This document shows positions 1-30,365 of a stretch of 30,365 nt of DNA, in pieces (position 1 is the first letter of the stretch; the number at the start of each line of letters is the position of its first letter). The translations under genes and the position numbers were made by a program. The notes under the pieces were generated by a model, which ran no database searches, was not told the origin of the DNA, and saw only the letters and a program-made list of their open reading frames with translations. The DNA is taken from positions 1 through 30,365 of IMG/VR virus record IMGVR_UViG_3300046777_003055; one strand, 5' to 3'. This DNA is from a virus.

Positions 1-3000
1 TTCCCTGCTAACGTATTCTACGCCATTAATCTTAGTCGTTTCAAACTTCATGCTCAGAGAAGGTGCCTGAGGCATACCTGGGGCGCCATTACCCATGAGA
101 TCACGAGCAGAACGTCCACCGAGCTGCACGGGAATGGAACGACCGTCCGGGAGGGGAACAATAGCTTCGTTGTATTTGCCTTCGCCAATGAGGCTAAGCG
201 TGGGACCAGTAACAATGCCACCATTCGCAAACGCAGGTGGCGCAAAAGGCATAGATCCGGGTGCTCCACCTCCTCCAAGGCCTCCTGCGTATTGTCGTAT
301 TCCAGGAAGGCTGTCTGAAATACCTCCTCCGCTACCTGCTGGATTTCCACCGCCTCCGCCAAGGCCCGCAAACATTTTTGCAATACCAATGGCAATGTAA
401 GTGGCAATCATCTGTGAAGCCGCTTGAGACAAGGCTTGACCCACGCTTTGCAAGAAGCTTGCAAATACTTCTTTAGCAGTGGCGGTGCCAGAAATAAGAC
501 TTGCCACGCCAGTAGTCATTGCTTCACCAAATGCTGCCCCAATGCCATTGATTGAACTTTGCAGAGCGTCTGCAGCACCCTTTGCAATGGTAAGCTGCTC
601 AGTGGCACGGGCAACGCTTGCTGCCACTTCAGGACTCACTCCTTGGCTGATCTGCTGCTCGAAAGCGGCTCCTGCTTCATTGATAAATCCAGAACGTAAG
701 CCCTGTCCAACAATGCCAATTTGGCTTTCTACTTTTTGCGCTTCAAGAAGAGCTGCTCTATCGCGGAGCGTTTGCTGAGAGCTAGCAAAGCTTTCTTGCT
801 GTTTATTGATAACTTGCAATTGCGACTCAAGAATTGCAAGTACATCTTCTTGAATGTCTTTATCTTTAATTGCAGAAAGCAGTTGATCCGCCGCTTTCTG
901 AGTAAAGTTCCGCTGTTTAGCGAATATTGCATCCCTAGCCGCGCTTTCTTCCGCAAGCGCGGGAAGCGTCCCTCCTCTAATGAGTTGAATCTGTTCCAAA
1001 ATACTTTCAGTTTGCTCTTCAATGGTAAGCTTGGCGGCATTTACCTCTGCTGATGCGTCTTCAATGGATGACAATAAGACATTGCGAATATTTTGCTGCT
1101 TGCTTAACGCGTCTTTCTCTTTATTTATTGCAGCTATTGATGCGTTTAGCGCATCACCGCGTGCTTTTATAGAGGCCTCAATATCGGCAGTGCTAACAGC
1201 CTTGAGAGAAACGGCGGCAGATTTTGCAGTCAATTGCATTGTGGCATTTAATTCTTTCTGCGCTTGCTGGATTGCAACAACAGAATCAAAATATTTTTTT
1301 CCAGATGTTATTAATGTTTTCATGGACTCTGTGTCCATTTGTACATTTTGTGCCCCTAGAAGCAATCCTTTCGTAAATTCTTCCTTGCTTGTATACTTCA
1401 TTCCTCCGACTTCAACGCCACCGGCAATTGGATTGATTGGCACTCCAGCGATATTTTCAAAAGTTTGCTTTGCTGAGGCTTGTGCGATTTGCGCAGCGAT
1501 AAGCTTGCCGGCGGCAGCAAGTTTTTTCGCTCCATTACCGCTGCCATCTTCAATTAACTTTGCGACACTCTTGGCGTATTCTTGCTGAATTTTGCCAATG
1601 GCATTTGCGTAGCGTTCATTGGCCTTGTTGATTGCATCAGCATTTTGACGCTTAAAATCTTCAATCTCACGAGATTGAGCAATTTGCCTATCTTGAGCTG
1701 CTTCTTCTCTTGAAATCTTGTCTTCTGTGTATTGACGGATTGCATCACCGATCTTGCGCTCTTGTTCAAGCAATGCAGGATCTTCTCCTGCAATTCCACG
1801 ACGCAACAGTTCTTCTTCGCTTACTGCTGCTGCAAGTTCCCTGCGAACACGACCAATTTCTCGTTCATCTTGTAGTCGCTGGTCTCTGTAGCGACGCTCC
1901 AGCCCTTCAGCTTGCTTAATTGCATTTTCACGAATATTATTAATTTCCTGCTCATAACTCTTTCTCGCTTGAGCGATAGATTCTTCTCTTTGCTCAATTA
2001 GCCCAAGAAACTTACTGGCGCGTTTAGCGGCCTCAGGATCTTCGGTGGCGCCGGCAACAGTCGCCTCTCCGCCTTTCATTTTGCTTTCAGCAGCTTCGCG
2101 AGCCTTTGCAAGCTCGGCAAGTTGTTTTTTATAAAAAGCAATTTGATTCGGAAGGCCCTTTCGAAGACTTTCTTCGCCAGGGCCGCCAAACATGCGCTCA
2201 AAAATATTCCGATCATCTTGGTATCGTCCTGCTGCAATGGTTTGAAGCTGAGACTCTGCTTCTCTAATTTTTTGCTCGAAAAATTTAGTGCGATCTTCCA
2301 GATCTTTTACAGCTACATCACCACCAATAATTCGATCTGCAATGTTCTGAGCGCCTTCTCCAAGAAAAGCAGAACTAGCACCTCCTTTCCCGCCACTAAG
2401 TCTATTTTCCAAGAAAGTCGCGAAATCTTCCATCGCGCCCATTACTCCCATAATTTCTGTGATTGCCTCTGCCGCAAAGCTTTGAAGGCCACTAAGCATT
2501 GGGCCAATGGCTTTGCCAATGGCAATTTGCATTCGCTCTACGGCTTTTGCATAGCGTGCAGACGCATATTCTTGGCGAGTGGCGAGATCGTCAGAGTAGC
2601 CGGCGCTTTCCTCTAGTAAGCCCTTGGCAAATGTGACAAACTGGTCAACGCTTACCTGGCCGCTTTCAAAAGCTTTATCAAGATCTTGAAGTGCAATCTT
2701 GTTTGATCTTGCAAATTTGACCACTGCACCAGGCAGTCTTTCACCCAACTGCCCTCGAAGCTCCTCCGCAGTCACCTTGCCTTTACTAAACACCTGTGAA
2801 ACAGCACGCATCGCGCCGTCCACGTCTTGCATGCTGCCGCCTGTTTTTAATACGGCAACACTGACGCCTTCAAAAATCTCCCCAGTTGTTTTAGTGTCAA
2901 TTCCAAGCGCTGTTGTGCTTGCACGTAAACGGGTGAATTGACGATAAGCGTCTCCCAATGGGATGAGGAGACGATTGCTAATGTCAACCACTAAAGCGTT

Positions 3001-3933
3001 GGCTTCAGCAAAATCTTTTAAATCGGTGGATGCACTAGCAAGGCCAAGCCGCATTCGCCTTATGGCATTCGCTTGCTCTGTCATGGCAAAAGCCATGGCT
3101 GTCATATTGTCTACTGCTTGACCAATAGCTGCGCCAGTAAAAGCTCCTGTTACGCCTCCAGCGAGACCGCCAGCAATGCCGCCCACCGCACTACCAACGC
3201 CACCACCAAGACCTCCGCCATAAAGGAATGCACCGCCAGCAGCACCCATGCGCTGCCCTGTTGTAAGCGGACGGCGAGTTTGCTTTTCAATGGCTTGCTC
3301 GGTTTTGACAATTTCAGCATTAACTTTTTTCCACTCTCCCTCATTCGGAGAAATCTCGCGAGCGCGATTACGAAGAATGGTAAGCTTCGCTTCTAAGGCA
3401 TTGAGGCTGCCAGGTTCAAACGCCCCAAGATTTTCAGTGAGTTGAATATTTTCGGCCAGTTTATCAGCTTTCTGTAAATCAAAATTAAGCCGTGCAATTT
3501 CCCTCTGTAAATTCGTCCATGCTTCAGTATTTGGCTGAATCATGGAAGCGCTTATTTTTGCTGCCTGAATCTCGCGAGATAGGCCAGCGAAAGATTCCTG
3601 AGGAAAAGCCCCTGCTTGCGCTCGTAAACCGATTGACTGGGCCGTCATTCGGCCCATTTGTCTTTCTCCTTCTAATTGACCAATTTGAGAAGCTTTTACG
3701 TTGAATGCAGCAGATCCAACTGGGAGCTTGCGAAGTTGGCGTTCATACTTTGCTATTTCTTTATCTAGCTGCTTAAATGTCGTATTAAGCTGCTGCGTGA
3801 GCTTTGTATCGTCAAGCCTGATTTCAATGGGCTTAGACGTGCGGACGGCTTCAGTTAGAGCTTTATTTACCTTGTCAATTTCTTGCGCAACGCGAGAAGC
3901 ATTGGTAGAAAAATCAATTCTGTAAGTTGCCAT
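1..3933 (-). CDS. Tail tape measure protein (C-terminus cut by window edge)
   Basis: The minus strand is open from the ATG at 3933 to base 1 without a stop, giving at least 1311 residues; the true end lies outside the window. The protein sets tail length and is threaded through the tail tube. Residues about 350-440 match the tape-measure N-terminal domain (key string EELRGQLGERLPGAV). A glycine-rich, membrane-like stretch sits near residues 228-268. Long charged coiled-coil segments run about 600-780. A Gly-rich tail precedes the segment NGGIVTGPTLSLIGEGKYNE near residue 1237, a common C-terminal signature of lambda-type tape measures. It follows the gp10-like gene with a gap of only 2 bases. 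High confidence from length, position and motifs. Confidence 0.93.
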   Translation of the reverse strand, partial: MATYRIDFSTNASRVAQEIDKVNKALTEAVRTSKPIEIRLDDTKLTQQLNTTFKQLDKEIAKYERQLRKLPVGSAAFNVKASQIGQLEGERQMGRMTAQSIGLRAQAGAFPQESFAGLSREIQAAKISASMIQPNTEAWTNLQREIARLNFDLQKADKLAENIQLTENLGAFEPGSLNALEAKLTILRNRAREISPNEGEWKKVNAEIVKTEQAIEKQTRRPLTTGQRMGAAGGAFLYGGGLGGGVGSAVGGIAGGLAGGVTGAFTGAAIGQAVDNMTAMAFAMTEQANAIRRMRLGLASASTDLKDFAEANALVVDISNRLLIPLGDAYRQFTRLRASTTALGIDTKTTGEIFEGVSVAVLKTGGSMQDVDGAMRAVSQVFSKGKVTAEELRGQLGERLPGAVVKFARSNKIALQDLDKAFESGQVSVDQFVTFAKGLLEESAGYSDDLATRQEYASARYAKAVERMQIAIGKAIGPMLSGLQSFAAEAITEIMGVMGAMEDFATFLENRLSGGKGGASSAFLGEGAQNIADRIIGGDVAVKDLEDRTKFFEQKIREAESQLQTIAAGRYQDDRNIFERMFGGPGEESLRKGLPNQIAFYKKQLAELAKAREAAESKMKGGEATVAGATEDPEAAKRASKFLGLIEQREESIAQARKSYEQEINNIRENAIKQAEGLERRYRDQRLQDEREIGRVRRELAAAVSEEELLRRGIAGEDPALLEQERKIGDAIRQYTEDKISREEAAQDRQIAQSREIEDFKRQNADAINKANERYANAIGKIQQEYAKSVAKLIEDGSGNGAKKLAAAGKLIAAQIAQASAKQTFENIAGVPINPIAGGVEVGGMKYTSKEEFTKGLLLGAQNVQMDTESMKTLITSGKKYFDSVVAIQQAQKELNATMQLTAKSAAVSLKAVSTADIEASIKARGDALNASIAAINKEKDALSKQQNIRNVLLSSIEDASAEVNAAKLTIEEQTESILEQIQLIRGGTLPALAEESAARDAIFAKQRNFTQKAADQLLSAIKDKDIQEDVLAILESQLQVINKQQESFASSQQTLRDRAALLEAQKVESQIGIVGQGLRSGFINEAGAAFEQQISQGVSPEVAASVARATEQLTIAKGAADALQSSINGIGAAFGEAMTTGVASLISGTATAKEVFASFLQSVGQALSQAASQMIATYIAIGIAKMFAGLGGGGGNPAGSGGGISDSLPGIRQYAGGLGGGGAPGSMPFAPPAFANGGIVTGPTLSLIGEGKYNEAIVPLPDGRSIPVQLGGRSARDLMGNGAPGMPQAPSLSMKFETTKINGVEYVSRE

Positions 3934-3935
3934 AA

Positions 3936-4460
3936 TTAGCGGCCTCCATTACGAAGTACAGTTTCAATTACAGTGTCAATTTCGTCAAGCGTTGGTTCCG
4001 TCCATGGACGAGCAGGGTAAGCTCCCCCTGTTTTTGCTCTTCCCCCGTCATGGACAAGCTCAGCCACATCATCTTCCCAAGTAAATTCAGTTACAGATTT
4101 ACCGATTTGCCGTCTTTGCTTGCTTTGCAAAAGAGCCCCAGTGTCAACAATGTCACGAGGGCTGTCAACAATTTCCCCATTTTTGCGTCTCGTTCTATTT
4201 TCCGCATCTTTATTTTCCCATAACCATTTCTCGCTTGTCATCTGCTGATCAAAGTCTTTATCAGCCCAGTCCATTGCTCTTTCAAAAGTACGTTGATTGA
4301 TTCCCCTTAGTTGCCTCAGTTCATTTCCTTCGAATTCTTGCACGTTCATGCCGACAGCACGCCTTGCCCCTTTGGACAGCGAAGACAAGCCATCAAGAAG
4401 ACGACCAATTGCGCTATCAGCTCTAAATGCATTACTTTCAAAGCGAAGCTGATAGGCCAT
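3936..4460 (-). CDS. Tail completion / HK97 gp10-like protein
   Basis: 174 residues starting MAYQLRFESN. The C-terminal half (ELVHDGGRAKTGGAYPARPW, ending in an acidic helix DEIDTVIETVL) resembles HK97 gp10-family tail-completion proteins, in which a G-rich loop and a PARPW-type motif precede the last helix. These proteins act at the head-tail junction or at the end of the tail tube. It lies between the frameshifted chaperone gene and the tape measure and is probably co-translated with the tape measure. The usual place for gp10 is upstream of the tail tube, so the order here is slightly unusual. The function is inferred from motif and position. Confidence 0.65.
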   Translation of the reverse strand: MAYQLRFESNAFRADSAIGRLLDGLSSLSKGARRAVGMNVQEFEGNELRQLRGINQRTFERAMDWADKDFDQQMTSEKWLWENKDAENRTRRKNGEIVDSPRDIVDTGALLQSKQRRQIGKSVTEFTWEDDVAELVHDGGRAKTGGAYPARPWTEPTLDEIDTVIETVLRNGGR

Positions 4461-4498
4461 TTTAGCAATGCACTAGATGCTATCAACAATCTAACATT

Positions 4499-4909
4499 TC
4501 AACGTAATTCAGCGCCTATCATCCCTACAATCGCTGGCGGCATTTTTTCGTTCTTTAACGCCCATTGCAGAGCTTCTTTCGTGCTTTCTTTAATTGACGC
4601 GGAGCCGTTTTCAATCTCAAATGGCAAGAATTGATCCAGTTTCACTCTATTTCCTTTGCCTCCCAATGCAGAACAAACAACCACAGCAAGCTTGGCCGTA
4701 GCAACGCTTGAAGCATTTGTCCTACGCTGCATTGTTTCGTAATAATGTTTTAACACGTCTGCCAGTAATTTCACTGGAAGGCGCGAAAAATTAGCGGCCT
4801 GAAACAATGGATCGGAGAGTTGAAGACTTGCTAGCTGACAAAATACTTCAGTCCAATCAGTGGCATTGTCAATAGCAAGCTCGGCTTGCTCGGCAAGCCG
4901 CTCTATTAG
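4499..4909 (-). CDS. Tail assembly chaperone, -1 frame extension (GT fusion)
   Basis: This frame has no convincing start of its own. The first possible start codon is a TTG at 4807, yet the frame is open from the slippery site at 4909, beginning LIERLAEQAELAIDNATDW. Reading it as the -1 continuation of the upstream chaperone explains the open stretch 4808-4909. It adds 136 residues ending in IGAELR. In lambda-like phages the T domain of the gpGT fusion recruits the tail tube protein to the tape measure. A short gap separates its TGA from the gp10-like gene. Confidence 0.8.
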   Translation of the reverse strand, partial: LIERLAEQAELAIDNATDWTEVFCQLASLQLSDPLFQAANFSRLPVKLLADVLKHYYETMQRRTNASSVATAKLAVVVCSALGGKGNRVKLDQFLPFEIENGSASIKESTKEALQWALKNEKMPPAIVGMIGAELR

Positions 4910-4915
4910 TTTTTT
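4882..4915 (-). promoter_or_regulatory. Programmed -1 ribosomal frameshift signal (tail chaperone)
   Basis: On the minus strand the heptamer AAAAAAC occupies 4915-4909, in register as GC[A AAA AAC] TAA. An 8-nt spacer follows. Then comes a perfect 8-bp stem CGGCTTGC (4900-4893) with GCAAGCCG (4889-4882) around a 3-nt loop. An overlapping alternative hairpin (AGCAAGC with GCTTGCT, 4890-4874) is mutually exclusive with it. Heptamer, spacer and stem are all within the usual range for phage -1 frameshifting. Confidence 0.88.
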
Positions 4916-5421
4916 GCTTCTTCTTCTCCCTCGTCAATAGTATCTTCAATTCCCTTATCTTCCGCTGCCATAAAAGCTTCCGCTTGATCAAGAAGCTCCT
5001 TAGGAAGCATTTTGGTATCTTCCATGGACCAATCGTCAGTGGAGGTCCATTTCTTGCCCTGCAGCACCTCTCCGCGATTCTTGAAGAAGATAGTAATCAA
5101 TTCACCAAATTGCTCGCGAGGGGAAGGAAGCGATGCCATTAATGCAATTGATTCTTCAGAATATTCTTGCAGAATACTTTGTCCATCTCCACCATTTTGC
5201 AGCAATGCAAAAGCCTCCTCCTCGTCAATGCTTTTTTCTTGTGCAATCTTTTTGGCTAGGGCTATAGCACGCAGAGTGAATTGTGCTCGCTTCTGCCCTT
5301 GCTCTTCTCGCGTCCAAGCTTCTTCGGCTAGCCAGCTTCCATACTTGCGCAGCCTTAGGCAGTCTCCAATTTCTACATACTCCGCGTTGCTCAGCAGAAA
5401 AATGTTGGAATACTTGCTCAT
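4906..5421 (-). CDS. Tail assembly chaperone, zero-frame product (gpG-like)
   Basis: 171 residues, MSKYSNIFLLSNAEYV to EGEEEAKN. The protein is acidic and helical, with a very acidic C-terminus. It sits just upstream of the tape measure gene, where siphophages carry the gpG/gpGT chaperone pair that coats the tape measure during tail assembly. The last three sense codons GCA AAA AAC form the in-frame slippery heptamer A AAA AAC just before the TAA stop. A GC-rich hairpin follows 8 nt downstream. The -1 frame continues for 136 codons, so a minor fusion of about 307 residues is predicted. The family is assigned from gene order plus the frameshift signal rather than from sequence recognition. Confidence 0.82.
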   Translation of the reverse strand: MSKYSNIFLLSNAEYVEIGDCLRLRKYGSWLAEEAWTREEQGQKRAQFTLRAIALAKKIAQEKSIDEEEAFALLQNGGDGQSILQEYSEESIALMASLPSPREQFGELITIFFKNRGEVLQGKKWTSTDDWSMEDTKMLPKELLDQAEAFMAAEDKGIEDTIDEGEEEAKN

Positions 5422-5429
5422 GGTAGTCT

Positions 5430-5648
5430 CTATTGCAACGGAAGTCTAGCATTGAGAATCCTCATCGGCACTCCATTACCGATTGCCTTAAATGGCAAGC
5501 TCACTTCTATTTCTTCTTTGCCAAAATTAAGCACAATGGAAGATGGGCAATCGGAAAGGAAGCAAGCCAAGCCCGCTTTTACAAATAAGTCATCCTTGCT
5601 TGTGTCAAAAAGCCAAACCTTTTCGCACTTGCTTTTAACTAATCTCAT
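5430..5648 (-). CDS. Small hypothetical tail-region protein
   Basis: 72 residues, MRLVKSKCEKVW to NARLPLQ. Its ATG overlaps the stop of the upstream gene in an ATGA arrangement (5645-5648), which indicates translational coupling. The protein has an alternating beta-rich pattern with no recognised motif. Its place between a tail-completion-like gene and the chaperone gene suggests a small tail or head-tail joining role, which is inference only. Confidence 0.6.
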   Translation of the reverse strand: MRLVKSKCEKVWLFDTSKDDLFVKAGLACFLSDCPSSIVLNFGKEEIEVSLPFKAIGNGVPMRILNARLPLQ

Positions 5649-6055
5649 GAACGAGGATATACGTTTAAAAGTTCTGTGTCAGGAATTCTAATGCGATATT
5701 GTCCATACACAACATCACTTTCTGGGCGAAACGAAAATTGGGCATCAGGGAAGCGTCTTGCCATTCGTTCTGCCGCTTGCGACAATGCAGAAGAATTAGG
5801 TGTGTAGTCGACGAGGACTACCGTCCACTGCTTATTGTTTTGTACTTTTCCTACCATGGCTCTTGGGCTTGTTGCCGGAAATTCTTCAATCGTCACTTCA
5901 AGCCCTTTTACTTTCCATGCACTAGGAACGCTTTGCCTACCCACTACATACACAGCAGGAAGCGTGGAATTATTTGGCAATGTATAAGTGCCAATAAGAT
6001 TGGGCGATGCAGAAAGCAGTTCAGTAACTGTCTCGCGCAGTTGTGAAATGTTCAT
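5645..6055 (-). CDS. Putative tail terminator / minor tail protein
   Basis: 136 residues, MNISQLRETVTELL to LLNVYPRS. An N-terminal helix is followed by a beta-rich body, the general shape of tail terminator (gpU-like) or minor tail proteins. It is the first gene after the tail tube gene. The ATG at 6055 lies in the U-tract of a terminator hairpin (6061-6084), with no separate Shine-Dalgarno sequence outside that hairpin. Its expression is therefore probably kept well below that of the tail tube. The function is assigned from position only. Confidence 0.6.
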   Translation of the reverse strand: MNISQLRETVTELLSASPNLIGTYTLPNNSTLPAVYVVGRQSVPSAWKVKGLEVTIEEFPATSPRAMVGKVQNNKQWTVVLVDYTPNSSALSQAAERMARRFPDAQFSFRPESDVVYGQYRIRIPDTELLNVYPRS

Positions 6056-6084
6056 TAAAAAGCCTGTTTCCGTAGGAACAGGCT
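6056..6084 (-). terminator. Terminator/attenuator after the tail tube gene
   Basis: On the minus strand a stem AGCCTGTTCC pairs with GGAAACAGGCT (10 bp, one bulged base) around a 3-nt loop and is followed by a run of T. It lies 23 bp after the tail tube stop and abuts the next start codon. This is typical of an attenuator that lets an abundant structural gene be transcribed more than the genes behind it. Confidence 0.75.
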
Positions 6085-6106
6085 AGCGAAAAACAATGGA
6101 AAGGAA

Positions 6107-6685
6107 TCAGGAATTAGGAGCGGTGGGGATGATGCTGCCAGTTTCGGAAGCATTCTGGTGAATGCCAATGCGACCACGGCTGGTCAAATCAAACGTCACT
6201 TCCACGAGGTTATCGGCGGGATAGCTCTCGTTATAGTTCATCACGCAAGCAACAAATGCCACGCGATCGTAGTAATAAGTGTTGCCCGAAGCGCCAAGTT
6301 GCTTGTTAATTTCCACATACACTTCGTGGTTCTTGTCATAGCGCGAAGCACTAATCACTTGGAATGCTTCATCAAAGCTATTCGGTAGGAACACAGTGCC
6401 ATCTACGTCCTTCTGGAAATAAGACGTGATAGAGGCGGTCGCTTGACTGGTAACGATCACGCTATCAGCAAAACCGCCACCACCAAGGAGATAGAATTCT
6501 TGGTTACCATCATTGAAGGCAACGGAAGCAGTGGTAGCTGCTTGCAGCGTGTAGAGAGTGGGAGCGCCGCTAACAGTGAAGGTGGCGCCACTTTGAGTGA
6601 TGGTGGGACGAGAAGTGCCACCAATGGAGCCTACGCGGACAATCACGTCCTGGCTCTTCACTAGCTCAGTGGGATGGTAGAGCAT
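6107..6685 (-). CDS. Major tail tube protein (putative)
   Basis: 192 residues, MLYHPTELVKSQ to SIIPTAPNS. The protein is Thr/Ser/Ala/Gly-rich and beta-rich, has no membrane segment and includes a central segment VEINKQLGASGNTYYYDRVA. Size, composition and place (after the connectors, before the chaperones and tape measure) fit a siphophage tail tube protein, which polymerises as hexamers around the tape measure. The strong hairpin directly downstream agrees with a highly expressed structural gene. The sequence itself was not recognised as a specific family. Confidence 0.7.
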   Translation of the reverse strand: MLYHPTELVKSQDVIVRVGSIGGTSRPTITQSGATFTVSGAPTLYTLQAATTASVAFNDGNQEFYLLGGGGFADSVIVTSQATASITSYFQKDVDGTVFLPNSFDEAFQVISASRYDKNHEVYVEINKQLGASGNTYYYDRVAFVACVMNYNESYPADNLVEVTFDLTSRGRIGIHQNASETGSIIPTAPNS

Positions 6686-6712
6686 GAGAAATTCCTCAAT
6701 GAAAGAAGAGAG

Positions 6713-7102
6713 TTAAGCGTTGTCCACGCTGCCTTTGCCAATCAGTCTAAAAATTCCCCTGATCGGCGTGCCTAAGAACTGCCAATAGTGAATAGCAATT
6801 TCTTCATTAGGCAACAGTTCAAATCTCCCTTCTCTCCCATTGATAGTGGCAAGCGCGGAATCGCCAGGTGTCACTCCAGACAGTGCCAAAGGTGACGTGA
6901 GACGCCCTTCCATGTACACTGCAGTTTGATCAGCCCCCAATAAATAGTCAAAACGGGGATCGCGCTTCTGCCTTAATGAGGCATAATGCACCACCCCCGT
7001 TGCGACGGGCACGTAATTACCAGTTTCGCTGTCAAGAGCATAGCCCGAAGCCACGTGAAATACCAAGGTGGCATTAGCAAGTGGCTCCAGAAAGTTGCTC
7101 AC
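6713..7102 (-). CDS. Head-tail joining protein (stopper-like, putative)
   Basis: 129 residues, beginning with GTG at 7102 and overlapping the previous stop in a GTGA arrangement. It starts MSNFLEPLANATLVFHVAS and ends RLIGKGSVDNA. The beta-rich body contains VYMEGRLTSPLALSGVTPGD and ends in an IRGIFRLIGKG strand, compatible with small head-completion or stopper proteins. Its position between the DUF4054-like connector and the tail tube supports this. There is no specific motif match. Confidence 0.55.
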   Translation of the reverse strand: MSNFLEPLANATLVFHVASGYALDSETGNYVPVATGVVHYASLRQKRDPRFDYLLGADQTAVYMEGRLTSPLALSGVTPGDSALATINGREGRFELLPNEEIAIHYWQFLGTPIRGIFRLIGKGSVDNA

Positions 7103-7410
7103 ACGACAAACCCAACAGAAGAAAGAGGAAGATTATTGGTCATTCGTTTGAACTCCTGACCATACTGAGTGGCGTCAAGCCCCTCACCGTATACCTTGCC
7201 GTCAGTGGCACCAATTTGAATGCCCATTTGAGCAAGTTGAATGGCAATGATATGGGCAGCAAGGAATTTGACTGCCCTATCAGTTTGATCCCCAAACACA
7301 TCGCTAGAAGCATCGTAAGAAGCTTCTGCAATGGCACCATTGACAATGCCAGAAGGATGTGGACTGAATTCAGGGAAGCGCTCAAGAAAGCTTGCGTAGG
7401 TAACTGCCAT
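7099..7410 (-). CDS. Head-tail connector, DUF4054-like
   Basis: 103 residues. The pattern of FLERFPEFSPHPSGIVNGAI near the N-terminus followed by VKFLAAHIIAIQLAQMG in the middle is typical of DUF4054 head-tail adaptors: a short helix ending in PEF, then an LLAAHL helix. These all-helical adaptors dock on the portal after packaging. The gene sits two bases downstream of the preceding gene's stop and overlaps the next gene by four bases. Confidence 0.72.
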   Translation of the reverse strand: MAVTYASFLERFPEFSPHPSGIVNGAIAEASYDASSDVFGDQTDRAVKFLAAHIIAIQLAQMGIQIGATDGKVYGEGLDATQYGQEFKRMTNNLPLSSVGFVV

Positions 7411-7412
7411 AA

Positions 7413-7799
7413 TCAGGCTTTCCCAATACGAATGGCTTCAACGCGCTTTGCAATGGCATTCCTTACGCGAATGCGCCCTTCGATCTTCTTCCAATCTGCC
7501 AGACGATCTGGATCATGGATGAGTTCAATGGCGCGGATGGCTTGTGTAAGGGGAAGTTCGCTAAGGCTTTGAACATTTTCAGGCAGGTCTTCTACCATCA
7601 CTTGTTCTTTCATTTCTTCAATGGCACCAATAGCAAGAAGCTTTTTAACAGTGCCGTTCTCCTTCGCTTCCTTCCATTTTTCATCAGGGATTTCCTGATT
7701 AAGACCAGGCGTTAGTTGAATGAGCCCGCTCTTGGTAATAATGCCAAACCCTGCATCGCGAGGGGGATTTTCAAGTTCGGGACGATAAGCAATCAGCAT
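7413..7799 (-). CDS. Hypothetical head-region protein
   Basis: 128 residues, MLIAYRPELENPPRD to AIRIGKA. The N-terminal third is beta-like (GFGIITKSGLIQLTPGLNQ). The rest is helical and highly charged, with a coiled-coil-like run LPLTQAIRAIELIHDPDRL. It lies between the major capsid gene and the connector and is separated from the capsid gene by 56 bp. It may be a capsid-connector accessory protein. No family was recognised. Confidence 0.55.
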   Translation of the reverse strand: MLIAYRPELENPPRDAGFGIITKSGLIQLTPGLNQEIPDEKWKEAKENGTVKKLLAIGAIEEMKEQVMVEDLPENVQSLSELPLTQAIRAIELIHDPDRLADWKKIEGRIRVRNAIAKRVEAIRIGKA

Positions 7800-7855
7800 T
7801 GTTCAAGAAAAACAATTGCTAATAGCTTAACGCCCCTCTTCTTGATTAACTATCC

Positions 7856-8764
7856 TCAGGCAGAGGCCTGCACGTAGATCATGCTCTTGGGATAGTACAG
7901 AGCAACGCCACCCACGCGGGCATGAGCAGGAACAATGAATTCCAGTCCACGCTGTTGAGGCGGGAACAGCTCAAGAGGCTGAGGAATGTGCAGTTGCACT
8001 TTCTCAGGATCACGCTTGTACACAACCATACGGTCGGTGTTCAGCACGCTGTTGTCAGCTTCCAACTGGTTGATGGGCTCAACGTTGCGGATGTAGGGGT
8101 TGGTACGCAGGAAGTACTCAAGCACGGTCACATCCGAAGAATCGGAGTTGCGAGTGGTGCTAATCTTGTTGTAATCCGCGTAAGACAGCAGAATGGTGTC
8201 GGGCTGCTCCTTCATCTTCGAGCCGTTGATAATGGCAGTCACGCCATAATTCAGCAGCTCCAGCATTTCCTGGGCAGTGGTGCCGGTAGTGGTAAACCAC
8301 TTATCAGCAGCAACAACGTCCACAGTGGAATTGTTGAAGAAACCAGCGAGACCCACAGAGCTTTCGCCGAAGAAAGCCAGGCTCTCCACTTTCTCTTCAT
8401 AGGCACGACGCACAGCAGCAGCACGACGCTGCTCCAGGGCAATGTTGGCCATTTGAGCAGCACGCAGTTCCTGCACGGTGTAGCCAAAGCTGCCACCGAA
8501 GGAACGGATGTTGATACTCTTCTCCACTTGGCTGATGTCAGCACGGGGCAGATCATCAGCAGCGTCCGCAATCAGACGGAACTCACCAGTGGAGTCCATG
8601 ATGCGATAGGTGAAGGTCTGGGCGCCAGGACCAGCTTCAGCAGTGACGGGAAGAACAGTGGGATATTTAATATCCGCATACTGCACTTCAAAGACTTGGG
8701 GGCGAATGTACTCAAGCTGACGCTCAAGGAACAGGCCCGCATCATCCATACGGAATTCAGACAT
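7856..8764 (-). CDS. Major capsid protein, DUF2184-like
   Basis: 302 residues, MSEFRMDDAGLFLERQLEYI to MIYVQASA. The order fits DUF2184-type HK97-fold major capsid proteins. An N-terminal helix LFLERQLEYIRPQVFEVQY is followed by PTVLPVTAEAGPGAQTFTYR, a DISQVEKSINIRSFGGSFGYT segment, an extended helix rich in RRAAAVRRAYEEK, and a late beta region. A perfect AGGAGG lies 10 nt upstream of the ATG, the clearest ribosome-binding site in the operon and fitting for the most abundant virion protein. It follows the decoration protein. Confidence 0.88.
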   Translation of the reverse strand: MSEFRMDDAGLFLERQLEYIRPQVFEVQYADIKYPTVLPVTAEAGPGAQTFTYRIMDSTGEFRLIADAADDLPRADISQVEKSINIRSFGGSFGYTVQELRAAQMANIALEQRRAAAVRRAYEEKVESLAFFGESSVGLAGFFNNSTVDVVAADKWFTTTGTTAQEMLELLNYGVTAIINGSKMKEQPDTILLSYADYNKISTTRNSDSSDVTVLEYFLRTNPYIRNVEPINQLEADNSVLNTDRMVVYKRDPEKVQLHIPQPLELFPPQQRGLEFIVPAHARVGGVALYYPKSMIYVQASA

Positions 8765-8780
8765 TTTTAAGAGCCTCCTA

Positions 8781-9341
8781 TCAAGAATCAGCAGAGAGGG
8801 TGAAGCTCGGACCGTTCAGCTCCAGAACAGCGAGACCGCTGCCAGTCGTGGAGGTAAGGAAACGAGCGTTTGCGAGGCGAACAGTTTTGCCCGATGCGAA
8901 AGCATGGGAGAACTGACCAACCTTGCCAGTGCCGCTAGCGGAATACAGCACGCGCACGGGAGATGCGGGAGTAACAGCGCCAGTCACATAAACAGCAACT
9001 GCACCTTCATTGGCCACGTTCATGGCTTGCTGGTTCTTCACGCCAGGACGGCTATTTGCATCCAGAGCGGTTTCATCAACATAGGTGAGGACGTTAACGC
9101 CCAGCACAGTGTCAGAAGCGCCAGAGATGGTAGTAGCAGAATTAGCAACGGTACCAGCAGTGTTGTAAACGACAAGATTGCCGAACGGAACAACAGCGCC
9201 GGTCTCGTTGAGCCGAGTGGTGATAGTGTTGTCGCGGATGTCAGACAGTTGACCTTCCAGCAGTGCATTGTGCTGCAGGCTATAAGCCTGCTGCACGCCA
9301 CCAGCGGAGGCGGTGCCCGAAGCAGAGAAAGTTACGGCCAT
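8781..9341 (-). CDS. Capsid decoration/cement protein (putative)
   Basis: 186 residues, MAVTFSASGTASAGGVQQAY to GPSFTLSADS. The protein is low in charge and rich in Ala, Gly, Ser, Thr and Val. Repeated beta segments such as VPFGNLVVYNTAGTVANSAT and AVAVYVTGAVTPASPVRVLY resemble DUF2190-type cement proteins, which bind the outside of HK97-fold capsids. It sits between the protease/scaffold gene and the capsid gene, the usual slot. A GGAGG site lies inside the end of the upstream gene, 10 nt before the ATG. Confidence 0.75.
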   Translation of the reverse strand: MAVTFSASGTASAGGVQQAYSLQHNALLEGQLSDIRDNTITTRLNETGAVVPFGNLVVYNTAGTVANSATTISGASDTVLGVNVLTYVDETALDANSRPGVKNQQAMNVANEGAVAVYVTGAVTPASPVRVLYSASGTGKVGQFSHAFASGKTVRLANARFLTSTTGSGLAVLELNGPSFTLSADS

Positions 9342-9343
9342 AA

Positions 9344-10537
9344 TTACTTAGCCTCCTTGGAGATGGAAAGGGGCTTCTTCCAAGCATTCTGCAGCATGTC
9401 CATATAGGACGAAGGTGCAGAAACGGGAGAAGCAATGGAAGCCACGGCTTTGCGCAGCTCGTCAGTGGTGGCAGAATCTTTGCGACCCTCAGAAAGGGTG
9501 TCAAACATTGCCTGTACGTAGTCGTCGCTCTTCTCAGAAAGATCAAGCTCGTCGCCACGTACTGCTTTGATGGAATCAACCATCACTTCACGGGCGGTTT
9601 TGCCAGCGAAAGCATAAGCGGCATCAAGAACAGGCTTAGCCTTCTCGATGAGAGCCACACGCTCTTCCACCATGGAATCAAGGTTGATCTCCTTGGCGGC
9701 AGCCAGTTCAGCAGTCAGTTCTTCAACTTGTTCTGCCAGGGCATCAGCACGACCCTCAGCGGAATCACACTTGCCCTTCATTTCCTTTTCCATGGCGTCC
9801 ATTTCTTCCTTCATTTTGGAAGCTTCAGACATCATGGCGTCGTACTTTTTCTTCATGTCCTCGTAGGACATTTTGGCGTCTTCGCGTTCTTTAGTGATCG
9901 CAAGAGCAACGCTCTCCGTCACTTCAAACTCGGCGCCGTCGAAAACGACTTTCGCGCTCATAGTTGTATTTTCCTCAATGGAAAGTAGGGAAGGATCAGC
10001 AGCATCTTGACGATCAAGATGAAGCTTCACTTGCGGGCCAGCGCGGCCCCGACGAACAACGGCGATGTGATTACCAAGGATTTCCTTTTGGATGCCATCG
10101 TAATGCTCACCGCTATCAGTAACGCCAGGCGTAGGATCATAATTAACCCTATAGCCAGCGCTTACCTCACGAGCGTCGCCGCGCATGATACGTTCAATGG
10201 TGTCTCGGTCCGTAATTGTCATTACGGCCTTGACGAAACCATTGTCGTATACCACTTCAGTGCCGCTAAATCCTACTTGGTAGTCTTTAGTATTTTCGGC
10301 ATCGAGAAGGACGGGAGGATGCTCCGAAGTGATTGCCTTGCCCGCAAAGGAAGCAAGACTATCGGGAGACGCCACTTCTGTTTCAGGCCTGTATTCACGA
10401 CGCACTGAACCGTCAGCATCTGTGTAGAGCTGAATGCCAGTGCGAGCAATAGAGGCCCAAGCCCGGAGGTAACCTTCGGGCGTCACCTCATATTTCTCAA
10501 TGGGAGAGAAATCGTAGCGACAAGATGCGGTGCTCAT
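9344..10537 (-). CDS. Capsid maturation protease fused to scaffold (DUF2213-like)
   Basis: 397 residues. Residues about 1-180 match the DUF2213 pattern: FSPIEKYEVTPEGYLRAWA, then ITSEHPPVLLDAE with a probable catalytic His, then REVSAGYRVNYDPT and a GNHIAVVRRGRAG loop. DUF2213 proteins are head maturation proteases. Residues about 215-290 form a long charged coiled coil (MSYEDMKKKYDAMMSEASKM and onward) typical of scaffold domains. An in-frame internal ATG at 9961 with GAGG upstream could give the scaffold part alone (205 residues), like lambda C/Nu3. This is the first gene of the leftward structural operon, 62 bp from the divergent XRE regulator. Confidence 0.83.
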   Translation of the reverse strand: MSTASCRYDFSPIEKYEVTPEGYLRAWASIARTGIQLYTDADGSVRREYRPETEVASPDSLASFAGKAITSEHPPVLLDAENTKDYQVGFSGTEVVYDNGFVKAVMTITDRDTIERIMRGDAREVSAGYRVNYDPTPGVTDSGEHYDGIQKEILGNHIAVVRRGRAGPQVKLHLDRQDAADPSLLSIEENTTMSAKVVFDGAEFEVTESVALAITKEREDAKMSYEDMKKKYDAMMSEASKMKEEMDAMEKEMKGKCDSAEGRADALAEQVEELTAELAAAKEINLDSMVEERVALIEKAKPVLDAAYAFAGKTAREVMVDSIKAVRGDELDLSEKSDDYVQAMFDTLSEGRKDSATTDELRKAVASIASPVSAPSSYMDMLQNAWKKPLSISKEAK

Positions 10538-10551
10538 ATAATCACTTTATC

Positions 10552-10568
10552 AATAAACTTAGTTTATT
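10552..10568. promoter_or_regulatory. Operator-like inverted repeat between regulator and structural operon
   Basis: AATAAACT-T-AGTTTATT is a perfect 8-bp inverted repeat around one base, in the 62-bp divergent gap. It overlaps a consensus TATAAT on the minus strand (10571-10566), the likely -10 of the structural operon. A 4/6 match to TTGACA (TAGTCA) lies 18 bp upstream of that. An XRE-type dimer binding here would control the leftward operon and probably its own gene. Confidence 0.6.
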
Positions 10569-10599
10569 ATAAAAACAACTATTCAGAACTGACTAGAAA

Positions 10600-10884
10600 A
10601 TGATGTTCCTCAAGAAGAGCAATGCCGATGTGCTTAAAATGCCCCATCAGCAAGCTCGTCTTCTCATTGCTTCTCGCATTAAAGAAGCCCGCCTTAACAG
10701 CGGGCTTTCACAGAAGAACGTAGCAGAAGCTTTGCATACAAGTCAGAGTTCTTATTCTCGAATGGAACGCGCTGAGCTCGCTCCTGACTGCGTGCAAATT
10801 CGCACTCTCAGTGGACTCTATGGAATTAGCGTGTTGTGGCTGATGGGCTACCCGTCATTCATTCTCAATGCAAAGCGTGATTAA
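10600..10884 (+). CDS. XRE/Cro-type helix-turn-helix regulator
   Basis: 94 residues. The segment RIKEARLNSGLSQKNVAEAL, followed by HTSQSSYSRMERAELAPD and then LSGLYGISVLWLMGY, is a full XRE HTH_3 domain (residues about 25-85): first helix, a turn with SQ, a recognition helix with SQSSYSRMER, and the closing YGISVLWLMG. The protein binds DNA as a dimer. It is the only plus-strand gene in the structural half and overlaps the 3' end of the convergent gene by 4 bp. A perfect inverted repeat lies just upstream, so autoregulation and control of the structural operon are likely. Confidence 0.88.
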   Translation: MMFLKKSNADVLKMPHQQARLLIASRIKEARLNSGLSQKNVAEALHTSQSSYSRMERAELAPDCVQIRTLSGLYGISVLWLMGYPSFILNAKRD

Positions 10885-11195
10885 TCCTCTTCATCGTCGT
10901 CATCGCCGCGGAGGTCGCGCAACTGATCCTCAATGCCTTCCATGATGTACGACTTCGCCATTGCCTCAATTTCAAAAGTGAGGAATTTGGTTGGATCAAA
11001 ATGAGGATCAGGCCTGTCGTAAACACTCATCACATAGATGTGAGTTTCGTCGAGACGGCCATTCTTGAAGCATTGCTTTTCAACAAGCTCCCAGCGTGAA
11101 GTGTTGCGATGTTCGTTGGCGGAAAGAATGGACAAAGCCTGCATTAGACCAATGCCTTCATCCTCCTGCTCGATAACGCGCACGTATTCGCTCAT
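10881..11195 (-). CDS. Hypothetical acidic protein
   Basis: 104 residues, MSEYVRVIEQEDEGIGLMQA to RGDDDDEED. The centre (SRWELVEKQCFKNGRLDETHIYVMSVYDRPDP) looks beta-rich, followed by a helix and a strongly acidic tail. It overlaps the upstream frame in an ATGA arrangement, so it is translationally coupled to the predicted frameshift protein. No family was recognised. The acidic tail could be DNA-mimicking or protein-binding, which is speculation. Confidence 0.6.
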   Translation of the reverse strand: MSEYVRVIEQEDEGIGLMQALSILSANEHRNTSRWELVEKQCFKNGRLDETHIYVMSVYDRPDPHFDPTKFLTFEIEAMAKSYIMEGIEDQLRDLRGDDDDEED

Positions 11196-11545
11196 TGATC
11201 TTTGTTTCGACTTTCTACCATCTTAATGATGCGATTTGCCCATGCCCTCCCGGCATCGCCTCCCCATAAAAGCCAAGCAATATATCCAGCATCATTCTCT
11301 CCTCCGCTTTTGTTCTTTTCGTGGCGAGAAAAGAATGCAGACATGCGCTTGATGGTGGCATAGCTAATTTTGCTGCCGCCAGCAAGATCGCCAGCTCTTG
11401 CCACGCCACTACCAATGCCTTGCTTCCCCGCTTCCTGCGTCGTCAAGCCGCCTTTGCCGTGTTTCTTGCGCAGCTCTAAGCCACGACGAGCAGCGCTCCT
11501 TACGGCAGCAGGAGGGGAGAAGCTTTCAGCGTCTCCCCTCAGTGC
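11192..11545 (-). CDS. -1 frame extension with phage AARRGLEL domain
   Basis: The frame is open from 11545 and reads ALRGDAESFSPPAAVRSAAR, then RGLELRKKHGKGG, and ends with AGYIAWLLWGGDAGRAWANRIIKMVE. This domain recurs in phage and cyanophage proteins, where SPPAAVRSAARRGLELR and a GDAGRAWA helix flank a region like ATIKRMSAFFSRHEKN. The only local start codon is a TTG at 11446, in the middle of the domain, and no ATG lies upstream in frame. Translation by -1 frameshift from the preceding DUF6496-like gene explains the whole domain (117 added residues). The biochemical role is unknown. Confidence 0.72.
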   Translation of the reverse strand, partial: ALRGDAESFSPPAAVRSAARRGLELRKKHGKGGLTTQEAGKQGIGSGVARAGDLAGGSKISYATIKRMSAFFSRHEKNKSGGENDAGYIAWLLWGGDAGRAWANRIIKMVESRNKDQ

Positions 11546-11551
11546 TTTTTT
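11512..11551 (-). promoter_or_regulatory. Candidate programmed -1 frameshift signal (DUF6496-like gene)
   Basis: On the minus strand GG[A AAA AAG] CAC TGA places the very efficient heptamer AAAAAAG (11551-11545) in register, one codon before the stop. Four nt later a perfect 9-bp stem GAGGGGAGA (11540-11532) pairs with TCTCCCCTC (11520-11512). Three further inner base pairs (GCT/AGC) follow across a single C-T mismatch. The -1 frame opens directly into a recognisable domain that has no start of its own. Confidence 0.75.
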
Positions 11552-11817
11552 CCGCAGCTCCCATCCATTTCTTCTTCTTCCTCTTCTTCTCCGGCAAGCT
11601 CCTTGAAGAAGCCCATATAGTATTCGTCGCTCATATCCTTCTTGGGCTTGCGAGACATGCCGGCTTCCGACAGGGCAATTGCCAGCGCTTGTTTCGGGCT
11701 CTTCACTGGTTCGCCACTGCTGCTCTTAAGCTTGCCGCCCTTAAATTCACGCATTACTTTGGCAATTTTTGCCTGCTTTTCTTTCTTGGTCATGGCCCAA
11801 ACGCTTTTCTTAAGCAT
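11539..11817 (-). CDS. DUF6496-like small basic protein
   Basis: 92 residues from the ATG at 11817, whose upstream base overlaps the end of the DUF4422-like gene. The core MTKKEKQAKIAKVMREFKGG, then KLKSSSGEPVKSPKQALAIALSEAG, matches the small DUF6496 motif found in many phages. It is followed by an acidic run of seven Glu. The last codons carry a slippery heptamer and a downstream hairpin, predicting a fusion of about 208 residues (91 zero-frame plus 117). The function is unknown. The lysine-rich core suggests nucleic acid contact. Confidence 0.75.
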   Translation of the reverse strand: MLKKSVWAMTKKEKQAKIAKVMREFKGGKLKSSSGEPVKSPKQALAIALSEAGMSRKPKKDMSDEYYMGFFKELAGEEEEEEEMDGSCGKKH

Positions 11818-11819
11818 AA

Positions 11820-12536
11820 TCAATGGATGAATCCTATAGGAGCGGTGGCGATATTCATGCCAGGGAAAAGTTTGTCACGATACAAAACCATGCCAGTAAT
11901 GAGGCGTTCGGCAATAAAAGCCAGCGCCCGCTTGTCATAGCCTCCAATGCGAAGAAACTGTTCTTCATGCTTGTGCCAAATGGGCGCCAATGCTACAAAT
12001 AGCGCGCTCATGAACTGCTTGTACTGAACATTGCTTCCTCTCGCCATGTTGCAGCCGATAAAGCTATTCTGCTTCCAAATGGCATCAATTTCTTCCCTTG
12101 AAAAAATCCAGCTTCCTGAATCCGCAATTTCCCTAGTGATTGCAGGAGCATCAAAAGCGGAGTGCCCACCATAGAACTGCTGCTCCAGCGTGCAGTTGAA
12201 CAATGCGGGCTCTGGAAAATACAGCGTATTTTCGTCATACCATTGATCATTTGGCTCCAGCCAATTGCGCCTGTATTGCGCATTGCCAATGTTCTTTTCG
12301 TTTGCATTAAGAATCATCCAAGAAATACAGGACAATTCTCCCCATCGGCTATTGCGAGTAGAAAGAGAGGCATTCTCATCGTCAAACACATAACCTTGCG
12401 CACGGAGCGTTTCACGCTCCTCGCTAGACAAAACATGCGCTCCTCCCATAATGGGAACGATGCGAGAGCGGGCTTCATACCTCACTTTCTCGCCAGGAAT
12501 GCACACGGCATAAATGGTGCAGTCAGACGGTTGCAT
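11820..12536 (-). CDS. DUF4422-like glycosyltransferase
   Basis: 238 residues. The layout fits DUF4422 enzymes, which usually have an ELTGLYWIWKN-like helix, an IGLVHYRRYF-like strand and an H-x-x-Y-Y region. Here these read GELSCISWMILNANEKNIGN, AQYRRNWLEPNDQW and LEQQFYGGHSAFDAP. The C-terminal part contains an ERLITGMVLY helix as in that family. DUF4422 proteins are predicted glycosyltransferases of capsule and LPS loci. The gene overlaps the upstream GT32-like gene by 14 bases, so the two are co-expressed. The acceptor sugar cannot be told. Confidence 0.68.
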   Translation of the reverse strand: MQPSDCTIYAVCIPGEKVRYEARSRIVPIMGGAHVLSSEERETLRAQGYVFDDENASLSTRNSRWGELSCISWMILNANEKNIGNAQYRRNWLEPNDQWYDENTLYFPEPALFNCTLEQQFYGGHSAFDAPAITREIADSGSWIFSREEIDAIWKQNSFIGCNMARGSNVQYKQFMSALFVALAPIWHKHEEQFLRIGGYDKRALAFIAERLITGMVLYRDKLFPGMNIATAPIGFIH

Positions 12537-13239
12537 AGACTTTCCTCGCAGACCACAGCTCGTTGTAATTGTTCACGCCTTTGGCGCCAAGACCAGTAAG
12601 GTCGCCGCCTCCCGCAGGCTTACTCCAAGCCATGATCGTGCCATCAGGAAGCACGAATGCTCGATTCTTCTGTCCATGCGTCGGCGTCAGTTCAAGATAA
12701 TCGCCGTAGATGAAATTGGCTTGGCTTCCATTCGCAGCAAGCGCCTTGCCTAAAAGCGTGGGACCAGTGGGGCACAATGGCGTGATGCCATAGTATTGCG
12801 TTTTGCAATTTTCCACAATCATGTCAATGGCAGCTTGCAGCGCTGCATTGTCTGGCTTGGAATAGAGCACAGTTGTGGCACAGGCCCAGCTTGTATAGCT
12901 AAAGCGTTGAATATCACGAAAAGCCAAGAATTCAATGCGATCACCAAGGTCCACTGCATTGAAGGCTCTCACGCCAATATCAAAATACCAGCCTCCGAGT
13001 TTATTCAATAAGCAGAATCGACCAAGATCTGCCTTGTAAGAGAATGGCGACAGACAATCATATGCCCACACCACTTCTTCTTCATAGTTCTCGGCAATAA
13101 AGGAACGAAGCGTATCGCTGTTGTAAATAACATGCTCAGCATCGGGAAAGCATGCGTCAATGGTTCCCGTGGCATGCTTGAGAAATGGACTCAGCTCTTC
13201 TGCTGGGTCAGTAGAAAGAAAGATTTGTGAAATTTGCAT
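12523..13239 (-). CDS. GT32/Och1-like glycosyltransferase
   Basis: 238 residues from ATG 13239, preferred over a TTG at 13248. The core SYKADLGRFCLLNKLGGWYF, then DIGV, matches the sugar-binding DXD region of Gly_transf_sug (GT32) enzymes, which reads D-x-x-R-x-x-x-L-x-x-x-GG-x-Y-x-D-x-D. Here the second Asp of the DXD is Gly (D87-I-G89), which may alter metal binding. A later segment YYGITPLCPTGPTLL matches the TGP loop of the family. It follows the GT-B gene by a few bases. It probably transfers a hexose in surface-glycan or virion-glycan synthesis. Confidence 0.75.
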   Translation of the reverse strand: MQISQIFLSTDPAEELSPFLKHATGTIDACFPDAEHVIYNSDTLRSFIAENYEEEVVWAYDCLSPFSYKADLGRFCLLNKLGGWYFDIGVRAFNAVDLGDRIEFLAFRDIQRFSYTSWACATTVLYSKPDNAALQAAIDMIVENCKTQYYGITPLCPTGPTLLGKALAANGSQANFIYGDYLELTPTHGQKNRAFVLPDGTIMAWSKPAGGGDLTGLGAKGVNNYNELWSARKVYATV

Positions 13240-13244
13240 GGCAA

Positions 13245-14468
13245 TCAAACAATCTTGGCGGGAGTACCAAAGCCCTTAAATTCAGGCTCTGCAGGCTTGG
13301 CAGCAAGCGTTTCATTCACTGCATCTTTAAGCTGCTGCTGAATGTAGGGCCACGTAAACGGCTCCTCATGGAGACGCTTATAGCACCATTGTCCATGCTG
13401 CTTCAGAATGTCGCGGTTCTCGTAATAGTAAGTGAGAATATTTGCAGCGCATTCAGGATCTGGAAGCAAGCGCTCCAAGCCGTAGTTCCTATCAGTTTCG
13501 CTGGCATTGCATTCAATGCGAGGCATCTCATCAAAGATTTCAGCCAAGCTTGTATGGTTTGGAACCACTTGTGCCACGCCAGTCGAGCCATGCTCCGAAT
13601 TGACCAGGCCCCATCCTTCGCCAATGCAAGTATTGATGCCAATATCAGCAGCGTTATACACTTGGTTCAACTGTTCAATAGGAAGACAGTTATCCACTGA
13701 ATAGTGCGGACTTGTCAAGATGAGCTTGCTTGTTGGGTCAAACCCTTCATCACGCGCCACACGCTTAAAGAGCGGCACTAATTCCCATCCCAAGTCTTTG
13801 CTGCCCATATTGAGCCATAGACGAGCGTCATCTTTGTCTTTGGCAAATTTGATGAACGCTTTAATTGTCAAATCAATGCGCTTACGCGGTTGATTTCTAT
13901 TGCCATTGAACACGACGAACACATCATCTGGCACACCAAGCTTTTTGCGACATTCTTCCTTGTCCATTGGGAAGAACTTTGTGAAATCAGTGCCATGCCC
14001 AATAATGCGCACGGGCTTTGTGTAGCCCATTAGCTCAAGCTCTTTCTTGGCAAACTCCGTGTAAGTGGCAAGTCCGTCCCATTCCATCATGGGCTTAGCC
14101 AAGTCTGGGAACAAGCCGTAAGAATCAATGGGAGTGTAGACAAACCATTTGAAGCCAAACTGCTCCTTCAACGGCTTCGCCTTTTCCCATAGTTGCAAGG
14201 CAATCCAAATGTCATTGGTCACCCATACAAGATCTGGCTTGAATGCTTGGATGACGCCTGCAATGCGATGGGAGCCAAACGGATCATTGCCATGCAGCAT
14301 GGCGGGGTAAACCGTATAGTTCTTCGCTTCTGGATGGGGGTCGCCGTGGAAGTTTACGGCTAATACAGCCACTTCATGCTCTTCTGCTAATGCAGGAAGC
14401 AAATATTGCGCCACTCGTCCAAAGCCTGTCTCTACAAAGGCATCGCCACAATACAGAATGCGGGCCAT
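13245..14468 (-). CDS. GT-B family glycosyltransferase (GT4-like)
   Basis: 407 residues. The N-terminal Rossmann domain starts MARILYCGDAFVETGFGRVA, whose glycine loop binds the acceptor or donor. The second domain begins near residue 184 with VFVVFNGNRNQPRKRIDLTI (donor phosphate site) and carries GEGWGLVNSEHGSTG at 283-297, the E-x7-E-type nucleotide-sugar signature of GT4 enzymes. Length and order match a full retaining GT-B enzyme. GGGGAG lies just before the ATG. The first gene of the leftward part of the sugar cassette, it diverges from the plus-strand pair at 14529. Confidence 0.88.
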   Translation of the reverse strand: MARILYCGDAFVETGFGRVAQYLLPALAEEHEVAVLAVNFHGDPHPEAKNYTVYPAMLHGNDPFGSHRIAGVIQAFKPDLVWVTNDIWIALQLWEKAKPLKEQFGFKWFVYTPIDSYGLFPDLAKPMMEWDGLATYTEFAKKELELMGYTKPVRIIGHGTDFTKFFPMDKEECRKKLGVPDDVFVVFNGNRNQPRKRIDLTIKAFIKFAKDKDDARLWLNMGSKDLGWELVPLFKRVARDEGFDPTSKLILTSPHYSVDNCLPIEQLNQVYNAADIGINTCIGEGWGLVNSEHGSTGVAQVVPNHTSLAEIFDEMPRIECNASETDRNYGLERLLPDPECAANILTYYYENRDILKQHGQWCYKRLHEEPFTWPYIQQQLKDAVNETLAAKPAEPEFKGFGTPAKIV

Positions 14469-14504
14469 AATCTCCCCTGAATCTTCGTCATCTTAAGGGG
14501 CTTT

Positions 14505-14525
14505 TATACTGATGGCAAAAGGAGG
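14505..14525 (+). promoter_or_regulatory. Putative -10 element and strong ribosome-binding site of the divergent sugar genes
   Basis: TATACT (14505-14510) matches a -10 element, without a convincing -35 upstream. AGGAGG (14520-14525) lies 3 nt before the ATG at 14529. The 60-bp gap separates the GT-B gene (minus) from the plus-strand pair, so both directions must start here. The -10 call is tentative and the ribosome-binding site is clear. Confidence 0.45.
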
Positions 14526-14528
14526 CAA

Positions 14529-15224
14529 ATGACATTACCACTTGGTTCAATACGCTTTTGCATTAGTACGTGCAAGAAATTTGCCCCGCATACAATTCCC
14601 GTTATCATTCCCAGTTTGTTTGCTGCTGGCATCAAGCAAGAGGAAATTTTAATCGTCAATGGCGGTCAAACTGTTCGCGCCAATACAAGCTACAAAGGCG
14701 TGCCGATGCTGCTGACGCAGCAGAATTCCTTTGAATACACGCCGCTCATTGAAATTGTGGAGCATTCAATGGAAAGCGAATATTGGTTTCTCCTTCATGA
14801 CACTTGCATTGCAGGTCCTCTCTTTAAGGTGCTGACCTATGAGTCTCCTGTGGAGGCCCCAGAGAAGGTGGCAATGAAACAAACGCCTTCGATGAGCATT
14901 GGTCTTTATCGCCACGACTATCTCATGGCTCACAAGGAGCGCTTGATGGCTATCAAGAACTTGGACAGCTCTCCTGAGGCGTTGCAGCGCTGGAAGCAGT
15001 GGGGCGTGCCAAACGAGGACTACATGCTCTGGAAGCTCCAGGACGTGCCTTGTCATATTTATCATCCAGACAAGCACGGCCCTGATGAATGGAACTATCA
15101 AGGGCACGCCGATCCATATGGCACTGGCATGCAGCGCCGCATCGAATACTTCCCGCAACTGCACCTCGCTAAAGCCAAAAGCAACTGGCAAGGCGTTCAA
15201 CCCCACCTTTGCATTGACATCTAA
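14529..15224 (+). CDS. Glycosyltransferase-like protein of unknown family
   Basis: 231 residues. The start contains KKFAPHTIPVIIPSLFAAGI followed by EEILIVNGG, a beta-alpha-beta opening like GT-A enzymes. EYWFLLHDTCIAGP (residues about 83-96) resembles the strand that ends in a metal-binding D-x-D, here H-D-T. The C-terminal part is rich in aromatic residues and His (CHIYHPDKHGPDEWNYQGHA). The gene overlaps the FAD-oxidoreductase gene by one base (TAATG), so they are co-translated. Its place in the sugar cassette supports a transferase role, but the family was not identified. Confidence 0.55.
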   Translation: MTLPLGSIRFCISTCKKFAPHTIPVIIPSLFAAGIKQEEILIVNGGQTVRANTSYKGVPMLLTQQNSFEYTPLIEIVEHSMESEYWFLLHDTCIAGPLFKVLTYESPVEAPEKVAMKQTPSMSIGLYRHDYLMAHKERLMAIKNLDSSPEALQRWKQWGVPNEDYMLWKLQDVPCHIYHPDKHGPDEWNYQGHADPYGTGMQRRIEYFPQLHLAKAKSNWQGVQPHLCIDI

Positions 15225-16177
15225 TGAAGCGTTTAGCAATTATTGGCGGAGGCTGGGTGGGATGTCATTTGGCAATGGCATTCCGCGATGAGATGGAAGT
15301 GACGCTGTATGAAAAGAATCATACGCTCATTTCAGAAACTTCTTTTATTAATCAAAACCGTTTGCACTATGGCTACCACTATGCCAGAAATGCTGCAACT
15401 CGCCGCCTGTGCGCCACTACTTTTGTGCGCTTCATGGAGGATTATGGCGATCTCGTTCATGACGTAGAGAATAATTACTACGCAGTGTCGGAAGATGAAA
15501 GTCTTCTTGACGCTGAAACTATTTCCATTATTTTCGGGAATGGTCCGCATGCTCAGTTAGATCCACGAGCTTTTAACCACACATCGCTTTTGCTGGCCAC
15601 TCCCGAAAAGCGCATTGATGCCATTGGGGCAAGCCTGTATTTTCAACGGCGCCTAGAACCACTGGTTAAAAAGGAAAAGATTCAACAATGCAATCTGCAA
15701 GCATTGAAGCAAGATTACGATTTTGTTTTCGACTGCACCAACAATGCTCTCCTAGATCCATTGCCCTCTCATTTCTTTGAAGCAGTGGCAATGTTTATTT
15801 ACCGCCCCAAGACTCCTCTTTCGTTCGGCGCCCTCACCTATATAGATGGAGAACTGTTTTCCATCTATCCATACAACGACAAATGCTTCTCGTTGAGTCA
15901 CGTAAGGCATGGCGTCATGAGCGATAACTCGCTCGACAATGCGGACGATGCAAGGCAATTAATTGAGCAACACGTGGAACGTTATTGGCCAGACTTTGCT
16001 GATAGCTTTGATTATCTATTCCCCACTCTTTCAATTAAAGCGAAGACAAAAGACTGCAGCGCTAATCGCACGCCATTGATGCGTCAAGACGAAAATCTAT
16101 TCTCTTTCTTCACGGGCAAGATTCAAGGCATCTATGCCATTGAAAGCATGGCTAGACAAATTATTGCTCAGCCATAA
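15224..16177 (+). CDS. FAD-dependent oxidoreductase (DAO / mutase-like)
   Basis: 317 residues. The N-terminus KRLAIIGGGWVGCHLAMAFR is a dinucleotide-binding beta-alpha-beta with GGGWVG at 8-13, and an acidic residue ends strand 2 (VTLYEKN). A basic/aromatic segment NRLHYGYHYARN follows, as in DAO-type flavoproteins. The C-terminal FFTGKIQGIYAIESMARQII resembles the second FAD contact. It may oxidise or isomerise a sugar nucleotide, since UDP-galactopyranose mutase has a similar fold, or an amine. The gene converges on the isomerase gene with a 10-bp tail overlap. Confidence 0.68.
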   Translation: MKRLAIIGGGWVGCHLAMAFRDEMEVTLYEKNHTLISETSFINQNRLHYGYHYARNAATRRLCATTFVRFMEDYGDLVHDVENNYYAVSEDESLLDAETISIIFGNGPHAQLDPRAFNHTSLLLATPEKRIDAIGASLYFQRRLEPLVKKEKIQQCNLQALKQDYDFVFDCTNNALLDPLPSHFFEAVAMFIYRPKTPLSFGALTYIDGELFSIYPYNDKCFSLSHVRHGVMSDNSLDNADDARQLIEQHVERYWPDFADSFDYLFPTLSIKAKTKDCSANRTPLMRQDENLFSFFTGKIQGIYAIESMARQIIAQP

Positions 16178-16914
16178 AGCTGTCTAAACAACGGATATTC
16201 ACGATGGTGCTGAGAAACATTTACCAGCTCGCGCGTGATTCCGCCTTGGTAGCTGCTTGCAACTAAGAGCCGTTTGATTTGCTTGTGTTCATACTGGTTC
16301 AAGATGGGACCATTGTCAGTGTCACTGATATGGACATGCGCAATGAAACGGAAGTAATGTTTGATAATCTTTGTCGGGCTATCGCCTTGCAGCCAAGCAT
16401 TATTTGTATCAAGCATTGTCTTCACATTGCGCAAGTTATAGAAGTCAATGTGATTGATAATCTCCTCGACCGAGTGGAAATACTTCCCTCCAAATGCTTT
16501 TGCAATAGGCTCAATGCAAAGAATGGCATCATTCGCCTCAAGGATTGAATCCATGCGCTTTAGAACTTCCATCAAGCTTGACGGGCTCCCCCTGCGCAAA
16601 GCAGGACTACCAAGGACGAAGCGCTTAATGCCCATCAAGGAGCCAAGCTTAACCACTCGCAGCAAATGCTCTTGCGTGGCAGCAGTGTCCTCAAAGCTTT
16701 GAACGGCGCTGTCATAGAACAGCGCCTGAGCTGAATAGGCCCAAAGTCCATAATGCTCCCTATAGCGCTTTGCAATGTCGCCAAAGTCTTCATTTCTCGC
16801 AAAGATACGAGACGGCACCAGCTCAATGAAATTAAAAGCGCCGGCATTGGCGCTTAAGATTTCATGCTCTTCTTCATCTTTCCAGCCAATCGCACTAATT
16901 CCAAGCATTAACAA
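16168..16914 (-). CDS. Xylose-isomerase-like TIM-barrel sugar isomerase/epimerase
   Basis: 248 residues with repeated beta-alpha units. Likely metal ligands lie in ILCIEPIA (Glu135), KTMLDTNNAW (Asp169) and HVHISDTDNG (His193 and His195), the spacing seen in AP-endonuclease-2/xylose-isomerase-like barrels. Such enzymes isomerise or epimerise sugars or sugar phosphates. The start overlaps the epimerase-like gene's end by 20 bases, so they are co-translated. It probably prepares an activated sugar for the nearby transferases; the substrate is unknown. Confidence 0.75.
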   Translation of the reverse strand: MLMLGISAIGWKDEEEHEILSANAGAFNFIELVPSRIFARNEDFGDIAKRYREHYGLWAYSAQALFYDSAVQSFEDTAATQEHLLRVVKLGSLMGIKRFVLGSPALRRGSPSSLMEVLKRMDSILEANDAILCIEPIAKAFGGKYFHSVEEIINHIDFYNLRNVKTMLDTNNAWLQGDSPTKIIKHYFRFIAHVHISDTDNGPILNQYEHKQIKRLLVASSYQGGITRELVNVSQHHREYPLFRQLYG

Positions 16915-17620
16915 ATGCCTCCATTTTTTTTAACGTGGTTTCTTTGCTAGAAAAATAAGGCCCACAATTGTATTCAATACGTACTCCATAATCGACGACT
17001 GTCTTCGCCCATGGAAACCATCGGTCAATAATCTCTAAAGTTTCAACAGGTTCAGAAAACCATTGATGCTCTCCGCCTTTTTGGCAAGCTTCAGTGTGAA
17101 GCCATAAATCCCTTAAATCGTACCATTGATAACAAGAATTAGCGTTAATCTTTTCAACGTTGTTGCTGTTAAGAAGATCAAACAAAATATTCTTTTTGAT
17201 GCGCTTGTGAAACAATGCAGGGAGGCGAATGATGGTAATTACAGTGTTGGGAAAGGTGGCCTTGACTAGCAGCTCAAAGATGTATCGCGTGGAACCATAA
17301 TTAATGGCATGAATCTCTGGGAAATTTTCCACATATTTATAAGTTTGACTATAGATGTCAATGGTGGAGTAAAGGATGATTTCCTTCGGACTCCATAGTT
17401 TAATCTTTGACATCACGTGATACATATTATCAAAATCTGCCATCGGAGCCTGATTTGCCTTCCACTTCTCCGCCGGCAAACAAGCTAAATAAAGCTTGTC
17501 AATATCATCTTTCAACAATGGAGCCAAGTGAATATTTTCGGAATTAAAGCGACAATCAAAATCGTGGTGCTCTCGCAAAACGCTTCCAATTAAGCCCGTG
17601 CTTCCAACCAAAACATCCAT
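16895..17620 (-). CDS. NAD(P)-dependent epimerase/dehydratase-like protein
   Basis: 241 residues from the ATG at 17620, which lies just after the head-morphogenesis stop. MDVLVGSTGLIGSVLREHHD carries the GxxGxxG cofactor loop (residues 6-12). IILYSTIDIYSQ corresponds to the catalytic Ser/Thr strand of extended short-chain dehydrogenases. NYGSTRYIFE (Y108-x-x-x-R112) occupies the place of the catalytic YxxxK, with Arg replacing Lys. The protein is shorter than typical epimerases (about 310). It may be an active variant or a regulatory relative. It is grouped with the isomerase and glycosyltransferases. Confidence 0.72.
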   Translation of the reverse strand: MDVLVGSTGLIGSVLREHHDFDCRFNSENIHLAPLLKDDIDKLYLACLPAEKWKANQAPMADFDNMYHVMSKIKLWSPKEIILYSTIDIYSQTYKYVENFPEIHAINYGSTRYIFELLVKATFPNTVITIIRLPALFHKRIKKNILFDLLNSNNVEKINANSCYQWYDLRDLWLHTEACQKGGEHQWFSEPVETLEIIDRWFPWAKTVVDYGVRIEYNCGPYFSSKETTLKKMEAFVNAWN

Positions 17621-17622
17621 GC

Positions 17623-18306
17623 TCACACTGCCACGACTGGCGCTTGTTGACGCATGTATTTTACGCTGCATTTGCAATTGGACATGCAAGCACAACGCTG
17701 ACCTGGCATGGGCAGACTTCCAATGGGAACAGCTCCTCGCCCTGCATAGCGCAAGCAGTCGTCACAATGCTTCGCCTGCGGATCGAGGATGCGTCGCATC
17801 AAGCTATACCCTTGCTTCTCCTGTCGAATTGTGGTGCCTTCCCAGTAAGAACCTCGCACAGCTTGAGCGTACATGCCGATGCGAGCAAGAGCCATGGGAG
17901 TAGAAATGCTCCCAGCCAGAAGATCGCGAGCAAAACTCTCCAGATAACGGTATTCCGCACGAAGGCGTTGACCGATGCGCCCCCAGTCTGAAGCTTGCAT
18001 CGTATCCCGTCCACCATTGCCAATGATCGCTGCTTGTACATGCGCAAGCTTAAGTGCTTCTCTTACGCTTTCTTGCCATTGAACCAACGTAATGTCGCCG
18101 CTACTAAGCATGTTTGTAAGACGACGTAGCAAAGTGCCAAGCTTGTTAATTCGACCATCAACCAAAGCTTCCACGGCAGACTGACTGAGGAACCTTCCAT
18201 TGCTTCCGCGATAACGGCCACTAACGGGATCGTAGCGCCATGAGGATTGGTCAAGACGCTGTTCAAGAGCGGCAGCGAACGTTGATAAATCATTCAGGCC
18301 TTGCAT
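17623..18306 (-). CDS. Head morphogenesis / minor capsid protein
   Basis: 227 residues. The N-terminal half is helical. The C-terminus carries YSLMRRILDPQAKHCDDCLR, then GSLPMPGQRCACMSNCKC. This His-Cys-x-x-Cys plus Cys-rich pair is typical of phage minor head proteins (gpF-like) and probably binds zinc. Members sit inside the portal and act early in head assembly. The start overlaps the portal gene's end by 17 bases, so translation is coupled. Confidence 0.75.
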   Translation of the reverse strand: MQGLNDLSTFAAALEQRLDQSSWRYDPVSGRYRGSNGRFLSQSAVEALVDGRINKLGTLLRRLTNMLSSGDITLVQWQESVREALKLAHVQAAIIGNGGRDTMQASDWGRIGQRLRAEYRYLESFARDLLAGSISTPMALARIGMYAQAVRGSYWEGTTIRQEKQGYSLMRRILDPQAKHCDDCLRYAGRGAVPIGSLPMPGQRCACMSNCKCSVKYMRQQAPVVAV

Positions 18307-20395
18307 CTTCAGCCTCCAGAATATCCTTGAAACGCTCAGGCGCTTCCTCCTTCCATTGGTTCAATGCAGCGTCAATATCCTCGGCGCTAATTAATGCGGC
18401 TTCGTCAAGGTCGGAAAGAATCAAGCCTTCGACTTTCATGGGCTCAAGAGCATCAACTTTGCTGCTCACATTCTTTGCTTTTCCTTTGCGTTCGGGATCG
18501 GGATCCGCCTTGCGCTTGCGAGCAACAATTGTTTGACGCTCTTCTTTGCTCATGGCTTGCGCCTTGGCTTGCGGCAGACATTTAGGCTTGCCTTCTTTTT
18601 CCTCGCGAGCGCCACACGGACCAAGGATTTCGCCATTGGCGCCAATCCTCACCCACTTTTCCTTGAACCATTTATCAAGATCGTCAGCATGAAGCTCTTG
18701 TTCGTCGCTCTTGAATGCTCCGCTCAGTGAACCGTGCTTCTTCTTGTACATTTGCTTGTACTGTTGCACCACGTAGCCACTGGCGTAAGCAGAAGGCCAC
18801 ACTTTGAATTTGGACTTAGCAGCGCTTACTGCCCGAGAATGCAGCTCTTTATCCGTGAATGTCACGTCGCCGCGAACTTTCTCTAGATCACGAGGTAGAA
18901 ACAGACCAGCAGCATCTTCCCTGCTGTCCTCCACTTCACGGCTTCCGTCCATGGGAAGAGTGCCGTTCTCCTCGTTCATTGGATCACGACCGCCAGGAGG
19001 CACTGCCATTTTCCCGTCACCCCCTTTCTGAGTGGAACCACCCCCAGCTTGAGTGGAAGACTGGGGAAGTTCCCGCACTACGGACGGATCCAAGGTGAGT
19101 TCCATGCTCCACTCAGAGCCGCCATAGCGGGCATCTGCCACTTCCTTAGGACTCAGCACGCCAAGCTGGATGTAACGACCGTCTACGGCCGCCACACGCG
19201 CCCGTACGTCGGCCATTTCGCGCTCATTAAGCTCGAACAATGGATTGAAAGAAATGCGCCATGACTCAGGCAGCTCTCCTTTCGTGGGGCCTTCCTTGCT
19301 AAGCATGATCATTTCCATCAATTTCTTGATGGGCCGTTTGAAATGAACGCTTTGATAATCAGCAAGCGTTTTGGCGAAATCACGCTCTTCACTACGGCCA
19401 GTAGAGCCAAGGCCACTCGGACTTTCGCCAAACAACACTGTATGAGGAATCTTGCTGGCGCCGATAATGTCTACGCGCAGCTTTTCTAGGATTTCTCCAA
19501 TGCCTCCAAAGTTGCGGCTAATAAATTCAAGCTCTTCTTTTTCCGCATCAATCGCGTAGCCGCGATAAATGCTCTTGCTCATATCATTCACTTGCAAGCG
19601 ATCACGAATGGAGCTTTCTTTACCAGCCGCAAGCATGGCTGCTAAGCCTCTTACTTTATGAACGAAAATATCAAATTCAGTGAGGAGCGTTGCTGCTGAA
19701 TTCAAGCCTGTCCAATAATGCCTGAAGCTGTCATAAACAGTTTGCAAACTGCTCATTCCCCATCCATAGTTACGCTGCCTCACTCGATAAGGAAGCCAGT
19801 CGCCATCAAAGCGGAGAATGCGGTCTTTATGAATGTAGGTGAGCTGGGGCTGGTTAATTAAATCTCCAGAGATGATCTGATAATAAGTGGCTTTTGAATA
19901 GTCGTATAAGTTTTCTTCATTAATAACGGGCGCAATTTGCCATCGGTCCAAGCACTCAATGTCTTCGATGCGACGGATATTCCGTTTATCGACAGGCATG
20001 TAAGCGGGACGCCCATCGTCAATAAAAAGAAGTAGACAAGCACCCCCATAAAGGCGGGCGTTCTTGGCTGCGAGGTTGAGGTGTTCGAGGATGTAGAGGT
20101 CTTCAATTACTTGCTCAATTCCTTGCACTTCTTCGGCTTTAACGCCATCGCCACCAAACAATACTTTGAAGCCTTTTCGAGTGGCTTGGTCAGCATAAAT
20201 ATCAACAATGCGACGAGGAAGCCATTCACCATAAAGATTTTCTAGTTCTTCTTGCGCCAGAAATACTGTGGCTGTAGTTTTAGTATATTGCGCCTTATCG
20301 CGGCCAGTGCCCATGCCAATGAGCACATTCTGAAGACCATCAGCCCTCACTCCGCCACTGCCAACGTGACCAAGATCAATCGCTTCGTTTTCCAT
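18290..20395 (-). CDS. Portal protein (DUF1073-like) with C-terminal DUF5872-like domain
   Basis: 701 residues. LYGEWLPRRIVDIYADQATR, then AAKNARLYGGACLLLFIDDG and TVLFGESPSGLGSTGRSEER are signatures of DUF1073-type portals, the dodecameric ring through which DNA enters the capsid. After a Gly/Ser-rich linker (about 450-510), residues 521-645 form a second unit: KFKVWPSAYASGYVVQQYKQ, DLDKWFKEKWVRI, GPCGAREEKEGKPKCLPQAK and a basic tail. This matches the DUF5872 pattern known as a small independent domain in phages. A helical acidic end follows. The fusion makes this portal longer than the usual 450-550 residues. Confidence 0.85.
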   Translation of the reverse strand: MENEAIDLGHVGSGGVRADGLQNVLIGMGTGRDKAQYTKTTATVFLAQEELENLYGEWLPRRIVDIYADQATRKGFKVLFGGDGVKAEEVQGIEQVIEDLYILEHLNLAAKNARLYGGACLLLFIDDGRPAYMPVDKRNIRRIEDIECLDRWQIAPVINEENLYDYSKATYYQIISGDLINQPQLTYIHKDRILRFDGDWLPYRVRQRNYGWGMSSLQTVYDSFRHYWTGLNSAATLLTEFDIFVHKVRGLAAMLAAGKESSIRDRLQVNDMSKSIYRGYAIDAEKEELEFISRNFGGIGEILEKLRVDIIGASKIPHTVLFGESPSGLGSTGRSEERDFAKTLADYQSVHFKRPIKKLMEMIMLSKEGPTKGELPESWRISFNPLFELNEREMADVRARVAAVDGRYIQLGVLSPKEVADARYGGSEWSMELTLDPSVVRELPQSSTQAGGGSTQKGGDGKMAVPPGGRDPMNEENGTLPMDGSREVEDSREDAAGLFLPRDLEKVRGDVTFTDKELHSRAVSAAKSKFKVWPSAYASGYVVQQYKQMYKKKHGSLSGAFKSDEQELHADDLDKWFKEKWVRIGANGEILGPCGAREEKEGKPKCLPQAKAQAMSKEERQTIVARKRKADPDPERKGKAKNVSSKVDALEPMKVEGLILSDLDEAALISAEDIDAALNQWKEEAPERFKDILEAEDARPE

Positions 20396-20420
20396 AAGAA
20401 AGAATTATGGCCATGATGTG

Positions 20421-20449
20421 TTGTTTTTATTCTAGAACCCGGCTACATT
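20421..20449 (+). promoter_or_regulatory. Putative promoter for the packaging genes
   Basis: TTGTTT (20421-20426) and TACATT (20444-20449) are separated by 17 bp in the 66-bp divergent gap between the portal gene and the nuclease gene. The ATG at 20462 lies only 12 bp after the -10, with no clear Shine-Dalgarno site, so the message would be nearly leaderless. Confidence 0.45.
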
Positions 20450-20461
20450 GTCACGTAGCTT

Positions 20462-20977
20462 ATGCACACTATGGCCAGCTTTGGCATTGTTTTTCATTTC
20501 AGCGAGGAAGACAAGGAGCTTGTACGGGCGGAAGCCATGCGCAGGCAGCGTTTCAATGAAAGAAAAGGCCTAAAAGGGCGCAATGGAGGACCGAAAGAAG
20601 GAGAGAAAGCTCTTTTCGCTCATAAGCTTGGTGCCGCTGGTGAACTAGCAGTGGCAGATTATCTCCAGTTACGGGAGTTTCTCTATCAAGAAACAGAAGC
20701 AATTCGTGGATCCTTTGACCTGCCTCCCAACATCGATGTAAAAACACGCTCTCGTCATCGCTACGATCTCATCTGCCAGTTAGACGAGAAGCCCGGAAAA
20801 ACTTTAGTGCTGGTTACAATTCAAAACAAAATCACTCTTCTCCATGGTTGGATAAAGAGTGAAGATGCCATGAAGGAGCAATGGAGGAAAGATCCTGCAG
20901 GTGGAAGACCAGCTTATTTCGTTCCTCAATCTGCATTGCTTTCTCTTGTAGACTTGCGCCATGCTGAAATGTTCTGA
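20462..20977 (+). CDS. PD-(D/E)XK-like nuclease next to terminase
   Basis: 171 residues. GAAGELAVADYLQL (Glu61 in an early helix), then SFDLPPNIDVKTRSRHRYDL (Asp86, Asp92 and Lys94), follow the E...D-x(n)-I-D-V-K pattern of PD-(D/E)XK nucleases. The later segment ends AYFVPQSALLSL. It is immediately upstream of, and overlaps by 17 bp, the terminase large subunit, the place normally held by the small terminase subunit, but it does not look like a helix-turn-helix small subunit. It may be a packaging-associated or DNA-degrading endonuclease. The fold call rests on motif spacing alone. Confidence 0.68.
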   Translation: MHTMASFGIVFHFSEEDKELVRAEAMRRQRFNERKGLKGRNGGPKEGEKALFAHKLGAAGELAVADYLQLREFLYQETEAIRGSFDLPPNIDVKTRSRHRYDLICQLDEKPGKTLVLVTIQNKITLLHGWIKSEDAMKEQWRKDPAGGRPAYFVPQSALLSLVDLRHAEMF

Positions 20978-22328
20978 CTTTTCCAAACACGCGCTAAAGC
21001 TGGATCTCTATCCACAGCAGGCAAAAATCCTTGATAATTTCTTCCAGCCAGATAAGAGCCATGCAGTGTGGGCTCTTGGACGACGATCAGGCAAAACTGT
21101 TATGGCAGCAGTGGCCTGCGTCTATATGTGCTTCGTCCTGGAAGATGAATATCGGCGGCGAGTGAGGAAAGGCGAGAAATGGTACATCGTGACCGTAGCA
21201 AACAGTCAGGACCAGGCCCGCATTGCTCTTAACAACATTCGCCAGCTCATTCTTGATAGTCCCTTCGCTCAAGAGATTGTCCGTGAAACCGCCGACATCA
21301 TTGAGCTGAGCAACAACTGCGTATTTAAGGCCATCCCCACTTCAGGCCGTGCTGCTCGTGGCCTTGCTTGCGCAGGCGCAGTGTTTGACGAGCTTGCTTT
21401 TGCCACTGAAGGCGATGCAAACAGCGGGGGTCGTGGCATTTACGACGCACTTTCTCCTGCCATTGCTCAGTTCGGAGGGAAAGGACGCATCCTTGAACTC
21501 TCCTCACCATGGCTAACAGACGGCATCTTCTACCAGCATTTCAAAGAAGCAAGCTCCGGCCGTTTCCCTTTCATGCAAGCGGTGAATCTCCCAACATGGG
21601 AGATGAACCCAAGCATTTCGCAAGAGTTTCTTGACACAGAGAGACAGCGTGACCCGGAGAAATTTAAAGTTGAGTATGGGGCGCAATTCGCAAGCAATCT
21701 TTCAGCCCTCGTTGCAAGCGATGTTATTGACGCCTGTATTGATGACCGTAGAGCGGCTTTACCACCCCGCCCTGAATTCCAAGGGGCCTATGTACTTGCC
21801 CTGGACCCCGCCCGTGGTGGCGTTGGTCGTGACGACTACACTGCTTGTATTGTTCACTATGAAAATGGCACGTTAGTCGTTGATAAGTTCCATTCATTCA
21901 TGGCTGATTTTGAAATCAATGGGAGAATGGAAGTAAATATCAATGCAGTGGAAGATTGGATTAAGGAGCAGCATCGCTTGTATGTCTTTGACACGATCGT
22001 GATGGACCAGTTCAATAGCGCTGGCACCATTCAAAGCTTATCTAGTGATTTGCCTATCACGGAACTCACGTGGACAGTTAGTTCCAAGATGAAAGCATTT
22101 AGTAAGATGCGCGAATTGTTTAATGCAGGGCAAATCAATCTTTATCGCCACGAGAAGGCGATCATGCAGCTTAAAAATCTCACAGTCATCTATAAGCCCA
22201 GTGGACAATGGAGTGTTACTGGTGGTAAAGCTTCTGGAATTGACGACTTAGCGTTTGCAATGGCAGGCGCCATTCTTGCTGCCAGCAAAGATGATGATAT
22301 TGGCTGGATTGAAAGCCTCATCTCCTAG
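20961..22328 (+). CDS. terL: Terminase large subunit
   Basis: 455 residues; the packaging motor that translocates and cuts DNA. The ATPase part has Walker A GRRSGKT (40-46), Walker B AGAVFDELAF (138-147) and a coupling motif LELSSPW (178-184). The nuclease part has VLALDPARGG (Asp282), IVMDQFNSAG (Asp349) and GIDDLAFAM (Asp428/Asp429), the three acidic clusters of the RNase H-like domain. All expected residues are present, so the enzyme should be active. It overlaps the upstream nuclease gene and faces away from the portal gene. Confidence 0.95.
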   Translation: MLKCSDFSKHALKLDLYPQQAKILDNFFQPDKSHAVWALGRRSGKTVMAAVACVYMCFVLEDEYRRRVRKGEKWYIVTVANSQDQARIALNNIRQLILDSPFAQEIVRETADIIELSNNCVFKAIPTSGRAARGLACAGAVFDELAFATEGDANSGGRGIYDALSPAIAQFGGKGRILELSSPWLTDGIFYQHFKEASSGRFPFMQAVNLPTWEMNPSISQEFLDTERQRDPEKFKVEYGAQFASNLSALVASDVIDACIDDRRAALPPRPEFQGAYVLALDPARGGVGRDDYTACIVHYENGTLVVDKFHSFMADFEINGRMEVNINAVEDWIKEQHRLYVFDTIVMDQFNSAGTIQSLSSDLPITELTWTVSSKMKAFSKMRELFNAGQINLYRHEKAIMQLKNLTVIYKPSGQWSVTGGKASGIDDLAFAMAGAILAASKDDDIGWIESLIS

Positions 22329-22359
22329 TATGATTTTCAAACAATAGTTCTCCTATGAA

Positions 22360-22626
22360 ATGAAGAACAGCGAATTAACTATGCAAGAGGCACAGTTTCT
22401 TGTGTCATTGCTTGAATGTGGTAGCTCCAATAGACAAACCGCCCTTCAACTCCTCGCAGCCGAACATCTCTACATCCCCACTCTCCTTCCAAAGCTCCAA
22501 GCCCACGTCAAGCGCCTAAAGCAAATCACATTGCTAGAGCAGGTGATGCACGATGGTGAAGAAAATTTTGACGACTACTGCCGTGCTCATCCCGAAGACC
22601 AATCCTGTAGAGAATATGACGTTTGA
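22360..22626 (+). CDS. Small hypothetical protein
   Basis: 88 residues, MKNSELTMQEAQFLVSLLEC to SCREYDV. It is helical throughout, with a hydrophobic first helix and a basic middle (KLQAHVKRLKQ) before an acidic end. It starts 31 bp after the terminase stop with no good ribosome-binding site and is followed by a hairpin-rich noncoding stretch. No family was recognised. Its helical content and place could fit a small DNA-binding or packaging accessory protein, but this is unproven. Confidence 0.6.
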   Translation: MKNSELTMQEAQFLVSLLECGSSNRQTALQLLAAEHLYIPTLLPKLQAHVKRLKQITLLEQVMHDGEENFDDYCRAHPEDQSCREYDV

Positions 22627-22771
22627 GCAGCGAAAGCCATGCTATGCTTTTGGAGCTTTCGCGAAGCACGCTGGCCAGCGTTAGTTCAACAAGGAACAAT
22701 GGTTTCAGGCGCCATTGTTTCGAAAAGCGATGTTGCACATCGCGGCCCTGTGCAACAGGGCCTTCCAGGGG
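22627..22771 (+). other. Hairpin-dense noncoding stretch upstream of tRNA-Leu
   Basis: No convincing gene is present. Perfect stems follow one another. A 14-bp palindrome ACGCTGGCCAGCGT is followed by AACAATGG/CCATTGTT. Then come two mutually exclusive stems, GCGATGT/ACATCGC and GTTGCACA/TGTGCAAC, and GGCCCTG/CAGGGCC. Such density suggests a processed RNA leader or a folded noncoding RNA rather than spacer. Confidence 0.5.
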
Positions 22772-22844
22772 AAAGAGGGGAGCAGGCCGACCTGCTCTGA
22801 AATGCCGTACAAAGCGGATTGAAGTCCCGCTCGGCGCCCTCTTT
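22772..22844 (+). ncRNA. Candidate three-way-junction RNA, 73 nt
   Basis: AAAGAGGG (22772-22779) pairs perfectly with CCCTCTTT (22837-22844). Inside are AGCAGG/CCTGCT (22781-22796, 4-nt loop) and a stacked arm GCCG/CGGC (22804-22807 with 22832-22835) around GCGG/CCGC (22814-22817 with 22827-22830). All pairs are Watson-Crick. The length equals a tRNA, but there is no T-loop or D-loop and no anticodon arm, so it is not a standard tRNA. It ends 8 bases before tRNA-Leu. It is either a tRNA-like RNA or a processing element; function unknown. Confidence 0.5.
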
Positions 22845-22852
22845 GTCCATGA

Positions 22853-22939
22853 GCCCTCGTAGCAGAACTGGTTTATGCACCGCGCTTAAAACGCGGAGGA
22901 ACGAGAATTTCCATGTGGGTTCAAATCCCACCGAGGGCA
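22853..22939 (+). tRNA. tRNA-Leu(UAA)
   Basis: The acceptor GCCCTCG (22853-22859) pairs with CGAGGGC (22932-22938). The anticodon arm is CCGCG-CTTAAAA-CGCGG with anticodon TAA. A long variable arm (GGAA...TTCC) marks a type II tRNA. The T arm is GTGGG-TTCAAAT-CCCAC. The discriminator is A, and CCA is not encoded. It would read UUA, a codon common in AT-rich phage genes. The gene follows a hairpin-rich noncoding stretch and precedes a microprotein gene. Confidence 0.93.
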
Positions 22940-23024
22940 CTTTGCTACACTGATGGTACGTTCACCCCGAAAGGGGCGCATGACCTGCTGGTACGGAACG
23001 GGACCAGCATCATCGGGAACTATC

Positions 23025-23144
23025 ATGAACCCTCTCGCCCTCATCAAGCAGCAGCTTGAGAAAGCAGCTCGTCTGCGTGAAGCACAAATGGCTTCGCTCG
23101 TCTATCGCGGCGTTGCTTACGTGCCTAAGCCCCATTGGTTCTGA
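23025..23144 (+). CDS. DUF4278-like microprotein
   Basis: 39 residues from the ATG at 23025: MNPLALIKQQLEKAARLREA, then QMASLVYRGVAYVPKPHWF. The LVYRGVAY strand is the hallmark of DUF4278, a small domain frequent in cyanobacteria and their phages, here after an amphipathic helix. A longer reading from 22953 is possible, but its extra residues overlap a hairpin region and look unlike coding sequence. The gene ends 30 bp before a strong terminator. Its function is unknown. Confidence 0.65.
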   Translation: MNPLALIKQQLEKAARLREAQMASLVYRGVAYVPKPHWF

Positions 23145-23174
23145 CCTGCTATTGGTTTAACCATCATCAACAAG

Positions 23175-23199
23175 AAAGGGGGCTTGTGCCCCCCTTTTT
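23175..23199 (+). terminator. Strong rho-independent terminator (bidirectional)
   Basis: AAAGGGGGC-TTGT-GCCCCCCTTTTT forms an 8-9 bp stem with a T run on the plus strand. It closes the packaging/tRNA block. In the other direction it follows the methyltransferase stop codon directly. Confidence 0.9.
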
Positions 23200-24104
23200 C
23201 ATTGCTGTTCTGCCAGCTCCTTAATTCGTCTCAATGGCACAGCAGCTACTTGCGGAACAATGCTGTTGCCTAACTGCTTAAGTCTGTCCACCCGATTGGA
23301 TAGCCCATCATCTCCTCGACAAAGGACGGGTTTAGATAGGTAGCTCCTCCATTCTGGGCTGAGCATTGCACCACTATGGAGCCAGGTAGTCGTCCCTTGT
23401 CCGCTGCTTTCTGATAGTTCGTATTCGGTCCGCTGTCCTTGTAGTCCCTCGTTGTTGGTGTTGGAAGTATTTGTCTGAGATGATTCTGCAAATCCACTTG
23501 TATCTTTTTTCCATTCTTGTAAGCGCTCAACCCCTTCCTCTCCGCGTCCTTTGGAACACTGCGACCACCGCTCGGCCTCATTGGCGTAGGCAATAATCCA
23601 GATGCGTTCCCTTCTGTGACAGGCTCCCAAATCACTTGCCGGAATAACCGCCCATTCTGCATCGTACCCTGCTTTGGCAATTTGAAAGAGGGTTTCTTGG
23701 AACGTTTCCCCGTTTTGGTGAGAGAGTAAATTTCTAACATTTTCAAGCAGGAGGAAGTTAGGTCGAAGTTCCCTAGCCAAACGGATGATTTCATAGAACA
23801 ATACGCTTCGTTCTCCATCGTAACCAAGTTGTTTTCCTGCACAACTAAGGTCTTGACAGGGGAAGCCAGCAGTAATGAGAGAAAGTCCGTTTGGACAAAG
23901 CTCTTTGACGGCTTCCGCCGAGAGCGTGCGAACGTCCGGGAAGATTGGCGTGTTCGGCCAGTGCTTGTTGAGAACCCGCTGACAAGCTCCATCTGGCTCA
24001 CAGAAGGCAACGGTCTTGAAACCGCCAACAAGCCGCTCAGCGGCATAACTGAATCCGCCAATACCTGAGAAGAGGTCAAGGATGGTGAGGGGAGAATTTG
24101 CCAT
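23199..24104 (-). CDS. C5 cytosine DNA methyltransferase
   Basis: 301 residues; transfers methyl from S-adenosylmethionine to cytosine C5. Motif I is ILDLFSGIGGF (8-18). Motif IV is AGFPCQDLS with catalytic Cys83. Motif VI is LENVRN (120-125). Motif VIII is CHRRERIWI (162-170). Motif X is LGNSIVPQVAAVPL (278-291). The target-recognition region (about 175-265) is short. No restriction enzyme gene is nearby, so it probably protects phage DNA from host restriction. A second reading frame on the same strand (23270-24157) covers most of it and also shows family-like motifs. Confidence 0.93.
   Translation of the reverse strand: MANSPLTILDLFSGIGGFSYAAERLVGGFKTVAFCEPDGACQRVLNKHWPNTPIFPDVRTLSAEAVKELCPNGLSLITAGFPCQDLSCAGKQLGYDGERSVLFYEIIRLARELRPNFLLLENVRNLLSHQNGETFQETLFQIAKAGYDAEWAVIPASDLGACHRRERIWIIAYANEAERWSQCSKGRGEEGVERLQEWKKDTSGFAESSQTNTSNTNNEGLQGQRTEYELSESSGQGTTTWLHSGAMLSPEWRSYLSKPVLCRGDDGLSNRVDRLKQLGNSIVPQVAAVPLRRIKELAEQQ
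23270..23700 (-). other. Overprinted reading frame inside the methyltransferase gene
   Basis: A second minus-strand frame is open from 24157 to 23270. Its downstream half reads GTMQNGRLFRQVIWEPVTEG, then NASGLLPTP, LPTPTTRDYKDSGPNTNYQK, and ends NPSFVEEMMGYPIGWTDL. These strings resemble the C-terminal segment found in a group of phage methyltransferase-associated proteins (GxMRNG...LPTPTxxD...LNPxFVEWLMGxPIGWT). The upstream half looks noncoding. Whether this frame is translated is unknown. It may be an overprinted gene or an echo of the conserved methyltransferase codons. Confidence 0.45.
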
Positions 24105-24144
24105 GCGGGAACTATAGCGGCAACAGAGCTGGAAATCTTGAATG

Positions 24145-24342
24145 TTAAGTTTTGCAAATTACAGGGGGCTGCTGGTTGGGCCAGTGGACTATGGCATTAG
24201 CAATAATGAAGCAATTTGTAATTAAATACGATGCAAAAATGAGCGTGCGAATGAGCGCCACTCTGTCTGCTTCGTGATCATGCTTGCTCGCCTTTTCTCC
24301 TAGCGCCTTCGCCCAGATTCTCCACGCGTTCTTCCTGCTCAT
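24145..24342 (-). CDS. Small single-pass membrane protein
   Basis: 65 residues. A charged, aromatic N-terminus (RKNAWRIWAKALGEKASKHD) is followed by one hydrophobic helix, VALIRTLIFASYLITNCFII, and a short tail. Similar small proteins with an IRTLIF-x-x-YLITN helix occur in cyanophages. It overlaps the upstream gene by 65 bp in another frame. It could be a membrane-acting lysis or host-takeover factor, but there is no direct evidence. Confidence 0.6.
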   Translation of the reverse strand: MSRKNAWRIWAKALGEKASKHDHEADRVALIRTLIFASYLITNCFIIANAIVHWPNQQPPVICKT

Positions 24343-24520
24343 AAATCCAGGCCTTTAGCTCTGTCACATACTGCCTAATAATGGCAGCTTTTTCAAGATG
24401 CCACTGGTCCATGGAAAGAAAATATTGAGCATTGTGCCAATCAATGGCTCGCAAGGATTGGTAGATGATGGGATTGAGCGGTTCACGCAGTGGCGTGTTG
24501 AACGTTCTGCGCTCGGTCAT
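24278..24520 (-). CDS. Small helical hypothetical protein
   Basis: 80 residues, MTERRTFNTPLREPLNPIIY to RRKGEQA. A long charged helix, LEKAAIIRQYVTELKAWIYE, leads to an Arg/Glu-rich tail. It overlaps the metallophosphoesterase end by 38 bp and the small membrane gene by 65 bp, so three frames are chained compactly. No family was recognised. Confidence 0.55.
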   Translation of the reverse strand: MTERRTFNTPLREPLNPIIYQSLRAIDWHNAQYFLSMDQWHLEKAAIIRQYVTELKAWIYEQEERVENLGEGARRKGEQA

Positions 24521-25040
24521 CGGAGGAGAAATAAAGCATCGCCTCGTCCCAATGAATGGGCGCGAAGTTGTGTTGTTCTACACAACAATTAAGATAGCGC
24601 TTATCCAAGCCTCCATCGGGAAGTCTTACATTATGAGAGTGCAGATGACCATGAATATTTCCTTTAAATCGTTGCTCAAACAATTCTGGATGGAGAGGGA
24701 TGTGGCTCATCATGAATTCATGATGATAAAAACATCCACGAATGTCATCAAAATACTGCGCATAATCTTGAAGCTTGAAAATATCGTGATTGCCACGCAC
24801 TAATACTTTCCTCCCATTGAGCTGTTCCAAGATCTTCAAGCCGCGACGGGCGATCGCCACGTCACCAAGCACATAAATGCGATCTTTAGGCTTTACGCAC
24901 TTGTTCCATTGCTCCACCATGAATGCATCACCTTCTGCTGCGTCCTTGAATGGACGCAGCTTTTCACCATCAGGCCTTAAAAACGTATAGGCCTTATCGT
25001 GGCAAAAATGATTGTCTGACGTGAGCCAGCAGTTGACCAT
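24483..25040 (-). CDS. Calcineurin-like metallophosphoesterase
   Basis: 185 residues with the full metal-binding set: SDNHFCH (8-14), VLGDVA (57-62), RGNHDIF (82-88), SHIPLH (112-117) and GHLHSH (131-136). Such dimetal enzymes hydrolyse phosphodiesters or phosphomonoesters, and short phage versions resemble the YfcE/Ser-Thr phosphatase-like branch. All ligands are intact. It lies between the reductase small subunit (across a palindrome-rich gap) and small genes. The substrate is unknown; nucleotide turnover is plausible given the neighbours. Confidence 0.88.
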   Translation of the reverse strand: MVNCWLTSDNHFCHDKAYTFLRPDGEKLRPFKDAAEGDAFMVEQWNKCVKPKDRIYVLGDVAIARRGLKILEQLNGRKVLVRGNHDIFKLQDYAQYFDDIRGCFYHHEFMMSHIPLHPELFEQRFKGNIHGHLHSHNVRLPDGGLDKRYLNCCVEQHNFAPIHWDEAMLYFSSDDRAQNVQHATA

Positions 25041-25061
25041 GGTTCAATAGAGAAAAGGCGC

Positions 25062-25128
25062 TGCTGAGAATCGAACTCAGTATTCCATGCTATCTGCATG
25101 ACGTGTGCCAACACTTCAGGACCAGATG
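25062..25128 (-). tRNA. Degenerate tRNA-like cloverleaf
   Basis: On the minus strand the T arm CTGAG-TTCGATT-CTCAG is canonical. GGTCCTG pairs with CAGCGCC (one mismatch, one G-T) as an acceptor. TCATG/CATGG forms an anticodon-like arm around CAGATAG. Against function, position 33 would be A rather than T, and the D-loop candidate (GTGT-TGGC-ACAC) is only 4 nt. It is best read as a decayed tRNA or a tRNA-like element of about 67 nt. Confidence 0.35.
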
Positions 25129-25138
25129 GCTTAAGCGT

Positions 25139-25166
25139 GAAGCGATTAACAACCGCTAATCGCTTC
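25139..25166. repeat. Perfect 10-bp inverted repeat with flanking GCTTAAGC copies
   Basis: GAAGCGATTA and TAATCGCTTC enclose 8 bases. Outside, the 8-bp palindrome GCTTAAGC occurs on each side (25130-25137 and about 25171-25178), so the structure is nearly symmetric. It lies between the tRNA-like element and the reductase small-subunit stop, and could act as a terminator without a T run, or as a protein site. Confidence 0.6.
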
Positions 25167-25226
25167 AGAGGCTTAAGCTCTGTCAGCCCGATGCTAACGC
25201 AGAGCGGGAACTAGCTCAATCTAGCT

Positions 25227-25961
25227 TCAAGCCCTGCCGTAAGAAGGCAGATTGGTATTGGCTGCCTCAAAAAACGCAGGCATCCGGCTCCGTTGTGTTT
25301 CAGCAAGGCCATCGGCCTTGCCTTTCTCAAACAAGCTATCGCTTTGCTTGAGCCAGAAATCTTTATTCAACCATTTGTTTTCGCTCATGCCCAGCGCATC
25401 AAATGCCCACAATGCAGTGGCACGGCGCAGTTTATTCAGGCTCTGACCAGCATTCTCGTTCAGCTCCTTAGCCACAAGACTATGCACGCCAACGTGCGTA
25501 ATCTCATCACGACTAATATCAGCAGCCACAGTGCGAATGCCCATATCGCCGTTGAAACGGAAAAATGGCAACACAACAAAGAAGATGCTGCGCTCCAAAA
25601 TGGCAGCTTTCAAAATTGGATGAGCAGGATGTTCTTGCCATGCCTTCAGAATGCCTTCAACTTCCTTCTCGGCCTTTTCATCGGAACCATGGGCGGCAAC
25701 GATGTAGTTAAGGGCTTGGTCATGACGCTGCTCATCCTCTTGGTTATGCCGCAGCGCTTCCACAACGCCAGGAGTAGAAGGCAGATCACGCTCCAGCCCC
25801 TGCTCCAGAAAGTCCTTCACAGGAAGCTCCAGATGACGCAGAGCCAGCAGCTTGCCAAGCGTAGCCTCACTGCCTTTTTGCACCATACCCTTGTCCACGG
25901 CAACAGCTTGCCAAGGCCGTTTCTTGGCAATCATCGACAGATAGGGGCTCTTCGTAGTCAT
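25227..25961 (-). CDS. nrdB: Ribonucleotide reductase small subunit-like ferritin-fold protein
   Basis: 244 residues from ATG 25961; an upstream TTG at 25979 is less likely. Carboxylate/His ligands fit a class I reductase beta chain: Glu45, the Glu77-x-x-His80 of EDEQRHDQAL, Glu123 of AAILERSIFF, and the Glu153-x-x-His156 of SRDEITHVGVH. The radical Tyr expected four residues after His80 is Leu84. The nearest Tyr is two residues later. At 244 residues the chain is shorter than typical (320-380). It is paired with the large subunit upstream, across an endonuclease gene. A tyrosine-independent cofactor is likely. Confidence 0.75.
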   Translation of the reverse strand: MTTKSPYLSMIAKKRPWQAVAVDKGMVQKGSEATLGKLLALRHLELPVKDFLEQGLERDLPSTPGVVEALRHNQEDEQRHDQALNYIVAAHGSDEKAEKEVEGILKAWQEHPAHPILKAAILERSIFFVVLPFFRFNGDMGIRTVAADISRDEITHVGVHSLVAKELNENAGQSLNKLRRATALWAFDALGMSENKWLNKDFWLKQSDSLFEKGKADGLAETQRSRMPAFFEAANTNLPSYGRA

Positions 25962-25994
25962 GGTTGTGGTATCGTTCAATAGTGTGTGAGGAGA

Positions 25995-26022
25995 AAGGGG
26001 CCTTCTGGCCCCTTCTTTTTTT
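25995..26022 (+). terminator. Terminator hairpin between endonuclease and nrdB
   Basis: AAGGGGCC-TTCT-GGCCCCTT is a perfect 8-bp stem followed by C and seven T on the plus strand. On the minus strand, the direction of the genes, the T run is only TTT. It would stop antisense transcripts fully and act as a leaky attenuator for the reductase operon. Confidence 0.75.
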
Positions 26023-26037
26023 GGAAGGATTTAATCC

Positions 26038-26400
26038 TTATGAATACTCGTCAATGTGATCGTTAATAGCGTCAAACATTGAACAGAGTTTTAATTGCCT
26101 GCGCCGACTCATATAAGGAAACATTAGATGTCCAAGCGTTGAACATTTGATTTTGTCTCCCAGTGTCCAAGTCCAGCAAGGTTTGCGATTATCTGGAACC
26201 TTTGTTGATACCAGTCCACCGCCGAATAATGCGTGAACTTTCTCAAGGGTATCCAAATCGGTCATCTTGATGGACATTCGGACCATGAGGTAATAAGGTT
26301 TGCGTTTTGTTCTGGAGGCATTGTGGCGATAGCTAACGCTGATCCACCCTTCGCCTTCAAATAATCCCGCAAACCAAGCAAGTTCTTCGTTGGTTGGCAA
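26038..26400 (-). CDS. LAGLIDADG homing endonuclease
   Basis: 120 residues from a TTG start at 26400, which has GGGAG 7 nt upstream; the nearby ATG is out of frame. WFAGLFEGEGWISV (9-22) is a single LAGLIDADG helix with the acidic catalytic residue. Later, YYLMVRMSIKMTDLDTLEKV and CSTLGHLMFPYMSRRRQLKL match the conserved second half. A one-motif protein would work as a homodimer. It sits free-standing between the large and small reductase genes, a common insertion place for phage homing endonucleases. Confidence 0.85.
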   Translation of the reverse strand: MPTNEELAWFAGLFEGEGWISVSYRHNASRTKRKPYYLMVRMSIKMTDLDTLEKVHALFGGGLVSTKVPDNRKPCWTWTLGDKIKCSTLGHLMFPYMSRRRQLKLCSMFDAINDHIDEYS

Positions 26401-26430
26401 TTTACTCTCCCATAAGAGAATAAATCATAA

Positions 26431-27897
26431 CTACTCTGAACAAGCAGCGCAGAATCCAGCCTCTACGGAACAAGACGCAGAATCCTGATCAGCCTCTTCA
26501 TCGAGGCCAAACATGCTCTTAAAGTCATCATCCAACGCAGCATATGCGTCGTCCTTGCGCTGAGTATCAGGCAGGACTTGCAAGCTGTAATAGAGGCTCG
26601 TCTGAGGAGATTCTAGCCAAGAGCGCAAGAATGCTTCGTTATAAATGACCACATCTGACCATGAATTAAATGAATAACCATGGAACAATCCTGTGCGTTG
26701 ATACAGCTTCACTAGACCATTTGCAGCTTTATAGAAAGCTTCCCAGCCCACTTCGGCAGCAGTTTCTACATCGCCATAGTCAAAGCTTTCCACGCCAAAT
26801 GTGCCCGAGTCACGATCAACAGTGCGAGCAATAGGAGGAGCAATTTCAGGAGCAGTTGTGAAGCCCCTGGTGTCCAGATAGCGATAGGAGCACGATGCAG
26901 TGGGAGCAATGCAAAAGGCACGTTCCATTTCATGCTCACGAGCAATCTCCGCAGCCTTCTGAATGCCCTGGTCGATTTGCCACACCGCTTCGCCAGAAAT
27001 GGTGCCTTTCCAGAAATCATCCCACGCGCGAGGATCCTCAGCAAGATAAGCTTCCAAGGCATTGCCAAAATCTTCGTAGCTAATCCCTTGAATGGCAAGG
27101 AAATTAGCCAGGCCCAGCACGCCCAAGCCAATTTGCCTATCAATGGAAGAAGGAAGATATTCCCCAGTGTCACCAACGCCAGTTTTGGAATGCAGCTCGC
27201 AAAGCTGCATCATGCCTTCAACAAAAGCTCCTTGAATGTTACCCAGCGTACATGCACCCAAATTAACGTGCTGAAGCAGACAAGTGCCACGATGCGGAAG
27301 ATAAACTTCCAAGCAGACATTGGCGCGGATGCGTTCTCCACGATTATTGTGGCGGATTTTGTTGAGCCAGAGATCGCCAGAAGAGATGGAACGAAGACAG
27401 GCATTAATCAACTCGGGAGACGATGCGGAAAGAAAATTATCATCAACATTCAAGCAGCGCTTCACCCAAGGAAGTTCGCTGCGCGAAGCATTAACAAATT
27501 CAATGGCATCAGGATGCGTATAGTCAAGATGCAGCACTACAGCTCCATTTTTATACAAACCACCCCTACGCAAAATCTCATTAAGCGTGGAATAAATCTT
27601 TCCAAAACTTACTGGTCCGCTTGCCACCAAGCCTTTGCCATTTTCAGCGCCCCTTTCGCGCAAAGAAGACAAATGAACAGCGACCCCCGCACCATTGCGC
27701 AAGCCATGGCTAACAAACCGCCAAGACGCTTCGATGCCATCTTCGCCTTCCATTGAATCTTCTACGTTGAACACCGTGCAACTCACAGGCAGGCGTCCAT
27801 CAGGGCTATCCAGCCAATCCTGCACCCTGCCAGTGCGGGCAATCGGCTCACATTTTGCCTTTTCCTTCAGCTTCATAAGACGACAAAAGGGGACCAT
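26431..27897 (-). CDS. nrdA: Ribonucleotide reductase large subunit
   Basis: 488 residues from ATG 27897 (a TTG at 27918 and an ATG at 27876 are alternatives). All five active-site residues appear: Cys40 (VSCTVFN), then Asn193, Cys195 and Glu197 (RANVCLEVY), and Cys216 (NLGACTLG). The C-terminus has a CxxC pair (Cys483/Cys486 in FCAACSE) for re-reduction. FCIAPTASCSYRY-type and TTAPEI segments complete the barrel. There is no N-terminal ATP cone, so allosteric activity control is probably absent. It makes deoxynucleotides for phage DNA. A 16-bp palindrome is centred on the start codon. Confidence 0.9.
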   Translation of the reverse strand: MVPFCRLMKLKEKAKCEPIARTGRVQDWLDSPDGRLPVSCTVFNVEDSMEGEDGIEASWRFVSHGLRNGAGVAVHLSSLRERGAENGKGLVASGPVSFGKIYSTLNEILRRGGLYKNGAVVLHLDYTHPDAIEFVNASRSELPWVKRCLNVDDNFLSASSPELINACLRSISSGDLWLNKIRHNNRGERIRANVCLEVYLPHRGTCLLQHVNLGACTLGNIQGAFVEGMMQLCELHSKTGVGDTGEYLPSSIDRQIGLGVLGLANFLAIQGISYEDFGNALEAYLAEDPRAWDDFWKGTISGEAVWQIDQGIQKAAEIAREHEMERAFCIAPTASCSYRYLDTRGFTTAPEIAPPIARTVDRDSGTFGVESFDYGDVETAAEVGWEAFYKAANGLVKLYQRTGLFHGYSFNSWSDVVIYNEAFLRSWLESPQTSLYYSLQVLPDTQRKDDAYAALDDDFKSMFGLDEEADQDSASCSVEAGFCAACSE

Positions 27898-27904
27898 GGT
27901 CCCC
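27889..27904 (-). promoter_or_regulatory. 16-bp palindrome over the nrdA start codon
   Basis: GGGGACCATGGTCCCC is a perfect palindrome whose centre contains the ATG at 27897. In minus-strand RNA it folds as GGGGAC-CATG-GTCCCC followed by TTTT, resembling a terminator and hiding the start codon. It could limit nrdA translation or end the upstream transcript, in which case the ATG at 27876 may be the true start. Confidence 0.55.
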
Positions 27905-27962
27905 CGAGAATCAACCAAGGCAGGCTAGCGCAAGAAGACCATGGGAAAGAGAAAGGAAAGCT

Positions 27963-28175
27963 TTAATCGCAAAGCCCCTCTGGGTCATCCATTGCCAATA
28001 AGTCCTTCACGAACAATTTGGCTTCATTAGTGGTGCGGAAATAATGAGGCTGACCATTAATGGCAGCAAACCATTGAAACTCTGGCTTGCTAAAACATGG
28101 CCACAATTTATATGAGCCAATATTAAATGGCTGACGATCAGGAAGCCCAAGCATTGATGCTTTAGCGAAGATCAT
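27963..28175 (-). CDS. Small hypothetical protein
   Basis: 70 residues, MIFAKASMLGLPDRQPFNIG to DPEGLCD. The beta-rich middle has several aromatics (YKLWPCFSKPEFQWFAAING), followed by an acidic helix VKDLLAMDDPEG. It lies between the reductase and a MUG113 nuclease gene, with 65 bp before the reductase start. No family was recognised. Confidence 0.55.
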   Translation of the reverse strand: MIFAKASMLGLPDRQPFNIGSYKLWPCFSKPEFQWFAAINGQPHYFRTTNEAKLFVKDLLAMDDPEGLCD

Positions 28176-28231
28176 CTTACGCTAGTTCTTTTCTATGAAA
28201 TGAAAAGCAGCATTTAATACAATCTTCGTCT

Positions 28232-28927
28232 TTAATCAAGTCTTAAGCTTCTTGCGCTCTTGCGTTTCTGCGCATTTTCCTTTTCTGCCTTGATAAGCTC
28301 ACTTTCTCCCTTCGGAAGCAAGGCGAAAGTTTTGCCAGGCTTTTTCACAATCATTTCCTCCTCTTCCAATGCAATGAGTTGGTTATAAATTGTTTTCGCC
28401 TGATAAGCATCACGATTTGCTTCGTGATGAATGATGGCATTAGATGTGGGGAAATAATCACAAGCCTCAATGTCTCCAATGGCCCATAGCACAAACGTGC
28501 GAGCATTCTTCACATAACGAGGCAAGCGCTTCTCTTGGTGCAATGCTTCAAGAGATTGAGCCAGCCCTGGTCGCATTGGCGTCCATTGAATGCGGCTTTC
28601 ATTCCTGTTGCCAAATTTAATCTTCGCTTTCAGCGTTTGACAAAGCGCTTCGCTTTCAAGGTATTTCTTAATTGCAATGGAAAGATGGAACCATTCGCCT
28701 GCATGGCGCGAATTTTCAAAACGCTCGTGCAGCTCCTGCTCATCATCCCGATTCGCCTCAAAGGCCTTAACAACGATCAGTGTGTCTGGCGACGACGTGA
28801 GGAACGACGCGAAACGATCTCCTGGCGATGTGGAGAAGCCGATTTTGACGTGGTACGGCATGCTCGCCCATTGAACGAAATACACCCACCCGTCTGTTTT
28901 GCGCTTTTTCTGCTTGGGCTGAACCAT
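28232..28927 (-). CDS. MUG113/T5orf172 (GIY-YIG-like) nuclease with C-terminal winged-helix-like region
   Basis: 231 residues from ATG 28927, which has GGAG 6 nt upstream; the frame extends further to a TTG but that reads through the promoter area. GWVYFVQWASMPYHVKIGFS, then a run to QELHERFENSRHAGEWFHLS, is the T5orf172/MUG113 domain: VYF-strand, VKIGxS, and the E-L-H-x-x-F...GEWF end. The C-terminal part (TSNAIIHHEANRDAYQAKTI and IVKKPGKTFALLPKG) resembles a winged helix. The protein is probably a DNA endonuclease, possibly homing. Confidence 0.75.
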   Translation of the reverse strand: MVQPKQKKRKTDGWVYFVQWASMPYHVKIGFSTSPGDRFASFLTSSPDTLIVVKAFEANRDDEQELHERFENSRHAGEWFHLSIAIKKYLESEALCQTLKAKIKFGNRNESRIQWTPMRPGLAQSLEALHQEKRLPRYVKNARTFVLWAIGDIEACDYFPTSNAIIHHEANRDAYQAKTIYNQLIALEEEEMIVKKPGKTFALLPKGESELIKAEKENAQKRKSARSLRLD

Positions 28928-29089
28928 GCTGCTCCGCTGAAAGTCCTTACTATAACAGGATCGGGACAACAGGGATAAAACAGCTCCCAGCAGCGTGAGT
29001 TACGATAGACGTAAGCGAAGCTGCGGCCTCATACGAGCTAAAAGCAGCTTCCTGGCTAGACGACGCTCCTCAAGCCAGTGCCTCAAGCG

Positions 29090-29188
29090 AGCGTAGCCCC
29101 CAAGAGCGGAGCGTCTACTGACAAAGGCTAAGCTAGCCGCGATGGGCTAGACCAGCGAAGCCCCCAAAGGGCGGAGCGTTCTAGACAA
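29090..29188. repeat. Two degenerate 35-nt direct repeats
   Basis: Copy 1 (29090-29124) and copy 2 (29154-29188) share AGCG-x-AGCCCCCAA, then GCGGAGCGT and GACAA, and lie 64 bp apart. A third short inverted echo, GCTCCGC, occurs near 28932. The conserved part is largely unpaired in the predicted stems, which suggests a binding motif or a REP-like unit of the kind seen in cyanobacterial intergenic DNA. Confidence 0.6.
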
Positions 29189-29205
29189 GCGGCGAAAATA
29201 AAAGG

Positions 29206-29271
29206 CCCGCGTCAGTGATCAAGAGCTGACTCAGTCTCGTGATGAGTCGCTGAAAGTGTGCTCACTGCGGG
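29206..29271 (+). ncRNA. Compound stem in the noncoding region
   Basis: CCCG (29206-29209) and CAGTGA (29213-29218) pair with TCACTG (29262-29267) and CGGG (29268-29271), with a 3-nt bulge. Inside, AGC plus GACTCA (29224-29233, one bulged T) pairs with TGAGTC plus GCT (29243-29251) around a 9-nt loop. The pairing is nested and all Watson-Crick, which is unlikely for random spacer. Confidence 0.5.
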
Positions 29272-29312
29272 AAAAGTGAAAAATCATCTGTTTCAATCTA
29301 AAAAGCTTGAGC

Positions 29313-29335
29313 AGCGGCCCCTTAAGGGCCGCTTT
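29313..29335 (+). terminator. Terminator-like hairpin
   Basis: AGCGGCCC-CTTAA-GGGCCGCT is a perfect 8-bp stem followed by TTC. The short T run makes it a weak intrinsic terminator on plus. On minus, a TTTTT run follows after about 9 bases. It could end the putative structured RNA. Confidence 0.5.
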
Positions 29336-29404
29336 CTAGCATTAAGAGCAATGGAAAAGAGGAATGCGCGAATCGTTAGCGCTTGCTTTATTGGTGCATC
29401 ATTC

Positions 29405-29421
29405 CGACGCCTTTAGGGCGT
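29405..29421 (+). other. Second hairpin upstream of the zinc-ribbon nuclease gene
   Basis: GACGCC-TTTAG-GGCGTC is a 6-bp perfect stem without a T run. It lies between the terminator-like hairpin and the zinc-ribbon nuclease gene and may be part of that gene's leader. Confidence 0.4.
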
Positions 29422-29548
29422 CTCCATTGGTCTAGCTAATTGCCTGAGATCTCCAGAAACGCTTCAAGCTGCGTCCTTCGGACTTGCTTTCAGCGTATAG
29501 CAACTAGAAAAAAAGCTGGCTATATTGCCGCAAAGATCAAAGCTCTTA

Positions 29549-30139
29549 ATGGCATCCTCGCTCCTCTCGCCATCATTGCAAGATGCCGTGTCTTCTCAAG
29601 ATCACACTCCCCTCATAGCTAAATATTGCTCTAAATGTAAGCAACATTTGCCTATTTCTGAATTCACATTAGACAGACACTCCCTGGATGGTCTTAAACA
29701 ATGGTGCAAAGCATGCAGAAGCTTTTCTGAACAAAAAAGACGAGATAAAAAAAGAACCTCCTTCCAATCTATAACTTCCGCCGCCATCTATTTCATCGCC
29801 AATGAATACAAGCTCGAACACGTAAAAATTGGCTTCACAACCAGCTTCTACTCTCGCTTTAAAGACCACCTATGCTCCACTTCTGGAAATATCCTCCTCC
29901 TCTCCCTTATTGAAGCAACCAGCAAAGAAGATGAATATCTTCTCCATCAACAATTTAAACCTTTCCAAATTAACCCCGAAGGTGAATGGTTCCTAGCTAA
30001 AGCTCCCATCCTCCGCCACCTCTCCACCCTTGATCAATCCCTCGCTCATCAAGCAGCCTCCGTTCTCACCCCTTGCCAAAAATCTCGCATCATTGTTCCC
30101 CCCATCTCTCATTACATTGATGCCTTGCCCTTCCTATAG
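29549..30139 (+). CDS. Zinc-ribbon plus MUG113/T5orf172 (GIY-YIG-like) nuclease
   Basis: 196 residues from ATG 29549; a TTG at 29525 would add eight residues. YCSKCKQHLPISEFTLDRHS, then WCKACRSFSEQKRRDKK, is a four-cysteine zinc ribbon of the type attached to HNH/phage nucleases. Then AAIYFIANEYKLEHVKIGFT to QQFKPFQINPEGEWFLAKAP is a T5orf172/MUG113 domain with VKIGF-T and GEWF ends. The ribbon probably recognises DNA and the second domain cuts. It diverges from a relative 620 bp away, with structured noncoding DNA between. Probably a homing endonuclease or a host-DNA nuclease. Confidence 0.75.
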   Translation: MASSLLSPSLQDAVSSQDHTPLIAKYCSKCKQHLPISEFTLDRHSLDGLKQWCKACRSFSEQKRRDKKRTSFQSITSAAIYFIANEYKLEHVKIGFTTSFYSRFKDHLCSTSGNILLLSLIEATSKEDEYLLHQQFKPFQINPEGEWFLAKAPILRHLSTLDQSLAHQAASVLTPCQKSRIIVPPISHYIDALPFL

Positions 30140-30365
30140 CTTTTTCTAGATGAAAAATGACGCCACTTTTTGAAGGGGTATGCCCGTATGCGCCTACACG
30201 CATAGGCCGGTTACTGCTCCATGCGCCTACACGCATAACCGCATAGTAGTACGTTTGTACTATTAGTAAAGCTTATATTACGAAATGTTACATTTTCGGA
30301 AATTTGGCAGATTTTCGTCTATATTAGTAGCACGGGAGCGATCCCGTATCGGACCTCGAAAATCT
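30140..30365. other. Repeat-rich noncoding end (candidate origin/operator region)
   Basis: No gene is visible. There are two 17-bp copies of ATGCGCCTACACGCATA (30188-30204 and 30221-30237) with a 33-bp period, each an imperfect palindrome. Further stems are TAGTAC-GTTT-GTACTA (30247-30262) and ACGGGA-GCGA-TCCCGT (30332-30347). ATTTTCG occurs directly twice, with CGAAAT/CGAAAAT inverted copies nearby. The middle is AT-rich. Such iteron-plus-palindrome content fits a replication origin or a master operator cluster, perhaps with early promoters. The window ends inside it. Confidence 0.5.
30188..30237. repeat. Two 17-bp iteron-like repeats, 33-bp period
   Basis: ATGCGCCTACACGCATA occurs identically at 30188-30204 and 30221-30237. 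Copy 1 is extended by a T so that TATGCG and CGCATA form 6-bp arms around CCTACA. A period of 33 bp is close to three helical turns, so proteins on both copies would lie on about the same face. Confidence 0.85.

Follow-up and report, generated by a model that had tools for sequence, protein, structure and literature searches.

A predicted programmed -1 ribosomal frameshift joining a DUF6496 protein to an AARRGLEL domain in the head-assembly module of an S-CBS4-like cyanophage

In a cyanophage resembling S-CBS4, a DUF6496 protein (ORF A) of the head-assembly module is very likely joined to an AARRGLEL domain (ORF B) by programmed -1 ribosomal frameshifting; from the comparative sequence analysis we put the probability of this reading at about 0.9. 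The window, i.e., the whole stretch of DNA analyzed here, is a virus record of 30,365 bases. A frameshift fusing these two partners had been proposed in a preliminary description of the window, and the proposal is supported by a slippery heptamer found in 116 of 116 relatives with the same frame relation, by covariation in the stem downstream of it and by the lack of any ATG for ORF B in these relatives. Ribosomes would translate the DUF6496 protein up to the sequence A_AAA_AAG, where a strong stem follows 4-5 nt downstream. A fraction of the ribosomes would then slip back in tandem by one base, enter the -1 frame and add the AARRGLEL domain, while the unslipped ribosomes would terminate one codon past the heptamer. 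Two proteins in a fixed proportion would result, the short A of about 84 residues and the long A-B of about 200. That slippage takes place in the host, how often it does so and what A-B does are points which we infer.

Layout of the locus and conservation of the slip site

ORF A is encoded on the minus strand at 11539-11793 (84 residues in the zero frame) and matches the Pfam family PF20106 with an E value of 2.2e-8 and 34.7 bits, which is above the gathering score of 24. Its 3′ end reads ...AGC TGC GGA AAA AAG CAC TGA, so that the heptamer A_AAA_AAG (11545-11551) is in phase with ORF A and the zero-frame stop TGA (11539-11541) lies one codon past it. ORF B (11192-11545, minus strand, 117 residues) would form the C-terminal part of the trans-frame product. 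After the slip the -1 frame starts with ALRGDAESFSPPAAVRSAARRGLELR and ends at a stop at 11194-11192; residues 10-111, at 11213-11518, make up the AARRGLEL domain (phrog_2859, profile E 6e-17). No ATG, GTG or TTG is found in this frame of the window ahead of the domain, and ORF B is without a start codon of its own. The preliminary description was thus correct in placing an in-register AAAAAAG at 11551-11545 one codon ahead of the stop and in letting the -1 frame open straight into the domain.

The predicted trans-frame protein A-B would span 11192-11793 on the minus strand. Homologues of the same two-domain makeup are encoded without any shift in L199, L230, L125, L241 and other relatives. 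That there should be a short and a fused product had been foreseen, and this pair stands; the sizes of 92 and 208 residues given for it followed from a start at 11817 and should probably be replaced by 84 and about 200 residues. The counterpart of the ATG at 11817 runs into a stop within a few codons in several near relatives, and the in-frame relatives begin with MTKKEK or MADKK. The start at 11817 is therefore doubtful, and 11793 is the likely start of ORF A.

Scans of viral contigs, GTDB genomes and phage records yielded 143 distinct loci with an AARRGLEL domain. ORF B is in the -1 frame of ORF A in 116 of them and in a single frame with it in 18; the remaining loci have a +1 relation (two, L263 and L288), a stop inside ORF A (one, L296) or no recognizable ORF A (six). 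All 116 loci in the -1 arrangement carry an X_XXY_YYZ heptamer at the identical position relative to ORF B, namely AAAAAAG (100 loci), GGGAAAG (14) or CCCAAAG (2), and in 114 of the 116 the zero-frame stop follows 0 or 1 codon past the heptamer. The C-termini of the ORF A proteins are diverse (e.g., SCGKKR, RKKG, NKKKS, MGKD and SPKA), which argues that it is the slip site and not the tail of the protein that selection keeps. Lysine in ORF A is encoded across the relatives by 831 AAG and 686 AAA codons, and from the codon use of ORF A about 25% of the Lys-Lys pairs would be expected to read AAA-AAG. The other open reading frames of the minus strand of the window (19,254 nt) hold just three in-phase heptamers of these classes, one of which is the tail-chaperone site described below.

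Some observations concern single loci or groups of relatives. In L263 and L288 a difference of one base at the slip site puts ORF B in the +1 relation, and these may be assembly errors. In the C-terminal half of many ORF A proteins of the S-CBS4 group (e.g., L236, L259 and L301), immediately ahead of the slip site, there is a long run of Glu or a conserved GEKRCRGYL motif; the GEKRCRGYL motif is absent from ORF A of the window.

The stem-loop and its fate in in-frame relatives

The predicted stimulatory stem-loop (11512-11540, minus strand) begins 4 nt past the heptamer. In its perfect 9-bp stem GAGGGGAGA (11540-11532) pairs with TCTCCCCTC (11520-11512), and three further stacked pairs are formed between 11530-11528 and 11524-11522, just as the preliminary description had it. 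The structure has a folding energy of -24.9 kcal/mol (z = -5.2), and none of 200 dinucleotide shuffles equals it. A covariance model of the stem gave a single match in the window, on the minus strand, with an E value of 1e-13. No Rfam family matched at its gathering score, the best hit being a snoRNA (E 0.19).

Comparison of the relatives, which the preliminary description had named as a check, showed that the stem covaries. In 84 distinct sequences 89.5% of the stem cells are paired as against 84.9% in shuffled alignments (0 of 500 shuffles were as high), and pairing drops to about 60% when the stem is shifted by one base. Changes on both sides are seen in five stem pairs. At pair 18-34, in which the silent wobble base of a Gly codon faces the first base of a Ser or Ala codon, we find CG in 36, AU in 32, UG in 8 and GU in 3 sequences, while 5 are unpaired; in one subclade the two bases are mismatched, as C-U or U-U. 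Double changes at adjacent stem pairs occur in L137 and L259, and RNAalifold recovered the same 7-bp stem core unaided. The inner three pairs are poorly conserved among the relatives, and in a few -1 loci (L248, L258) the stem is weak.

Both domains lie in one frame in 18 of the 143 relatives, and nearly all of these are without the heptamer and most of the stem. Homologues of this kind had been named in advance as an observation that would speak against a frameshift; they do exist, in these 18 loci only, and do not refute it, since the signals are kept where they are needed and lost in nearly all loci that do not need them. Stem pairing falls to 63.6% of cells in the in-frame fusions, and their median stem energy is -9.6 kcal/mol versus -18.9 kcal/mol in the shifted loci (p = 1e-6), where the loci entering this and the other shifted-versus-fused counts share ancestry and are not independent, though fused loci occur in several clades. 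The Arg codon that lies in the stem ends in G in 84 of 84 shifted loci compared with 8 of 14 in-frame loci (Fisher p = 3e-6); of the Arg codons elsewhere in ORF B, 21% do. The apparent synonymous constraint in this codon goes with the shifted state. An upstream Shine-Dalgarno-like motif is present in 52 of 101 shifted and 4 of 14 fused loci, and a clearly conserved stimulator of this type was not found among them.

A tree was built from 290 nt of ORF B outside the junction and rooted on L232. The basal lineages (L232 and the S-CBS4 group) are all shifted with AAAAAAG, bar L263 with its single-base oddity. The fused state requires seven changes on the tree, at least three of which are forced by well-supported branches, and the heptamer type requires eleven. 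From this sequence comparison the frameshift looks like the ancestral state in the sampled clade, and in-frame fusion appears to have replaced it several times, via mutation or recombination. As judged from the 18 in-frame homologues, a separate protein A is dispensable in some lineages. The fusion in L221 (2989-3034; also in L070) has one extra A in the slip run when compared with the shifted loci L110 and L274 and has kept the stem; it is either a natural frame-lock of recent origin or an assembly error.

Alternative explanations

ORF B might be translated on its own and without any frameshift, if ribosomes re-initiated where the stop overlaps (CTGA) or started at a GTG or TTG. Indeed, a GTG or TTG is present in the B frame of 61 of the 116 loci in the -1 arrangement, and the B frame of the window has a CTG codon that shares bases with the TGA ending ORF A. 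We nevertheless regard independent translation as very unlikely: an ATG for ORF B occurs in none of the 116 loci, ATG, GTG and TTG are all absent in 55 of them, and the overlapping CTG is not conserved, being replaced by CTA, TTA, GTA, GAC, GAT or TCG in relatives. Moreover, it would leave unaccounted for both the invariant heptamer and the covarying stem, which the in-frame fusions have mostly lost. A stop in the B frame lies within 15 nt upstream in 21 of the 116 loci and directly ahead of the slip codons in 10. Among the more distant relatives of ORF B 158 of 160 have an in-frame ATG; a covariance-model search of 40 distant B loci gave no convincing copy of the stem, and among named phages bearing ORF B or DUF6496 S-CBS4 was the only one with a convincing copy. 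The hairpin would have nothing to do with decoding if it were a transcription terminator of the plus strand, where the stem is followed by AGTGCTTTTTT, with a run of six T a few bases on, and where a repressor-like gene is encoded at 10600-10884. This is hardly to be believed, as the hairpin is absent from the output of a terminator scan, the GGGAAAG and CCCAAAG loci keep the stem without having a plus-strand T-run, and the signal weakens precisely where A and B share one frame.

Two further explanations turn on the A-run itself. Slippage of the RNA polymerase rather than of the ribosome could give transcripts of mixed frame, and 100 of the 116 loci do have runs of 6-8 A. In most loci, however, the run is only six long, and 16 of the 116 have GGGAAAG or CCCAAAG, i.e., no long homopolymer yet a proper heptamer for tandem slippage. 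Since in addition the phase of the heptamer is fixed and the spacing to the stem is typical of ribosomal frameshifting, we consider transcriptional slippage highly improbable. The least probable of all the alternatives is that A and B are one gene broken at the A-run, either as a pseudogene or through a sequencing or assembly indel. Such runs are error prone, the frame is continuous in 18 relatives, and L221 resembles the -1 relatives plus one extra A; but the same frame relation is seen in 116 distinct contigs from many metagenomes as well as in the genome of the S-CBS4 isolate, differing heptamers occupy one site, and ORF B is strongly conserved as a protein among the relatives.

Head-module context and comparison with known systems

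The preliminary description had put the frameshift outside the tail module. This is correct and can be refined, as A/B is inside the head module, between the upstream, portal end of this module and the DUF2213 protease gene. The minus-strand order is portal, a gene of unknown function at the MuF position (phrog_24776), sugar-metabolism-like genes, A/B, a gene of 104 residues, the DUF2213 protease, a cement protein and the major capsid protein. The portal protein (18290-20395, minus strand; PF06381, E 7e-63) carries a C-terminal DUF5872 domain (residues 514-631; PF19197, E 1e-12), which is a further small domain of unknown function within this module. The DUF2213 head maturation protease, encoded at 9344-10537 on the minus strand by the second gene downstream of A/B, matches PF09979 with E 4e-43 and phrog_530 with E 5e-101. 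The cultured Synechococcus phage S-CBS4 has the same gene order and A/B layout; its annotation has A and B as two hypothetical genes, gp18 and gp19, and gp19 starts about 40 nt inside ORF B.

The sugar-metabolism-like block (11820-17695), which includes glycosyltransferases, is an insertion between the portal-proximal head genes and A/B, and S-CBS4 has different glycosyltransferase genes at the matching site. The plus-strand gene at 10600-10884 is a repressor-like helix-turn-helix gene inside the head module and is found at the same place in S-CBS4 (gp21). Elsewhere in the window, on the minus strand, a homing-endonuclease-like open reading frame sits beside an apparent part of a ribonucleotide reductase gene (26038-26400 and 26431-27918).

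In other phages ORF B is usually part of proteins of head assembly, being fused to prohead protease, capsid or portal proteins. It is N-terminal to the XkdF protease in Limnohabitans phage DC31 and to an S78 protease plus HK97-type capsid in S-CBS1 and Roseobacter phage CRP-406, it occurs in DUF2213-like proteins of HGTV-1 and Vibrio phage 1.122.B (with weak DUF2213 matches), and it lies between portal and MuF in HRTV-28. In two Vibrio phages DUF6496 occurs alone, directly ahead of the genes for portal, head morphogenesis and DUF2213. A-B itself does not appear to be a prohead protease (S78, XkdF, DUF2213), because P0001, P0002 and the in-frame fusion L048 gave no Pfam protease match. An AlphaFold2 model (pLDDT 84) of L199, an in-frame homologue, consists mostly of helices. 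Searched against the PDB it had no match at E <= 0.001, with weak Z scores of up to 4.0 (2.4 for lambda-repressor-like helices), and as these matches are weak we make no claim of DNA binding; against BFVD it matched B-containing prohead protease, XkdF and portal proteins. By sequence no relative of ORF B with a solved structure was found (best E 0.89). Considering the company of ORF B elsewhere and the nearby DUF2213 protease gene, we give about even odds to A-B being a low-copy head-assembly component in which B is an accessory domain working with the prohead protease or scaffold. Judging from the domain fusion and the gene order, the frameshift probably determines how much of a head-assembly domain is made.

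In the open-licence papers searched, among them PRFect, the 2016 recoding review (PMC5009743) and the GeneTack survey, we found no description of a DUF6496/AARRGLEL frameshift and nothing on a frameshift between portal and head maturation protease, the S-CBS4 locus included; DUF6496 is mentioned in none of them. Established phage frameshifts are mostly those of tail chaperones and of capsid or tail extensions, and the A/B shift is conserved within a large clade of aquatic phages in a different head gene, which even the annotation of the cultured S-CBS4 wrongly splits into two hypothetical genes. It gives access to two unknown domains of phages, DUF6496 and AARRGLEL, and a phage-host pair in culture is available for testing it. 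Because some relatives brought both frames together and afterwards lost heptamer and stem, selection on each element of the signal can be read directly.

The tail chaperones of the lambda G/GT type resemble A/B in that a short upstream gene of a virion-assembly operon has an in-phase X_XXY_YYZ close to its end and in that a short and a C-terminally extended product arise. They differ in that here DUF6496 is joined to a head-assembly domain, within the head module and ahead of the gene for the head maturation protease; A/B is not placed between major tail protein and tape measure, as a tail chaperone pair would be, and no relation of A/B to tail proteins was found. The phage of the window has its own candidate G/GT pair at 5421-4499, with the heptamer AAAAAAC at 4915-4909. 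On the minus strand at 4915-4882 GCA AAA AAC TAA ends the gene 5421-4906, a stem CGGCTTG/CAAGCCG follows, and the -1 frame is open to 4499.

Capsid or tail proteins extended by -1 or +1 frameshifts, often with an Ig-like domain, are known from Lactobacillus phage A2, T3 and Listeria phages A118, A500 and PSA, and in-frame versions have been noted as well (PMC5009743). These share with A/B a shift in a head gene by which a minority of the product gains a further domain at its C-terminus, but A is not a capsid protein and B is not Ig-like, being otherwise linked to prohead proteases. The XkdF protease of DC31 and the S78 protease-capsid polyproteins of S-CBS1 and CRP-406 have the same phrog_2859 AARRGLEL domain at their N-terminus; there it opens its own gene and is fused to the protease, whereas here it is separate and would be reached only by the frameshift.

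In the dnaX element of E. coli A_AAA_AAG has a stable stem about 5 nt behind it, and the shifted product is the shorter one. A/B has the same A_AAA_AAG with a stable downstream stem; it differs from dnaX in that its shifted product is the longer one and that an upstream Shine-Dalgarno-like stimulator is not clearly conserved. The mechanism is that of a classical bacterial -1 frameshift. Tentatively, and with somewhat less than even confidence, we suggest that A/B may represent a class of frameshift not described before in the head-maturation cassette of phages, in which the ribosome, rather than transcription or a gene of its own, would fix the dose at which a domain associated with the prohead protease, tethered to a DUF6496 carrier, goes into the growing head, similar to Gag-Pol in retroviruses, and from which several lineages would have escaped by fusion.
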